64,000 bases of DNA from Zeimonas sediminis (GTDB lineage: Bacteria > Pseudomonadota > Gammaproteobacteria > Burkholderiales > Burkholderiaceae_E). The notes under the pieces were generated by a model that searched no databases, had not been told where the DNA came from, and saw only the letters and a list, made by a program, of their open reading frames with translations. A program made the position numbers and the translations under genes. How positions within the stretch are numbered: position 1 is the stretch's first letter; every line of letters begins with the position of its first letter. This document shows positions 1-64,000 of the stretch, in pieces. Where the stretch lies: assembly GCF_023721795.1 (NCBI RefSeq), contig NZ_JAMQYE010000001.1, positions 1 through 64,000 of the forward strand, in the 5' to 3' direction.

Positions 1-31
1 AGTAGGACATCGTCAGGCACTCCTCTCCGAC

Positions 32-65
32 GCAAAAAAGCCACCCCACAGGGTGGCTTTTTTGC
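32..65. terminator. Strong bidirectional intrinsic terminator
   Basis: A perfect 15-bp inverted repeat (32-46 and 51-65) encloses a CACA loop. The stem core is GCCACCC/GGGTGGC, flanked by six A on one side and six T on the other, so it can end transcription in both directions. It most likely terminates a gene lying left of the window. Confidence 0.9.
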
Positions 66-290
66 TTTCCGGGCGCGTTGCTTTCGGGGTGCCTCGGCCA
101 CCGGCAGCGACACGCACCCGATCGAGGGTGGGGCAGGGGGTGGGGCAGGGGGCGGCTGATCGGCGGCGCGGGTTCGATCGGCCAGTCTCGCTCGATCGAC
201 TCCTTGGGCGTGCCAGCGGCCGAGTGTGGCGGGTCGAGCATCTGTAGTTAGTTCATCACCGGGAGTGATGACGGACATCCAGATTATTGA

Positions 291-320
291 TTGGAAATAT
301 GTATCGGCCGTCTCCATAAT
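291..320 (+). promoter_or_regulatory. Putative sigma-70 promoter
   Basis: TTGGAA (291-296) and CATAAT (315-320) are separated by 18 bp in an AT-rich island, 39 bp before the start codon at 359. The inverted repeat TCATCAC/GTGATGA at 253-271 lies just upstream and could be an operator. Assigned by consensus matching only. Confidence 0.45.
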
Positions 321-358
321 TCGGGTTATTGCAATGCAGCACGAATATGGAGTCCCAA

Positions 359-673
359 ATGAGCACGCTGGTTACCCATCACGACGGTCTCGATCGCGTT
401 CTTCGCGGCGTGCAAGTGGTGGTCGAAGGGCTTTATGCCGGCTTTCGTGGTCCGGTCGGCGCGACCTCTGCCAGTGCGAATGCTGCTGTGCAGCATCCGG
501 TCGGTGCGAGCGCGGAGCCGGCGCCTGTCGCCAAGCCGGGCGTCCTTGCCCGCTGGATCGCCGATCGGAAGCGCCGGCGTCAGGAACGCGAGTTCGAAGC
601 CCTGCTGATGGCCGATCCGCGGATGCACAACGAGTTCATGGCCGCCAAGGCGCGGTCCGAATGGCAGGCCTGA
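359..673 (+). CDS. Small protein of unknown function (104 aa)
   Basis: I do not recognise the family. The start at 359 is chosen because TGGAG lies six bases upstream; an in-frame ATG at 347 is less well placed. The N-terminal half (residues 1-70) is Ala/Val/Pro-rich and probably disordered. The C-terminal third is strongly basic and then helical, with RKRRRQEREFEALL followed by DPRMHNEF. No signal peptide or membrane segment is seen. It forms a one-gene unit with its own promoter upstream and an intrinsic terminator at 751-781. The base composition of the gene matches its neighbours. A nucleic-acid-binding or regulatory role is conceivable from the basic tract but unsupported. Confidence 0.7.
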   Translation: MSTLVTHHDGLDRVLRGVQVVVEGLYAGFRGPVGATSASANAAVQHPVGASAEPAPVAKPGVLARWIADRKRRRQEREFEALLMADPRMHNEFMAAKARSEWQA

Positions 674-748
674 GGCCTGTTCACTGAATTGCGGGGGCCG
701 GGAGCCGACCCCCGAACCGATGTCTCCTCCTCCACCTCTCCGGTGGAT

Positions 749-1684
749 TCAGCCCGAACCTTCCCGGTTCGGGCTTTTTTTATGGCGCGCTGCCGCGCCG
801 GAGGTGACCAGCCAGATGCCCGGCAGCAGCAGGGCGGTGCCGGCCCAGTGGTACCAGTACGGCTGCTCGCCCAGCAGGAGCCACGTGGCCGCCGTCGCGT
901 AGGGCGGGCCGAGATAGAGGACGACGCCGGCCCGAGCGGGGCCGAGCTGCTTCTGGATGAAGGAGTAGGCTTGGTAGGCGCCGAAGCCCGGAAGCAGGCC
1001 GGCCGCGACGACGAGCACCAGCGTCTTCGTGTCGAGCTTCGGCGGTCCGAGGACGATCGCTTCGGCGATCGTGAAAGGTGTGAGCACGACGAGGCCCGCG
1101 ATGACGATCGCCGTCAGGCGCGCGAACGGGTCGAGCACGGTCGGCCTGGCCTGCAGCATCAGCGAGTAGACGGTCCATGCGCTGGCCGCAGCGACGATCC
1201 ACAGGTCGCCGGGCGTGAAACGCAGCGAGAGCAGGGCGCCCGGCGAGCCCTTGAGGATGATCAGCAGCACACCGGCCACGGCGATCGCGAGTCCCAGCGT
1301 CTGGCGCGGCGAGAGCCTGTCGCCGAGCCACAGGACCGACGCGACGGCGATCAGGACCGGCGAAATCGCGTAGATCAGGCCGATGTTCATGCCGGTGGTG
1401 GTCTTCGCGCCGATGTAGACGAAGGCGCCGCAGATCCACATGCCGAGCGCGCCGAACACGAGCAGGTCGCGCCACTCGCGGCGCCAGGCAGGCCAGTTCG
1501 CCCGCAGGGCCGGCCACGCGATCGGGAGCATCGCGAGCAGGGCCACCAGCCAGCGGAAGAAGGCGAGCGCGTGCGGCTCGATGACGCCCACCGCAGACCT
1601 GGCGATCACGTAGTTGGCCGCCCACAGCGACGGGGCGACGAAGACCAGGACGTAGGCGATTCGGAGGCGGGTTTCGGGGCGCAT
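749..1684 (-). CDS. DMT-superfamily (EamA) exporter
   Basis: Integral inner-membrane transporter of the drug/metabolite family, with about ten hydrophobic segments arranged as two EamA repeats over roughly 311 residues, the usual length. The first segment begins right after the start (LRIAYVLVFVAPSLWAANYV) and a second half opens with TPGDLWIVAAASAWTVYSL. The substrate cannot be predicted; relatives export amino acids or metabolites. The start is uncertain. ATG at 1684 is used here; TTG at 1753 would add 23 residues with no hydrophobic character. The last ten residues (KKSPNREGSG) are encoded by the terminator of the opposite gene, so the tail is probably not functionally constrained. Monocistronic. 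Confidence 0.85.
   Translation of the reverse strand: MRPETRLRIAYVLVFVAPSLWAANYVIARSAVGVIEPHALAFFRWLVALLAMLPIAWPALRANWPAWRREWRDLLVFGALGMWICGAFVYIGAKTTTGMNIGLIYAISPVLIAVASVLWLGDRLSPRQTLGLAIAVAGVLLIILKGSPGALLSLRFTPGDLWIVAAASAWTVYSLMLQARPTVLDPFARLTAIVIAGLVVLTPFTIAEAIVLGPPKLDTKTLVLVVAAGLLPGFGAYQAYSFIQKQLGPARAGVVLYLGPPYATAATWLLLGEQPYWYHWAGTALLLPGIWLVTSGAAARHKKSPNREGSG
751..781 (+). terminator. Intrinsic terminator embedded in the end of the opposing gene
   Basis: A 10-bp stem AGCCCGAACC (751-760) / GGTTCGGGCT (766-775) with loop TTCCC is followed by a run of seven T (775-781). A smaller hairpin TCCACC/GGTGGA (731-747) precedes it. It terminates the 359-673 gene. The same bases encode the last codons of the opposing DMT transporter gene. 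Confidence 0.9.
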
Positions 1685-1833
1685 GGCGCGGGCAGGCGGA
1701 GTCGCGGGCAGGCGGAGTTCGTCGCGGATGATGTCACGAGGCGGGGCCTTCAACGCGGCTTGAATTCCGTGATTCGGCTGCCATCTGTGAAACTGGAACC
1801 CCGGCGGAACCGGAACCCAACCAGGATCGGATC

Positions 1834-2283
1834 ATGAACACGCAAGGCGCCTCGACGACCCAGGTCGTCTGTCCCCACTGCAATGCGGTCAACCGGGTGC
1901 CGGCCGACCGGCTCGGCGACGGACCGAGTTGCGGGCGCTGCGGCAAGCCCTTGTTCGCCGGCTCGCCGGCGGAGCTCGACGCGGAAGCCTTCGAGCGGCA
2001 CGTCGCGCGCAGCGAGATCCCGGTTGTGGTCGACTTCTGGGCGCCCTGGTGCGGCCCGTGCCGGATGATGGCGCCGGCCTTCGCCCAGGCTGCCGCGCAG
2101 CTCGAGCCCTCGGCGAGGCTGGCCAAGCTCGACACCGAGCAGGCGCAGGCGGTGGCCGCCCGCTACGGCATCCGCAGCATCCCGACGATGATCGTGTTCC
2201 GCGGCGGCAGGGAGGTCGCGCGGACCGCGGGCGCGATGAGCGGGCCGGACATCGTGCGCTGGGTGCGCGGCGCCTTGCGCTGA
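1834..2283 (+). CDS. trxC: Thioredoxin 2 (zinc-binding thioredoxin TrxC)
   Basis: Cytoplasmic disulfide reductase. The 149-residue protein carries the TrxC-specific N-terminal zinc module, with CPHC at residues 13-16 and CGRC at 33-36. The thioredoxin fold follows, with active site WCGPC (Cys73 and Cys76) and the cis-proline segment IPT. The length matches the E. coli protein (139 aa) plus a short N-terminal extension. In E. coli trxC belongs to the OxyR response, but no OxyR site was identified here. The gene stands alone, converging with the DUF1850 gene 17 bp downstream. Confidence 0.96.
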   Translation: MNTQGASTTQVVCPHCNAVNRVPADRLGDGPSCGRCGKPLFAGSPAELDAEAFERHVARSEIPVVVDFWAPWCGPCRMMAPAFAQAAAQLEPSARLAKLDTEQAQAVAARYGIRSIPTMIVFRGGREVARTAGAMSGPDIVRWVRGALR

Positions 2284-2300
2284 GGCCGCGGGCGCTCGGG

Positions 2301-2732
2301 TCAGCCGCGTCGCTGGGGGCGATCGGGTCGCCCGGTGCGGCAGGGCAGCAGTTCGATCGTGCCGGTTGCCGGCGTTCCGGACGTCGACCGCGGAACGTAG
2401 GCGCGCAGGGGCCGGCAGCCCTGTCGCGTGCAGAGCCGCCAGTCGTCGGTGTAGTCGGATAGCGCAAGCCTGAGTCGCGAGACCTCGAGCCCCGTGCCTG
2501 ATGCGTGCCAGACCCCGTCGCGCAGGACGGCGCCTTCGGGCGGTTCCATGCCGGCCCCCGAGCCGCGCAGGCGCGACTCGACGAGGCGCAGCGTTCGGCG
2601 CGCCGGGTCGATCCGCCAGTCCTCTTCCCAGCGGACCTTCTCGATCGAGTGGATCCAGTCGAGCGTGAACCGATCGACCGGAAGCGAGGCGACGATCGTC
2701 GTCGCGACCGCGAGGCACAGGCCGATCGTCAC
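2301..2732 (-). CDS. DUF1850 protein of a TAXI-TRAP transporter locus
   Basis: This 143-aa protein has a hydrophobic N-terminus and the DUF1850 pattern: an aromatic DWIHS followed by a VRWEEDW block. DUF1850 genes are typically found beside TAXI-type TRAP transporters, and here the gene follows the permease on the same strand with a 72-bp gap. The start is GTG at 2732. The role of DUF1850 in transport is unknown; it could be an exported accessory protein or act on the transporter. The family call rests on the motif and the neighbourhood together. Confidence 0.8.
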   Translation of the reverse strand: MTIGLCLAVATTIVASLPVDRFTLDWIHSIEKVRWEEDWRIDPARRTLRLVESRLRGSGAGMEPPEGAVLRDGVWHASGTGLEVSRLRLALSDYTDDWRLCTRQGCRPLRAYVPRSTSGTPATGTIELLPCRTGRPDRPQRRG

Positions 2733-2804
2733 GGGCGGCTTGCCGGTCGCATCACCGGGCTCGCGCGCGGCTCGTCGCCGCGCGCGCGTGGCTGACGGGG
2801 AGGT

Positions 2805-4865
2805 TCACCGCCGGCGCGCGCGGAACCAGTGGACGCCTATCGCGGCCGCGCAAAGCGCGAAGCCGATCTCGTCGGTGATCGGCAGCGCGACCACCAGCAT
2901 GAAGGCCCCGGTCGCCGCCAGGAGTCGCTCCGGCCACGACAGCGGCGCCCACAGGTAGCCGATGCTGGCGGCGCCCCACAGGCCGATCGCGAGCAGGGCC
3001 TTGAACAGCACGTAGGCGGTGTCGAGAAGGGTTCCGGACTGCAGCATCAGCGCCGGGGCGTAGACCGCCATGAAGGGCACGACGAAGCCGGCAATCGCGA
3101 TCCGCATCGCCTGCACCCCGATCGTTAGGCCGGGCGCGCGCGCGATCGGCGACGCCGCGTAGGCGGCCAGCGCGACCGGGGGCGTCAGGTCGGCCATGAT
3201 CCCGAAGTAGAAGACGAACATGTGCGAGACGATCAGCGGCACGCCCATCTCGAGCAGCGCCGGCGCCGCCAGCGAGCTGGTGATGATGTAGTTGGGGATC
3301 GTCGGGATGCCCATGCCCAGCACCAGGCAGGTCAGCATCGTGAGCAGCAGCGACAGGAACAGGCTGTGCTTGCCGAGCTCGATCACGTAGCTGCCGAAGG
3401 AAGTGGCCGCGCCGGTCAGCGTCATGACGCCGATGATCACGCCGACCAGCGAGCACGCGACGCCTACCGACAGCGCGTTCTTCGCGCCCTCGGCGAGCCC
3501 GTTCAGGGCGAGCCTGAGCACCTCGCGGCCGCTGTGCATCCAGAGGTTCGCCGCGATCAGCAGGCCGATCACCACGAACACCGCGGTGATGCCCCAGCGC
3601 AGGAACGAGGACGAGAGCAGGCCGAGCCCGATCCAGAAGATGATGCGCAGCACGGTGTTCGGCGCCCGCGAGATCGCAGCGGCGCCGAAGATCAGGATCA
3701 CGGTGGCCGCAAGGCCGACCGTGCCGGAGAACAGCGGCGTGTAGCCGGCGAACAGCAGCCAGACCAGCGCTGCCAGCGGCAGGATCAGGTACCAGCTGCG
3801 CTTCACCGCAGCCCAGGGATCCGGGCATTCCTCCTTCGGTATGCCGGTCAGCCCGAGGCGGCCCGCCTCGAGGTGGACCATCCAGAAGGCCGTGGCGAAG
3901 TAGAGGATGGCCGGGATCAGGGCGGCCTTGACGATCTCGAGATAGGGAACGCCGATCGTCTCCGCCATGATGAACGCCACCGCGCCCATCACCGGCGGCA
4001 TGATCTGGCCGCCCATGCTCGAGGTGGCCTCCACGCCGCCGGCGAACGCGGGCCGGTAGCCGAAGCGCTTCATCAGCGGGATCGTGAACTGGCCGGTGGT
4101 GACCACGTTCGCGACGCCCGAGCCGTTGATCGTGCCCATCAGGCCCGACGCGACGACCGAGACCTTCGCCGGTCCGCCCCGGGTGTGGCCCACGGTACCC
4201 AGCGAGAAGTCGGTGAACAGCCGGATCATCCCGGCCTGCTCGAGAAAGGTGCCGAACAGGATGAACAGGAAGATGTAGGTCGACGAGACGTAGGTGGGGA
4301 TGCCGTACACGCCCTCGGTGCCGAAGGACATCTGGTTGATGACCTGGTCGAGTCCGTAGCCGCGATGCGCGAGCGCGCCGGGCAGGTGCTGGCCGAACAT
4401 CGCGTAGGCGAGAAAGGTCGCGCAGATCAGCGGCAACGCGGGCCCCATGACCCGCCGGGCGGCCTCGAAGACCAGCGCAAGCACCGCGATGCCGACCCAC
4501 AGGTCCATGGTGGTCAGTTCGCCGGAGCGCAGGATCAGCTCTTCCTCGAAGATCCACTGGTAGAAGCCGAGCGCGAAGCCCGCGATGCCCAGCGTCCAGC
4601 CGAACCAGTGGCTGCCGCGACCGCCCCTGGACCAGGTCGGCAGCGCGGCGAAGGCCAGCAGCATCAGGAAGCCCACGTGCAGCGAGCGCATGACCAGGCT
4701 CGACAGCGGCGCGTAGGCCGCGGTGTAGACCTGGTAGGCCGAGAAGGCGACCGCGATCCAGAAGATCGTCCGGGTCGCCCTGGGCGAGCGGTGGCCGAAG
4801 ATGTTGTGGGGGTCGTCGGCTGCGGGGCTCGCGGCCCCGGTCGCCTCGCTGGCCTGAGCGGACAT
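2805..4865 (-). CDS. TRAP transporter permease, fused small and large subunits (TAXI type)
   Basis: Inner-membrane permease of 686 residues that fuses the 4-TM (DctQ-like) and 12-TM (DctM-like) subunits, as is usual for TAXI systems. Sections such as FGTFLEQAGMIRLF, GTINGSGVANVVTTGQFTIP and LGMGIPTIPNYIITSSL are typical of the large subunit. It imports an unidentified solute, probably an organic acid, driven by an ion gradient and delivered by the binding protein encoded upstream. The start at 4865 is preceded by GGAG; the open frame extends to 4958 but has no ribosome site there. A terminator-like hairpin lies between it and the binding-protein gene, which would lower permease expression relative to the binding protein. 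Confidence 0.93.
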   Translation of the reverse strand: MSAQASEATGAASPAADDPHNIFGHRSPRATRTIFWIAVAFSAYQVYTAAYAPLSSLVMRSLHVGFLMLLAFAALPTWSRGGRGSHWFGWTLGIAGFALGFYQWIFEEELILRSGELTTMDLWVGIAVLALVFEAARRVMGPALPLICATFLAYAMFGQHLPGALAHRGYGLDQVINQMSFGTEGVYGIPTYVSSTYIFLFILFGTFLEQAGMIRLFTDFSLGTVGHTRGGPAKVSVVASGLMGTINGSGVANVVTTGQFTIPLMKRFGYRPAFAGGVEATSSMGGQIMPPVMGAVAFIMAETIGVPYLEIVKAALIPAILYFATAFWMVHLEAGRLGLTGIPKEECPDPWAAVKRSWYLILPLAALVWLLFAGYTPLFSGTVGLAATVILIFGAAAISRAPNTVLRIIFWIGLGLLSSSFLRWGITAVFVVIGLLIAANLWMHSGREVLRLALNGLAEGAKNALSVGVACSLVGVIIGVMTLTGAATSFGSYVIELGKHSLFLSLLLTMLTCLVLGMGIPTIPNYIITSSLAAPALLEMGVPLIVSHMFVFYFGIMADLTPPVALAAYAASPIARAPGLTIGVQAMRIAIAGFVVPFMAVYAPALMLQSGTLLDTAYVLFKALLAIGLWGAASIGYLWAPLSWPERLLAATGAFMLVVALPITDEIGFALCAAAIGVHWFRARRR

Positions 4866-4880
4866 CGGGAGTCTCCGGAC

Positions 4881-4951
4881 GAAACGAAAAGAGGGACGCG
4901 GCTGCCGCGTCCCTCGCAGGACTGCGCGGGCCCGCGCGGGGCGCGGGCCCG
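4881..4951 (-). terminator. Attenuator hairpins between TAXI binding protein and permease
   Basis: Two adjacent hairpins are seen. CGGGCCCGCGC (4927-4937) pairs with its complement at 4941-4951. GAGGGACGCGG (4891-4901) pairs with 4905-4915 over a 3-base loop. On the minus strand the second is followed by TTTTCGTTTC, giving a typical intrinsic terminator inside the operon. This probably makes a short, abundant binding-protein transcript plus some read-through. Confidence 0.8.
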
Positions 4952-4959
4952 GGGGCACC

Positions 4960-5913
4960 TTACTTCAGGACGCCCTTCTCACGGTAGTACTTCTCGGCGC
5001 CGGGATGCAGCGGCAGGGGCATGCCCTTGACCGCGTTCTCGAGCGAGATCCGCTTGGCCGCGGCGTGCGCCGAAACCATCTGGTCGAGGTTCTCGAACAG
5101 CGACTTCGCCATCTTGTAGGCGATGTCGTCGCTGACGCCGGAGTGCGTGACCAGGAAGTTGTTGATCGCCGCGGTCGGCACGTCGGCCGCCTGGCCCTCG
5201 TAGGTGCCCGCCGGGATCATTGCCGACTGGTAGGCCGCGTCGCCGATCTTGGCGACGACGTCGGCCGGCACCGGGATGACGACGATCTTGATCGCGGTGG
5301 CCAGGTCGCGGATCGACGCGACACCGAGGCCCGCCGACTGCAGCGTGGCGTCGAGCTGGCGGTTCTTGATCAGCTCGACCGACTCGCCGAAGGGCAGGTA
5401 CTCGACCTTGGAGAAGTCCTGGTAGCTCATGCCGGCGGCCTTGAAGACCGCGCGCGCGTTGAGCTCGGTGCCCGAGCGCGGGGCGCCCACCGACACGCGC
5501 TTGCCCTTCAGGTCGGCGAGCGACTTGATGCCCGAGTCGGCGCTGGCGACGATCTGCACGTAGTTCGGATAGATGGCCGCGATGCCGCGCAGCTTGTTCA
5601 GCGGCGCCTTGAAGCCGACCTCGGCATTGCCCTTCCAGGCGTCGGACAGCGAATCGCCGAGCGTGAAGCCGATCTCGCCGCGACCCGCCTGCAGCAGGTT
5701 CAGGTTCTCGACCGAGGCCTTGGTCGACTGGACCGAAGCCTTTGCCTCGGGGATCGTCTTGCCGTAGATCTGGGACAGCGCGACGCCGAGCGGATAGTAG
5801 ATGCCGCTGGTGCCGCCGGTGAGGACGTTGATGAATTGCTGGGCTTGCGCGACGCCGCTCAGGCCGAGGCCGATCGCTGCGGCCGCGATGAAGCTGCGGA
5901 TGTGACGCTTCAT
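4960..5913 (-). CDS. TAXI-family TRAP transporter solute-binding protein
   Basis: Periplasmic receptor for the fused TRAP permease downstream. The 317-residue precursor starts MKRHIRSF at 5913. It has a clear signal peptide ending at VAQA-Q (cleavage after residue 24), then the TAXI signature LTGGTSGIYYPLG. The start at 5913 is preferred over an in-frame ATG at 5952 because it puts the positive charges and hydrophobic core at the right distance. The family binds carboxylates such as glutamate or 2-oxoglutarate, but no substrate can be read from the sequence. First gene of the operon binding protein-permease-DUF1850. Confidence 0.93.
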   Translation of the reverse strand: MKRHIRSFIAAAAIGLGLSGVAQAQQFINVLTGGTSGIYYPLGVALSQIYGKTIPEAKASVQSTKASVENLNLLQAGRGEIGFTLGDSLSDAWKGNAEVGFKAPLNKLRGIAAIYPNYVQIVASADSGIKSLADLKGKRVSVGAPRSGTELNARAVFKAAGMSYQDFSKVEYLPFGESVELIKNRQLDATLQSAGLGVASIRDLATAIKIVVIPVPADVVAKIGDAAYQSAMIPAGTYEGQAADVPTAAINNFLVTHSGVSDDIAYKMAKSLFENLDQMVSAHAAAKRISLENAVKGMPLPLHPGAEKYYREKGVLK

Positions 5914-6055
5914 GGGGTCTCCTGTGGTCCGGATGTCCGTGTCTTGGGGCATTCATTCTCTCAAATTTTTCGCCGCCTTCCCGACGCGGCTTCCCTTCGC
6001 GTGCCCAAGGAGCCGTCCTTGCCGAGGAGATCGCGGCGGGTGCCGGGGGGATGCG

Positions 6056-6114
6056 CCGGGCGCAGGGGGAATCCACCGGGCGCAGGGGGGATCCACCGGG
6101 CGCAGGGGATGCAC
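6056..6114. repeat. Three tandem copies of a 20-bp G-rich unit
   Basis: The unit CCGGGCGCAGGGGGAATCCA occurs at 6056-6075, 6076-6095 (one difference) and 6096-6114 (partial). It lies in the 297-bp gap between the divergent binding-protein gene and the nsrR-like gene. The rest of that gap has no recognised gene. Could reflect slippage or multiple protein-binding sites. Confidence 0.85.
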
Positions 6115-6210
6115 CGTCCGACGCGAGTTCCTGCGATTCGGCTAAGCTAGCGAAGGCAGCGGCGCATTGCGGGCCGGGTGCCGCCCTTTCGGTCCACCTG
6201 ACAGTTCCCG

Positions 6211-6648
6211 ATGCGCATTACCCAGCACACCGATTACGCCCTTCGCGTCCTGATGTACGTAGGCGGGAATCCGGGCAGGCTCGTGACGATCGCCGAGGTC
6301 GCCGAGCGCTTCGGAATCTCGCGCACCCACCTGATGAAGGTCGTCAACCGCCTGGTGCGCGACGGCTTCCTCTACGGCCAGCGCGGGAAGGGCGGCGGGC
6401 TGAAGCTGGGCATGCAGGCCGAGGAGATCAGCGTCGGCGAGATCATCCGCCGCATGGAGCCCGACCTGAACTTGGTCGAGTGCTTCGAACGGCGGGGCGC
6501 CTGCCTGGTCGACCGGGGCTGCCGGCTCAGGCGGGCCCTGAACGAGGCGCTCGACGCCTTCCTGGCGGTTCTGGACCGCTACTCGCTGAAGGACCTGCTC
6601 GACAGTCCGGCCACGCTCAGGCTGGTGACGGTGGCGCGGCCGGATTGA
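6211..6648 (+). CDS. nsrR: Rrf2-family repressor, NsrR-like nitric-oxide sensor
   Basis: This 145-aa Rrf2 regulator has a winged helix near residues 1-65 (ISRTHLMKVVNRLVRDGF) and three cysteines at 91, 98 and 104 suited to bind an Fe-S cluster. Asp8, the fourth ligand known in Streptomyces NsrR, is also present. NsrR represses nitric-oxide detoxification genes and releases DNA when NO attacks its cluster. No hmp, nor or similar target lies nearby, so its regulon must be elsewhere. It is clearly distinct from the IscR at 14183, which has Cys92, Cys98 and Cys104 and His107. An alternative reading is a generic Rrf2 regulator. Its stop codon abuts the stop of the next, opposing gene. Confidence 0.85.
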   Translation: MRITQHTDYALRVLMYVGGNPGRLVTIAEVAERFGISRTHLMKVVNRLVRDGFLYGQRGKGGGLKLGMQAEEISVGEIIRRMEPDLNLVECFERRGACLVDRGCRLRRALNEALDAFLAVLDRYSLKDLLDSPATLRLVTVARPD

Positions 6649-7104
6649 TCAGCGCCGCCGTCCGAACATCAGGCCGAGCAGCGCGCCCGCGATCGCGTCG
6701 AGCAGCACGATCGCGAGCGCGGCGCGCAGCATCGTGCCGGTCAGAAGGCTGGTGACGTCCCGGCCTCCGACGTCGGCGTCGTAGACGGCTCCCCCGGGAG
6801 CGAGCAGGCCTACCAGCATCACGTAGTCGAACAGCCAGTAGCCGAGCAAGCCGAGGAGCAGGGCGAGAACGGCGACCCGGATGCGCACGTCGAGCGTGCA
6901 GCCTCTTCGCTGCGACGTGGTCCACGCGGCCGCCGGGGCGGCGACGAGCGCCCCGATGTCCGGTCCGCCCAGCGGCCACCAGAGCTGCCGTGCGAACAGG
7001 TAGCCGAGGCCGACCGCCAGCGCGGCAGCCAGCGCCGCCGCGACCAGGCCGGCCAGCAGGCCGCTCCCGAACGCCGTGCCGGGGGGCACCGGGCTCGACG
7101 CCAT
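6649..7104 (-). CDS. Small membrane protein of unknown function
   Basis: This 151-aa protein is not recognised. It has three to four hydrophobic segments: residues ~12-38 (GLLAGLVAAALAAALAVGLG), a broad stretch near 75-103 (VAVLALLLGLLGYWLFDYVM) and a C-terminal one near 120-147. It ends with basic GRRR. It lies 10 bp after the Sel1-repeat gene on the same strand, so the two are probably co-transcribed. Its stop codon directly abuts that of the nsrR-like gene. Confidence 0.65.
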   Translation of the reverse strand: MASSPVPPGTAFGSGLLAGLVAAALAAALAVGLGYLFARQLWWPLGGPDIGALVAAPAAAWTTSQRRGCTLDVRIRVAVLALLLGLLGYWLFDYVMLVGLLAPGGAVYDADVGGRDVTSLLTGTMLRAALAIVLLDAIAGALLGLMFGRRR

Positions 7105-7114
7105 CAGGGCGCCG

Positions 7115-8347
7115 CTACCTTGCCGCCGGCCGCGCGCCGCCGGCGGCCTCGAACCTGCCGCGCCATTCGCGCGCCAGCGCCTTCGCCTGGTCGATCTGCC
7201 TGGACGTCATCGTCGCCTCGAGCGACTTCAGCGGTTCGGCCGCCTCGGCGTGACCGGCCGCCTGCGCGAGCGCGAGCCACTGGTGCGCCCGCACCGGGTC
7301 CTTCGCCACGCCTTCGCCCTGCAGATGCGCGAGGCCGACCCGGTATTGGGCGCGCGGGTCGCCCTGGTCGGCAGCCTTGCGAAGCCACCAAGCCGCCTCG
7401 AACGGATCCTTGGGCACGCCCCGGCCCTCGGCATGTCGCACGCCCAGCAGGTACTGGGCCTCCCGCGAGCCGTGCTCGGCGGCCTTGCGCCACCAGACGA
7501 TCGCCATCGACTCCGACTGCGGCGTGCCACGGCCGGCCGCGTACATCTCGCCCAGGTGGAACTGCGCTTCCGCGACGCCCTGCCGGGCCGCCTGCTCGAA
7601 CAACCGGAAGGCCTCGGCCTCGTTGCGGGGGGTGCCGCGGCCTTCGGCAAGCATCAGGGCCAGCTCGCTGGATGCCTGGGTGTGCCCCTTCTCCGCTGCG
7701 AGCCGCAGCCATCGGATCGCTTCCTCGTCGTTGCGGGCCTGCATCGAGGTTGCTGCGAGCAGGGTGCCGAGCTTCCACTGGGCCTCGACATGGCCCTGTT
7801 CGGCCGCCTTGCGCAACCACGCCAGTGCCTGGGCCTCGTTCCTCGGCACGCCGGTCCCCTGCAGGTGCATCTGGCCGAACTCGAACTCGGCGCGAGGCAG
7901 GCCTTGCGCGGCGGCCTTGCCCAGCCACTCGGCCGCCAGAGCCGGGTCCCGCTGCAAGCCCTTGCCTTGCGCGTACATCCGGCCGAGATCGGCCTGTGCT
8001 TCGTGGTAGCCCTGCTCGGCGGCGCGCCTGTACCAGGCGACCGCCTCGGCCTCGTGACCGTGGGACTCGTTCCAGCGGCCGACCATCAGCTGGGCCTGCA
8101 GGTCTCCATCCTGGGCGAGCCTGGTCAGCTCCTTGAACGCGATCTCCCCGAAGAGGCGTTCCCAGAAACGGCGCTGATAGTCGGCGGCGTCGCTTCGCGC
8201 CCGGCGCGCCGCTTCCTCGCGCGCCAGTTCCTCTTCGCGGATCGCGCGCTCGATCAGGCCGCGCAGCGAGGTTTGCGCGTTCGCGAAGGGCGCGGCAAGG
8301 ATGGGAATCGCCAGTGCGGCAGCGAATAGCAGGGCTGGCCAGCGCAT
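7115..8347 (-). CDS. Exported Sel1-repeat protein
   Basis: This 410-residue protein has a signal peptide ending ANA-Q (after about residue 24), then a charged helical stretch rich in Glu and Arg (residues ~30-60). Eight full Sel1 repeats of about 36 residues follow, from roughly residue 84 to 370 (pattern G..EAQ..LG.MYA.G.G...D...A..W..KAA.Q). Sel1 repeats are protein-interaction scaffolds, often periplasmic in bacteria. No enzymatic domain is seen. It heads a two-gene unit with the small membrane protein. The start has GGAG upstream. It diverges from the sigma factor gene with only 18 bp between their open frames. Confidence 0.85.
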   Translation of the reverse strand: MRWPALLFAAALAIPILAAPFANAQTSLRGLIERAIREEELAREEAARRARSDAADYQRRFWERLFGEIAFKELTRLAQDGDLQAQLMVGRWNESHGHEAEAVAWYRRAAEQGYHEAQADLGRMYAQGKGLQRDPALAAEWLGKAAAQGLPRAEFEFGQMHLQGTGVPRNEAQALAWLRKAAEQGHVEAQWKLGTLLAATSMQARNDEEAIRWLRLAAEKGHTQASSELALMLAEGRGTPRNEAEAFRLFEQAARQGVAEAQFHLGEMYAAGRGTPQSESMAIVWWRKAAEHGSREAQYLLGVRHAEGRGVPKDPFEAAWWLRKAADQGDPRAQYRVGLAHLQGEGVAKDPVRAHQWLALAQAAGHAEAAEPLKSLEATMTSRQIDQAKALAREWRGRFEAAGGARPAAR

Positions 8348-8365
8348 CCGGTTCTCCGGCCCGAG

Positions 8366-9139
8366 ATGGTTGCGATCCTGCCTACTCTAAGCGATTCGGC
8401 GGGCCCGATGCTTGCGCTGGCGCATGGGCGCGGATCGGCGCATCATCTATTTTTGCGCGTGCGACTCGCCGCGGGGCCGCGGCGGGGCGTCGCGCTCGGG
8501 GCGGGCCCGAAGTTGGGGCAGTCTGACAAGCAGGTTTCCGGGGAGCTGGCGCTGCTGCGGGCGCGCCTGGTTCGATACGCGCGCCTGCTGACACGCGATG
8601 CCGCCACTGCCGAGGATCTCGTCCAGGACACGCTCGTCGCCGTCGTCCTGCGCCGCTCGGCACCCAGGGGCGAGGCCAGCATCACCACCTGGGCGATCGG
8701 CATCCTGAAGCACAAGGCCGCCGACTGGTGGCGCTCCCGGGAGAGCCGCTGGGCGACCAACCTCGAGGTCGAGGATGGCGACGAGCCGCTCGACGCGCTG
8801 TGTCGCGACTGCCAGCATCTCGGCTTCTGCGTGTCGCTCGCGGCCGAGCCCGAGGCTGCGCTCGAGCGCCGCGAGCTGGCGGCAGCCATCGCGCGTTGCG
8901 CGTCGCGCCTGCCGGCGGTGGCTGCGCAGGTCTTCATCCTGCACGAGTGCCTCGGCTTCGACACGGTCGAGGTCTGCGCCCAGCTGGGGTTGTCGCCGGC
9001 CAACTGCCGGATGCTGTTGCATCGCGCGCGAACGACGCTGCGCAAGTGCCTCGAGCACGACTGGCAGCCCGGGCACGGTCGCTCGGCGGAACGGTCGTCA
9101 CGACTGCCCGCGGCGCAACGACCAACACCGCGACGGTAA
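8366..9139 (+). CDS. ECF-like RNA polymerase sigma factor
   Basis: Sigma-70 family protein with region 2 (LVRYARLLTRDAATAEDLVQ, then ASITTWAIGILKHKAADWWR) and region 4 helix-turn-helix (VFILHECLGFDTVEVCAQLG, then LLHRARTTLRKCL). The linker carries cysteines, CRDCQHLGFC, which could bind metal or respond to redox; this is unusual enough to note. The true start is uncertain. The frame opens at 8366, but the first ~55 residues look non-conserved, and ATG 8408, GTG 8459 or TTG 8513 are possible. No anti-sigma gene is adjacent. The downstream neighbour is a DUF4148 secreted protein, probably co-transcribed. Confidence 0.82.
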   Translation: MVAILPTLSDSAGPMLALAHGRGSAHHLFLRVRLAAGPRRGVALGAGPKLGQSDKQVSGELALLRARLVRYARLLTRDAATAEDLVQDTLVAVVLRRSAPRGEASITTWAIGILKHKAADWWRSRESRWATNLEVEDGDEPLDALCRDCQHLGFCVSLAAEPEAALERRELAAAIARCASRLPAVAAQVFILHECLGFDTVEVCAQLGLSPANCRMLLHRARTTLRKCLEHDWQPGHGRSAERSSRLPAAQRPTPRR

Positions 9140-9197
9140 GGCGCGATGCCGAAGGGCCGGTCGCGCACGTCGACATCCATCCCTGAGGAGAATGATG

Positions 9198-9494
9198 ATG
9201 AGAGCGCTGTTGTTCACCGCGCTCGTCGCGGTGTCGTCCACGGCGTCCGTCGTGGCGCAGGAGATCGTGGAGTTCGAAGACCACTTCGTGTCGCGACTGA
9301 CGCGGGCCGAGGTGATCCAGGACCTCGGCCGCGCGAGGTCGCATGGCGAGATGGTCACGGCGGGGGAGATCTCCGCGTTCGCGGATGACGAGGCGCGCGC
9401 GCCGCGCGACGTCGCCGCGGTCCGCGCCGAGGCAGGCGAGGCTGCCCGCAGTGTCGCCGCGGGAACCGTCTACAGTGCCGAGAACAGGAACTGA
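9198..9494 (+). CDS. Small secreted DUF4148 protein
   Basis: This protein of about 98 aa has an N-terminal signal peptide (RALLFTALVAVSSTASVVAQ) followed by the DUF4148 core LTRAEVIQDLGRARSHGEM. DUF4148 proteins are small exported proteins common in Burkholderiales, and their function is unknown. Three ATG codons in a row (9192, 9195, 9198) are possible starts. 9198 is chosen because GAGGAG (9185-9190) then lies seven bases upstream. It follows the sigma factor gene closely and is probably in the same transcript, possibly as its main target. Confidence 0.8.
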   Translation: MRALLFTALVAVSSTASVVAQEIVEFEDHFVSRLTRAEVIQDLGRARSHGEMVTAGEISAFADDEARAPRDVAAVRAEAGEAARSVAAGTVYSAENRN

Positions 9495-9536
9495 GGCGGC
9501 CTCCGGGCCGGGCCAGACGTCCGGGACCGGGCAAAA

Positions 9537-9565
9537 GAAAAGGCCGCATCGCTGCGGCCTTTTTC
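9537..9565. terminator. Bidirectional intrinsic terminator
   Basis: An 8-bp stem AGGCCGCA (9541-9548) / TGCGGCCT (9553-9560) with loop TCGC is flanked by AAAAGAAA on the left and TTTTT on the right. It can terminate the sigma/DUF4148 transcript rightwards and the tRNA-Asn transcript leftwards. Confidence 0.9.
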
Positions 9566-9574
9566 CCTGCAATC

Positions 9575-9650
9575 TGGCTCCCCGACCAGGGCTCGAACCT
9601 GGGACCTGCGGATTAACAGTCCGTCGCTCTACCGACTGAGCTATCGGGGA
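9575..9650 (-). tRNA. tRNA-Asn (GTT)
   Basis: The minus strand folds as a 76-nt cloverleaf with encoded CCA. The acceptor stem is TCCCCGA/TCGGGGA, the D arm contains AGCTCAGTCGGTAGAGC, the anticodon GTT is at 9617-9615, and the T arm contains GGTTCGAGCC. Transcription ends at the terminator 9537-9565. Confidence 0.97.
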
Positions 9651-9724
9651 ACAGCCGGTAATTATAGCCAGACTTTCCGGTTGCTGTCGAATCGCATTCC
9701 GGAACCTCGCGGCGCTGTTGCCGC

Positions 9725-10933
9725 TTAGCCTGCCACCACCTTCGCGATCGCGTCGGCCACCGCGTCGATGTTCTTGCTGTTCAGCGCGGCCAGGCAGATC
9801 CGGCCGGTGCCGATCGCGTAGATCCCGAATTCCTCGCGCAGGCGGTCGACCTGCGCCGACGTGAGCCCCGAGTACGAGAACATGCCCCGCTGCCTGGTCA
9901 CGAAGGAGAAGTCCTGCTTCACGCCGCGCTCCTTCAGCTTCGCGACGAGCTGCTCGCGCATCTGCCGGATCCGCTCGCGCATGCCGGCGAGTTCCTGCTC
10001 CCACAGCTTGCGCAGTTCGGGCGTGGACAGCACGGCCGCGACGATCGCGGCGCCGTGGGTCGGCGGGTTCGAGTAGTTGGTGCGGATCACCCGCTTGACC
10101 TGGCTGATCACCCGGGCGGTCTCGTCGCGGTCGAGCGTGACGATCGACAGCGCGCCGACCCGCTCGCCGTACAGCGAGAACGATTTCGAGAACGAGCTCG
10201 AAACGAAGAAGGGCAGGCCGGAGTCGGCGAACAGTCGCAGCGCAGCCGCGTCCTCTTCGATGCCGTCGCCGAAGCCCTGGTAGGCCATGTCGAGGAAGGC
10301 GACGAGCTCGCGCGCGCGAACCGCCTCGACGACCTGCTTCCACTGCTCGAGCCCGAGATCGACGCCGGTCGGGTTGTGGCAGCAGGCGTGCAGCACCACG
10401 ATCGAACCGGCGGGCATCGCGTTCAGCGCGGCGAGCATGCCGGCGAAGTTCACGTCATGCGAGGCGGCGTCGTAGTACGGATAGGTATTGACCTTGAAAC
10501 CGGCGCCCTCGAACAGCGCGCGGTGGTTCTCCCAGCTCGGGTCGCTGATCCAGACCTCGGCGCCCGGATTCAGCCGCTTCAGGAAGTCGGCGCCGATCTT
10601 CAGGCCCCCGGTTCCGCCGAGCGCCTCGAAGGTCGCGACCCGGCCGGCGGCCAGCAGCGGCGAGTCCTTGCCGAACAGAAGGTGCTGCACCGCCTGGTTG
10701 TAGGCGCCGAAGCCTTCGATCGGCAGGTAGCCGCGCGCCGGAGCGGTTTCGAGGCGGGATTTCTCGGCTTCCCGCACCGCGGCGAGCAGCGGCAGCTTGC
10801 CGTTGTCGTCGTAGTAGACGCCGACGCCGAGGTTCACCTTGTTGGTGCGCGTGTCGGCGTTGAAGGCTTCGGTCAGTCCCAGAATCGGGTCACGAGGGGC
10901 CAACTGGACGGCGGCGAACATCGACTGGCTCAT
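9725..10933 (-). CDS. tyrB: Aromatic amino acid / aspartate aminotransferase
   Basis: PLP-dependent class I aminotransferase of 402 residues, close to the AspC/TyrB length (about 397). It moves amino groups between aspartate, aromatic amino acids and 2-oxoglutarate. Visible landmarks are the substrate loop GVYYDDNG, the ACCHNPTGVDL segment, DMAYQGFG for cofactor contact, the PLP lysine in SSSFSKSFSLYGERVG, and a C-terminal GRICLAALN. The neighbourhood tyrB-uvrB (divergent) is common in Burkholderiaceae, which favours the TyrB name, although AspC and TyrB cannot be separated by eye. Confidence 0.92.
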   Translation of the reverse strand: MSQSMFAAVQLAPRDPILGLTEAFNADTRTNKVNLGVGVYYDDNGKLPLLAAVREAEKSRLETAPARGYLPIEGFGAYNQAVQHLLFGKDSPLLAAGRVATFEALGGTGGLKIGADFLKRLNPGAEVWISDPSWENHRALFEGAGFKVNTYPYYDAASHDVNFAGMLAALNAMPAGSIVVLHACCHNPTGVDLGLEQWKQVVEAVRARELVAFLDMAYQGFGDGIEEDAAALRLFADSGLPFFVSSSFSKSFSLYGERVGALSIVTLDRDETARVISQVKRVIRTNYSNPPTHGAAIVAAVLSTPELRKLWEQELAGMRERIRQMREQLVAKLKERGVKQDFSFVTRQRGMFSYSGLTSAQVDRLREEFGIYAIGTGRICLAALNSKNIDAVADAIAKVVAG

Positions 10934-10989
10934 GGCGATCGACCAAGTTCCTGATTGTTAAGGTTTTTTACGTAATGAAACACAAGTAT

Positions 10990-11008
10990 CTGCACAAGAA
11001 ATGTGCAG
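10990..11008. promoter_or_regulatory. Operator-like palindrome in the tyrB-uvrB divergent region
   Basis: A perfect inverted repeat CTGCACA-N5-TGTGCAG lies in the AT-richer part of the 283-bp gap between tyrB and uvrB, 57 bp upstream of the tyrB start. It does not fit the CTGT-N8-ACAG SOS box. The regulator is unknown. Confidence 0.45.
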
Positions 11009-11216
11009 GGCACTAGCTTTTTGGGGGGCGGGAAGCGATAATTCGTCTTTGGCTGAGCGGCGGCGAAATCGCCGATTGGCCGGGATGAAAAGCCCTTGCC
11101 GGCTCGTGGTTTGCTGCCGGATTCCGCAACGCCGGGAATCCTGCGATGTCATGCGGCGGCGCAGCAAGCGCTCTATTTGTCAAGTCTAACACGCTGCCTC
11201 CGGAAACCTCGCCCAG

Positions 11217-13304
<2,088 letters not shown>

Positions 13305-13360
13305 ATGGCGCCCCGGAAGGGGCGCGAAGAAAGAATCCTGTTTTCGAGTCTGGAGCTGAA

Positions 13361-13882
13361 ATGGCAAAACGTGAACCGATCTCGCTGGCAATGAACACCC
13401 GCATCCTGTTCGTCTGCATGGGCAACATCTGCCGCTCGCCGATGGCCGAGGGGGTGTTCCGCCAGATGGTGCGGCAGGCGGGCCTCGACGAGGTGGTGCA
13501 GGTCGCATCGGCCGGCACGCACGCCTTCCACGCCGGCGAGGCGCCCGACAAGCGCGCCCAGGTCACCGCGGCCAAGCGCGGTTACGACATCTCCGACCTG
13601 CGCGCCCGCCGGGTCAAGGACAAGGACTTCGAGGATTTCGACATGATCCTCGCGATGGACTGGGACAACCTGGCCCTGCTGCAGCAGATGGCCCCCAAGA
13701 GCGCGCACCACAAGCTGCAGCTGCTGATGCGCTTCGCCAGCGACCACGAGTCGGCCACGATTCCCGACCCGTACTACGGCAACCAGCAGGGCTTCGAGCA
13801 GGTGCTCGACTACATCGAGGACGCCTGCAACGGCCTGCTCGAAGTCGCCAAGCGCCGCGCCACGCAGGTTGCCGCGGCCTGA
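13361..13882 (+). CDS. Low-molecular-weight protein tyrosine phosphatase
   Basis: Cytoplasmic phosphatase of 173 residues. The P-loop is CMGNICRSP (C-X5-R plus Ser) near the N-terminus and the general-acid loop is DPYYG near residue 130. Bacterial members act on tyrosine-phosphorylated proteins such as exopolysaccharide kinases, and sometimes on arginine phosphate. Start at 13361 with GGAG five bases upstream; a second possible start is the ATG at 13391. The position between uvrB and the isc operon is a conserved arrangement in Burkholderiaceae. The stop codon is built into the first of three consecutive hairpins. Confidence 0.93.
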   Translation: MAKREPISLAMNTRILFVCMGNICRSPMAEGVFRQMVRQAGLDEVVQVASAGTHAFHAGEAPDKRAQVTAAKRGYDISDLRARRVKDKDFEDFDMILAMDWDNLALLQQMAPKSAHHKLQLLMRFASDHESATIPDPYYGNQQGFEQVLDYIEDACNGLLEVAKRRATQVAAA

Positions 13883-13994
13883 CATTGCGGGCCATGTGTG
13901 GCCCGCAATGTCAGTCCCGGATTGCACCGCAATCCGGCGGCGGCAAGCGGCCTGACTCTGCAGGCCCCGAGCGACCCGGCACGCCGGGTCGCTC
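13880..13994. repeat. Three consecutive hairpins between the phosphatase gene and iscR
   Basis: Hairpin 1 has a 14-bp perfect stem (13880-13893 with 13900-13913, loop ATGTGT) and includes the phosphatase stop codon. Hairpin 2 is CCGGATTGC/GCAATCCGG (13917-13937, loop ACC). Hairpin 3 is GAGCGACCCGG/CCGGGTCGCTC (13969-13994, loop CACG). None has a T-run. The three share no sequence. The rest of the ~300-bp gap holds the iscR control region. Confidence 0.88.
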
Positions 13995-14103
13995 GCTCCT
14001 CGGCGTTGCGCGCGCTCCTGTAAGGCACGCCGGTCGGCATCGACGATACCCGAGTGGAGCGGATGGGTTTTTGTCCACGACAAACCCCCTTCCATTGCCA
14101 CCA

Positions 14104-14128
14104 AATCTCGACTAAAATACTCGGAATA
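14104..14128 (+). promoter_or_regulatory. Likely IscR type 1 binding site upstream of iscR
   Basis: The sequence TCGACTAAAATACTCGG matches the core of the E. coli type 1 IscR motif (YYGACTRWWWYAGTCRR) at all but one position; the flanks fit less well. It lies about 55 bp before the iscR start, overlapping the likely promoter, with TTGCCA at 14095-14100 as a possible -35. This supports autorepression by the [2Fe-2S] form of IscR. Confidence 0.72.
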
Positions 14129-14182
14129 TCGCAGCCGCGATGGTCCGAGGCACCGACTGGCCTCTACCTCACTGGAGCAAGC

Positions 14183-14713
14183 ATGAGACTGACCACCAAG
14201 GGACGTTTCGCGGTCACCGCCATGATCGACCTGGCGATGCGTCAGCATCAGGGTCCCGTCACGCTGGCCGGCATCAGCCAGCGCCAGAAGATCTCGCTGT
14301 CCTACCTCGAGCAACTGTTCGGCAAGCTGCGCCGGCACGAGCTCGTCGAGAGCACGCGCGGGCCGGGCGGCGGCTACACGCTGGCGCGTCCGGCCAAGAG
14401 CGTCACCGTGGCCGACATCATCTTCGCGGTCGACGAGCCCCTCGACGCGACCCAGTGCGGCGGCAAGGAAAACTGCAACGACGACGGCCCGTGCATGACG
14501 CACGAGCTCTGGTCGAACCTGAACAAGCGGATGATCGAGTACCTCGACTCGGTCTCGCTCGGCGAACTGGTCGAGCAGCAGCGTGGCCGCGAGGCGCAGA
14601 ACCGCCAGCCGCGCGAGATCTCGGTGCTCAAGGAGCATCGCGCCGCGCTCGAGTTCCCGACCTCCACGCTGCAGCCGATCAAGCTCGACAACGGCCGCAT
14701 CACGACCATCTGA
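14183..14713 (+). CDS. iscR: Fe-S cluster assembly transcriptional regulator IscR
   Basis: Rrf2-family repressor of 176 residues. The winged helix covers residues 1-65. The cluster ligands Cys92, Cys98, Cys104 and His107 all match E. coli numbering exactly. Holo-IscR represses the isc operon when Fe-S clusters are plentiful; apo-IscR controls other targets. First gene of iscR-iscS-iscU-iscA-hscB-hscA-fdx-iscX. Start at 14183 with GGAG upstream. The C-terminal tail after residue ~135 is longer than in E. coli (162 aa), typical of betaproteobacteria. Confidence 0.97.
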
Positions 14714-14726
14714 TCAACCGATCGCC

Positions 14727-15935
14727 ATGCGACTCCCGATTTACCTTGACTATTCCGCAACGACGCCGGTCGATCCGCGTGTCGTGGACAAGATGGTTCC
14801 CTGGCTGTACGAGCACTTCGGGAATCCCGCCTCCCGCAGCCATCCGTACGGCTGGGAGGCGGAGAAGGCGGTCGAGGAGGCGCGAGGCCAGGTTGCCGCG
14901 CTGGTGAACTGCGATCCGCGCGAGATCGTCTGGACCTCGGGGGCGACCGAGTCGATCAATCTCGCGCTGAAGGGTGCCGCGCACTTCTACAAGGAGCGCG
15001 GCCGCCACCTGGTCACGGTGCGCACCGAACACAAGGCCACGCTCGACACGATGCGCGAGCTCGAGCGCCAGGGCTTCGAAGTCACCTATCTCGAGGTTCG
15101 GCCCGACGGCCTGATCGACCTCGACGCGTTCGTGGCGGCGCTGCGGCCCGACACGATCGTCGCGTCGGTCATGTACGTGAACAACGAGATCGGGGTGATC
15201 CAGGACGTCGCCAGGCTGGGCGAGATCTGCCGCGAGCGCGGCATCGTGTTCCACGTCGACGCGGCACAGGCCACCGGCAAGCTGCCGATCGACCTCGGCG
15301 CGCTGAAGGTCGACCTGATGTCGTTCTCGGCGCACAAGACCTACGGCCCCAAGGGCGTCGGAGCGCTCTACATCCGGCGCAAGCCGCGCGTGCGGATCGA
15401 GGCGCAGATCCACGGCGGCGGCCACGAGCGCGGGTTCCGCTCGGGCACGCTGCCCACGCACCAGATCGTCGGCATGGGCGAGGCCTTCCGGATCGCCCGC
15501 GAGGAAATGGCCACCGAGAACGAGCGCGTCCGCATGCTGCGCGACCGTCTGCTGAACGGGCTCTCGCAGATCGAGGAGGTCTACGTCAACGGCGACCTCG
15601 AGCAGCGGGTGCCGCACAACCTGAACATGAGCTTCAACTACGTCGAGGGCGAGTCGCTGATCATGGCGATCAAGGACATCGCGGTGTCCAGCGGATCGGC
15701 CTGCACCTCGGCGAGCCTGGAGCCGTCCTACGTGCTGCGGGCGCTCGGTCGCAGCGACGAACTGGCGCACAGCTCGATCCGCTTCTCGGTCGGCCGCTTC
15801 ACGACCGAAGAAGAGGTCGATTTCGCGGTCGACCTGATCCGCAAGCGCGTCGGCAAGCTGCGCGAGATGTCGCCGCTGTGGGAGATGGTCCAGGAAGGCA
15901 TCGACCTCGACACGGTCCAGTGGGCCGCCCACTGA
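14727..15935 (+). CDS. iscS: Cysteine desulfurase IscS
   Basis: PLP enzyme that takes sulfur from cysteine and hands it as persulfide to IscU and other acceptors. It has 402 residues (404 in E. coli). The PLP lysine is Lys204 in [12 protein letters not shown], and the sulfur-carrying cysteine is Cys326 in [21 protein letters not shown], on the mobile loop. The protein begins [16 protein letters not shown]. The open frame extends upstream within iscR, but ATG 14727 gives the standard length. It starts 13 bp after iscR. Confidence 0.97.
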
Positions 15936-15966
15936 CAGGAACGAAACGAAGTCCGGAGATTCGGCA

Positions 15967-16389
15967 ATGGCCTACAGCGAAAAAGTCATCGATCACTACG
16001 AGAACCCGCGCAACGTCGGCGCGCTCGATCGCAACGACCCTCAGGTCGGCACCGGCATGGTCGGCGCGCCGGCCTGCGGCGACGTGATGAAGCTGCAGAT
16101 CCGCGTCAACGACGCCGGCATCATCGAGGACGCCCGCTTCAAGACCTACGGCTGCGGCTCCGCGATCGCCTCGTCGTCGCTGGTCACCGAATGGGTCAAG
16201 GGCAAGTCGCTCGACGAGGCGATGGCGATCCGCAACACGCAGATCGCCGAGGAACTGGCGCTGCCGCCGGTCAAGATCCACTGTTCGATCCTGGCCGAAG
16301 ACGCGATCAAGGCCGCGGTCGACGACTATCGCCGCAAGCACGGCGAGGCGGCGCCGGCCGCCGAGGCCGACGGCCGCCAGGCGGCCTGA
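15967..16389 (+). CDS. iscU: Fe-S cluster scaffold IscU
   Basis: Scaffold on which [2Fe-2S] clusters are built from IscS sulfur. The 140-residue protein has the three ligand cysteines Cys37, Cys63 and Cys106, Asp39 of the conserved CGD, and the HscA recognition motif LPPVK at 99-103. The tail after residue 126 is Ala/Glu-rich and dispensable-looking. It lies 31 bp after iscS. Confidence 0.98.
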
Positions 16390-16406
16390 ACGAAGGAGGA
16401 ACGCAC

Positions 16407-16730
16407 ATGGCTGTCACGCTCACCGAAGCTGCCGCCCGGCACGTGTCGGGCTACCTGGCGCGCCGCGGCAAGGGCATCGGCCTTCGCGTCGGCGTGCGCA
16501 CCACCGGCTGCTCGGGCCTCGCCTACAAGCTGGAGTTCGCCGACGAGGCCGACCCGACCGACCTGTCCTTCGAGAGCCACGGCGTGAAGGTCTTCGTCGA
16601 CCCGAAGAGCCTTCCGTACATCGACGGAACCGAGCTCGACTTCGCTCGCGAGGGCCTGAACGAGGGCTTCAAGTTCAGGAACCCGAACGTCGCGGCCGAG
16701 TGCGGTTGCGGCGAATCGTTCACGGTCTGA
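16407..16730 (+). CDS. iscA: Iron-sulfur assembly protein IscA
   Basis: A-type carrier of 107 residues with cysteines 35, 99 and 101 (GCSGL and ECGCGESF), the same numbering as E. coli IscA. It helps deliver iron or form [4Fe-4S] clusters. A strong ribosome site, AAGGAGGA, precedes ATG 16407. It is followed by a terminator-like hairpin before hscB. Confidence 0.97.
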
Positions 16731-16770
16731 GCAGGACCACGATGGCGGCCTTCCGGGCCGCCTCGCTACC

Positions 16771-16800
16771 AGGGGCGGCCTGACAGCCGCCTCTTTGTTT
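16771..16800 (+). terminator. Terminator-like hairpin inside the isc operon (iscA-hscB)
   Basis: GGCGGC (16774-16779) pairs with GCCGCC (16786-16791) over loop CTGACA, extended by a near-match AG../..CT, then TTTGTTTT (16794-16801). A second stem, GGCGGCC/GGGCCGCC, lies at 16744-16762. As hscB lies directly after it in the same operon, it probably acts as partial attenuation. Confidence 0.7.
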
Positions 16801-16806
16801 TGTCCG

Positions 16807-17325
16807 ATGGAAGCGCTGCGCCGCAACTACTTCGAGCTGTTCTCGCTGCCCGCCTCGTTCGCGCTCGACCCGCCTGCGCTGGAGTCGGCCTGGCGCGCCC
16901 TGCAGGGCGCGGTGCATCCCGACCGCCATGCCGGCGCGCCCGAGTCGCAGCGCAGGCTCGCGATGCAGCTCGCCGCGCACGTCAACGAGGCGGTGCGCAC
17001 GCTTCGCGATCCCTGCCGGCGGGCGGAGTATCTTTGCGCGCTGAACGGCGTGTCGGTCGAGGCCGAGTCGAACACCTCGATGCCGGCGGCGTTCCTGATG
17101 CAGCAGATGGATTGGCGAGAGCGGCTCGAGGAGGCGCGCGACGCAGGCGACGAGGTCGGACTGCAGGCGCTGCGCGTCGAGCTCGGCAACGAACGCGAGC
17201 GCTTGCTCGAGGGCCTGGCCGATGCGATCGACCGGCGCGGCGAGTTCGTGGCAGCGGCGGGCCTCGTGCGGCAGCTGATGTTCGTCGAACGCTTCGGCCA
17301 AGGCATCGATTCGATGGATTCCTGA
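16807..17325 (+). CDS. hscB: Co-chaperone HscB
   Basis: J-domain protein that brings IscU to the chaperone HscA and stimulates its ATPase. The 172-residue protein has an N-terminal J domain with the HPD tripeptide in AVHPDRHAG (near residue 38) and a C-terminal helical IscU-binding domain. ATG 16807 is used. The TTG at 16795 in the same frame is less likely. The stop overlaps the hscA start by one base. Confidence 0.95.
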
Positions 17326-19229
17326 TGGCTCTCCTGCAGATTTCCGAACCCGGCATGTCGCCCGAGCCGCACCGGCGGCGACTCGCGGTGGGCATCGACC
17401 TGGGCACGACCAACTCGCTGGTGGCCGCGGTGCGCTCCGGCGCGGCCGACGTGCTGCCCGACGCCGGCGGCGGCGTGCTGCTGCCCTCGGTCGTGCGCTA
17501 CGGCCCCGACGGCGCGGTGTCGGTCGGGGCCGAGGCCGCCGCCCAGGCGGCGGCCGACCCGCGCGACACGATCGTCTCGGTCAAGCGCTTCATGGGCCGC
17601 GGGCTCGCCGACGCGCAGGCGCTGCGCACGCCCTACGAGTTCGTCGACGCGCCGGGCATGGTCAGGCTGCGCACGCGGGCCGGCGACCTGAGCCCGGTCG
17701 AGGTTTCGGCCGAGATCCTCCGGGTGCTCAGGGCGCGGGCCGAGGACACGCTCGGCGGCGAGCTGGTCGGCGCGGTCGTCACGGTGCCGGCCTACTTCGA
17801 CGATGCGCAGCGGCAGGCCACCAAGGACGCGGCCCGGCTGGCGGGCCTCGAGGTGCTGCGCCTGCTGAACGAGCCGACCGCGGCGGCGGTCGCCTACGGT
17901 CTCGATGCGGGCGCCGAGGGCACCTACGTCGTCTACGACCTCGGCGGCGGCACCTTCGACGTCTCGATCCTGCGCCTGTCGCGCGGCGTGTTCGAGGTCG
18001 TCGCCACCGGCGGCGACTCGGCGCTCGGCGGCGACGATTTCGACCGCCGCATCGTCGAGTGGGCGCTGCGCGAGACCGGCCTCGCGCCGGCCGACAGCGC
18101 ATCGCCGATCGACGACGCCTTGGCCGCGGGCAGTCTGTCGGCGGGCGACCTGAGAGCGATGGCCAACGAGGCGCGGCGCGCCAAGGAAGCGCTGAGCGAG
18201 GCCGAGGCGGACACTTTCTCGGTGCAGTTGTCCGACGCGACCCGCGTGCGCCTGCCGCTGGCCTCGGCGCGCTTCGAGGCGCTGACGGCCGACCTGCTGG
18301 AACGCACGCTGGCGGCGACGCGCCGGGCGCTGCGCGACGCGAGGCTCGCCGCGGCCGACGTCGACGGCGTGGTGCTGGTCGGCGGCGCGACCCGCATGCC
18401 GCAGGTTCGGCGGGCCGCTGCGAAGCTGTTCGGCCGCGAGCCGCTCGACAGCATCGACCCCGACCGCGTCGTGGCGCTCGGCGCGGCGATGCAGGCCAAC
18501 CTGCTGGCCGGCAACGGCGGCGACGACTGGCTGCTGCTCGACGTGATCCCGCTTTCGCTCGGCCTGGAGACGATGGGCGGGCTGGTCGAGAAGATCGTGC
18601 CGCGCAATGCGACGATCCCGACCGCGCGCGCGCAGGACTTCACCACCTTCCGCGACGGCCAGACCGCGCTGGCGATCCACGTGGTGCAGGGCGAGCGCGA
18701 GCTGGTGTCCGATTGCCGCTCGCTCGCTCGCTTCGAGCTGCGAGGCATTCCGCCGATGGCTGCCGGCGCCGCCCGGATCCGGGTCACCTTCCAGGTCGAC
18801 GCCGACGGCCTGCTGTCGGTCACCGCGCGCGAGCAGTCGAGCGGCGCGGCGGCCTCGGTCACGGTCAAGCCCTCGTTCGGGCTGTCCGACGAGGAGATCG
18901 CCTCGATGCTGCAGGGCTCCTTCGCCGCGGCAGGCGACGACATGAGGCTGCGCGCGCTGCGCGAGCAGCAGGTCGAGGCCGAGCGCCTGCTCGAGGCCAC
19001 ACTGGCGGCGCTGGCCGCCGACGGCGACCTGCTGTCTGCGCCCGAGCGGGCCGACGTGGAGGCGCTGATCGCACGGCTCGGCGCCGCTCGCGAGGGCACC
19101 GACACCGCCGCGATCCGCAAGGCGATCGAGGCGCTTGCCGGTGGCACCGAGGCCTTCGCGGCGCGCCGGATGGACCGCGCGATCGGTCTTGCCCTGACCG
19201 GCCGGCGGCTCGACGAGATCGGCCGCTGA
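17325..19229 (+). CDS. hscA: Fe-S assembly chaperone HscA
   Basis: Specialised Hsp70 of 634 residues (616 in E. coli) that binds the LPPVK motif of IscU and drives cluster release. Nucleotide-binding motifs are [12 protein letters not shown] near residue 24, [34 protein letters not shown] and [13 protein letters not shown] substrate-binding beta domain with [14 protein letters not shown] and a helical lid follow. Start ATG overlaps the hscB stop (TGATG), indicating translational coupling. Confidence 0.97.
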
Positions 19230-19299
19230 CCCTGCCTGCAGCGAGACTTCCACCCCACGGATCACCCCTTGCCGGCCGCCCCGCGCGGCCATCGAAGAG

Positions 19300-19638
19300 A
19301 TGCCCAGGATCACCGTTCTGCCCCACGAAGCCCTTTGCCCGCAGGGCGCCGAGTTCGACGCCGAGCCGGGCGCCGTGCTCTGCCGCGAGTTGCTCGATCA
19401 CGGCATCGCGATCGAGCACGCCTGCGAGCTGTCCTGCGCGTGCACGACCTGCCACGTGGTCGTGAAGCAGGGCTTCGCCTCGCTCGACGCCTCGGAAGAG
19501 GAGGAGGACGACATGCTCGACAAGGCCTGGGGCCTGACGGCACAGTCCCGCCTGTCCTGTCAGGTGCGCGTGAAGGCTGCCGACCTGACCATCGAGATCC
19601 CGAAGTACACGATCAACCACGCCCGCGAAGAGCACTGA
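19300..19638 (+). CDS. fdx: ISC-type [2Fe-2S] ferredoxin
   Basis: Adrenodoxin-type ferredoxin of 112 residues that supplies electrons to cluster assembly on IscU. The cluster ligands are Cys42, Cys48, Cys51 and Cys87 (CELSCACTTC then RLSC), with the extra Cys46 also present as in E. coli. It is acidic, with an EEEEDD run near 66-71. It follows hscA after 70 bp. Confidence 0.96.
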   Translation: MPRITVLPHEALCPQGAEFDAEPGAVLCRELLDHGIAIEHACELSCACTTCHVVVKQGFASLDASEEEEDDMLDKAWGLTAQSRLSCQVRVKAADLTIEIPKYTINHAREEH

Positions 19639-19663
19639 GCCTCCCGGTGCCAGGAGCAGCGAC

Positions 19664-19858
19664 ATGAAGTGGACCGACGTCCAGGCGATCGCGATCGAGC
19701 TCGCCGAGGCCCACCCCGACATCGACCCGAAGTCGGTGCGTTTCACCGACCTGCACCGATGGGTGCTCGAGCTGCCCGGCTTCGACGACGACCCGAAGCG
19801 CTCCGGCGAGAAGATCCTCGAAGCGATCCAGCAGGCCTGGATCGACGAGGCCGATTGA
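19664..19858 (+). CDS. iscX: IscX (Fe-S assembly accessory protein)
   Basis: Small acidic protein of 64 residues, the usual IscX size, starting MKWTDVQAIAIELAEAHPD. It binds iron and IscS and modulates cysteine desulfurase activity, possibly as an iron-dependent regulator. Last gene of the isc operon, 25 bp after fdx. Confidence 0.95.
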   Translation: MKWTDVQAIAIELAEAHPDIDPKSVRFTDLHRWVLELPGFDDDPKRSGEKILEAIQQAWIDEAD

Positions 19859-19933
19859 GGACGGAGCGGGGCCGGTGAGCCTGGGGCCGGTTGCGCCGGT
19901 CCCGGACGATCCGCCCGCGAGGCGAGACCCGCG

Positions 19934-20935
19934 ATGACGCTCGACCCGGTCGTCCTGTTCTTCCTGCTCGGGGTGGGTGCCCGGCTGGCGCGCTCCGACC
20001 TGCGCCTGCCCGACGCGCTCTACGAGACGCTGTCGATCTACCTGCTGCTGGCGATCGGCCTGAAGGGCGGGGTGGAGCTCGCCCGGCAGGACCTGCTCGC
20101 GCTGCTGCCGGTCGCGGCCACTGCCTTCCTGCTGTCGGCCGCGATCCCGCTGATCGCGTTCCCGCTGTTGCGCGGCCCGGTGCGGCTCGCGCGTCCCGAT
20201 GCCGCTTCGATCGCCGCCCACTACGGCTCGGTTTCGGTCGTGACCTTCGCGGTCGCTCAGAGCGTGCTCGCGCGTGCCGGCGTCGAGGCGCCGCCCGAGT
20301 TTGCCGTGCTGGTCGCGATCATGGAGGCGCCCGGCATCGTCGTCGGGATCATGCTCGCACGGGGCCTCGGCAGCCGGCGAGCGGCCGGCGCGGCCGGCGC
20401 GGCCGGGGCGGCCGGGGGCGACGCGGCGACGGCCGGTGCGGGAATGCGCTGGGCACCGCTGCTGCACGACGCGATCTTCGGCAAGGCGGTCTACCTGCTG
20501 CTGGGCGGCCTGGCGATCGGCGCGCTGGTCGGCGAGGCCGGGCTCGCGCCGCTCAAGCCGGTGTTCGGCGACCTGTTCCGCGGCGCACTCGCGCTGTTCC
20601 TGCTCGAGATGGGGCTGGTCGCGGGCGGCCGGCTCGGGGACCTGCGCCGCGCCGGTCCCAGGCTGGTGAGTTTCGCGCTGCTGGCGCCGCTGCTGTTCGG
20701 CTCGATCGGCCTGCTGGCCGGCAAGCTTCTCGGGCTCGGCGTGGGCGGCATCACGCTGCTGGCCACGCTGGCCGCTAGCGCCTCGTACATCGCGGCGCCG
20801 GCGGCGATGCGGGTCGCGGTGCCCGAGGCCAACCCGGCGCTGTCGATCGGCGCCTCGCTCGGCGTCACCTTCCCGTTCAACGTGACCGTCGGCGTCGGGC
20901 TGTACCTTTTCATCGCGCAACGGCTCGCGGGGTAG
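19934..20935 (+). CDS. SbtA-family sodium-dependent bicarbonate permease
   Basis: Inner-membrane protein of 333 residues with about ten hydrophobic segments in two inverted halves. It fits the SbtA family (formerly DUF897): the N-terminus LDPVVLFFLLGVGARLARSDL, an IGLKGGVELAR segment and late GITLLATLAASASYIAAPAA are typical. Cyanobacterial SbtA takes up bicarbonate with sodium. In a heterotroph it could feed carboxylases or pH balance. A Gly/Ala-rich loop (AAGAAGAAGAAGGDAA) near residues 155-170 separates the halves. A PII-like gene follows after 34 bp. The gene starts 75 bp after iscX and may share its transcript. Confidence 0.85.
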   Translation: MTLDPVVLFFLLGVGARLARSDLRLPDALYETLSIYLLLAIGLKGGVELARQDLLALLPVAATAFLLSAAIPLIAFPLLRGPVRLARPDAASIAAHYGSVSVVTFAVAQSVLARAGVEAPPEFAVLVAIMEAPGIVVGIMLARGLGSRRAAGAAGAAGAAGGDAATAGAGMRWAPLLHDAIFGKAVYLLLGGLAIGALVGEAGLAPLKPVFGDLFRGALALFLLEMGLVAGGRLGDLRRAGPRLVSFALLAPLLFGSIGLLAGKLLGLGVGGITLLATLAASASYIAAPAAMRVAVPEANPALSIGASLGVTFPFNVTVGVGLYLFIAQRLAG

Positions 20936-20969
20936 CGCCGGAAGCGGGGCGAGCGGAGGACGAGGATCG

Positions 20970-21272
20970 ATGGACAAGCACCCGAGGAAGCTGCTGGTCG
21001 TGGTCACCGAGGCGGCGATCGAGAAGGCCGTCGTGCAGGACGCCCGCCGGCTCGGCGCGCACGGCTACACCGCGTCGGCGGTGCGCGGCGGCGGGCTGCA
21101 GGGCGAGCGCGAAGGCGCCTGGGAAGCCGACCGGTCGGTCGAGCTGAAGATCGTCTGCGGGGTCGACACGGCCGAGCGGATCGCCTCGCACCTTCTCGCC
21201 ACCTACGCGCCGAACTACGCGATGACGGTCTGGCTGGCAGACGTCCAGGTGTTCAGGGCCGAGAAGTTCTGA
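20970..21272 (+). CDS. PII-like regulator of the SbtA permease (SbtB-like)
   Basis: This 100-aa protein is a ferredoxin-fold PII-like protein: an N-terminal strand KLLVVVTEAAIEKAVVQDAR, then a T-loop region GYTASAVRGGGLQGEREG, and a final strand AMTVWLADVQVFRAEKF. SbtB proteins bind adenine nucleotides and form complexes with SbtA to gate bicarbonate uptake. Pairing with an SbtA gene supports that role strongly. A good ribosome site (GGAGGA) precedes ATG 20970. Its 3' end overlaps the opposing MFS gene by 20 bp. Confidence 0.82.
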   Translation: MDKHPRKLLVVVTEAAIEKAVVQDARRLGAHGYTASAVRGGGLQGEREGAWEADRSVELKIVCGVDTAERIASHLLATYAPNYAMTVWLADVQVFRAEKF

Positions 21273-22518
21273 TCGTCGCGTCCTGCGGGCCCCAGCGGCG
21301 AGCGACGAGGGCCAGCGCCGCGATCGCCGCGAGCGCGCCGGCCGACAGCACGGCGAGCAGCCAGAGCCCGGCTCGCGGCCCGAACGCCTCGACCAGCGCC
21401 GAGAAGGCGACCGGCGCGGCCGCCGCCACCGCGAACGCCGGGCCCGCCACCGTGCCCAGCAGCTCGCCGTAGCCGCGGCTGCCGAAGACCGCCAGCGGCA
21501 GCGAACCGCGCACGATCGTCATCAGGCCGTTGGCGCAGCCGTAGAGGATCACGAACAGCGCCGCGGCCGCGCCCGAGCCCGGCCAGGCCAGCGCCACGAC
21601 GAAACCGGCCGGCACCAGCGCGACCGAGGGCGGGGCGGTCGCGAGCGCGCTGAAGCGGCTCTGCAGCAGCATCTCGACCAGCCGTGCGGCGACCTGCGCC
21701 ACGCCCATCAGCGCGGCCGCCGACACGACCACCGCGGTGCCGAGGCCGAGCCCGTCGAGCAGGCCGGGCAGGTGGGCGGCCATCGTCGAGGCCACGAACG
21801 CGTGCAGCGTGAAGGTCGAGCCGATCAGCCACAGGGCGAGCCTGCGCTGCGGATCCGAGAGTCCCATGCCCGGGTGAGGCCGGGGCGGATTCGGGGCGCC
21901 GCCGCCGGCGCCCGCCGCGTCGTGCCGGCCGCCGGCGAAGCGCCAGTGCAGCGGCAGGCAGACCGTGAGGTTCAGCACCGCGTAGGCGACCAGCGTGGCC
22001 CGCCAGCCGAACTGCGCATCCAGGAAATGCCCGATCGGCCAGAAGACGGTCGAGGCCAGCCCGCCGAGCAGCGTCAGCAGCGAGATCGCGCGGCGCGCGC
22101 CGGCTCCGGCCAGCGCGGTCAACGCGGCGAATGCGCCGTCGTAGAGGATCGAGCGCAGCGCGAGCCCCAGCAGGGTCCAGCCGGCGAGCAGCCCGACCAG
22201 GCCGCGCGCCGCGGCGAGCGCCAGCAGGCCGGCGGCCGCGATCGCCGACGCGGCGCTCATCACCTTGCGCGCGCCGAGCCGGTCGATCAGGCGGCCGGCC
22301 GGACGGGCAGTGAGCCCGGCGACCAGCAGGCCCCAGGAGAAGGCGCCGAGCACCGTGGTCTGGCTCAGCCCGAGGCCGTCGGCGGTGGGCGCGGCCAGCA
22401 CCGCCGGCATGTAGTGGGTGGTGCCCCAGCCGACGATCTGCGTGGCGCCGAGCGCCGCGATGACCGGTCCGAGGGCCGGGTGCCGGTCGTCGGCCTGCGG
22501 CGCCCCGGCATCGGCCAT
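21253..22518 (-). CDS. MFS transporter
   Basis: This 421-residue major facilitator has about twelve hydrophobic segments. The conserved loop-2 motif appears as GRLIDRLGARKVM. The first segment contains GWGTTHYMPAVLAAPTADGLG, which resembles the putative monocarboxylate/oxalate-type group of MFS exporters. The substrate is unknown. It lies 7 bp after lysS on the same strand, so it is probably read from the same transcript, though it is not obviously related to translation. ATG 22518. Tail overlaps the sbtB-like gene. Confidence 0.85.
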   Translation of the reverse strand: MADAGAPQADDRHPALGPVIAALGATQIVGWGTTHYMPAVLAAPTADGLGLSQTTVLGAFSWGLLVAGLTARPAGRLIDRLGARKVMSAASAIAAAGLLALAAARGLVGLLAGWTLLGLALRSILYDGAFAALTALAGAGARRAISLLTLLGGLASTVFWPIGHFLDAQFGWRATLVAYAVLNLTVCLPLHWRFAGGRHDAAGAGGGAPNPPRPHPGMGLSDPQRRLALWLIGSTFTLHAFVASTMAAHLPGLLDGLGLGTAVVVSAAALMGVAQVAARLVEMLLQSRFSALATAPPSVALVPAGFVVALAWPGSGAAAALFVILYGCANGLMTIVRGSLPLAVFGSRGYGELLGTVAGPAFAVAAAAPVAFSALVEAFGPRAGLWLLAVLSAGALAAIAALALVARRWGPQDATIRTSRP

Positions 22519-22525
22519 CGGCGTC

Positions 22526-24121
22526 TCAGTCTTCGCGCTTGAGCGCCGGGAACAGCACCACGTCGCGGATGCTCGGGCTGTCGGTCAGCAGCATGACCAG
22601 CCGGTCGATGCCGATGCCGCAGCCGCCGGTGGGCGGCATGCCGTATTCCAGCGCGCGGATGTAGTCGGCGTCGAAGTACATCGCCTCCTCGTCGCCGGCG
22701 TCCTTGGCGGCCACCTGCGCGTGGAAGCGCTCGGCCTGGTCCTCGGGATCGTTCAGCTCGGAGAAGCCGTTGGCGATCTCGCGGCCGGTGATGAACAGCT
22801 CGAAGCGCTCGGTGATGCCGGGCCGCGAATCGGAGCTGCGGGCGAGCGGCGACACCTCGACCGGATAGTCGATGATGAAGGTCGGGTCCCAGAGCTGGCC
22901 CTCGGCGACCTCCTCGAACAGCGCGAGCTGCAGCGCGCCGAGCCCGGCGTTGGCGAGCGGCGGCAGGTCGACCGCCGCGCCCAGCCGCTTCAGCTCGCCG
23001 CGCAGGAAGCCGGCGTCCTGCAGCTGGGCCGGCATGTACCGAGGCGCGTACTTGGCGATCGCGCCGGTGATCGACAGTCGCTCGAAGGGCCGGCCCAGGT
23101 CGATGCTGCGTCCCTGGTAGCTGACCGTGGTCGAGCCGGTGGCCGCGCGCGCCGCGTCGCGGATCACTTCCTCGGTGAAGTCCATGATCCACCGGTAGTC
23201 GGTGTACGCGGCGTAGAACTCCATCATCGTGAACTCGGGGTTGTGCCGCGGGCTGATCCCCTCGTTGCGGAAGTTCCGGTTGATCTCGTAGACGCGCTCG
23301 AAGCCGCCGACGATCAGCCGCTTCAGGTACAGCTCGGGCGCGATCCGCAGGAACATCTGCTGGTCGAGCGCGTTGTGGTGCGTGACGAAGGGCCTGGCCG
23401 CCGCGCCGCCGGGGATCGGGTGCAGCATCGGCGTCTCGACCTCGAGGAAGCCGTGCGAGGCCATGAAGCTGCGGATCGCGCCCATCGTGCGGCTGCGCGC
23501 CACGAAGGTGTCGCGCGACTCGGGCGTGACGATCAGGTCGACGTAGCGCTGCCGGTAGCGCAGCTCCTGGTCCGCGATGCCGTGGAACTTGTCGGGCAGC
23601 GGCCGCAGCGACTTGGCGAGCAGCCGGATCGACGTGCAGCGCACCGACAGCTCGCCCTTCATCGTCTTGAACAGCACGCCCTCGCAGCCGACGATGTCGC
23701 CGAGGTCCCAGTGCTTGAAGGCCTCGTGCACCTCGGCGCCCACGCCGGCGTCGTTCAGCCACAGCTGGATGCGGCCGTCGGCGCCGGCGCTGCTGGTGGC
23801 CGAGCCGTCCTGGATCGTCGCGAAGCTGGCCTTGCCCTGGACGCGCTTGAGCACGATCCGTCCGCCCAGCGTGACCGCGACGTTCTCGGCCTCGAGCTGC
23901 TCGCGGGTCTTGAAGCCGTAGTGCTGGTGCAGGGCCGCCGCCCGGTGCGCCGGGCGGAAGTCGTTCGGGAACGCGATGCCGCCTTCGCGCAGCCGCGCCA
24001 GCTTGGCGCGGCGCTCGGCGACGATCGCGTTGTCCTCGTGCGCCGGCGGCGCGGCCCGGTGCTCGTCGCTCTCCGGAGAGGCGGGGGCCGTGGAAGGCTG
24101 CTCGTGCGTGGGGGCGGTCAA
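22526..24121 (-). CDS. lysS: Lysyl-tRNA synthetase, class II
   Basis: Charges tRNA-Lys with lysine. 531 residues: an N-terminal extension of ~30 Pro/Ala/Glu-rich residues, an OB-fold anticodon domain, then the class II core with motif 2 ([20 protein letters not shown]) and motif 3 ([13 protein letters not shown]). The protein is slightly longer than the E. coli enzyme (505) because of the N-terminus. It lies 4 bp after prfB, as in many bacteria. Confidence 0.96.
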
Positions 24122-24125
24122 GGCG

Positions 24126-25230
24126 TCAGACTCCCTGCTTCAGGCTGGCGGTGATGAAGGCGTCGAGGTCGCCGTCGAGCACCGCGCGGGTGTTGCTGAT
24201 CTCGACGTTCGTTCGCAGGTCCTTGATCCGCGAGTTGTCGAGCACGTAGGAGCGGATCTGGTGGCCCCAGCCGATGTCGGCCTTGCCGGCCTCGATCTTG
24301 TCCTGCTCGGCGCGGCGCTTGCGCATCTCGTGGTCGTAGAGCCGCGCGCGCAGCATCTTCATCGCCGAGTCGCGGTTCGAGTGCTGCGAGCGGTCGGTCT
24401 GGCACTGCACGACGATGCCGGTCGGGTTGTGCGTGATCCGCACCGCCGACTCGGTCTTGTTCACGTGCTGGCCGCCGGCGCCCGAGGCGCGGTAGACGTC
24501 GATGCGCAGGTCGGCCGGGTTGATCTCGACCTCGAAGGAGTCGTCGACCTCCGGGTACACGAACACCGAGGCGAACGAGGTGTGCCGCCCGCCGCTGGAG
24601 TCGAACGGCGACTTGCGCACCAGCCGGTGGATGCCGGTCTCGGTGCGCAGGTAGCCGTACGCGTACTCGCCGGAAACCTTGATCGTGGCGCCCTTGATGC
24701 CGGCGACGTCGCCCTCTGACTCCTCGAGCACCTCGGTCTCGAAGCCCTTGCGCTCGCAGTAGCGCAGGTACTGGCGCAGCAGCATCGAGGCCCAGTCCTG
24801 CGCCTCGGTGCCGCCGGCGCCGGCCTGGATCTCGATGAAGCAGTTGCTCGGGTCGGCCGGGTTGGAGAACATGCGGCGGAACTCCAGGTCCTCGACCTGG
24901 CTCTCGACCGCCTGCACGTCGGCCTCGACCGCCGCCAGCGTGTCGTCGTCGTCTTCGCCGCGCGCCATCTCGAAGAGCTCGCCGCTGTCGGCGAGCCGCG
25001 CGTCGATGTCGATCAGGCGCTCGACCACGCCTTCCAGGGACTTCTTCTCCCGGCCGAGCTCCTGCGCCCGCGCCGGGTCGTTCCAGATGTCCGCGCTCTC
25101 GAATTCGCGGTTCAGGACCTCGAGCCGGTTCTTCTTCCGGTCGAAGTCAAAGATACCTCCGGAGTTCCGCGGCCCGCTCGCGCAGGTCGCCGATCAGGGA
25201 ATCGATCTGATTCAGGCGTTCGGCTTCCAT
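24126..25230 (-). CDS. prfB: Peptide chain release factor 2, programmed +1 frameshift
   Basis: Terminates translation at UGA and UAA. The gene is in two frames: 27 codons from ATG 25230 end at CTT-TGA (TGA at 25149-25147). Reading then shifts +1 to GAC at 25148 and continues to 24126, giving 367 residues (365 in E. coli). The shift site GGAGGTATCTTTGAC has the internal Shine-Dalgarno and slippery CTT of the classical autoregulatory element: when RF2 is scarce the ribosome shifts. The SPF stop-reading tripeptide ([10 protein letters not shown]) and the GGQ motif ([13 protein letters not shown]) are present. It lies between recJ (37 bp) and lysS (4 bp). Confidence 0.97.
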
Positions 25231-25267
25231 GGCGTGCTCCTTTCTGCAATTCGTGAAAAACCCGACA

Positions 25268-27019
25268 TTATAGGGCCGGCGCGACCGCCTCGATCACCAG
25301 CTGCACCCGGGCGCGGCCCTGCCAGTCGTCGCGCAGCAGGCGGTAGGCGAGCAGCGCATCGGACGGCACCGGCTCGGTGCGCCCGAAGGCGATCGCGTCG
25401 AGCCGCTGCGCGCCGTGGCGCAGCGCGAGCTTCAGGTGGCGCTCGCCGACGATCGTCTGGCGCTCGACGACGAAGCGGTCCGAGAACAGCGGCTCCGGGA
25501 AGCCCTGGCCCCAGACCTGCGCCTCGATCTCCTCGAGCAGGTCCAGGCCGATGCGGCCGGGCTCCAGGCCGCCGTCGGTGGCCAGCACCCTCGCGAAGCA
25601 GGCCGGATCGGCGAGCTCGGCGAGCGCCTCGTCGAAGGCCGCGGCCAGCCGCGCGACGCCGTCGGCTCGCATCGACAGCCCGGCCGCCATCGCGTGGCCG
25701 CCGAATCGCAGCAGCAGGCCCGGCTCGCGCTTGTCGACCAGGTCGAGCACGTCGCGCAGGTGCACGCCCGGGATCGAGCGGCCGGAACCGCGCAGCACCG
25801 CCGGATCCGCGCTCGACGGCGCGAGCGCGATCGCAGGGCGGTGCAGGCGCTCCTTGACCCGGCTGGCGACCAGGCCCACGACGCCCTCGTGCCAGCCCTC
25901 GCGGAACACGACGACGCCCAGGCCGCCTTCGGCGAGCGAGTCGAGGTCGGCCATCGCCTCGTCGCGCATCGTGGCCTCGATCTTCCTGCGCTCGCGGTTC
26001 ATCGCGTCGAGCTCGCTGGCGAGTTCGTCGGCGCGGGCCTCGTCGTCGGTCAGCAGGCATTCGATGCCCAGCGTGGCGTCGGCCAGGCGCCCCGCGGCGT
26101 TGATCCGCGGGCCCAGCGCGAAGCCGAGGTCGGCGCTGACCGCGCGGCGCGCGTCGCGCCCGGCGACCCGGAGCAGCGCGCGGATGCCGGCGCAGGCGCG
26201 ACCCGCGCGGATCCGCCGCATGCCGGCCGCGACCAGCAGGCGGTTGTTGCGGTCGAGCCTGACCAGGTCGGCGACCGTGCCGAGCGCGACGAGGTCGAGC
26301 AGGTTCTGCAGCGGCGCGTCGGCCGGGCTGGCCCGGCCGCTCGCGCCGGCCGCTGCAGCCGGCCCCGCGGGCTGCGCCGCGGCGCGCCGGCGCAACTCGG
26401 CCCGCAGCGCGATCAGCAGGTAGAACATCACGCCGACACCGGCCAGGTTGCGGCTGCCGAAGCCGCAGCCGGGCTGGTTCGGATCGACGATCGCGTCGGC
26501 CTCGGGCAGCTCGGGGCCGGGCAGGTGGTGGTCGGTGACGATCACCCGCATGCCGCGCGCGCGCGCCGCGCGGACCCCGTCCACGCTGGCGATCCCGCTG
26601 TCGACGGTGATCAGCCAGTCCGGCTTGCCCAGCCGCGGGTGGGCGGCTGCGAGTTCGACGACCGCCTCGCCGAGTCCGTAGCCGTGTTCGAAGCGATTCG
26701 GCACCAGGTAGTCGACCCGCGCGCCGAGCATTCGCAGCCCGCGCACCGCCACCGCGCAGGCGGTCGCGCCGTCGCAGTCGTAGTCGGCGATCACGCAAAG
26801 GCTCTCGCCGGCGGCGATCGCGTCGGCCAGCAGCGCGGCCGCCTCGGCGAGCCCCTTCATCGTGTCCGGCGGCAGCAGGCCCTCGAGCCCTTCTGAGAGC
26901 TCGGCCGGCGCGGCCACGCCGCGCGCGGCCAGCAGCCGCGCCAGCACCGGGGAAAGCCCCGCGCCCACCAGGCTCGCATAGGCCGGCTGCGGGACCGGCC
27001 GCACCTCGATCGCGGTCAT
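25268..27019 (-). CDS. recJ: Single-stranded-DNA exonuclease RecJ
   Basis: 5'-3' exonuclease acting in recombination and mismatch repair. 583 residues with the DHH-family metal motifs: IADYDCDGATA near residue 72 and VTDHHLPGP near 155, then a DHHA1 domain with GGHAMAAGLSM. The protein starts MTAIEVRPVP at 27019. Its ATG overlaps the stop of the upstream gene by four bases (ATGA), indicating translational coupling. A Pro/Ala-rich insert lies near residues 215-240. Length agrees with E. coli (577). Confidence 0.95.
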   Translation of the reverse strand: MTAIEVRPVPQPAYASLVGAGLSPVLARLLAARGVAAPAELSEGLEGLLPPDTMKGLAEAAALLADAIAAGESLCVIADYDCDGATACAVAVRGLRMLGARVDYLVPNRFEHGYGLGEAVVELAAAHPRLGKPDWLITVDSGIASVDGVRAARARGMRVIVTDHHLPGPELPEADAIVDPNQPGCGFGSRNLAGVGVMFYLLIALRAELRRRAAAQPAGPAAAAGASGRASPADAPLQNLLDLVALGTVADLVRLDRNNRLLVAAGMRRIRAGRACAGIRALLRVAGRDARRAVSADLGFALGPRINAAGRLADATLGIECLLTDDEARADELASELDAMNRERRKIEATMRDEAMADLDSLAEGGLGVVVFREGWHEGVVGLVASRVKERLHRPAIALAPSSADPAVLRGSGRSIPGVHLRDVLDLVDKREPGLLLRFGGHAMAAGLSMRADGVARLAAAFDEALAELADPACFARVLATDGGLEPGRIGLDLLEEIEAQVWGQGFPEPLFSDRFVVERQTIVGERHLKLALRHGAQRLDAIAFGRTEPVPSDALLAYRLLRDDWQGRARVQLVIEAVAPAL

Positions 27020-28170
27020 CGGCAGCCGGCCAGCAGGCCGGCGAGCGATCGCCGGCGCCACACCGCCCAGCGATCGGCCGGGCCGGGCGCGAACTCGAGC
27101 AGGTCGCGCTCGCCGGCGAGCACCAGCGCCTGGACCCGCTCGCCCGCGGCCGCCAGCCGTCCGACCAGCGAATCGAGCCGCAGCCAGGCCTCGCGCCAGG
27201 CCTCGGCATCGGCGCGGGCGACCGCGACACGCCACCAGCCCGGGTCGAGCAGGATCGCCTCGGCGTTCTCCTGGATCGCCACCAGGCGCGCGAAGTCTTC
27301 CGGCGGGGCGAGCGGATCGAGCGCGCTGACCTCGCTGCCGGCCGACAGCGAGAGGCCGGCGACCGCGTCGTCGGCGGTGACCACCGCGTCGAACGCGCGC
27401 CTGCCCGCCACTCCCGGACTGCCTTCCAGCCACACGCTGTTCAGCGCGGGCCGGCCGTCGGCTTCCCGGGCCAGGTTGACCGGGTGCTCGAACCACAGCA
27501 TCTGCAATTCGTTGACGATCGCGCGCCACTGGCGAGCGGCCTCGCCCTCGGGCTGCCAGGCGTCGATGTTGCGTCCCGAGGCAAGCCTCGCACTGCGGCA
27601 GGCCAGCCCGGCCAGCGCGTTCAGGCGGGCGCGACCGGCCTCGCTGGCCGCTTTCAGCGTCCAGGCGTGCGGCGCCTCGGGCGACCAGACCAGCCCGTCG
27701 TCGGCGAACAGCCGGTTCGCCGCGCCGGCGAGCGCCGCCGCTTCGTCGGCGCCGATCTCCCCGGCCTGCGGCGTGGCGAGCACCAGATGGTCCAGGCCAA
27801 CGTGCAGGTGCACCGGCCGGACCAGCAGCGTCGGCGAGTCCGGCAGGACCGGGGGAGCCGCCAATGCGCCGGACGCGGCGGGCGCCGCGCCGCGGACCGC
27901 GTCGCCGCCGGCCAGCGCGTGCGCCGCATGGGCGGCGATCGTGGTGCCGGGCGCGGCGGCGAAGCGCGCGCGCAGCCAGGCTTCGTCGGGCAGCTCGCTG
28001 GGGGTCAGCGAGTCGTCCCGGAGGCGCTGCGCCGCGCGGGCGCGCGCGAGCAGGCGCGCCGCGGCGCCGTCGTCGGGCGGCGCGTGGCGGGCGAGCAGGG
28101 CAGGGCGGGCATCGTCGTCGGCGCCGCCCGGCAGGGCGAGCGCGCCGGCGCACAGGATCGTGATCGTCAC
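27016..28170 (-). CDS. RpfE-like / phosphoglycerate-mutase-like protein upstream of recJ
   Basis: This 384-aa protein has no obvious catalytic motif that I can name. Sections such as RPVHLHVGLDHLVLA, a central Trp-rich stretch (LQMLWFEHPVN) and a C-terminal WLRLDSLVGRLAAAGERV resemble the regulatory protein RpfE group found beside recJ in Xanthomonas and many betaproteobacteria, often annotated as a phosphoglycerate-mutase-like protein. That assignment is from context and memory. Start is GTG at 28170. A TAAAAT box at 28182-28177 sits only six bases before it, so the message may be leaderless. First gene of the run to recJ-prfB-lysS-MFS. Confidence 0.55.
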   Translation of the reverse strand: MTITILCAGALALPGGADDDARPALLARHAPPDDGAAARLLARARAAQRLRDDSLTPSELPDEAWLRARFAAAPGTTIAAHAAHALAGGDAVRGAAPAASGALAAPPVLPDSPTLLVRPVHLHVGLDHLVLATPQAGEIGADEAAALAGAANRLFADDGLVWSPEAPHAWTLKAASEAGRARLNALAGLACRSARLASGRNIDAWQPEGEAARQWRAIVNELQMLWFEHPVNLAREADGRPALNSVWLEGSPGVAGRRAFDAVVTADDAVAGLSLSAGSEVSALDPLAPPEDFARLVAIQENAEAILLDPGWWRVAVARADAEAWREAWLRLDSLVGRLAAAGERVQALVLAGERDLLEFAPGPADRWAVWRRRSLAGLLAGCR

Positions 28171-28224
28171 GACCGCATTTTAGGGCCTCGCGCCAGGGCG
28201 CTGTGGCAAACTGCCGCGTCCGTC

Positions 28225-29473
28225 ATGCATACCCCCTACGAACTCTTCATCGGCCTGCGCTACACGCGGGCCAGCCGGCGCGCCGGGCGGCGCAACGGCT
28301 TCATCTCCTTCATCTCGGCGCTGTCGGTGGCCGGGATCGCGCTCGGCGTGGCTGCGCTGATCGTCGTGCTGTCGGTGATGAACGGCTTCCAGAAGGAGGT
28401 CCGCGATCGCATGCTGTCGGTGCTCTCGCACGTCGAGGTGTTCGCCGGCCGCGAGCCGCTTCACGACTGGCAGAAGGTGCTCGCCGACGCGCGCAAGCAT
28501 CCGAGGGTGATCGGCGGCGCGCCCTACGTGGCCGGGCAGGCGATGCTCACCGTGGACGACAGCGTGCGCGGCGTGCTGGTGCGCGGCATCGACCCCGCGC
28601 TCGAGCCACAGGTCGCCGAATTCGCGGCGAAGATGGATCGCGGCGCGCTTTCCGAGCTCAGGCCCGGCGAGTTCGGCGTGGCGATCGGCCGCGAGCTGGC
28701 CAGCCAGCTCTTCCTCGACGTCGGCTCGAAGCTCACGCTGATCGCGCCGCAGGGCACCGCGACCCCGGCGGGCCTGGTGCCGCGGCTGCGCCAGCTGACC
28801 GTGGTGGCCGTGTTCGCGGCCGGGCACTTCGAGTACGACTCGAGCCTGCTGCTGATGAACATCGACGACGCGGCCAGGCTGTTCCGGGTCGACGGCGTGA
28901 CCGGCGTGCGGCTGAAGACCGACGACATGATGCAGGCGCCGCGGGTGGCCGCCGACCTGACGCGGATGCTGACCGGAGACCTGTACGTGCGCGACTGGTC
29001 GGCCGAGAACCGGAACTGGTTCGCCGCGGTGCAGATCGAGAAGCGGATGATGTTCATCATCCTGACGCTGATCATCGCGGTCGCCGCGTTCAACCTGGTG
29101 TCGATGCTGGTGATGACGGTCACCGACAAGCAGGCCGACATCGCGATCCTGCGCACGCTGGGCGCCTCGCCCGCCTCTATCATGAAGATCTTCGTGGTGC
29201 AGGGCGCTTCGGTGGGCCTGCTCGGCACGCTGTCGGGCGTGCTGCTCGGCGTGCTGCTCGCGTTGAACGTCGGGCAGGTGGTCGGCTTCGTCGAGTCGCT
29301 GTTCGGCTTCGAGGTGCTTCCCAAGGGCATCTACTTCATCAGCCACCTGCCGAGCGATCTGCGCGCCGAGGACGTCGCGCGGATCGGGCTGACCGCCTGC
29401 GTGCTGGCACTGGGCTCCACCCTGTACCCGAGCTGGCGCGCCTCGCGCGTGCGGCCCGCCGAGGCGCTGCGCC

Positions 29474-29481
<8 letters not shown>
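28225..29481 (+). CDS. lolC: Lipoprotein-releasing ABC permease LolC/E
   Basis: Inner-membrane subunit of the Lol system that extracts lipoproteins for transfer to LolA. 418 residues with one N-terminal membrane segment ([20 protein letters not shown]), a large periplasmic domain, and three C-terminal segments, the FtsX/MacB layout. The N-terminus has the typical [12 protein letters not shown]. Only one permease gene is present before lolD, so it probably forms a homodimer (the LolF-type arrangement) unless a second copy lies elsewhere. It overlaps lolD by 8 bp. Confidence 0.93.
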
Positions 29482-30154
<673 letters not shown>

Positions 30155-30216
30155 CGGCGCTCGCGCGGCTGCGTGAGCGGGCTGCACCGGCCCGCCGGGC
30201 CTGCGACAATCGGTCC

Positions 30217-31011
30217 ATGCTGATCGACACTCACTGCCACCTCGACGCGGCCGAGTTCGACGCCGACCGGGACCGGGTCGTCGACGCAGCGATCGCGGCC
30301 GGCGTCGGCCTGATCGTCGTGCCGGCCGTCGATGCGGGCAATTTCGCCACGGTGCGCGCGCTCGCGCACTCGCGGCCCGGCATCGCCTACGCGCTCGGCA
30401 TCCACCCGATGTACGTCGACCGCGCGCGGGACGACGACCTGGCCTCGCTCGGGCGCGAGGTCGAGGCGGCAATCGCCGATCCGCGCTTCGTCGGAATCGG
30501 CGAGATCGGGCTCGACCACTTCGTGCCGGGGCTCGATCGCGACAGGCAGCTGCGTTTCTTCGAGGCCCAGCTCGCGCTGGCCGCCGAGTTCGGCCTGCCG
30601 GTGATCCTGCACCTGCGCCGCGCGCAGGATGCGATCCTGAAGCAGCTGCGCCGCTACCGGCCGCCCGGCGGCATCGCTCACTCTTTCAACGGCAGCGCGC
30701 AACAGGCGGGGCAATTCGTCGACCTCGGCTTCGCGCTCGGCTTCGGCGGCGCGATGACCTTCGACCGGGCCCTGCGGATCCGGGGGCTCGCGGCAAGCCT
30801 TCCGGCGCGGGCGCTGGTCGTGGAAACCGACGCGCCCGACATCCCGCCGGCCTGGCTGGCGGGCGGCCGCAACGAGCCGGCCGAAACGGCAAGGATCTGC
30901 GCCGAACTCGCCGCGCTGCGCGGCGAATCGCCCGAGGCGGTTCGCGCGCAGACCGGCGCGAACGCGCTGCGGGTGCTGCCGAGGCTCGCCGGAGTGGCCC
31001 CGCTGGCCTGA
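30217..31011 (+). CDS. TatD-family metal-dependent DNase/hydrolase
   Basis: TIM-barrel hydrolase of 264 residues beginning MLIDTHCHLDAAEFDADRD, with the His-X-His metal motif, the glutamate in GEIGLDHFV, and late VVETDAPDIPP with the catalytic Asp. TatD proteins are 3'-5' exonucleases or amidohydrolases linked to DNA quality control. A GACAAT box ends six bases before the ATG, so the transcript may be leaderless. It follows lolD by 62 bp. Confidence 0.92.
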   Translation: MLIDTHCHLDAAEFDADRDRVVDAAIAAGVGLIVVPAVDAGNFATVRALAHSRPGIAYALGIHPMYVDRARDDDLASLGREVEAAIADPRFVGIGEIGLDHFVPGLDRDRQLRFFEAQLALAAEFGLPVILHLRRAQDAILKQLRRYRPPGGIAHSFNGSAQQAGQFVDLGFALGFGGAMTFDRALRIRGLAASLPARALVVETDAPDIPPAWLAGGRNEPAETARICAELAALRGESPEAVRAQTGANALRVLPRLAGVAPLA

Positions 31012-31026
31012 CGACGCAGGGCCCGC

Positions 31027-31091
31027 GGATCGGCCATCGGGATCGGCCATCGGGATCGGCCATCGGGATCGGCCATCGGGATCGGCCATCC
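31027..31091. repeat. Five tandem copies of a 13-bp unit
   Basis: The unit GGATCGGCCATCG is repeated five times without a gap; only the last base of the fifth copy differs. It fills most of the 120-bp gap between tatD and comEC. The near-perfect identity suggests recent slippage expansion. Translation in either direction gives low-complexity peptide, so it is not read as coding. Confidence 0.95.
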
Positions 31092-31131
31092 GGCCGATGC
31101 GCGCGGGTCGGCCTTCGGCCAGCATGGGCCG

Positions 31132-33735
31132 ATGCACGACTGGCCGTCATTGCAGCGGTTCGGCGGGCTCGCCCGGTTCAGCCGGCTCGGCGGGCTTGCC
31201 CTGCTCGGGCGCCTCGAGCCCTGGTTGCCCCCGTTGCCGCTGGCCGTGCTCCTCGCTGCGCTGGCCGTGCACCGATTGCCCGCGCTGCCGCCCGCCGGCG
31301 TGGCGAGCGCGGCGATCGTCGCGGGGCTGGCCTGCCTCGCCGCGGCACGTCGCGAGGGCCTGGCGGCGCTGCGCCTGGCGGGTCTCTTCGTCGCCGCGGC
31401 GGGCTGGACCATGCTGCGTGCCGACCTGGCGCTCGGCGCGCGGATCGTCGCCGCCCAGGAGGGCGTCGACTTCGTCGTGCACGGGCACGTGACCGGAATG
31501 CCGCAGTCCTTCGAGCGGGGCGAGCGGTTCACGTTCCGGATCGAGTCCTGCGTCGATCCGGCCACCGCGCGAGCCCCGGCTTGCCCGGCCGGACTCGACG
31601 TCCGGCTCGCCTGGTACCGGCATTTCGGAGCGGGCCGATCCGGCGCGTCGCGATCCGGCGCGGCAGGCCCCGAAGAGCCGCCGCCGGCGCCGCTCGCCGA
31701 CTCGCCCCGGCCGGGCGAGCGATGGCAGCTCACGGTCCGCCTCAAGCGGCCGCATGCGCTGCTCAACGCCAATGCGTTCGACGCCGAGCTGCGCGCGCTC
31801 GAGGAAGGCATCGCGGCCACCGGCTACGTGCGCGCCGGCCGCGACCCGGCCTGGCCCAACCGCCGGCTCGCCGGCCGCAGCTGGCGCCCCGGTCCCGCGA
31901 TCGAGGCGCTGCGCACGGTCCTGCGCGACGCGATCCTGGCCGCGCTGGCCGACCGTCGGGCCGATGCGGCCGGCGTGGTCGCGGCGCTGTCGGTCGGCGA
32001 CCAGGCGGCGATTCCCGGTCGCTGGTGGGACACCTTCAACCGGACCGGCGTCGGGCACCTGATGAGCATTTCCGGCCTGCACATCACGATGCTCGCCGGC
32101 ATGGCCGGCGGCCTCGCGCGCCGGGCGCTTCGCCATCCGGCGATCGGGCGATCGGCGATGCTGGAGCGCTTGCCGGCCGACCGGCTGAAGTGGGGCTTCG
32201 CGCTGGCGGTGGCCTTCGGCTATTCGGCGCTGGCCGGCTGGGGCATCCCGGCCCAGCGCACCTGCTGGATGCTGGCCGTGGCCGGCTTCTCGCTGCTCGG
32301 CGGGCGAAGCCAGTCGCTCGCCCGCCTGCTCGCGCTGTCGGCGGCGGTCGTCACGCTGCTGGACCCCTGGGCGCCGCTGTCGGCGGGGTTCTGGCTGTCG
32401 TTCGCCTCGGTGGCGGCAATCGTCTGGTACGGCACCCGGGAGGTGCCGGTGCCGAGCGCCGGCCGGCACGCGTCCCGGAGCTGGCGCGCCCGGCTCGGCT
32501 CCACCCTTGCCGATGCGATCCGCACGCAGTGGGCGGCGACCCTGTCGCTGCTGCCGCTCGGCGCGCTGTTCTTCTCGAGCTTCTCGCTGGTCGGGCCCCT
32601 GGCCAATGCCTTCGCGATCCCGCTGGTGTCGATCGTGATCACGCCGCTGGCCCTGCTCGGCACCGCGCTGCTGATGCCCTTTCCGCCGCTCGGTTCGGCG
32701 GTGCTGGCCGGTGTCTGCGCGGCGACCGGCTGGCTGCTCGACGCGCTGGTCCCGCTGGCCGAGCCGCGATTCGCGATCGCGGTGCTGCCGGCACCGCCCT
32801 GGCCGGTCACGCTCGCCGCTGCGGCGGCAATTGCGGCGCTGCTCGCCCCCTTCCGCCTGCCCGGGCGGCCCGCTGCCTTCGCCGCGCTGCTGCCCTTGTT
32901 CGCGCAGGCCGATGCGCGGCCGGCGCCGGGCAGCCTGGTCGTCAATGCGCTCGACGTCGGGCAGGGCTCGGCGATCGTCGTCGAGACCCCGGCCGGACGG
33001 CTGCTCTTCGACACCGGGCCGCGCTATGGCGGCGGGTCCGAGGCCGGCGCGCGCGTGCTCGTGCCCTGGCTGCGTGCGCGCGGCATCGAGCGGCTCGAGG
33101 CGGTCGTCGTTTCGCACGCCGACGACGACCACGCCGGCGGCAGCGCCAGCGTGCTGGCCGGCGTGACCGTCGACTGGGTCGCCAGCTCGCTGGACGACGA
33201 TCACCCCGCGCTGGCCGGCGCGGCGACGCGCCACCGCTGCTGGCGCGGGCACCGCTGGCGCTGGGGCGAGGTCGACTTCGAGTTCCTGCACCCGGGCCCC
33301 GAGCGGACCACGTCCCGGAAGTCGGAAACGAACGCGAGCAGCTGCGTGCTGCGGATCGCGTCGCCGGCAGGCGTCGTGCTGCTGACCGGCGACATCGAGA
33401 GCGCCCAGGAGCGTTTCCTGGTCGAGAAGCTCGGGTCCGACGCGCTGCGGGCCGACCTGCTGGTCGCTCCGCACCACGGCAGCAACGGATCCTCGTCGCT
33501 GCCCTTCCTGCGCGCGGTGGCGCCGGCGCTGGCGATCGCCCAGGCCGGCTACCGCAACCGCTTCCGTCACCCCGGCGACAAGGCGCAGGCCCGCTACCGG
33601 GCGGCCGGGATCGAGCTGCTGCGCACCGACCGGGACGGCGCCGTCTCGGTCACGCTGCGCGGTGCGGGCCGACCGCCGCTCGTGACCCGGCTGCGCCGGG
33701 ACGATCGTCGCTACTGGCGGATCCGGGTGGACTGA
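31132..33735 (+). CDS. comEC: DNA internalisation competence protein ComEC/Rec2
   Basis: Inner-membrane channel that brings single-stranded DNA into the cytoplasm during natural transformation. The full-length 867-residue protein has N-terminal membrane segments and an OB-like domain, then a competence membrane domain (VGHLMSISGLHITMLAGMAG marks its start). A C-terminal metallo-beta-lactamase domain follows, with VVSHADDDHAGG and VAPHHGSNGSSS, the likely nuclease. All parts look intact. No other competence gene is nearby. Start at 31132; no clear ribosome site is seen. Confidence 0.95.
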   Translation: MHDWPSLQRFGGLARFSRLGGLALLGRLEPWLPPLPLAVLLAALAVHRLPALPPAGVASAAIVAGLACLAAARREGLAALRLAGLFVAAAGWTMLRADLALGARIVAAQEGVDFVVHGHVTGMPQSFERGERFTFRIESCVDPATARAPACPAGLDVRLAWYRHFGAGRSGASRSGAAGPEEPPPAPLADSPRPGERWQLTVRLKRPHALLNANAFDAELRALEEGIAATGYVRAGRDPAWPNRRLAGRSWRPGPAIEALRTVLRDAILAALADRRADAAGVVAALSVGDQAAIPGRWWDTFNRTGVGHLMSISGLHITMLAGMAGGLARRALRHPAIGRSAMLERLPADRLKWGFALAVAFGYSALAGWGIPAQRTCWMLAVAGFSLLGGRSQSLARLLALSAAVVTLLDPWAPLSAGFWLSFASVAAIVWYGTREVPVPSAGRHASRSWRARLGSTLADAIRTQWAATLSLLPLGALFFSSFSLVGPLANAFAIPLVSIVITPLALLGTALLMPFPPLGSAVLAGVCAATGWLLDALVPLAEPRFAIAVLPAPPWPVTLAAAAAIAALLAPFRLPGRPAAFAALLPLFAQADARPAPGSLVVNALDVGQGSAIVVETPAGRLLFDTGPRYGGGSEAGARVLVPWLRARGIERLEAVVVSHADDDHAGGSASVLAGVTVDWVASSLDDDHPALAGAATRHRCWRGHRWRWGEVDFEFLHPGPERTTSRKSETNASSCVLRIASPAGVVLLTGDIESAQERFLVEKLGSDALRADLLVAPHHGSNGSSSLPFLRAVAPALAIAQAGYRNRFRHPGDKAQARYRAAGIELLRTDRDGAVSVTLRGAGRPPLVTRLRRDDRRYWRIRVD

Positions 33736-33810
33736 CCGCGGGGCGAACGCTCCCGGAGGTGCGATGCCGCGAGTGACCGACGTCGGGGGATCGCCCGCAG
33801 CCGGCCTGGT

Positions 33811-34593
33811 CTACTGCGCGGTCCAGCCGCCGTCCATGGCCCAGGCCACGCCGCGCACCTGGCTGGCGGCGTCGGAGCACAGGAACACCGCCAGCTCGCC
33901 GAGCTGCTGCGGCGTCACGAACTCCTGCGAGGGCTGCTTCTCGGAGAGCAGCGCCACCTTGGCCTCGTCGACGCTGATGCCGGCGGCGGCCGCTCGCGCG
34001 TCGATCTGCTTCTGGACCAGCGGCGTCAGCACCCAGCCGGGGCAGATCGCATTGCAGGTGACGCCGGTGCGCGCGGTCTCGAGGGCCACCGTCTTCGTGA
34101 GCCCGACGATGCCGTGCTTGGCGGCGATGTAGGCCGCCTTCTCGACCGAGGCGACCAGCCCGTGCACCGAGGCGATGTTGATGATCCGCCCCCAGTTGCG
34201 CTCGCGCATGCCAGGCAGCGCGCAGCGGGTGGCGTGGAAGGCCGCCGACAGGTTCAGGGCGATCACCGCGTCCCAGCGGTCCGCCGGAAAGCTCTCGACC
34301 GGCGCCACGTGCTGGATGCCGGCGTTGTTGACCAGGATGTCGATCGCGCCGTGCCGCGCGACCAGCCGCGAAACCAGCGACTCGACCTCGGCGGTCTTCA
34401 TCAGGTCGGCGTGCTCGAACTCGACCTTCACGCCGTGCCGCTTTTCCATGTCGGCGCGCAGCCGCTCGATCTCGGCGGCGTCGCCGAAACCGTTCAGCAC
34501 CACGTTGGCGCCTCGCGCGGCCAGCGCGTCGGCGATGCCCAGGCCGATTCCGCTCGTCGAGCCGGTGACCAGTGCCAGCTTGCCTTCGATCAT
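33811..34593 (-). CDS. 3-hydroxybutyrate dehydrogenase (SDR family)
   Basis: Oxidises (R)-3-hydroxybutyrate to acetoacetate with NAD, a step in use of stored polyhydroxybutyrate. 260 residues with the cofactor motif TGSTSGIGLGIA, VVLNGFGD typical of this dehydrogenase, the NNAGI segment, catalytic Ser in INIASVHG and Tyr-X3-Lys in YIAAKHG. Start at 34593, with AGGGAG upstream; the frame runs to 34677 but has no ribosome site there. A TAGAAT box at 34625-34620 may be its -10. Divergent from the hydrolase gene. Confidence 0.92.
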   Translation of the reverse strand: MIEGKLALVTGSTSGIGLGIADALAARGANVVLNGFGDAAEIERLRADMEKRHGVKVEFEHADLMKTAEVESLVSRLVARHGAIDILVNNAGIQHVAPVESFPADRWDAVIALNLSAAFHATRCALPGMRERNWGRIINIASVHGLVASVEKAAYIAAKHGIVGLTKTVALETARTGVTCNAICPGWVLTPLVQKQIDARAAAAGISVDEAKVALLSEKQPSQEFVTPQQLGELAVFLCSDAASQVRGVAWAMDGGWTAQ

Positions 34594-34712
34594 CTTCGCT
34601 CCCTTGTACAATTCCCGGGATTCTAGTCCTCCGGCGCTCGCCGTCCCTTGCCCGGTAGCGGGTGCCGATCGCGGCACCGCCCGCGCCCCGCCCCGAGCCG
34701 ACCCAGCCCGCG

Positions 34713-35600
34713 ATGCAGTCCGAAACGCCCCAGCTTCCCGAACCCGTCCTGCGGCACGTCACCTGCGCCAGTCCGAAGGGGCTGCACCGGCTCGCCTACT
34801 GGCAGTGGGACGCCCGCGAAGGCGGCCCGGCGGGGAAGGGCACCATCGTCTGCGTGCACGGGCTCACCCGCAACGGGCGCGATTTCGACGCGCTGGCGGC
34901 GCGGCTCTCGGAGCGCCACCGGGTGGTCTGCCCCGACATCGCCGGGCGCGGACGCTCGGACCGGCTGGCCGACCCGATGCTCTACGGCATCCCGCAGTAC
35001 CTGGCCGATTGCGTCACGCTGATCGCGCGCCTCGACGTCGACAAGGTCGACTGGGTCGGCACCTCGATGGGCGGCCTGATCGGCATGACCCTGGCCTCGC
35101 TGCCGGGCAACCCGATCGGCCGCCTGGTGCTCAACGACATCGGCCCGCACATCGACCCGGCGGGCCTCGAGCGGATCGCCGGCTACGTCGGCGACGACCC
35201 GTCGTTCGACAGCTTCGAGCAGGGCGAGGCTACGCTGCGCGAACTGATGCGCGACTTCGGCCCGCACACCGACGCGCAGTTCCGGCTGCTGTCGCGGCAC
35301 TACGTGATCCGCAAGGGCGAGCGCTGGGGCTACCACTACGACCCGGCGATCGCGGTGCCGTTCCGCGCGCTCGCCGGCCTTCCGCAGCCCGACCTGTGGC
35401 CGATGTGGGACGCGATTGCCTGCCCGACGCTGGCGATCCGGGGCGCGAACTCCGACATCCTGCCCGCGCAGGTGGTGGCGGCGATGAGCGCGCGCGGCCC
35501 GCGCGCCCGGGTCGTCGAGTTCGACGGGGTCGGCCACGCGCCGACCCTGATCGCCGACGAGCAGATCGCCGCGGTGCAAGATTTTCTCAACGAGGAGTGA
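34713..35600 (+). CDS. Alpha/beta hydrolase
   Basis: This 295-residue protein has the alpha/beta-hydrolase fold with oxyanion segment VCVHGLTRNGRDF, nucleophile elbow GTSMGG, a late Asp in GANSDIL and catalytic His in GVGHAPTL. The substrate is unknown; relatives act on small esters or amides. ATG 34713 is preferred. A GTG at 34662 would add 17 Pro-rich residues. It lies 2 bp before the RidA gene, so the two are an operon; RidA removes reactive imines, but a functional link is only a guess. Confidence 0.88.
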   Translation: MQSETPQLPEPVLRHVTCASPKGLHRLAYWQWDAREGGPAGKGTIVCVHGLTRNGRDFDALAARLSERHRVVCPDIAGRGRSDRLADPMLYGIPQYLADCVTLIARLDVDKVDWVGTSMGGLIGMTLASLPGNPIGRLVLNDIGPHIDPAGLERIAGYVGDDPSFDSFEQGEATLRELMRDFGPHTDAQFRLLSRHYVIRKGERWGYHYDPAIAVPFRALAGLPQPDLWPMWDAIACPTLAIRGANSDILPAQVVAAMSARGPRARVVEFDGVGHAPTLIADEQIAAVQDFLNEE

Positions 35601-35602
35601 AC

Positions 35603-35950
35603 ATGACGATCCAGCGTCTGCACGTGGGCAAGCGCATGTCCGAGGCCGTGATCCACAACGGCACCGTCTACCTGGCCGGCCAGGTTGCCGAGGATCCGAA
35701 GCAGGATGTCGTCGGCCAGACCCGCCAGGTGCTCGCGGCGATCGACCGCCTGCTGGTCGAGGCCGGCACCGACAAGACCCGGATCCTGCAGGCGCAGATC
35801 TTCCTGGCCGACATGGCCGACTTCGCCGCGATGAACTCGGTCTGGGACGCCTGGGTGCCCGAGGGCCACACGCCGGCGCGCGCCACCGTCGAGGCGAAGC
35901 TCGCAACGCCGGACTACAAGGTGGAGATCAAGGTGATCGCCGCCTGCTGA
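35603..35950 (+). CDS. RidA-family enamine/imine deaminase
   Basis: This 115-residue protein has the RidA (YjgF) fold: VIHNGTVYLAGQVAEDP near the N-terminus, a central QTRQVLAAIDRLLVEAGTDK helix and a C-terminal PARATVEAKLATPDYKVEI. The catalytic Arg of RidA is plausibly the one in ARATVEA. It hydrolyses reactive 2-aminoacrylate-type intermediates. AGGAG lies before ATG 35603. Second gene after the hydrolase; a terminator follows at 36006. Confidence 0.9.
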   Translation: MTIQRLHVGKRMSEAVIHNGTVYLAGQVAEDPKQDVVGQTRQVLAAIDRLLVEAGTDKTRILQAQIFLADMADFAAMNSVWDAWVPEGHTPARATVEAKLATPDYKVEIKVIAAC

Positions 35951-36005
35951 GCGAGGCTGCGATCGCCAGCGGCCGGGGCGAATCCGGTCGGTGGCCGAAC
36001 GCAGG

Positions 36006-36032
36006 AAGGCGCGCCCTCTGGCGCGCCTTTTT
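36006..36032 (+). terminator. Intrinsic terminator after the RidA gene
   Basis: A perfect 10-bp stem AAGGCGCGCC (36006-36015) / GGCGCGCCTT (36020-36029) with loop CTCT is followed by TTT and then CGTTTC. It ends the hydrolase-RidA operon; on the other strand it could weakly stop the iron-binding-protein transcript. Confidence 0.9.
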
Positions 36033-36074
36033 CGTTTCTCGCAGCCGCGCCGATACGGCGCGGACGGGCCGCGC

Positions 36075-37130
36075 TCAGCGCCAGCCGACCCGGTCGACGA
36101 TCTTCGCCGCAGTGACCTGCGCGCGCCCGATCGAGGCGACCGACAGGTCGTCGGCCTTGAACTCGCCGAGCGAGCGCAGCGCCGCATTGGTGGACTGCAC
36201 GCCCTTGGCGGCGGGCCACTCGTTGCTGCCGTCGGCGAAGTAGCGCTGGGCGCTGTCGCTGGCCAGGTACTCGAGGAAGCGGATCGCGGCCTCGCGATGC
36301 GGCGCGTTCTTCGCGACGCCGGCGCCCGACACGTTGACGTGGGTCCCGGTCGTGGCCTGGTTCGGCCAGATCACCCCGACCTTCTCCATCACCGCGCGGT
36401 CCGCCGGCTTGTCGGACTTCATCAGGCGCACCAGGTAGTAGCTGTTGCTCAGCGCGACCTGGCACTCGCCGCTCGCGACCGCTCGGACCTGGTCGGTGTC
36501 GCCGCCGCGCGGCTTGCGCGCGAAATTGGCCACGACGCCGCTCGCCCATTGCTCGGCCTTCTGCTCGCCCACGTGCTCGGAGATCGCACCGATCAGCGAC
36601 AGCATGTACGGATGCGCGCCCGATCGGGTGCACACCTTGCCCTTCAGCTCGGGGCGGGCGAGGTCCTCGTAGTTGCGCACCATGTCGGGGTTCACCGACG
36701 CCTTGTTGTAGACGATCACGCGCGCGCGGGTCGCGAATCCGTACCACTCGGCGCCCTTGCCGTCGTCCTTGCCGCGCAGGTGCGCCGGGATGCGCTCGTC
36801 GAGCAGCTTCGACTTGACCGGCTGGAACAGGCCTTCGATCTGGGCCTTCCAGAGCCGGGCCGCGTCGACCAGCAGCACGACGTCGGCAGGGCTGTTGGCG
36901 CCCTCGTTGCGCAGGCGCTCGAGCAGCGCCTCGTCGCCGGCCTCGATCCGGTTGATCTTGATGCCGGTCTGCTTCGTGAATTCGGCGTACAGGGCCTCGT
37001 CGGTCTGGTAGTGGCGGGCCGAGTAGAGGTTCAGCACCTTGTCGGCCTGGGCCGAGGCGGCGGGCGCCGCCAGCGAAAGCGCGGCCGCCAGCGCGGCGGG
37101 CAGGGCGGAGGAGAGGGTCTTTCGGATCAT
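36075..37130 (-). CDS. Periplasmic ferric-iron-binding protein (FbpA/FutA type)
   Basis: Solute-binding protein for Fe(III) uptake. 351 residues with a signal peptide ending ASA-Q (after about residue 27), then VLNLYSARHYQTDEALY, the N-terminal iron-binding His-Tyr pattern, and the paired tyrosines NSYYLVRL that coordinate iron. Its usual ABC partners (permease and ATPase) are not adjacent, so it is an orphan here. It diverges from the DUF2325 gene across a region with Fur-like inverted repeats, which fits iron repression. Confidence 0.9.
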   Translation of the reverse strand: MIRKTLSSALPAALAAALSLAAPAASAQADKVLNLYSARHYQTDEALYAEFTKQTGIKINRIEAGDEALLERLRNEGANSPADVVLLVDAARLWKAQIEGLFQPVKSKLLDERIPAHLRGKDDGKGAEWYGFATRARVIVYNKASVNPDMVRNYEDLARPELKGKVCTRSGAHPYMLSLIGAISEHVGEQKAEQWASGVVANFARKPRGGDTDQVRAVASGECQVALSNSYYLVRLMKSDKPADRAVMEKVGVIWPNQATTGTHVNVSGAGVAKNAPHREAAIRFLEYLASDSAQRYFADGSNEWPAAKGVQSTNAALRSLGEFKADDLSVASIGRAQVTAAKIVDRVGWR

Positions 37131-37188
37131 GGTCGTGTCGTCGTCGGTGATCTGACTGTGGATGGAACGACCTCAGGTTAATACAAAC

Positions 37189-37246
37189 GAGAAAGATTCG
37201 CAATACAGTTGACGCGATGTCTGCGAATGATGAGGATTCGCATTAG
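37189..37246. promoter_or_regulatory. Fur-like operators between the iron-binding protein and DUF2325 genes
   Basis: A perfect inverted repeat TGCGAAT-N7-ATTCGCA spans 37222-37242, and a third copy of ATTCGCA lies at 37196-37202. The surrounding sequences GAGAAAGATTCGCAAT and GATGAGGATTCGCATTA resemble the proteobacterial Fur box, with several mismatches. The region is locally AT-rich and lies between divergent genes, so one regulator may control both. Confidence 0.6.
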
Positions 37247-37278
37247 CATCGGGGCGAACCGGGAAGGAGCGAATCACG

Positions 37279-37602
37279 ATGAAGGCACTGATCGTAGGAG
37301 CCGACAGGCTGGGGAACATCCCGGAACTGCTGGCGGGTCACGGGATCGGGATCGCCCGTCACGTGTCCGGCAGGGACCGCGCCGCGCAGCGCGCGGATCC
37401 GAGCATGCCGGCGGGCATCGACCTGCTGATCCTGTTCACCGACTTCCTCGGGCACAACGTGATGCGCGGCTACCGCGAGGCGGCCCGCCGGCAGGGCGTG
37501 CGAATCGTCGCTTGCAGGCGTTCGGTGTGCAGCCTGAAGTCGGCGCTGGCCGGGAGCGGCGCCGAGGCGAAGGCTCAGAGCTCGCCGAGCTCGATCCGCT
37601 GA
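37279..37602 (+). CDS. DUF2325 protein
   Basis: This 107-residue protein matches the DUF2325 pattern: the start MKALIVGADRLGNIPELL, then ARHVSGRD, LLILFTDFLGHNVM and a C-terminal IVACRRSVCSLKSAL with two cysteines. The fold looks Rossmann-like. The function is not known; sharing an iron-type control region with a ferric binding protein suggests an iron or oxidative-stress role. GGAAGGAG lies upstream of ATG 37279. Its 3' end overlaps the opposing NlpC/P60 gene by 28 bp. Confidence 0.82.
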   Translation: MKALIVGADRLGNIPELLAGHGIGIARHVSGRDRAAQRADPSMPAGIDLLILFTDFLGHNVMRGYREAARRQGVRIVACRRSVCSLKSALAGSGAEAKAQSSPSSIR

Positions 37603-38186
37603 GCGGCGGGCAATGACTGGCGCGGCCGCTCGAACGCCGCGGCCGGCGCGTGGTCGTCGGCGGCGAGCAGCCTGCGGGCGCCGTTGAAGCGCCTGGACCA
37701 GTAGCCGCTGTCGAGCGACTCGACGCGCACCTGCTTGCCCCTGGAAGGGGCGTGCACGAACTGGTTGTCGCCGATGTAGATGCCCACGTGCGAGAAGGCG
37801 CGGCGCAAGGTGTTGAAGAAGACCAGGTCGCCGGGCTTCAGCTCGTGCCGGCTCACCGCTTCGCCCTCGCGGCTCATTTCGACCGAGCGGCGGGGCAGCA
37901 CCTTGCCTAGGGTTTCCTCGTACACCAGCCGTACCAGGCCGCTGCAGTCGAGGCCGCTGTCGGGGGAGTTGCCGCCCCACTTGTAGTTGACACCGAGCAG
38001 CGACAGCGAGCGCAGCACCAGTTCGGTCGCGGCATTCGGGCGCTGGCCCTCGGCCACGGACGGCTCGGCGGCCAGCGTCACGGCGGCCGGCTCGGCCGCG
38101 AGCGCGCGCCCCGGCTGCACGGCGACGGCCGCGAGCAGGATGGCCGAAGCCAGGAACATCTTCGAACGAATCGGTCCGCCGCGCAT
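37575..38186 (-). CDS. Exported NlpC/P60 peptidoglycan hydrolase
   Basis: Cell-wall endopeptidase of 203 residues. The signal region (MFLASAILLAAVAVQPGRALA) is followed by the NlpC/P60 domain, with catalytic Cys in LDCSGLVR, His in FSHVGIYIG, and QFVHAPSRGKQVRVE near the third residue. It cleaves peptide cross-links of peptidoglycan. Start at 38186 (MRGGPIRSK); the ATG ten codons in is an alternative. Single gene, divergent from prpE. Confidence 0.9.
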   Translation of the reverse strand: MRGGPIRSKMFLASAILLAAVAVQPGRALAAEPAAVTLAAEPSVAEGQRPNAATELVLRSLSLLGVNYKWGGNSPDSGLDCSGLVRLVYEETLGKVLPRRSVEMSREGEAVSRHELKPGDLVFFNTLRRAFSHVGIYIGDNQFVHAPSRGKQVRVESLDSGYWSRRFNGARRLLAADDHAPAAAFERPRQSLPAAQRIELGEL

Positions 38187-38318
38187 CGGCGAAGCGTAAA
38201 CGATCGATTTTCCCCTTGTCAAAAACGCGCCGGTAAGCCCCGCGCAAGCCTCGTCCGTAGAATGTCCGGCACAGGCATCGGCCCGCGCCGGACGCGGGCG
38301 AGCATTCAGGAGGGGACG

Positions 38319-40265
38319 ATGAGCGCAGCGCAGGCACCGGGCCCGGGCAACGTCGGGGCCGCCGATCAGGCGGCCGGGCTGGCGGCATTCCACCGGCGAT
38401 CGATCGAGGACCGCGAGGGCTTCTGGGCCGAGCAGGCCAGGCTGATCGACTGGCACGTGCCCTTCGAGCGGGTGCTCGACGATTCCCGGTTGCCGTTCAC
38501 CCGCTGGTTCGTCGGCGGGCAGACCAACCTCTGCCACAACGCGGTCGACCGTCACCTGGCCACGCTCGGCGACCGGCCGGCGCTGATCTGGGAGTCCTCC
38601 GAGGTCGACCAGTCGCGCACGCTGAGCTTTCGCGAGCTGCACCGCGAGGTCAACCGGATGGCCGCCGCGATGCAGGAGCTCGGCGTGGGGCGCGGCGATC
38701 GGGTGCTGATCTACATGCCGATGATCGCCGAGGCGGTCGTCGCGATGCTCGCCTGCGCCCGGATCGGCGCGATCCATTCGGTGGTGTTCGGCGGATTCGC
38801 CTCGCACAGCCTGGCCAGCCGGATCGACGACGCCGAGCCCAGGCTGATCGTCAGCGCCGACGCCGGCTCGCGCAACGGCAAGGTGATCGCCTACAAGCCG
38901 CTGCTCGACGAGGCGCTCGAACTCGCCAGTCACTCGCCGAACGCGGTGCTGCTGGTCGACCGCGGCCTGGCGCCGATGGTCCGCGTCGACCGGCGCGACC
39001 ACGATTGGGCCGCGCTGCGCGAGAAGCACCTGGACGCCGAGGTGCCGGTCACCTGGCTGGAGTCGAACGAAGTCAGCTACACGCTGTACACCTCGGGCAC
39101 CACCGGCAAGCCCAAGGGCGTGCAGCGCGACGTCGGCGGCTACGCGGTCGCGCTGGCGGCGTCGATGAAGCACATCTTCTGCGGCCAGGCCGGCGAGACC
39201 TACTTCTCGTCCAGCGACATCGGCTGGGTGGTCGGGCACTCCTACATCGTCTACGGCCCGCTGATCGCCGGCATGGCCACGATCGTCTACGAAGGCACGC
39301 CGTTGCGCCCGGATCCCGGCATCCTCTGGCGTCTGGTCGAGAAGCACCGGGTCACCTTGATGTTCTCGGCGCCGACCGCGATCCGGGTGCTGAAGAAGCA
39401 GGATCCTTCCTGGCTCAAGCGCCACGACATCTCGTCGCTGCGCGCGCTGTTCCTGGCCGGCGAGCCGCTCGACGAACCCACCGCCAGGTGGATCGCCGAG
39501 GGGCTGGGCTGCCCGGTCATCGACAACTACTGGCAGACCGAGACGGGCTGGCCGATCCTGACGCTCGCACACGGCATCGAGAAGACCCCGCCGCGCTTCG
39601 GCTCGCCCGGCATGCCGATGTACGGCTACGACGTGCGCCTGCTGCACGAACGCACCGGCGAGGAGGTCGGCCCCGGCGAGAAGGGGGTCGTGGCGATCGT
39701 CCCGCCGCTGCCGCCGGGCTGCATGCAGACGGTCTGGCGCGACGACGAGCGCTTCGTGAACACCTATTTCGCCAGCATTCCGGGGCGCCAGGCCTATTCG
39801 ACCTTCGACTGGGGCATGCGCGACGCCGACGGCTACTGGTTCATCCTCGGCCGCACCGACGACGTGATCAACGTCGCCGGCCACCGGCTCGGCACCCGCG
39901 AGATCGAGGAGAGCCTGTCGAGCCATCCGGCCGTGGCCGAATGCGCGGTCGTCGGCGTGGCCGATGCGCTGAAGGGACAGGTCGCCGTGGCCTTCGCGGT
40001 GCTGAAGGATCCGTCGCGGGTGCAGGCCGACGCCGACCGGCTCGCGCTCGAAGGCGAGCTGATGGCCACCGTCGATCGCCAGCTCGGGGCGGTGGCGCGC
40101 CCGGCGCGGGTCCACTTCGTGACGATGCTGCCCAAGACCCGCTCGGGCAAGGTGCTGCGCCGTTCGATCCAGGCCCTCTGCGAAGGCCGCGAGGCCGGCG
40201 ACCTGACCACGATCGAGGACGCCGCCGCGCTCGACCAGGTGCGCGCCGCGCTCGCGCCGCGCTGA
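38319..40265 (+). CDS. prpE: Propionyl-CoA synthetase-type acyl-CoA ligase
   Basis: AMP-forming acyl-CoA synthetase of 648 residues. The P-loop is [17 protein letters not shown], the acyl pocket region is NYWQTETGW, and the C-terminal hinge and lysine are [13 protein letters not shown]. It resembles PrpE more than Acs in its N-terminus (RRSIEDREGFWAEQARLIDW) and its GVQRDVGGYAVAL section, so propionate or a similar short acid is the likely substrate. It activates the acid with ATP and CoA. A very good ribosome site (AGGAGGGG) precedes ATG 38319. No methylcitrate genes are adjacent. Confidence 0.85.
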   Translation: MSAAQAPGPGNVGAADQAAGLAAFHRRSIEDREGFWAEQARLIDWHVPFERVLDDSRLPFTRWFVGGQTNLCHNAVDRHLATLGDRPALIWESSEVDQSRTLSFRELHREVNRMAAAMQELGVGRGDRVLIYMPMIAEAVVAMLACARIGAIHSVVFGGFASHSLASRIDDAEPRLIVSADAGSRNGKVIAYKPLLDEALELASHSPNAVLLVDRGLAPMVRVDRRDHDWAALREKHLDAEVPVTWLESNEVSYTLYTSGTTGKPKGVQRDVGGYAVALAASMKHIFCGQAGETYFSSSDIGWVVGHSYIVYGPLIAGMATIVYEGTPLRPDPGILWRLVEKHRVTLMFSAPTAIRVLKKQDPSWLKRHDISSLRALFLAGEPLDEPTARWIAEGLGCPVIDNYWQTETGWPILTLAHGIEKTPPRFGSPGMPMYGYDVRLLHERTGEEVGPGEKGVVAIVPPLPPGCMQTVWRDDERFVNTYFASIPGRQAYSTFDWGMRDADGYWFILGRTDDVINVAGHRLGTREIEESLSSHPAVAECAVVGVADALKGQVAVAFAVLKDPSRVQADADRLALEGELMATVDRQLGAVARPARVHFVTMLPKTRSGKVLRRSIQALCEGREAGDLTTIEDAAALDQVRAALAPR

Positions 40266-40272
40266 GGCGGCC

Positions 40273-41142
40273 GTGGAGATCGAAAGCGTCCTGGCCTGGC
40301 TCGGCCAACTGCCCGGCCAGCTGTCGGTGCTCGCCGCCGGCCTGGCGTCAGGCGTCGACGCGGCGCTGCCGCGCCGGCTTCTCGGCGCGCTGTTGCTGCC
40401 GCCCGCCCTGCCGCTGCTGGTCGCGGCGCTGGGGCTGCTGCTGCTGCGCCGATCGCCGCGCGCCGGCCGCCTGCTCGCCTGGCTGGGCCTGCTCGCCGCC
40501 TGGGTGTTTTCGTCGGGCGCCGGCGCGTGGTGGCTCGCGTCGCTGGCCGAGGGCGGCGCGCAACGCGGCCAGACCGTCGAGTCGCTGCGCGCGGCGATGG
40601 CGGGCCGCGAGCCGCCTCAGGCGATCGTCATCCTGGCCGGCGGCAGCCGCCGCGACGGACGCGAAACGCCGGACAAGGCGCTCGTCAGGCCCCTGACGCT
40701 CGAGCGGCTGGCGCACGGCGCCTGGGTCGCGCGCACGACGCGCCTGCCGGTGCTGGTCAGCGGCGGGGTGTCGCGCGAGGGCATGGCCAGCGAGGCCTCG
40801 CTGATGAAGCGCGCGCTCGAGCAGTCGTTCGGCACGCCGGTGCGCTGGGTCGAGGAAAGCTCGCGCGACACCGGCGAGAACGCCCGCAACGCGGCCGAGA
40901 TGCTGGGCAAGGCAGGGGTGCGCCGCGTGATCCTGGTCACCCACGCCTATCACATGCCGCGCGCGGAATCCTCGTTCCGCAAGGCCGGCCTGGCCGTGCT
41001 GCCGGCGCCGCACGGGTTCGCCGGCGGCGATTTCGAGTTCGGCCTGCAGGACCTCGTGCCCTCGGGCAGCGCGGCGGCGCTCGCCTACCGTGCGTCGCAC
41101 GAAGTGCTGGGTCGGCTCTGGTACCGCCTGACGGGTCGCTGA
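40273..41142 (+). CDS. YdcF/ElyC-like membrane protein (DUF218)
   Basis: This 289-aa protein has two N-terminal hydrophobic segments (LLGALLLPPALPLLVAALGL and LLAWLGLLAAWVFSSGAGAW), then a DUF218 domain with AIVILAGGSRRDGRE, TTRLPVLVSGGVSREG and RVILVTHAYHMPRAE. ElyC in E. coli acts in envelope biogenesis, near lipid-carrier metabolism. The GTG start at 40273 follows prpE by 7 bp, so the two are probably co-transcribed. Confidence 0.85.
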   Translation: MEIESVLAWLGQLPGQLSVLAAGLASGVDAALPRRLLGALLLPPALPLLVAALGLLLLRRSPRAGRLLAWLGLLAAWVFSSGAGAWWLASLAEGGAQRGQTVESLRAAMAGREPPQAIVILAGGSRRDGRETPDKALVRPLTLERLAHGAWVARTTRLPVLVSGGVSREGMASEASLMKRALEQSFGTPVRWVEESSRDTGENARNAAEMLGKAGVRRVILVTHAYHMPRAESSFRKAGLAVLPAPHGFAGGDFEFGLQDLVPSGSAAALAYRASHEVLGRLWYRLTGR

Positions 41143-41221
41143 GGGGAGGGCCGATGCGCAGCGGAGCGGGCCGATCGATACAATCGGCGCTTTTTCGCCC
41201 CCTGCCAGGAATCGAGCCAGC

Positions 41222-41632
41222 ATGAACACGAAGCCCTTCCTCAGTACCGACGACGCCCGCGCGATCGCCGCCGCCGCCGAGGCCGAAGCCCGCCGCAACG
41301 GCTGGGCCGTCACGATCGCGGTGGTCGACGACGGCGGCCACCTGCTCTGGCTGCAGCGCCTGGACGGCGCCGCGCCGATCTCGAGCTACATCGCGCCCGC
41401 CAAGGCGCGCACCGCCGCGCTCGGCCGGCGCGAGACCAAGGGCTACGAGGACATGATCAACGGCGGCCGCTACTCCTTCCTGTCCGCGCCCGAGATCGAG
41501 GGCATGCTGGAGGGGGGCGTGCCGATCGTCGTCGACGGCCACTGCGTCGGCGCGGTCGGCGTGTCGGGCGTCAAGTCGAGCGAGGACGTCCAGATCGGCA
41601 AGGCGGGCATCGCGGCGCTGAAGCTCGGCTGA
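41222..41632 (+). CDS. GlcG/HbpS-family protein
   Basis: This 136-residue protein consists of one GlcG/HbpS (DUF336) domain: AEARRNGWAVTIAVVDDGGH, then KARTAALGR, and a C-terminal GAVGVSGVKSSEDVQIGKAG. Members bind haem or cobalamin or act with glycolate operons, but most have no known role. A TACAAT box at 41179-41184 may be the -10 of its own promoter. It precedes the UMF1 transporter gene by 67 bp. Confidence 0.87.
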   Translation: MNTKPFLSTDDARAIAAAAEAEARRNGWAVTIAVVDDGGHLLWLQRLDGAAPISSYIAPAKARTAALGRRETKGYEDMINGGRYSFLSAPEIEGMLEGGVPIVVDGHCVGAVGVSGVKSSEDVQIGKAGIAALKLG

Positions 41633-41699
41633 ACGGCTGGCGGCCCGGGGCAGGCGCACCGCCCCGCATCACTCACCTCACTGGAGGCTGCGACGCACG

Positions 41700-42995
41700 A
41701 TGGCGATCTTCGACAAGGATGCGCTGAACCCGGGCGTCGCGCCGCGCGAGGTCTTCGCGTGGTCGATGTACGACTTCGCGAACTCGGGCTTCACCACGGT
41801 GGTGCTGACCGCGGTGTTCAACGCCTACTTCGTCGGCGCGGTGGCCGGCAACGCGCCCTGGGCCACGCTCGCGTGGACCGGCGCGCTGGCGCTGTCCAGC
41901 CTGCTGGTCATCCTCACGATGCCGGCCATCGGCGCGTGGGCCGACGCCCGCGCGGCCAAGAAGCCGCTGCTGCTGCTCTCCACGCTCGGCTGCGTGCTCG
42001 GCACGGCGGGGCTCGCGCTCGCGCAGCCGGGCAGCGTGGTGATGGCCATGCTGCTCGTGGTCGTCGCGAACTGGTTCTACAACACCGGCGAGTCCCTGGT
42101 CGCGGCCTTCCTGCCGGAACTCGCGAGGCCGCACGCGCTGGGCAGGGTGTCGGGCTGGGGCTGGAGCTTCGGCTACTTCGGCGGCATGCTGACCCTCGGC
42201 CTGTCGCTGGCCTGGGTGATGTCGGCCCAGGCGCGCGGCGAGGGCGCCGCCGACTTCGTGCCGGTCACGATGCTGATCACCGCGGCGGTCTTCGCGATCG
42301 CGGCAGTGCCCACCTTCGCGCTGCTGCGCGAGCGTGCGGTGCCGCAGGCCGGGGCGGCCGGCGCGGGGCTGGGCGACGCGCTCGCGCGGCTTCGCCGAAC
42401 CTGGCGCGAGTCGGGGCGCTTCGTCGACTTCCGCAGGCTGCTCGTCTGCGGGGCCTTCTACCAGGCCGGCATCGCGGTCGTCATCGCGCTGGCGGCGGTC
42501 TACGCCGAGCAGGTCATGCGTTTCACGCAGACGCAGACGATGGCGCTGGTCTTCGTGGTCAACATCGCGTCGGCGCTGGGCGCGTTCGGCTTCGGCTACC
42601 TGCAGGACCGTCTCGGGCACCGGCGCTCGCTGGCCTTCACCCTCGTCGGCTGGATCGCGATGGTGCTGGTCGCCGGACTGGGCAGCAGCCTCGCGATGTT
42701 CTGGCTGGCCGCAGTGCTGGCCGGCCTGTGCATGGGCTCGAGCCAGTCCTGCGGACGGGCCATGGTCGGGGCGCTGGCGCCGGCCGGCCGGCTCGCCGAA
42801 TTCTTCGGGCTGTGGGCGCTGGCGGTGCGGGTCGCGGCGATCGTCGGCCCGCTGACCTACGGCCTGGTGACCTGGCTCACCACCGGCAACCACCGGGTGG
42901 CGATCCTGTGCACCGGCCTGTTCTTCGTGGTGGGCCTGCTGCTGCTGGCCGGCATCGACATGGCCCGAGGCGAGCGGGCCGCTCAGCGTCGATAG
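41700..42995 (+). CDS. MFS transporter, UMF1 (Atg22-like) family
   Basis: This 431-residue membrane protein has about twelve hydrophobic segments. The early WSMYDFANSGFTTVVLTAVF is the hallmark of UMF1-type facilitators, related to the fungal vacuolar exporter Atg22, and a GYLQDRLGHRRSL loop lies between segments. The substrate is unknown; amino acids are suspected for the family. Start at 41700. Its last 13 bases overlap the end of the opposing amidase gene. Confidence 0.88.
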   Translation: MAIFDKDALNPGVAPREVFAWSMYDFANSGFTTVVLTAVFNAYFVGAVAGNAPWATLAWTGALALSSLLVILTMPAIGAWADARAAKKPLLLLSTLGCVLGTAGLALAQPGSVVMAMLLVVVANWFYNTGESLVAAFLPELARPHALGRVSGWGWSFGYFGGMLTLGLSLAWVMSAQARGEGAADFVPVTMLITAAVFAIAAVPTFALLRERAVPQAGAAGAGLGDALARLRRTWRESGRFVDFRRLLVCGAFYQAGIAVVIALAAVYAEQVMRFTQTQTMALVFVVNIASALGAFGFGYLQDRLGHRRSLAFTLVGWIAMVLVAGLGSSLAMFWLAAVLAGLCMGSSQSCGRAMVGALAPAGRLAEFFGLWALAVRVAAIVGPLTYGLVTWLTTGNHRVAILCTGLFFVVGLLLLAGIDMARGERAAQRR

Positions 42996-44509
42996 GGCGC
43001 GAAGGCCGGCCAGGGGCGCGCCCGCTCGATCTGCGCGGCCGCCTGCAGCACGCGGTGGTCCTCGCCGAAGCGGCCGGTCAGCATCACGCCGATCGGGAGA
43101 TTTCCCTCACCGCGCGCGAACGGGACCGCCGCCGAAGGCTGGCCGGTGGCGTTCGCGAGCGGCGTGAACGGCGAGTAGCGGATGATCCCGTTCGGGCCGA
43201 TCCGGTACTCGATGAAGTCCGGGTGGCTCATCGCGATGCGGCCGAGTTCGATCGGCGGGCTGGCCAGCACCGGGCTCAGCATCAGGTCGTAACCCGAGTC
43301 CGGGCTCCCGTCGCCGTGCATGAAAGGACCCACCTGCCGGGTGAGCCGGTGCAGCGTGGACAGCGACTCCAGGTAGCGCGGGCCCGACAGGCTGCGGCCG
43401 AAGGCCACGGCCGAACGGGTCGTGGGTTCGAGCTCGTTTTCGCCGGCAGGCCGGCCGCGCTTGCGCTCGAAGACGTCGACCGCCATCGCGGTGCCGCTGG
43501 CGATCACCTCGAGCATCGGCTCGAGCACGTCGAGCGTGCGCACCGGCGGCGCGCTCTCTTCGACGACGTGACCGAAGGACTCGAGCAGCCGGGCAGCCTC
43601 GCGGACTGCCGCCTCGACCTCGGGATGCACCGGTTCCCCGTCGAAGGTCCGCCAGGTGCAGGCGATGCGCAGCGGCGCCCGCCGACCTGCCGGCGCATCG
43701 AGCCAGGCAAGCGCCTCTTCGACCTCGGCCAGGTAAGAGGCCGGGCGGGCGGGGGACGCGTAGGGCGCACCGATGTCGGCACCCGCCGAGACGTCGAGCG
43801 CGAGCGCGCTGTCGCGCACCGAGCGGGTCACGAAGTGCTCGGTCGCGAGCCCGCCCCAGCCTTCGCCGGCCAGCGGACCCGCCGGGATCAGGCCGCGGCT
43901 GGGCTTCAGGCCGAACAGGCCGCAGTTGGTCGCCGGAATCCGGATCGAGCCGGCGCCGTCCGACGCGTGGGCGATCGTGACCATGTCCGAGGCGACCGCC
44001 GCAGCGGCGCCGCCGCTCGAGCCGCCCGGGCTGTGCCGGGTCGACCACGGATTGCGGGTCGGCCCGCCGTAGGCGAGCGCCTCGGTCGAGGGGCTGATGC
44101 CCATCTCCGGGCTGGTGGTCCGGCCGAAGAGGACGAAGCCCGCGCGGCGATAGCGCTCCACCAGCGCGCCGTCGACCGGCCAGTCGATGCGGCCGAACAG
44201 CCGCGAGCCCATCGTCGACGGAATCCCGATCGCCGGGGTAGACAGGTCCTTCAGCAGGCTGGGCACGCCGAGGAACGGACGCTGGCGGCGCAGGGCCTGG
44301 ATGCCGCCGGCGTTCTTGCGGGCCTGAGCGAGTTCCGCGTCGATCGCGCGCGCCTGCTCGCGTGCCAGCTCGTAGACCGGGTTGCAGACCGCGTTGATCT
44401 CGGCGTTCACCGCCTCGCAGCGGGCGATGGCCGCGTCGAGGGCCTCGAGGGCGCCGAGCTGGCCGGCGGCGATCCGCTCGGCGAGGGCGATTGCGTCGTG
44501 ATCGGGCAT
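42983..44509 (-). CDS. Amidase-signature family hydrolase
   Basis: This 508-residue protein has the Ser-cisSer-Lys triad of the amidase-signature family: Lys87 in SLLKDLS, the GGSSGG box at 162-167 and nucleophile Ser188 in SDGAGSIRIPA. It hydrolyses an amide bond in an unknown small molecule. The late region has a Tyr/Asp pattern (SPVLASPPIELG) typical of broad amidases. A second amidase with the same triad lies at 47005. It is the last of three minus-strand genes after coaX and the M81 gene. Confidence 0.9.
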   Translation of the reverse strand: MPDHDAIALAERIAAGQLGALEALDAAIARCEAVNAEINAVCNPVYELAREQARAIDAELAQARKNAGGIQALRRQRPFLGVPSLLKDLSTPAIGIPSTMGSRLFGRIDWPVDGALVERYRRAGFVLFGRTTSPEMGISPSTEALAYGGPTRNPWSTRHSPGGSSGGAAAAVASDMVTIAHASDGAGSIRIPATNCGLFGLKPSRGLIPAGPLAGEGWGGLATEHFVTRSVRDSALALDVSAGADIGAPYASPARPASYLAEVEEALAWLDAPAGRRAPLRIACTWRTFDGEPVHPEVEAAVREAARLLESFGHVVEESAPPVRTLDVLEPMLEVIASGTAMAVDVFERKRGRPAGENELEPTTRSAVAFGRSLSGPRYLESLSTLHRLTRQVGPFMHGDGSPDSGYDLMLSPVLASPPIELGRIAMSHPDFIEYRIGPNGIIRYSPFTPLANATGQPSAAVPFARGEGNLPIGVMLTGRFGEDHRVLQAAAQIERARPWPAFAPYRR

Positions 44510-44570
44510 GGGTGGGGAGGGAAGGGGGAAGCGGGAAGGGGGAAGGCTCAGGATCGCGTGCGCAGGCGGC

Positions 44571-45338
44571 TCAGGGCAGCGAGGCGGCGATCTGGTAGAG
44601 GCCTTCCAGCACCAGGTTCTCGTGGTAGGTGAACTCGATCGTCAGCCGGGGGCCCAGCGTGCGGGCCGCACCGCCGGAGATGATGCAGCGAAGGTCCGGA
44701 TGCTTGCGCTTGTGCAGGAAGTACAGGCGCTCGACCGCGCCGGCCTGCGCATGCGCGCAACCGGACGCGATCGCGTCGACCGTCTGCCTCGGGTAGTCCA
44801 CGTAGTCGCCCTGCGCGTCGGGCAGGGTCGCGGTGTTCAGGTGCAGCGCGCGGACCATCAGGCCCAGGCCGGGCATGATCCCGCCGCCGACGAACTCGCC
44901 TTCGGCGGTCAGCAGGTCCATCGTGGTGGCGGTGCCGCACACCACGACCAGCGCGGGGCGCTCGCCGAGGATCGCGCGCGCGCCGATCATCGCGGCCCAG
45001 CGATCCACGCCCAGCGCGGCCGGGTTCAGGTAGCCGTTGCGCACGCCGCACTGCTCGGCCTTCGAGGTCACCCAGTGCGGTTCCGGGGCGTCGGGCCAGA
45101 CCTCGAGCGCGCGCAGCACCGGGTTGACGACCCGGGTGCCCGCCACGTTGGCGATGACGATCTTCGACGGCGTCGGCAGGCGACGCCACTCGGCCATCAC
45201 CATCGAGGTTTCCTCGTGCAGCACCCGTCCGAAGAGCTGGGCCCGGTCCAGCGCCAGCGCGCGGCCTTCGGCCGGCGCCTCGCCATAGGTGCCCCACTTC
45301 AGGAAGGTGTTGCCGATGTCGATCAGCAGGTAGCTCAT
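44571..45338 (-). CDS. coaX: Type III pantothenate kinase
   Basis: First enzyme of coenzyme A synthesis (pantothenate to 4'-phosphopantothenate), the CoaX form used instead of CoaA. 255 residues with LLIDIGNTFLKWG, GVDRWAAMIGAR and the GTATTMDLL phosphate-binding segment. Start at 45338; the frame extends further but MSYLLIDIGNT is the standard N-terminus. It follows the M81 peptidase gene by 25 bp and precedes the amidase. In relatives coaX usually follows birA, so this setting looks rearranged. Confidence 0.93.
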   Translation of the reverse strand: MSYLLIDIGNTFLKWGTYGEAPAEGRALALDRAQLFGRVLHEETSMVMAEWRRLPTPSKIVIANVAGTRVVNPVLRALEVWPDAPEPHWVTSKAEQCGVRNGYLNPAALGVDRWAAMIGARAILGERPALVVVCGTATTMDLLTAEGEFVGGGIMPGLGLMVRALHLNTATLPDAQGDYVDYPRQTVDAIASGCAHAQAGAVERLYFLHKRKHPDLRCIISGGAARTLGPRLTIEFTYHENLVLEGLYQIAASLP

Positions 45339-45363
45339 GGTGGGGGGCAGTGTAAACCGGGCT

Positions 45364-46872
45364 TCAGGCGCCGCCAAAAACCGGCCCGAGCGGCCGCATC
45401 CGGATGCCGGGGCGCAGGCGGGTCCAGCGGAAGTCGGCCGGGTCGGCGAGCGCCGGGCCCGGCGAGCGCACCACCAGCACTTCGCGGGCGATCGGCTGGA
45501 AGTCGGCGCGGAAGTGCACCGAGCTCTTCAGCGCCACGATCCGCTGGCGGATCGGCTCCACGCCAAGGTGCCGGAACATCTCCTGGTCGCCGGCCTGGCA
45601 CTTGCTCGAAGCGAGCACCACGCGCATGCCGGGCGCGGCTTCCGAGCGCAGTAGCGCCATCGGGCCGAGCTGCATCCGGAAGCCCTTGAACATCGGCCCG
45701 GTGCAGGTGAAGCGGCCGTCGCCGATCCGCTCGACGGTGAACCGCCCGGCCAGCGGAACGTGGCCGGGCACGCCGGAGATCTCGCCCAGCGCGAAATCCA
45801 GCGTGGCGCCCTGGCCCGCCTCGTGGGCGCGGCGCGCCGACGGCGGGTCGATCAGCATGCCGAGCACCGCGTCCTGCGCGCGATGCCGGATCAGCGCCGC
45901 CAGCAGCCCGGTCGTGTCGCCGTTGCCGCCGGCGCCCGGATTGTCCTGCGTGTCGGCCAGCACCACCGGCGCGCCCGGCGCGCCGCGGGCCATCGCGCGC
46001 TCGACCGCCTCGTCGGGCGTCAGCAGGGCCAGCGCGAAGTCCTTCTCGGCGTCGGCGACCGCGCCGGCCATCTCGTCGACCGCCGCGCGGGTCGCGGCTT
46101 CGCTGTCGCCGTAGCCGACCACCGACATTCCGCACTCGGGGAAGTCGGCCATCGGGAAGCCCGGCGCGAACGACAGCGCCACGCCGCTGCGCTGCTCGAT
46201 CCGCTCCAGCAGCGCGTACAGCCCGTTGGCCGGCTCGATGAAGGTGCTCTGCGACGGGATGCCGGTCAGGTAGTCGAGCGTGCGGTAGGCCTTCGCGAAG
46301 CGCCGGCCGGTCGCCAGCATCCGCGTCAGTAGGCCGGCGGCGCGGGCGCCGGTGGCCGCCATGTCCACGTGCGGGTAGGTGCGGTAGATCGATAGCGCGT
46401 CGGCGTGGGCCACCATGCCGCGGGTCACGTTGGCGTGCAGGTCGAGGCTGGCCACGACCGGCACGTCGGGCCCGACGATCTCCCGCACGCGGCGCAGGAT
46501 CTCGCCCTCGCCGTCGTCGTGGTGCTCGGTGACCATCGCGCCGTGCAGGTCGAGGTAGACGCCGTCGACCGGCAGCGCCGCGCGCAGCCGCTCGGTCAGC
46601 GCGCCGACGATCCGCTCGAAGGCATCGACGGTCACGTGCGCCGACGGCGAGGCCGCGGCCCAGGCGAGCGGCACCAGCGAATGGCCGGCCGCGCGCAGCG
46701 CCTCGATCGCGCCCTGCACCGGGATGTTGGCGCCGGCGACCGCGTCGAACAGCGAGTCGCCGACCTGTACGCCGGGCCAGCCGCCACCGTCCTCGAAGGC
46801 AGCGTAGTCGGCCTTCGAAGGCGCGAAGGTGTTCGTCTCGTGCTGCATGCCGCCTACGGCGATCCGTGCCAT
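45364..46872 (-). CDS. M81-family (MlrC-type) metallopeptidase
   Basis: This 502-residue protein begins MARIAVGGMQHETNTFAPSK, the signature of the microcystinase-C family, with later DLHGAMVTEHHDDGEGE and VASLDLHANVT as probable zinc-binding blocks, and ADTQDNPGAGGNGDTTGLL. MlrC opens linearised cyclic peptides, but most relatives sit in catabolic operons for other amides or peptides. ATG 46872. No signal peptide, so cytoplasmic. It diverges from the second amidase gene (132-bp gap). Confidence 0.92.
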   Translation of the reverse strand: MARIAVGGMQHETNTFAPSKADYAAFEDGGGWPGVQVGDSLFDAVAGANIPVQGAIEALRAAGHSLVPLAWAAASPSAHVTVDAFERIVGALTERLRAALPVDGVYLDLHGAMVTEHHDDGEGEILRRVREIVGPDVPVVASLDLHANVTRGMVAHADALSIYRTYPHVDMAATGARAAGLLTRMLATGRRFAKAYRTLDYLTGIPSQSTFIEPANGLYALLERIEQRSGVALSFAPGFPMADFPECGMSVVGYGDSEAATRAAVDEMAGAVADAEKDFALALLTPDEAVERAMARGAPGAPVVLADTQDNPGAGGNGDTTGLLAALIRHRAQDAVLGMLIDPPSARRAHEAGQGATLDFALGEISGVPGHVPLAGRFTVERIGDGRFTCTGPMFKGFRMQLGPMALLRSEAAPGMRVVLASSKCQAGDQEMFRHLGVEPIRQRIVALKSSVHFRADFQPIAREVLVVRSPGPALADPADFRWTRLRPGIRMRPLGPVFGGA

Positions 46873-47004
46873 TTCCGCTGGTCCTGTCGTGTCGATTTCC
46901 GGATCCGCGAGCGTAGAGGAAGGCGCGGCGCCGCGCCACTTTGCTACGCTGCGAGCGGAACGCCGTCCGCGGCGAGCGGCCATGCCATCCTGGAGACCCC
47001 ACCG

Positions 47005-48447
47005 ATGAAGCACGACGAGATCGCCTGGCTCGGCGCCGAAGAGCTCACCAAGGCCTATCGCGACCGCGAGCTGTCCCCGGTCGACGCGACCCGCGCGATC
47101 CTCGACCGGATCGACGCGCTGAACCCCCGGCTCAACGCCTACTGCCTGGTCGATCACGAGTCGGCGATGAGCGACGCGCGGGCCTCCGAGGCGCGCTGGC
47201 TCCGCGGCGAGCCGCTCGGCCCGATCGACGGCGTGCCGGCCTCGATCAAGGACCTGATCCTCACGAAGGGCTGGCCCACGCTGCGCGGTTCGCTGACCAC
47301 CGACCCGGCCGGGCCGTGGGACGTCGACGCGCCGGCCACCGCGCGGCTGCGCGAGGCCGGCGCAGTGCTGCTCGGCAAGACGACCACGCCCGAGTTCGGC
47401 TGGCGCGGCAGCACCGATTCGCCGGTCTACGGCATCACCCGCAACCCGTGGCGTCTCGACACCACGCCCGGCGGCTCGTCCGGCGGGGCGACGGCGGCGG
47501 TCGCCGCCGGCCTGGGGCCGTTCGCGGTCGGCACCGACGGCGGAGGCTCGGTGAGGATCCCGGCCGCGTTCACCGGGACCGTGGGCCTGAAGGCGCACTT
47601 CGGTCGCATCCCGGCCTACCCGCTGTCGCCGATGGGCACAGTGGCGCACATCGGCCCGCAGACCCGCACGGTTGCCGACTGCGCGCGGCTCTTCGAGGTG
47701 ATCGCGCGCCCCGACAGCCGCGACTGGATGTCCCTGCCGCCCACCGACCGCGACTGGAGCGCCGACGTCGCGGCCGGCCGGCGCGCCGACGGGATCAAGG
47801 GCCTGCGGATCGCCTACAGCCCGCGGCTCGGCTACGTGAAGTGGGTCGACGCCCGGATCGAGCACGCGCTGGATGCCGCCGCGAAGAAGTTCGCCGAGCT
47901 CGGCGCGATCGTCGAGCGGGTGGACCCGGGCTTCGACGACTGCGCCGACGTGTTCCGCGTGCACTGGTTCAGCTCGGCGCGCCACCTGCTGCACCGGCTG
48001 CCGGAGGAGAAATTGCAGAGGCTCGACCCGGGGCTTCGCGAGGTGATCGACTACGCCGAGCGCTACACGATCGCCGACTTCATGGACGCGCAACTCAAGC
48101 GCGCCCAGATCGCGCTGGCGATGGCCAGGCTGGCCCAGCGCTACGACCTGATGCTGACCCCGGCCACCGCGGTACTGCCCTTCGCGGTGGGGCGCGTGAT
48201 GCCCGAGCCGCCCAACGGGCTGGACATCGGCATGGTGCAGGACTGGACCTGGTGGACGCCGTTCTCCTACCCGTTCAACCTGACCCAGCAGCCGGCGATC
48301 GTTCAGCCCTGCGGGTTCAGCGACGACGGGCTGCCGATCGCGCTGCAGCTGGTGGCGCCCAACCATCGCGAGGACCTGTGCCTGCGCGCGGCGGCGGCGT
48401 ACGAGGCGGCGACCGACTGGCACAAGGTGCGGCCGCCGATCGCCTGA
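47005..48447 (+). CDS. Amidase-signature family hydrolase
   Basis: This 480-residue protein has the complete triad Lys82 (ASIKDL), GGSSGG box (156-161) and nucleophile Ser182 (GTDGGGSVRIPA). The KTTTPEFGWRG segment near 125-135 is shared with many bacterial amidases and Asp-tRNA amidotransferase A. It is not GatA: no gatB or gatC is nearby. Substrate unknown. TGGAGA lies before ATG 47005. It is divergent from the M81 peptidase gene and may share its regulation; the TM2 gene follows by 22 bp. Confidence 0.9.
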   Translation: MKHDEIAWLGAEELTKAYRDRELSPVDATRAILDRIDALNPRLNAYCLVDHESAMSDARASEARWLRGEPLGPIDGVPASIKDLILTKGWPTLRGSLTTDPAGPWDVDAPATARLREAGAVLLGKTTTPEFGWRGSTDSPVYGITRNPWRLDTTPGGSSGGATAAVAAGLGPFAVGTDGGGSVRIPAAFTGTVGLKAHFGRIPAYPLSPMGTVAHIGPQTRTVADCARLFEVIARPDSRDWMSLPPTDRDWSADVAAGRRADGIKGLRIAYSPRLGYVKWVDARIEHALDAAAKKFAELGAIVERVDPGFDDCADVFRVHWFSSARHLLHRLPEEKLQRLDPGLREVIDYAERYTIADFMDAQLKRAQIALAMARLAQRYDLMLTPATAVLPFAVGRVMPEPPNGLDIGMVQDWTWWTPFSYPFNLTQQPAIVQPCGFSDDGLPIALQLVAPNHREDLCLRAAAAYEAATDWHKVRPPIA

Positions 48448-48469
48448 CGCAGGCAAGGGGGAGACCGGC

Positions 48470-48871
48470 ATGACCCAGGTCCCGGACACGCACTCGAAGG
48501 TCGTCGGCTACGCGCTGTGGATCTTCGGATTCACCGGCTCGCACCGCTTCTACTACGGCAAGCCGGTGACCGGGACGATCTGGTTCTTCACGCTGGGCCT
48601 GCTCGGAATCGGCTGGCTGATCGACCTGTTCCTGATCCCCTCGATGGACCGGCAGGCCGACTTCCGTTTCCACGACGGGCCGATCAACTATTCGGTGGCG
48701 TGGATCCTGCTCACCTTCCTGGGCCTGCTCGGCGTGCACCGGATGTACATGGGGAAGTGGCTGACCGGCATTCTCTACCTGCTCACGCTGGGCCTGTTCG
48801 GCCTGGGCTGGCTGTACGACTACTGGACGCTGAACGAGCAGATCACGGTGCGCAATCGCGAGCGCGGCTAG
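48470..48871 (+). CDS. TM2-domain membrane protein
   Basis: This 133-residue protein has two TM2 domains, each a pair of membrane helices joined by a short polar turn. The first spans about residues 10-55 (YALWIFGFTGSHRFYYGK) and the second about 75-125 (LLTFLGLLGVHRMYMGKWL). The basic/aromatic HRFYYGK and HRMYMGK motifs are the TM2 hallmarks. The function is unknown. GGGGAGA lies upstream of ATG 48470. Possibly co-transcribed with the amidase. Confidence 0.9.
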   Translation: MTQVPDTHSKVVGYALWIFGFTGSHRFYYGKPVTGTIWFFTLGLLGIGWLIDLFLIPSMDRQADFRFHDGPINYSVAWILLTFLGLLGVHRMYMGKWLTGILYLLTLGLFGLGWLYDYWTLNEQITVRNRERG

Positions 48872-48884
48872 GGCGAGCGGGGCG

Positions 48885-48974
48885 GCGCCTCGCCTTGCGG
48901 CGTGCGCCCGGGCCTGCGCCTCGCCTTGCGGCGTGCGCCCGGACCTGCGCCTCGCCTTGCAGCGTGCGCCCTGG
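48885..48974. repeat. Three tandem copies of a 31-bp unit
   Basis: Copies lie at 48885-48915, 48916-48946 and 48947-48974 (last one incomplete, with one or two changes). The unit begins GCGCCTCGCCTTGCGGCGTG. It fills most of the gap between the ends of the TM2 and GDT1 genes. No spacers are present, so it is not a CRISPR array. Confidence 0.9.
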
Positions 48975-48982
48975 AGGTCGTG

Positions 48983-49558
48983 CTAGAAGCCCAGTCGCTC
49001 GCCCGCGCCCAGCAGCGTCGCGATACCCAGCACCGTGAAGATCGCCGCCGCGATGCCGTGGACCAGCTTCACGTGCAGACGGTGGGCGATGCGGTCGCCG
49101 AGCACGACGGCCGGCACGTTGGCGATCATCATGCCGAGCGTGGTGCCGGCCACGACGGCGACGAAGGCGTGGTACTGGGCGGCCAGCGCCACGGTCGCGA
49201 TCTGCGTCTTGTCGCCCATCTCGGCCAGGAAGAAGGCGACCAGCGTGGTGCCGAACACGCCCATGTGAGCGAGCTTCGCGTCCTTCTCGTCGAACTTGTC
49301 GGGCACGAGGATCCAGGCGGCCATCGCCAGAAAGGACAGGCCGAGCACCCAGCGCAGCGTCTCCGGGCTCATCAGCGAGGTGATCCAGGTGCCGATCGCG
49401 CCGGCGAACGCGTGGTTGGCGATCGTGGCCACCAGGATGCCCAGTACGATCGGCCAGGGCTTGCGGAACTTGGCGGCGAGGATGAAGGACAGCAGCTGCG
49501 TCTTGTCGCCGATTTCCGCGAGCGCGACGATACCCGTCGAAACGAGAAAGGCTTCCAA
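48983..49558 (-). CDS. GDT1/TMEM165 (UPF0016) family cation exporter
   Basis: Inner-membrane protein of 191 residues made of two three-helix repeats, each with the family motif: ALAEIGDKTQLLSF near residue 13 and FFLAEMGDKTQIATV near 110. Bacterial members export manganese; eukaryotic ones exchange Ca or Mn for protons. The start is TTG at 49558, with AGGGA seven bases upstream. The manganese riboswitch often found before such genes was not detected. The gene lies downstream of the large inverted-repeat region. Confidence 0.9.
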   Translation of the reverse strand: MEAFLVSTGIVALAEIGDKTQLLSFILAAKFRKPWPIVLGILVATIANHAFAGAIGTWITSLMSPETLRWVLGLSFLAMAAWILVPDKFDEKDAKLAHMGVFGTTLVAFFLAEMGDKTQIATVALAAQYHAFVAVVAGTTLGMMIANVPAVVLGDRIAHRLHVKLVHGIAAAIFTVLGIATLLGAGERLGF

Positions 49559-49632
49559 TCGAGCGATCCCTGTTTGGGTGGCTCTCCGAAGAAGCCGCGC
49601 ATTCTACCGGAGCCGCCAGTGGGCGCGCGCCC

Positions 49633-49838
49633 GGGCCGGTCGGGGACGAGCCCGCGCTCGGGCGCCGGTGCTGCGCCCCGCTTCGCGGGGTTCGCTCGCC
49701 TTCGTCGTCCGCGGCGGCTCGGGCGCAACTCGCGGTCCCTGCGGGACCGCTCAGACAGCGCCCTCGCTGATCGCCGCTCCCTTCCGAAGCGCTCGCCTTG
49801 CACAGGCGCCCGAGCGCGGGCTCGTCCCCGACCGGCCC
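49633..49838. repeat. Structured element A (34-bp perfect inverted repeat around a 138-bp core)
   Basis: The outer arms 49633-49666 and 49805-49838 are perfect reverse complements (start GGGCCGGTCGGGGACGAG). The core 49667-49804 contains further hairpins: CCCCGC/GCGGGG (around 49676-49690), GCGGTCCC/GGGACCGC (49732-49750) and CAGCG/CGCTG (49756-49769). The core is nearly identical to the reverse complement of the core of element B. Confidence 0.92.
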
Positions 49839-49903
49839 TGGATGTCGTGCTCTTCGTCGGGCGTGACGAAGCACGTCCCGACGGCATCGCCAGCCGCGGT
49901 GTC

Positions 49904-49977
49904 GCCCTGGCAACCAAGGCCGCGACGCTACAGCGTTCGCGGCCCGCTGACCGACCGAACGTCGGAACCTCCAGGGC
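49904..49977. repeat. Palindrome between the two large elements
   Basis: GCCCTGG (49904-49910) and CCAGGGC (49971-49977) enclose a strong inner hairpin GGCCGCGACGCT / AGCGTTCGCGGCC (49918-49944, one bulged base). It lies in the linker between elements A and B and has no sequence in common with them. Confidence 0.8.
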
Positions 49978-50179
49978 AGGGAGCAGGGGCCGGCTTTTCC
50001 GGACACTGTGCCAGCCGAGCGCTTCGGAAGGGAGCGGCGATCAGCGAGGGCGCTGTCTGAGCGATTCCGACGGAATCGCGAGTTGCGCCCGAGCCGCCGC
50101 GGACGACGAAGGCGAGGGCAGCCCCGCGAAGCGGGGCCGCAGCACCGTGTCCGGAAAAGCCGGCCCCTGCTCGCTGCCC
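49974..50179. repeat. Structured element B (33-bp inverted repeat around an inverted copy of the same core)
   Basis: The arms 49974-50006 and 50147-50179 are reverse complements with one mismatch (inner part GGCCGGCTTTTCCGGACAC). They are unrelated in sequence to the arms of element A. The 140-bp core 50007-50146 matches core A in the opposite direction at nearly every position. The central hairpin is GCGATTCC/GGAATCGC (50061-50079), which differs from the core A hairpin by two compensated base pairs. Confidence 0.92.
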
Positions 50180-50200
50180 GGGCGCAGGCCCCCCGAGCGG

Positions 50201-51883
50201 TCAGCCCGTCGCGAACGCGAAGTCTCGGCCCGGCGCCGCCGCGAACAGCGCCTTCGTGTACTCGTGCTTCGGATTCCCGAACACCTCGCCCGCCGGCCCG
50301 TACTCCACCACCTGCCCCTTCGACATCACCATCACGTGGTCGCAGACCTGCGCGGCCACCCGAAGGTCGTGGGTGATGAACAGCATCGCCAGGTGCAGCC
50401 GGTCGCGGATCTCGTCGAGCAGCCGCATCACCTGCGCCTGCACCGACACGTCGAGTGCCGACACCGCCTCGTCGGCGATCAGCAGCTCGGGCTCCATCGC
50501 CAGCGCTCGGGCGATGCAGATCCGCTGCCGCTGGCCGCCGGAGAACTGGTGTGGGTAGCGGTCGAGCGCGGCGGGGTCCAGCCTGACCAGCTCCATCAGC
50601 TCGCGGGCGCGGGCCATCGCCTGGCTGCGCGGCGTGCCGTAGTTCAGCGGCCCCTCGATGATCGACTCGCCGACGGTGCGGCGCGGGTTCAGCGACCGGT
50701 ACGGGTCCTGGAACACGACCTGGATGCGCCGGCGCAAGGGCCGCAGGTCGCGGTGCGACATCCGCGCGATGTTCTCGCCGCTGATCTCGACGCTGCCGGA
50801 GGTGGGGTCGATCAGCCGCGCGATGCAGCGCGCCACCGTGGACTTGCCCGAGCCCGATTCGCCTACGATGCCGAGCGTCTGCCCGCGCCTGATCTGCAGC
50901 GACACGTCGGTGGCCGCGCGCACCTCGTGCCTGGCGCGCAGGAAGCCGCCGCTCGAGTAGACCTTCGCGAGCTTGTCGGTCTTCAGCACGACGGGTGCGG
51001 ACTCGTCGGCGCCGCGGTGCTTCGGGTGGATGCCGGGCACCGAGCCGATCAGCATCTTCGTGTACGGATGCTGCGGGTCGGTCAGCACCGCCTGCTTGGT
51101 GCCGGTCTCGACCATGTCGCCCAGGCGCAGCACCGCGACCCGGTTCGCGATCTCGGCGACCACGCCGAAGTCGTGGGTGATGAACAGCACCCCGGTGCCG
51201 TGCTTGTGCTGCAGGTCGGCGATCAGCCGCAGGATCTGCGCCTGGGTGGTCACGTCGAGCGCGGTGGTCGGCTCGTCGGCGATCAGCAGCACCGGCTCGA
51301 GGATCAGCGCCATCGCGATCATGATCCGCTGGCGCTGGCCGCCCGAAAGCTGGTGCGGGTAGGAGTCGTACATCCGGTCGGGGTCGGGCAGGCCGACCTC
51401 CTCGATCACCTGGCGCACCCGCTGTCGCCGCTCGGCGGCGCCCAGCTTCGTGTGCATCGCCAGCACCTCGTCGATCTGCGCGCCGCAGCGCATGACCGGG
51501 TTCAGCGCGGTCATCGGCTCCTGGAAGATCATGGACATGCGCACGCAACGCAGCTCGCGCAGCCGCGCCTCGCTGGCCCGCGCGATGTTCTCGCCTTCGA
51601 GCAGGATCTCGCCGCCGAGCACCGGCAGCTGCTTGGGCAGCAGCCCCATGACCGCCTGCGCGATCACCGACTTGCCCGAGCCGGACTCGCCGACCAGGCA
51701 GACGATCTCGCCGCGGTTCACCGTGAGACTCACGTCGGCCACCGCCCGCTTGCGGTCGCCACCGCGGGGCAGCGCGATCGACAGGTCGCGGATCTCGAGG
51801 ACGGGCCCGTTCCCCGGTGCGCCGGGCGCCTGGCCGGCAGCGGGCGCGTCGCGGGTTTCCTTGTTCATTTCGGAAGCGTTCAT
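50201..51883 (-). CDS. Dipeptide/oligopeptide ABC transporter, fused ATPases (DppD-DppF type)
   Basis: Two complete ABC modules in one 560-residue protein. Module 1 (about residues 25-275) has Walker [10 protein letters not shown], signature LSGGQRQR and Walker [13 protein letters not shown]. Module 2 (about 300-555) has [17 protein letters not shown] and [12 protein letters not shown]. Each ends in the oligopeptide-transporter C-terminal motif region ([11 protein letters not shown] and [11 protein letters not shown]). It energises import of peptides or similar solutes. It follows the DppC-like permease by 4 bp and is last in the operon. Confidence 0.94.
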
Positions 51884-51887
51884 TGCG

Positions 51888-52829
51888 TTACACCCGCTTG
51901 GCCATCTTGGGGTCGAGCGTGTCGCGCAGACCGTCGCCGAGGATGTTCACCGCCAGCACGGTGACTGCCAGGAAGATGCCGGGGAAGAACACGTTGTGCG
52001 GATACTGCTGGAACTGCACCCGGCCCTCGGCCATGATGTTGCCCCAGGTCGGGATGTCGGTCGGCAGGCCCACGCCCAGGAAGGACAGGATCGCCTCGAC
52101 CAGGATGGCCGACGCGCAGATGTAGGTGGCCTGCACGATCAGCGGCGCGATCGTGTTCGGCAGGATGTGGCCGAACATGATCTTCCAGCCCGGCGTGCCG
52201 AGCGACAGCGCGGCCTCCACGTAGGGCTCCTCGCGGATCGTGAGCACCAGCGAGCGCACCAGCCGCGTGACCCGCGGGATCTCCGGGATCGCGATCGCCA
52301 CGATCACGGTCATCAGGCTGGCCTTCCACAGCGCGACCAGCGCGATCGCGATCAGGATGCCGGGGATCGCCATGATCCCGTCCATCACCCGCATCAGCGG
52401 GCCGTCGAGCCAGCGGATGTAGCCCGAGCCCAGGCCCGCCAGCACGCCGAGGAAGGTCGAGACCAGCGCGCAGGCGATGCCCACGATCAGCGAGACCTGG
52501 GTGCCGTAGATCACGCGGCTGTAGATGTCGCGACCGAAGGAGTCGGAGCCCATGATGAACTCGTGGGCGACCATTTCGCCTTCCATCGTCATGATCTCGC
52601 CGGTCTCGCCGGGCAGCAGGTCGCGGCTGGACGGGTCGAACAGCGTCGGGTCGACGGTGCCGAGCACCGGCGCGGCCAGCGCGATCGCGACCAGCACGGC
52701 CAGCGCCACGCCGCCGATGCGCACGCTCCAGTTGCGCGAGAGCCGCTTCCAGACCGAGGGGCGCTCGACGATGTCGGCCGCTTCGACCGACAGCGTGTCG
52801 TCGGCCGGGGTCGTTTGAGCTTGGGTCAT
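51888..52829 (-). CDS. Dipeptide-type ABC transporter permease (DppC-like)
   Basis: Inner-membrane permease of 313 residues. An N-terminal segment (VRIGGVALAVLVAIALAAPV) precedes a periplasmic loop, and five more segments contain the EAA loop EEPYVEAALSLGTPGWKIMFGHILPN that contacts the ATPase. The HEFIMGSDSFGRDIYSRVIYG stretch is typical of DppC/OppC. Start ATG at 52829 shares a base with the stop of the DppB-like gene. The frame extends upstream inside that gene, but there it is only a shadow. Confidence 0.94.
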   Translation of the reverse strand: MTQAQTTPADDTLSVEAADIVERPSVWKRLSRNWSVRIGGVALAVLVAIALAAPVLGTVDPTLFDPSSRDLLPGETGEIMTMEGEMVAHEFIMGSDSFGRDIYSRVIYGTQVSLIVGIACALVSTFLGVLAGLGSGYIRWLDGPLMRVMDGIMAIPGILIAIALVALWKASLMTVIVAIAIPEIPRVTRLVRSLVLTIREEPYVEAALSLGTPGWKIMFGHILPNTIAPLIVQATYICASAILVEAILSFLGVGLPTDIPTWGNIMAEGRVQFQQYPHNVFFPGIFLAVTVLAVNILGDGLRDTLDPKMAKRV

Positions 52830-53770
52830 CAGTAGCGGATCCTCGGGTCGAACACCAGGTACGAGAGGTCGACGAGCAGGTTGATCAGCACGTAGACGAA
52901 CGAGAAGAACAGGATCACGCCCTGGATCGTCGGGAAGTCGCGCGCGAGCACCGCGTCGACGGTCAGCCTGCCCAGCCCGGGGATGCCGAACACCGACTCG
53001 GTGACCACGACCCCGCCGATCAGCAGCGCGATGCCGATGCCGATGACCGTCACGATCGGCACCGCCGCATTGGCCAGCGCGTGGCGGATCAGCACCCGCA
53101 TCTCGGGCAGGCCCTTGGCGCGCGCGGTGCGCACGTAGTCCTCGGTCAGCACCTCGGCGACCGCGGCCCGGGTGACGCGCGCGATCAGCGCGATGTAGAT
53201 GACCGCCAGCGCCAGCGCCGGCAGGATGATGTGCCGCAGGAAGGGCAGGATGCCGTCGGCCAGCCGCGAGTAGCCCTGCACCGGCAGCCACTCGAGCTTG
53301 ATCGACACCAGCCAGATCAGCAGGTAGCCGAGCACGAACACCGGCAGCGAGAAGCCGAGCACCGAGAAGCCCATCAGCGCGCGGTCGATCCAGCCGCCGT
53401 GCCGCCAGGCGGCAAGAACGCCGAGCGGCACCGACACGGCGACCGCCAGCACGATGGTCACGAAGGCGAGCGCGAAGGTCGGCTCCAGCCGCTGCGCGAT
53501 CAGCTCGGTGACCTGCATCTTGAAGTAGTAGGACTCGCCGAGCTCGCCCTGCAGCAGGTTCGAGAACCAGATGCCGAACTGCACCGGCAAGGGCTTCTCG
53601 AGCCCCAGCTGCTCGCGGATCTGCTGGATGTTCTCGGGGCTCGCGGCGTCGCCGGCGATGATCGCGGCCGGGTCGCCGGGCGTGAGCCGGAGCATAAGGA
53701 AGACGAGCACCGCCACGATCAGCAACACCGGGATCGTGGCCGCGATCCGTTTGATCAGAAAACCTGTCAT
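52829..53770 (-). CDS. Dipeptide-type ABC transporter permease (DppB-like)
   Basis: Inner-membrane permease of 313 residues beginning with a membrane segment (IAATIPVLLIVAVLVFLMLRL), then the DppB pattern TPGDPAAIIAGDAASPENI, and the EAA loop TEDYVRTARAKGLPEMRVLIRHALAN. It forms the channel with the DppC-like protein. It lies after hairpins that separate it from the binding-protein gene. Confidence 0.94.
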   Translation of the reverse strand: MTGFLIKRIAATIPVLLIVAVLVFLMLRLTPGDPAAIIAGDAASPENIQQIREQLGLEKPLPVQFGIWFSNLLQGELGESYYFKMQVTELIAQRLEPTFALAFVTIVLAVAVSVPLGVLAAWRHGGWIDRALMGFSVLGFSLPVFVLGYLLIWLVSIKLEWLPVQGYSRLADGILPFLRHIILPALALAVIYIALIARVTRAAVAEVLTEDYVRTARAKGLPEMRVLIRHALANAAVPIVTVIGIGIALLIGGVVVTESVFGIPGLGRLTVDAVLARDFPTIQGVILFFSFVYVLINLLVDLSYLVFDPRIRY

Positions 53771-53825
53771 CGATTCGTTTCCGGAGGGAAGGGCGGCGCG
53801 CGCGCCGCCGGCGCCCGAAACGGCA

Positions 53826-53886
53826 CGGGGCCGGACTCAGCCGGCCCCGCGGTCAGGCCGCCGGTCCGAAGACCGGTGCGGCAGCG
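53826..53886 (-). terminator. Hairpin cluster between binding protein and permease genes
   Basis: CGGGGCCGG/CCGGCCCCG (53826-53849, loop ACTCAG), CCGGTC/GACCGG (53861-53876) and an imperfect GC-rich stem lie between the binding-protein and DppB-like genes. On the minus strand the first stem is followed by TGCCGTTTC, a weak T-tract. Probably partial attenuation or 3'-end protection of the binding-protein message. Confidence 0.6.
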
Positions 53887-53914
53887 CCCGCTGCGGGGCG
53901 CCGCCGCCGGGACC

Positions 53915-55507
53915 TCACTTCTGGATGTTCCAGTAGAAGTTGCCCGGGCCCGAAACCACGCCCTTGACGCCCTTGCGGACGGCCGCCGGCTGCACGTACT
54001 CGCCGAGCGGCGCGTGCGTGCCGTACTCGAAGGCGGCCTTCTGGATCTGCTGGGCCAGCGACTTCTTCTTGGCGTCGTCGGTCTCGCGCGCGAACTGGTC
54101 GCGCAGCTTCTCGATCTCGGGCGAGTTGGCCCAGCCGAACCAGGCCTTGTCGCCGCCGGCGCCGATCGCCGCGTTGGTCAGCGGATTCCAGATGTCGGGC
54201 GCGACCCACGCGGTGGCGAAGATGTTCCAGCCGCCCTGGGCCGGCGGGTCCTTCTTCGCGCGGCGCGAGACCAGCGTGTTCCAGTCCATCGACTGCAGGT
54301 CGACCTTGAAGCCGGCCAGGCGCAGCAGCTGGGCGGCCACGTCGGGCAGCTTGGTGATCGAGGCCAGGTCGGTCGGCTTCATGACCACGATCGGCGTGCC
54401 GTCGTAGCCCGAGGCCTTCAGCATCTCCTGCGCCTTCTTCAGGTTGCCCTTGCCCAGGTTCTGGGCCTCGGCGCCGGCGTTCGACGCGTAGGGCGTGCCG
54501 CAGGTGAACATCGACGCGCAGACCTTGTACAGCTTCGGATCGCCGACCTGCGCCTTCAGGAAGGCCTCCTGGTTGAGCGCCATGATCGCCGCCGCCTTGA
54601 CCTTCGGATTGTCGAAGGGCTTGTGCAGGTGGTTGAAGCGCAGCATGTACTGGAAGCCGAGCGGGTTGTTGTCGACGATCTCGACGTTCGGGTCGGCGCG
54701 CAGCGCGGCGTAGGACTCGAAGGCCGGCTGCTCGATCATGTCGACCTCGCCGCGGATCAGCGCGTTGACCTGCTGCTGCGCGTCGCGCAGCGCCAGGTTC
54801 CACTCGACCCGGTCGACGTAGACCTTCTTGCCGCCGGCGGTGCCCGACGGCGGCTCGTTGCGCGGCACGTACTTGTCGAACTTCGCGTAGACCGCCTTGT
54901 CGCCCGGCTTGTACTGGTCGCGAACGAACACGTACGGGCCCGAGCCGGTGTAGTCGTCGATCTGCTTGTCGGCCGGGGTCTCGGCGACCCGCTTCGGCAT
55001 GATGAAGGGCACGTTCGACGAGGGCTTGCCGAGCGCCTCGAGCACGAAGCCGCAGGCCTCGCGCAGGAAGATCCGGAAGGTGTCCGGGGCAGGCGAGTCG
55101 AGCCGCTCGACGAAGGTGAACAGCTTCTGGCCCATCGCGTCGCGCTTGCCCCAGCGCGACAGCGAGGCGATGACGTCCTCGCCGGTGACCGGCGCGCCGT
55201 CGTGGAACACCAGGCCCTTGCGCAGCTTGAAGGTCCACAGGCGGTTGTCGTCGCTGACCGTCCAGGAGTCGACCATCTGCGGCTTGATCTGGCTCTTGGC
55301 GTCGGTGCCGAACAGCGTGTCGTAGATCATGTACCCGTGGTTGCGGACCATGTACTGCGTGGTCCAGATCGGGTCGAGGATGGCCAGGTTCGAGTGCGGG
55401 ATGACCTTGAGAACCTTCTCCTGCGCCGCGACCTGCGGGCCCTGGAAGGCGGCGAACGCGACGATGCCCGCCGCGATGACCGACTTGAGCCTGAAACTGA
55501 CTGCCAT
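53915..55507 (-). CDS. Dipeptide-type ABC transporter substrate-binding protein
   Basis: Periplasmic binding protein of the SBP_bac_5 family, 530 residues. The signal peptide (SVIAAGIVAFAAFQGPQVAA-Q) is followed by LKVIPHSNLAILDPIWTT, a family-typical N-terminus, then WTFKLRKGLVFHDGAPVTGEDV. It delivers peptides or related molecules to the permeases encoded downstream. Start at 55507 (MAVSFRLKS); the frame runs to 55537. First gene of a four-gene operon. The neighbouring amidases and M81 peptidase hint at amide or peptide use. Confidence 0.94.
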   Translation of the reverse strand: MAVSFRLKSVIAAGIVAFAAFQGPQVAAQEKVLKVIPHSNLAILDPIWTTQYMVRNHGYMIYDTLFGTDAKSQIKPQMVDSWTVSDDNRLWTFKLRKGLVFHDGAPVTGEDVIASLSRWGKRDAMGQKLFTFVERLDSPAPDTFRIFLREACGFVLEALGKPSSNVPFIMPKRVAETPADKQIDDYTGSGPYVFVRDQYKPGDKAVYAKFDKYVPRNEPPSGTAGGKKVYVDRVEWNLALRDAQQQVNALIRGEVDMIEQPAFESYAALRADPNVEIVDNNPLGFQYMLRFNHLHKPFDNPKVKAAAIMALNQEAFLKAQVGDPKLYKVCASMFTCGTPYASNAGAEAQNLGKGNLKKAQEMLKASGYDGTPIVVMKPTDLASITKLPDVAAQLLRLAGFKVDLQSMDWNTLVSRRAKKDPPAQGGWNIFATAWVAPDIWNPLTNAAIGAGGDKAWFGWANSPEIEKLRDQFARETDDAKKKSLAQQIQKAAFEYGTHAPLGEYVQPAAVRKGVKGVVSGPGNFYWNIQK

Positions 55508-55560
55508 GTGAAGCCTCCGCTGTTTGGTGTACGACAACGCGTTGGGATGCGCCGTTCCGG

Positions 55561-55690
55561 AGCCGGCCCGAAAGCCGGCTTCGCGGAATGTTACCGCGAG
55601 ATCCGGGCGGCCGCGCCCCGCGCGCCCCGGCAGATGGAATGCAGGAATCGTGCCCGCCCCGCGGCGGGGGCGGGCGCCCCAATCCGGGGC
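55561..55690. repeat. Hairpins between the fumarase and binding-protein genes
   Basis: AGCCGGC/GCCGGCT (55561-55580), GCCCGCCCC/GGGGCGGGC (55652-55675) and GCCCC/GGGGC (55676-55690) lie in the 217-bp gap downstream of the fumarase gene. None has a clear T-run, so terminator function is uncertain. Confidence 0.55.
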
Positions 55691-55724
55691 GAAAGGGCCC
55701 GGGCGGTCGGTCCCCGGCGACCGG

Positions 55725-57248
55725 TCAGGCGGTCGCGACCGGGATCTTGCCGATCCGCGCCTGCCACTCGGCCGGGCCGGTCTGGTGCACCGAGGTGCCG
55801 CTGGAGTCGACCGCCACGGTCACCGGCATGTCCTGGACCTCGAACTCGTAGATCGCTTCCATGCCCAGGTCGGCGAAGCCGACCACCTTCGCGCTGCGGA
55901 TCGCCTTCGACACCAGGTAGGCCGCGCCGCCGACCGCCATCATCGAGGCGGCCTTGTGCCGGCGGATCGCCTCGATCGCGGTGGGCCCGCGCTCGCCCTT
56001 GCCGATCATCGCGATCAGGCCGGTCTGCGACAGCATCATCTCGGTGAACTTGTCCATCCGGGTGGCGGTGGTCGGGCCGGCCGGGCCGACCGCCTCGTCG
56101 CGCACCGGGTCGACCGGACCCACGTAGTAGATGACCCGGTTCGTGAAGTCGACCGGCAGTTTCTCGCCGCGGGCGAGCATGTCCTGGATGCGCTTGTGCG
56201 CGGCGTCGCGGCCGGTCAGCATCTTTCCGGACAGCAGCAGCGTCTGGCCGGGCTTCCACGACGCGACCTCTTCCTCCGTGAGGGTGTCGAGGTTCACCCG
56301 CTTCGAGGCCTTCACGTCGGGCGTCCAGTTGACGTTCGGCCAGGCCGACAGCGGCGGCGGCTCGCAGTAGGCCGGGCCCGAGCCGTCGAGCACGAAGTGC
56401 GCGTGCCGGGTGGCGGCGCAGTTCGGGATCATCGCGACCGGCTTGGAGGCCGCGTGCGTCGGGAACATCGCGATCTTCACGTCGAGCACCGTGGTCAGGC
56501 CCCCGAGGCCCTGCGCGCCGATGCCCAGCGCATTGACCTTCTCGTAGAGCTCGATGCGCAGCTCCTCGACCTTGTTCGACGGCCCGCGCTTCAGCAGGTC
56601 GAACATGTCGATCGGGTCCATCAGCGATTCCTTGGCCATCAGCATCGCCTTCTCGGCGGTGCCGCCGATGCCGATGCCGAGCATGCCGGGCGGGCACCAG
56701 CCGGCGCCCATCGTCGGGACGGTCTTGAGCACCCAGTCGACGATCGAGTCCGACGGGTTCATCATCACCAGCTTGGACTTGTTCTCCGAGCCGCCGCCCT
56801 TGGCGGCCACGGTCACGTCGATCGTGTCGCCGGGCACCAGCTCCATGCTGATCACGGCGGGGGTGTTGTCCTTCGTGTTCTTGCGCTCGAACTGCGGGTC
56901 GGCCACCACCGAGGCGCGCAGCGTGTTGTCCGGGTTCAGGTAGCCGCGGCGCACGCCCTCGTTGACCGCGTCGGCGATCGAGCCGGAAAAGCCCTCGAAG
57001 CGCACGCCCATGCCGATCTTCAGGAACACGTTGACGATGCCGGTGTCCTGGCAGATCGGGCGATGGCCCTCGGCGCACATCCGCGAGTTGGTCAGGATCT
57101 GCGCGATCGCGTCCTTCGCGGCCGGGCCTTGTTCGGTCTCGTAGGCCCGCGCGAGGTGCTCGATGTAGTCGCGCGGGTGGTAGTAGCTGATGAACTGCAG
57201 CGCGGCGGCCACCGATTCGATCAGGTCGTCCTGCTTGATGACGGTCAT
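55725..57248 (-). CDS. Class I fumarate hydratase (Fe-S fumarase)
   Basis: Interconverts fumarate and malate in the citric acid cycle using a [4Fe-4S] cluster. 507 residues with the cluster cysteines in RPICQDTG (Cys66), AGWCPPGMLGIG and MIPNCAATRH. It has the alpha-plus-beta fused form, with the second domain beginning near VNLDTLTEEEVASWKPG. The single-chain length is that of FumA/B. As an oxygen-sensitive enzyme it depends on the Fe-S machinery encoded at 14-20 kb. Divergent from acs. Confidence 0.95.
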   Translation of the reverse strand: MTVIKQDDLIESVAAALQFISYYHPRDYIEHLARAYETEQGPAAKDAIAQILTNSRMCAEGHRPICQDTGIVNVFLKIGMGVRFEGFSGSIADAVNEGVRRGYLNPDNTLRASVVADPQFERKNTKDNTPAVISMELVPGDTIDVTVAAKGGGSENKSKLVMMNPSDSIVDWVLKTVPTMGAGWCPPGMLGIGIGGTAEKAMLMAKESLMDPIDMFDLLKRGPSNKVEELRIELYEKVNALGIGAQGLGGLTTVLDVKIAMFPTHAASKPVAMIPNCAATRHAHFVLDGSGPAYCEPPPLSAWPNVNWTPDVKASKRVNLDTLTEEEVASWKPGQTLLLSGKMLTGRDAAHKRIQDMLARGEKLPVDFTNRVIYYVGPVDPVRDEAVGPAGPTTATRMDKFTEMMLSQTGLIAMIGKGERGPTAIEAIRRHKAASMMAVGGAAYLVSKAIRSAKVVGFADLGMEAIYEFEVQDMPVTVAVDSSGTSVHQTGPAEWQARIGKIPVATA

Positions 57249-57333
57249 GGGTCGGTCCTCGCGGAAATCGGGCCGAGTTTAGCGGATTTGCCGATGGCTC
57301 CCGGCCGGGCGGCAGGCCCCCGCGCGGCCGCTC

Positions 57334-57382
57334 TCCGTAAGGCGTCCGTAAGGCAGTCTGCGCAGAATTTTTCTTGTATAAG
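57334..57382 (+). promoter_or_regulatory. Direct repeats and -10 box upstream of acs
   Basis: TCCGTAAGGC occurs twice in 11-bp phase (57334-57343 and 57345-57354), one helical turn apart. It is followed by TATAAG (57377-57382), the best -10 candidate, 33 bp before the acs start. The repeat placement near -35 suggests an activator site. Confidence 0.5.
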
Positions 57383-57415
57383 TGGAAATCCAGCAAAAAA
57401 GATGGAGGATGGGAC

Positions 57416-59398
<1,983 letters not shown>

Positions 59399-59428
59399 TC
59401 GTCACCGGGGCGGGCCGCGCGCGCGTCC

Positions 59429-60016
59429 ATGATCGCGCTCCGGGTCTGGCTCTGCGCCCGTATGGCGCTGCTGTCGCGCCTGCTGCGCGCGAGCGAGGCA
59501 TCGGAGCGCTGGTGGGGAAGGGCGCTGGCGCTCGCGCCGTCCCATCCCCGCGCGCTGGCCTCGATCGGCTTCCTGAAGGCCGCCGCGGGTGACTACGCCG
59601 CGGCGCTGCCCTGGCTGGAGCGAAGCGCCGCGCTGAGCGACGCGCCGGCTTCGGCCTGGTTCAACCTGGGCTTCGCGCGCCAGCAGCTCGGCGATCACGA
59701 CGGCGCGAACCAGGCCTTCGACCGGGCGATCGCGCTCGACGAGCGCTTCGACCGCGCCTGGTACGGCAAGGCGATCTCGATGCTCGCGATGGCCCGGCCC
59801 GCGGACGCGATCCCCCTGCTCGAGCGCAACACCGCACTGCAGCCGATGTCGCCCTACGGCTGGTACCAGCTCGCCCACGCGTATCACCGGCTCGGCCGCG
59901 CCGACCGGGTCGCGGCCACGATCCGGCACCTGGCGGGCTTCGAACCGGCGGTCGCGCGCCGGCTCGAGCGCGAGACCGGCGTCTGCGCCGCGGCGGGGGA
60001 GGGCGGATGCGGCTGA
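59429..60016 (+). CDS. TPR-repeat protein
   Basis: This 195-residue helical protein has about four tetratricopeptide repeats between residues 30 and 165 (WWGRALALAPSHPRALASIG, then SAWFNLGFARQQLGDHDGAN and YGWYQLAHAYHRLGRADRVA). No signal peptide. TPRs mediate protein contacts; the partner is unknown. It lies 30 bp after acs and overlaps the DUF4212 gene by 10 bp, so it is probably part of the same transcript. Confidence 0.85.
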   Translation: MIALRVWLCARMALLSRLLRASEASERWWGRALALAPSHPRALASIGFLKAAAGDYAAALPWLERSAALSDAPASAWFNLGFARQQLGDHDGANQAFDRAIALDERFDRAWYGKAISMLAMARPADAIPLLERNTALQPMSPYGWYQLAHAYHRLGRADRVAATIRHLAGFEPAVARRLERETGVCAAAGEGGCG

Positions 60017-60270
60017 GCGCGCGGCATCGCGATTACTGGCGCAAGAGCCTGCGGCTGACCTCGGTGCTGCTGGCGATCTGGTTCTTCGTGAGCTTCGTGC
60101 TGGTGTTCGGCGCGCCGTGGCTCACCTTCGACTTCTTCGGCTGGCCGTTCTCCTTCTTCATGGGCGCCCAGGGGGCGCTGCTCGTCTACTTCGCGATCAT
60201 CGTCTTCTACGCCTGGCGCATGAACCGCATGGATCGCGACTACGGCGTCGGCGAAGAAGAGGACTACTGA
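60007..60270 (+). CDS. DUF4212 small subunit of a sodium:solute symporter
   Basis: This 87-residue protein has two membrane segments (VLLAIWFFVSFVLVFGAPWL and FSFFMGAQGALLVYFAIIVF) and an acidic tail (GVGEEEDY). It matches DUF4212 proteins, which regularly precede large SSS symporters of the acetate-permease type. Its stop codon overlaps the symporter start (TGATG), so the two are translated together and probably form a complex. Confidence 0.92.
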   Translation: MRLSARHRDYWRKSLRLTSVLLAIWFFVSFVLVFGAPWLTFDFFGWPFSFFMGAQGALLVYFAIIVFYAWRMNRMDRDYGVGEEEDY

Positions 60271-62339
60271 TGGACGGCGGGGGCGCGAGCGGCAAGGCCT
60301 TCCGCGCGCAGCTCAGGCGCGTCTACGGCATCTACACCGGCGGGTTCGCGCTGTTCGTGGTCGCGCTGGCGCTGCTCGAGCAGGCCGGCATGCCGCGGCA
60401 GACGATCGGCTACGTGTTCCTGGTCGCCACCGTTGTGCTGTACGCCGCGATCGGCATCGTCAGCCGCACCAACGAGGCCGCCGAGTACTACGTTGCCGGA
60501 CGTCGGGTGCCGGCGATGTTCAACGGGATGGCGGTCGGCGCCGACTGGATGTCGGCGGCCTCCTTCATCGGGCTCGCGGGCACCCTGTACCTGACCGGCT
60601 TCGGTGGGCTGGCCTTCGTGATGGGCTGGACCGGCGGCTACGTGCTGGTCGCGCTGCTGCTCGCGCCCTTCCTGCGCAAGTTCGGGCAGTTCACGATCCC
60701 GGACTTCCTCGGCGCGCGCTACGGCGGCCACATCCCGCGCCTGATCGGGATCCTGATCGCGATCCTGTGCTCGTTCACCTACGTGGTCGCGCAGATCTAC
60801 GGGATCGGCATCATCACCACGCGCCTGACCGGCGTGCCCTTCGAGATCGGCATCTTCCTGGGGCTGGCCGGGGTGCTCGTGTGCTCCTTCCTGGGCGGCA
60901 TGAAGGCGGTCACCTGGACGCAGGTGGCGCAGTACATCGTGCTGATCATCGCGTACATGATCCCGGTGGTGTGGCTGTCGGTGAAGCAGACCGGCATCCC
61001 GGTGCCGCAGATCGCCTACGGCGAGCAGCTCACCAAGGTCACGCAGCTCGAGGAGAAGCTGATCGCCGACCGCCAGGAGAACGAGGTCAGGCGGATCTTC
61101 ACCGCTCGCGCCGAGGCGGCCGCCCGAAAGCTCGAGAATCCGGCGCAGGCGTGGAGCGAGGGCAGGGCGTCGCTCGAGCGCGCGCTGATCGAGGCGCGGG
61201 CCTCGGGCAGCCCGGGCGCGATCGAGCGCGCCGAGGACGCGCTTGCAGTCTATCCGCGCGACGTGGCGGCGGCGGTGGCCGCCTGGGAGCGCGAGGCCGC
61301 GCTGGCCGGACGCGGGGCGCCGCTGGCGCGCCACGCCGAGCCGTTTCCGGGCGCCGACGCCGAGGCGCGCGGCGACGCCCGAAAGAACTTCCTCGCGCTG
61401 ATGTTCTGCCTGATGGTCGGCACGGCCGCGTTGCCGCACATCCTGATGCGCTTCTACACGACGCCGTCGGTCCGGGAGGCGCGCAACTCGGTCGCGTGGT
61501 CGATCTTCTTCATCCTGCTGCTCTACGTGACCGCACCGGCGCTGGCGGTGCTGGTCAAGTTCGTGGTCTACAGCGAGATCACCGGCTCCGCCTTCGCCGA
61601 GCTGCCGGGATGGGTCCACTCCTGGGCCCGCGTCGACCCCGGGCTGCTGTCGATCGAAGACGTGAACGGCGACGGGATCGTCCAGCGGGCGGAGATCGCC
61701 ATAGGCGGCGACATCGTGGTGCTGGCCACGCCCGAGATCGCGGGGCTGCCCTACGTCGTGTCGGGCCTGGTGGCGGCGGGGGGGCTGGCCGCCGCGCTGT
61801 CCACCGCCGACGGGCTGCTGCTCACGATCGCCAACGCGCTGTCGCACGACCTGTACTACCGGATGATCGACCCGAACGCGGCGGCGGCGCGGCGCGTGCT
61901 GATGTCGAAGATGCTGCTGCTGATCGTGGCGGTGCTGGCCGCCCTGGTGGCGTCCCAGAAGCCTGCGGACATCCTGTTCCTGGTGTCGGCCGCCTTTTCG
62001 TTCGCGGCCGCCGGCTTCTTCCCGGCGCTGGTGCTGGGGGTGTTCTGGAAGCGCACGACCGGCATCGCCGCCTCGCTCGGCATGATCGCCGGTTTCGGCA
62101 TCACCTTCTACTACATGACCCTGAACCAGCCCTGGCTGCGCGAGCTCTTCCTCGGCATTCCGCGCACCGCGCCGGTCACCGAGCTGTGGTGGAACATCCA
62201 GCCGATCTCGGCCGGGGTCTTCGGCGTGGCGCTCGGCTTCGTGGTGATCTACCTGGTCTCACTGGTCACGCCGGTGCCCGATCCCCGCACGCAGGAGCTG
62301 GTCGAGAGCCTGCGCTACCCGAACCTGCGCGCGCCCTGA
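60270..62339 (+). CDS. SSS-family sodium:solute symporter (acetate permease-like) with EF-hand-type loop
   Basis: Inner-membrane symporter of 689 residues with about thirteen hydrophobic segments. The core resembles ActP: AEYYVAGRRVPAMFNGMAVG, DWMSAASFIGLAGTLYL and LAAALSTADGLLLTIANALS. A long hydrophilic helical insert (about residues 250-375) and a perfect EF-hand-like loop DVNGDGIVQRAE (residues 464-475) are inserted, as in the larger subfamily that pairs with DUF4212. Acetate or another short acid is likely, given the adjacent acs. The EF-hand match suggests possible calcium binding. Confidence 0.9.
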   Translation: MDGGGASGKAFRAQLRRVYGIYTGGFALFVVALALLEQAGMPRQTIGYVFLVATVVLYAAIGIVSRTNEAAEYYVAGRRVPAMFNGMAVGADWMSAASFIGLAGTLYLTGFGGLAFVMGWTGGYVLVALLLAPFLRKFGQFTIPDFLGARYGGHIPRLIGILIAILCSFTYVVAQIYGIGIITTRLTGVPFEIGIFLGLAGVLVCSFLGGMKAVTWTQVAQYIVLIIAYMIPVVWLSVKQTGIPVPQIAYGEQLTKVTQLEEKLIADRQENEVRRIFTARAEAAARKLENPAQAWSEGRASLERALIEARASGSPGAIERAEDALAVYPRDVAAAVAAWEREAALAGRGAPLARHAEPFPGADAEARGDARKNFLALMFCLMVGTAALPHILMRFYTTPSVREARNSVAWSIFFILLLYVTAPALAVLVKFVVYSEITGSAFAELPGWVHSWARVDPGLLSIEDVNGDGIVQRAEIAIGGDIVVLATPEIAGLPYVVSGLVAAGGLAAALSTADGLLLTIANALSHDLYYRMIDPNAAAARRVLMSKMLLLIVAVLAALVASQKPADILFLVSAAFSFAAAGFFPALVLGVFWKRTTGIAASLGMIAGFGITFYYMTLNQPWLRELFLGIPRTAPVTELWWNIQPISAGVFGVALGFVVIYLVSLVTPVPDPRTQELVESLRYPNLRAP

Positions 62340-62385
62340 GCGGCGGTGCCGGCCCGGCCGCGCGCTTGCCGGCCCTTTCGTTTGC

Positions 62386-62391
62386 TAGAAT
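62386..62391 (+). promoter_or_regulatory. -10 element of the tRNA-Ser gene
   Basis: TAGAAT (62386-62391) lies eleven bases before the mature tRNA 5' end, correct for a tRNA promoter. The -35 is unclear (TTGCCG at 62366 gives a short 14-bp spacer). Confidence 0.55.
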
Positions 62392-62401
62392 GGCGGGTTC
62401 C

Positions 62402-62492
62402 GGAGGGATGGATGAGTGGTTTAAGTCGCACGCCTGGAAAGCGTGTAAGGGTTAACAGCCCTTCGGGGGTTCGAATCCCCCTCCCTCCGCCA
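62402..62492 (+). tRNA. tRNA-Ser (GGA)
   Basis: A 91-nt cloverleaf with encoded CCA and a long variable arm. The acceptor stem is GGAGGGA/TCCCTCC, the anticodon stem CACGC/GCGTG, the anticodon GGA is at 62436-62438, and the T arm contains GGTTCGAATCC. A class II tRNA with G discriminator, as expected for serine. Confidence 0.97.
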
Positions 62493-62497
62493 CTCGG

Positions 62498-64000
62498 CTA
62501 GGCAAGACTGCGCGCCCTGCGCGCCGGCCGGAGGTTCTCCAGCGATTCCTCGAAACGTTCCCGCGTCACGCCCGGCGAGAACAGGAATCCCTGCACCTTG
62601 TCGCAGCCCATTTCCTCGAGCATCGCCAGCTGGCGCTCGGTCTCGACGCCTTCGGCCGTCACGGTCAGCCCCAGGCTGTGGCCGAGCTCGATCGTCGAGC
62701 GCACGATCGCGTTGTCGTGCGAATTGGTTCCCATGCCGGCGATGAAGGACTTGTCGATCTTGAGCTCCGTCACCGCGAGCCGCTTCAGGTAGGAGAGCGA
62801 CGAGAATCCGCTGCCGTAGTCGTCGATCGCGACCTGGACGCCCAGCTGCCGCACTGCGCGCAGGGTCTCGGCTGCCCGGTCCGGATCCTCGATCAGCGCG
62901 CTCTCGGTCACCTCGACGCACAGCAGCCTGGGCGGCAGCGATTCGAGCGCCAGCAGGCTGGCGATCCGCTGCGGCAGCAGATCGTCGACCAGGTCGCGCG
63001 CGGAGACGTTGACCGACAGCTCCACCTCGCGCCCGCCCTTTCGCCAGGCGGCCGCCTGCGCGATCGAGCGCTTCAGCAGCCAGTGCGTCATCTCGCGGAT
63101 GAAGCCGGTCTTCTCGGCGAACGGGATGAAGTCGTCCGGCGCGACCAGGCCGCGCGTCGGGTGCTCCCAGCGCATCAGCACCTCGGCGCCGGCCGTCGGC
63201 CGGTCGGGGCGAAGCGCGACCTTGGGCTGGAAGACGAGCAGCAGCTCCGGCCTGTCCAGCGCGTTGCGCAGCTCGGAGAGCAGCGACAGGTGGTGCTCCC
63301 GATTGGTGTCGAACGCGGGGTCGTAGACCGAGCAGAGCACGCCCTGGCGCTTCGCGGCGTACATCGCCACGTCGGCGTGGCGCAGCAGGTCGCTCGGCGC
63401 GGTCCCGTGCTCGGGGAAGTGCGCGACGCCGATGCTCGCCCCGACGTCGACCTTCTGGCCGGCCACCGTGATCGGCGACTCCAGCGCCCGGCCGATGCAG
63501 GACACGAGGTAGTCGATCCTGCCGTCGGCGGTCTGCGCGAGGATCGCGAACTCGTCGCCGCCCAGGCGCGCGATCGTCTGGCCTTGGGGCAGGGCATCCC
63601 GGAGCCGGTCGGCGACCATCGCGAGCACCTGGTCGCCGCAGTGGTGACCGAGCGTGTCGTTCACCCACTTGAAACGGTCCAGGTCCATCAGCATCACGGC
63701 GAAACGCGCGCCGCCGGGGTCGTGACTGTGCGATGCGTCGTGCACCGCCTGCTCGAGCTTGCCCGCGAAGCTCGCCCGGTTGTCCAGCCCGGTCAGGGTG
63801 CAGCGGTAGGCGAGGCGCGAAACCTCCTGCTCGCGCGCGGCCATGCCGCGGCGCATGTGCTCGAGGCTGTCGGCCAGATCGCCGATCTCGTCGCGGCGAG
63901 CCAGCGCGAAGCTGGCCTCGGCGTCGCCGCTGCGCACGCGCTGCGCGGCGGCCGCGAGTTGCCGGATCGGCCGCGTGATCGAGGCGGCGATCACCGCGCT
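62498..64000 (-). CDS. GGDEF-EAL cyclic-di-GMP protein (5' end outside window)
   Basis: The gene is cut at the window end; 500 residues of the C-terminal part are visible. A HAMP linker (ITRPIRQLAAAAQRVRSGD) indicates a membrane-sensor N-terminus beyond the window. The GGDEF domain has an intact RLGGDEFAIL active site but no inhibitory RxxD. The EAL domain has EVL in place of EAL, with DDYGSGFSSLSYL, ELKIDKSF and EGVET preserved, so phosphodiesterase activity is plausible. It makes or degrades c-di-GMP; which one dominates cannot be told. It converges on tRNA-Ser, 5 bp away. Confidence 0.94.
   Translation of the reverse strand, partial: SAVIAASITRPIRQLAAAAQRVRSGDAEASFALARRDEIGDLADSLEHMRRGMAAREQEVSRLAYRCTLTGLDNRASFAGKLEQAVHDASHSHDPGGARFAVMLMDLDRFKWVNDTLGHHCGDQVLAMVADRLRDALPQGQTIARLGGDEFAILAQTADGRIDYLVSCIGRALESPITVAGQKVDVGASIGVAHFPEHGTAPSDLLRHADVAMYAAKRQGVLCSVYDPAFDTNREHHLSLLSELRNALDRPELLLVFQPKVALRPDRPTAGAEVLMRWEHPTRGLVAPDDFIPFAEKTGFIREMTHWLLKRSIAQAAAWRKGGREVELSVNVSARDLVDDLLPQRIASLLALESLPPRLLCVEVTESALIEDPDRAAETLRAVRQLGVQVAIDDYGSGFSSLSYLKRLAVTELKIDKSFIAGMGTNSHDNAIVRSTIELGHSLGLTVTAEGVETERQLAMLEEMGCDKVQGFLFSPGVTRERFEESLENLRPARRARSLA

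Follow-up and report, generated by a model that had tools for sequence, protein, structure and literature searches.

Two folded elements lie in opposite orientations between the genes for a GDT1-family antiporter and an oligopeptide ABC transporter ATPase in the window, the 64,000-nucleotide stretch of Zeimonas sediminis DNA analysed here (contig NZ_JAMQYE010000001.1, positions 1 to 64,000; Table 1). Element A spans 49630-49841 and element B 49971-50182, the latter ending 18 nt from the stop of the ATPase gene. Orientation is given relative to R1, a covariance model built from 15 copies in the same genome (G000), with 'R1 orientation' denoting the strand of element A. A first-pass annotation had described nearly the same ~140-nt core in A and B in opposite orientation, and an inverted-repeat search bears this out, the cores (49687-49805 and 50006-50124) being 91% complementary over 119 nt. 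The stems it reported (34 bp, perfect; 33 bp, one mismatch) agree with those obtained by outward extension, namely, for A, 36 pairs with a single C.T mismatch close to the base and, for B, 35 pairs with one C.C and one C.T; the inverted-repeat search gave 42 nt (95%) and 41 nt (93%), respectively. Folding energies were far below those of dinucleotide shuffles (z = -10.9 for A and -10.0 for B), none of 200 shuffles folding as well. The C.T mismatch near the outer stem end (for example, window 49632/49839) recurs in many short-stem copies, and the recurrent outer motifs GCGCCCGG and CCTGGATGTCG adjoin it at the stem base.

Table 1 Features of the A/B region in the window and positions of type 3 copies in the source genome
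Feature	Position	Strand	Basis
Flanking gene, GDT1-family divalent cation/proton antiporter (PF01169)	48983..49558	-	
Element A outer (R1-5') arm of variable stem, 36 nt	49630..49665	+	Inverted-repeat search, stem extension
Element A conserved core, 140 nt, R1 orientation, type 1 tip	49666..49805	+	Repeat search, consensus, model matches
Element A inner (R1-3') arm; pairs with 49630-49665, one C.T mismatch	49806..49841	+	Stem extension
Spacer separating A and B; CCTGGATGTCG-like recurrent outer motif crosses arm/spacer border	49842..49970	.	
Element B inner (R1-3') arm, 35 nt	49971..50005	-	Stem extension
Element B conserved core, 142 nt, orientation opposite to A	50006..50147	-	Repeat search, model matches, stem extension
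Element B outer (R1-5') arm; Watson-Crick in 33/35 pairs	50148..50182	-	Stem extension
Flanking gene, oligopeptide ABC transporter ATPase (two ABC_tran domains, oligo_HPY)	50201..51883	-	
Type 3 copies (L169-L182), G000	C1:982775, 1104410/1104765, 1421326, 1465974, 1651247, 2793349/2793746; C2:292183/292544, others		

Within 49559-50200, no sigma-70-like promoter was detected, which is weak evidence in a GC-rich genome, and no U-tract terminator-like site (a GC stem followed by a T run) was found where 0.3 were expected. No Rfam 15 family reached its gathering score in the A/B region; the best sub-threshold scores were 15.3 bits (against 70) for Bp2_287, in the spacer, and 15.2 bits (against 67.9) for Burkholderiales-2. 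Elsewhere in the window, positions 721-782 (+) match the Betaproteobacteria toxic small RNA (RF02278; 55.6 bits, threshold 50), and tRNA genes were detected for Asn (gtt; 9575-9650, -) and Ser (gga; 62402-62492, +).

Further copies of the elements, the search for which had been proposed, are present in the same genome and in its relatives. G000 (3.86 Mb, 3 contigs) contains 26 full and 4 partial R1 matches at E <= 0.01. At genus level (Zeimonas/Lautropia group), 13 of 18 genomes have R1 matches (E <= 0.001), and at family level 16 of 74 genomes, belonging to 3 of 16 genera (E <= 1e-5). Across the order, a second model, R2, matched 3 of 399 genomes (E <= 1e-4), all within the same family, in a shallow scan that scored seven candidates per genome and misses weak copies. 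Plasmid and phage records, from which records near the genome may be left out, gave no match. A Streptomyces contig and a soil metagenome-assembled contig (L125, L127) picked up by a pattern scan contain nothing that R1 finds at E <= 0.001 and were treated as chance.

Cores are branched and ~126-151 nt long, whole units measure ~190-450 nt, and at least three core variants occur: type 1, as in A and B; type 2, with a different tip; and type 3, which was reached through partial matches and gave 14 matches in G000 (E <= 1e-6) with their own variable stems, several of them paired. In alignment A2, the P1 loop of type 2 appears on the reverse strand mainly as a GNA triloop (GAA, GCA) closed by C-G; such triloops are unusually stable in DNA. 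In the copies examined, stems are near-perfect and locus-specific, the exception being L016 and L017, which lie 2 kb apart and carry nearly one stem. L012 and L013 combine near-identical cores with unrelated stems. At L095 (G000 C2:424631-424926), a whole element, stem included, lies inside a second, perfect inverted repeat of 32 bp, forming a nested palindrome. At L153 (G056:C187), in another genus, lies a distant R1 pair whose stems are heavily eroded, with 6 and 9 mismatches, and whose core variant contains an A run; it is possibly a dying or early form of the element. Two wide pairs were considered as possible autonomous copies, in which paired ends would flank a gene belonging to the element, and this reading was rejected on the strength of L115 of G001, which spans the gdt1 gene; the second wide pair (L088) has a 1.4-kb interval. 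No published description of this hairpin family was found in the open-access literature, outside which most subscription journals fall, and the A/B family apparently represents undescribed, old, folded elements at gene ends.

Copies are concentrated between convergent genes. With gene positions taken from a purpose-written codon-usage gene caller, 96 of 101 elements were placed: convergent genes flank 61, tandem genes 18 and 14 in the two orientations, and divergent genes 3. Of the 78 occupied intergenic regions, each counted once, 48 lie between convergent, 27 between tandem and 3 between divergent genes, against a background of convergent neighbours of 10/55 in the window and 17/175 in the loci. 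All 19 pairs closer than 800 bp are ordered R1+ then R1-, as are A and B.

Stems were extended outward for 101 of the 118 R1-model matches, the other 17 being duplicates from the same G002 contigs, incomplete copies or partial type 3 matches. In the trimmed stems, 4,870 of 5,005 pairs are Watson-Crick (97.3%), a figure that covers the paired part only, as trimming stops a stem where matching fails. The first-pass observation of kept pairing with varying stem sequence extends from two elements to a family with private stems at each locus. The commonest mismatch after trimming is CT (33/135). In R1 orientation, A.C mismatches outnumber G.T by 48 to 18 (P = 3e-4; 30 elements versus 9), which hints at strand-specific folding or mutation, with the reverse strand hinted at as the folding strand. 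A more specific reading of this bias, as a reverse-strand RNA with divergent transcription from the spacer, has been reduced to a hint, as no promoter-like site was found in 49559-50200. Covariation was also found in the consensus folds: two-sided changes occur at 28 of 53 pairs in the type 1 consensus fold (15 copies from G000; RNAalifold rather than R-scape) and at 28 of 42 pairs in the type 2 alignment. A structured-RNA reading of the elements is possible.

Many sites are common to several species, down to ~75% flank identity (flanks compared with elements masked), so the family is old and largely vertical. From flank matches, 38 positional ortholog pairs were listed by hand, of which 21 have alignable stems; their 697 columns comprise 584 unchanged, 82 changed in both arms, 30 changed in one arm and 1 other, and about 4.5 two-sided changes would be expected if the arms were independent. 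The count of 82 to 30 is weaker than it appears, because non-orthologous stems align at a median identity of 0.66 (95% point, 0.78); any misaligned column of two perfect stems scores as mirrored, so pairs that align only weakly count for little. Among the six best pairs (L077-/L115-, L083-/L098-, L091/L108, L116-/L148, L065+/L138+ and L055/L139-), which were chosen after the counts were known and include two (L116-/L148 and L065+/L138+) that had failed a filter on gap number, two-sided changes affect 33 columns and one-sided changes 4, with 1 other. The three short-stem pairs among them exceed 544/552, 552/552 and 574/575 non-orthologous pairs in identity, and the three long-stem pairs have the top three local scores among all long-stem cross-locus comparisons. 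L055/L139- is unremarkable by global identity (14/56 lower), owing to its 43-bp indel, and ranks second by local score, after L065+/L138+. Less clear among long stems are L059/L067 and L149/L140, for which 9/249 and 6/249 null scores, respectively, are as high; L059/L067 (32 two-sided and 2 one-sided changes) was not counted among the supporting pairs.

Long indels follow the same pattern. At the beta locus, the stem is 66 bp in G006 and 110 bp in G016; the two have their ends in common and differ by a 43-bp block plus smaller indels. Both are free of mismatches and bulges, so the 43-bp block is present or absent in both arms. Comparison of these sites indicates that the two arms evolve as one unit, taking substitutions and long indels together.

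Parts of the element differ in how they diverge. For 16 positional orthologs of G000 and G001, median identity is 0.89 in the outer core and 0.75 in the stem, and third codon positions of two window genes diverge by 0.19 between these genomes. The seven type 2 tips in G000 are 0.989 alike, whereas G000 and G001 tips at four shared loci are only 0.59-0.81 alike, with the outer core there at 0.885-0.965. Within-genome tip identity is 0.951 in G006 (6 comparisons), 0.844 in G001 and 0.783 in G016. Tips have probably been exchanged between loci in some genomes, and stems have probably been rewritten each within its locus, the outer core being more constrained. Core orientation is opposite in 7 of the 38 ortholog pairs, and the stem is clearly homologous only in L096/L051, where it tops its 230 null pairs (L092/L109 stands at the 86th percentile). 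The L096/L051 core seems, on this comparison, to have been inverted in place; the other opposite-orientation pairs possibly reflect loss of alternate members of an ancestral +/- pair. At the second element of L083/L098, stem and locus are the same and the core is of type 1 in G000 and has a type 2 tip in G001; core exchange under a kept stem may explain this difference.

Where a copy is missing or partial between G000 and G001, traces persist in five cases. Element A of the window has lost its core in G001 and retains its stem sequence there, and further remnants between G000 and G001 occur at the second element of L088, the second element of L091/L108 (a short trace) and L086/L103. Beyond gdt1, at the first-element site of L115, G001 has an element of which G000 keeps only outer motifs and short repeats. 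These short tandem outer-motif repeats (GCGTGCGCCCGG) occupy L077 2871-2980 (window 48870-48979), where G001 and G002 carry a full element. A sixth case of absence (first element of L094, compared with L106) stands outside the remnant count, the flank differing in L106.

Some palindromes reach into genes. One element, at the delta locus, lies where the genes for a PhoH-like protein (PF02562) and a PLP-dependent enzyme (PF00291) converge. In G006, the palindrome covers the final 36 nt of both genes, stops included, and both proteins end in the same 11 residues (SRLADYATDAL); in G016, it covers 15 nt of both gene ends and both proteins end in TDAL. The PhoH-like C-terminus is alike in G003, G006 and G016 save for one Y/F difference, which makes the enzyme tail the likely recipient; the enzyme end was compared in G006 and G016, that of G003 not being located by the anchor used. 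The shared tail of the enzyme lies outside its Pfam match, which stops at residue 302 of 329. In five other elements (L147, L142, L144 and L141- of G016, and L068 of G009), a neighbouring open frame stops 8-22 nt within the stem.

Stem length differs between genomes with and without a detected Mre11-like gene. Such a gene was found by protein search (E <= 1e-10) in 4 of 18 genus genomes (G000, G001, G002 and G007) and in 12 of 33 overall, the 14 genus genomes without it being 65-98% complete. The 61 trimmed stems of these four genomes have a median of 34 bp and a maximum of 41 bp, and 36 trimmed stems from nine other genus genomes, in which the gene was not found, have a median of 90 bp and a maximum of 161 bp. 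The SbcD family model matches the same four genomes below its cut-off (E about 1e-14), as well as G008, a genome without an element match, and has no match in the seven long-stem genomes tested (G003, G006, G009, G010, G013, G014 and G016). The match in G000 is a 424-aa calcineurin-like phosphoesterase (PF00149) adjoining a 1,175-aa AAA_27 ATPase (PF13514), a predicted Mre11/Rad50-like pair, which we take to be of the YhaO/YhaN type. The survey across genomes followed the phosphoesterase gene; matches to the SbcC family model were too noisy to use. Some genomes in which the search did not find the gene also have short stems: 26 and 36 bp in G005, 25-42 bp in G010, 33 bp in G013, 14 and 19 bp in G003, and 20 and 44 bp in G016; at L058 of G003, an outer 93-bp arm is also seen. 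Outside the genus, G044 (gene found, 32-bp stem) fits the link; the gene was found neither in G043 (79% complete, with a 44-bp stem) nor in G056 (100% complete, stems eroded), and these two genomes are unhelpful. The link of stem length to the Mre11-like gene may amount to one clade-level contrast.

The first-pass annotation had allowed for a known family; none of the known families tested fits. REP/BIME elements are outlined as 20-40 bp palindromes with an unpaired GTAG or CGTC tag, intergenic, mostly downstream of genes and between convergent or tandem ones, with neighbours often oppositely oriented (passages in PMC3733652). The present elements resemble these in lying at convergent or tandem gene ends and in their consistent +/- pairing, but their units are of a different size class, each built of a large, branched core on a variable stem private to its locus, and no GTAG or CGTC tag was noticed in their aligned flanks. 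Template switching has been proposed to create and maintain hairpins (in part of PMC8794818), and between inverted-repeat arms it reportedly homogenises the arms and inverts spacers, the yeast events being short in the cases given (REG2 arms lengthened from 5 bp to 16 bp; spacer inversions, each amounting to 2-5 substitutions; parts of PMC8604942). Arm homogenisation and multi-base mirrored changes are common to that process and to the present family, in which spacer inversion may have occurred at one site; the family differs in being an old repeat family with a ~130-nt core and stems of up to 161 bp, some extending into genes. Among animals, abstracts describe maintained inverted repeats in Caenorhabditis whose structure is conserved beyond sequence (PMC1803023) and palindromes in Nematomorpha mitochondria with arms also in coding sequence (PMC6649704), and in those abstracts no shared core at many loci is described. 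In Escherichia coli, SbcCD cleaves replication hairpins (in part of PMC4245961), and inverted duplications arise at a 246-bp interrupted palindrome in cells lacking SbcCD and RecA (in part of PMC3315005). That work concerns single test palindromes, whereas here stem length tracks a related nuclease gene across a natural family. We rate the family as intergenic palindromic repeats, a known kind, with an unusual mode of evolution.

We consider it probable that the elements form a lineage-specific, mostly vertical hairpin family at gene ends whose arms co-evolve through arm-to-arm copying, and such copying, by replication template switching, fits better than stepwise compensation or new insertion. 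The element would fold into a hairpin on the template strand at replication, and the polymerase would copy one arm, or the nascent strand, to build the other. Template switching of this kind would repair, drift and lengthen the palindrome, and a hairpin-cleaving nuclease of the Mre11/Rad50 type would, where present, limit stem length. Pure arm copying does not predict the excess of A.C over G.T, and one-sided changes make up 30 of the 113 altered columns across the 21 pairs with alignable stems. As a guess from position alone, the core might be kept because the folded element would serve convergent transcription units as a barrier in both directions or as a protective end, although 30 of 78 sites are not convergent and no U-tract terminator was found at A and B. 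A bolder version, which we entertain tentatively, casts the core as a palindrome generator that would fold at the fork, have its flanks rewritten as mirror copies and grow until an Mre11/Rad50-type nuclease stops growth, and that may carry one gene end onto a convergent gene.

The first-pass annotation took the kept pairing as what selection on the stem-loop form would produce. Selection on a folded RNA (or single-stranded DNA), with pairs kept by stepwise compensatory mutation, would account for the conservation of the core across species, its invariant positions (several in predicted loops), the two-sided changes at predicted pairs and the strand bias of stem wobble. It is nonetheless unlikely, as single-pair steps do not easily yield a 43-bp block that both arms gain or lose together, nor a 36-nt coding end mirrored in the next gene, the six best pairs contain few one-sided changes, and stem identity between G000 and G001 (median 0.75) is not slowed relative to third positions (0.81). 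The mirrored multi-base indel and the overwritten C-terminus of a neighbour suggest arm copying instead, and if one arm is copied onto the other, pairing is kept without selection of each pair. A mobile palindromic (MITE-like) element that takes a new stem at each insertion would explain the many copies, the near-identical cores on unrelated stems at L012/L013 and the paired ends, but we judge it slightly less likely again. Positions are common to several species across the genus, the five absent or partial copies between G000 and G001 leave remnants (short at L091 and L077) instead of a clean empty site, target duplications did not come to notice in an unsystematic look, and a search limited to the RAYT/Y1 tyrosine transposase (PF01797) matched 0/5 genomes, its control being positive in 5/14 known genomes; recent mobility is not supported. 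Recombination between dispersed copies, rather than within one hairpin, is a very unlikely source of the matching arms. The near-uniform type 2 tips of G000, which differ from their G001 orthologs while the outer core follows orthology, favour it, but stems are private to their loci, and a search with the one 161-bp arm tested (G016) turned up no second close copy in that genome (next-best E = 0.004; 40/295 candidates scored), so that arm did not originate at another site. Long, perfect palindromes are known to cause trouble in sequencing, yet homologous, diverged stems recur at the same sites in separate assemblies, and element B itself, in the region for which an assembly inversion had been raised, recurs at the same locus in G001; the chance of an assembly or fold-back artefact is negligible.

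In general, long and nearly perfect inverted repeats are regarded as unstable in bacterial chromosomes; the richest hosts here keep one to two dozen or more palindromes per genome, at sites common to species. If arm-to-arm copying is the correct reading, the family would be a natural long-term record of hairpin-mediated replication errors, with many replicate loci for studying template switching and palindrome growth. It also carries a caution, in that covariation by itself is no proof of selection on RNA structure. The link of palindrome length to an Mre11/Rad50-like nuclease is a testable suggestion. The delta locus points to a route by which the end of one gene may overwrite that of another, and if the core is indeed a palindrome generator, unrelated proteins could gain an identical C-terminus.
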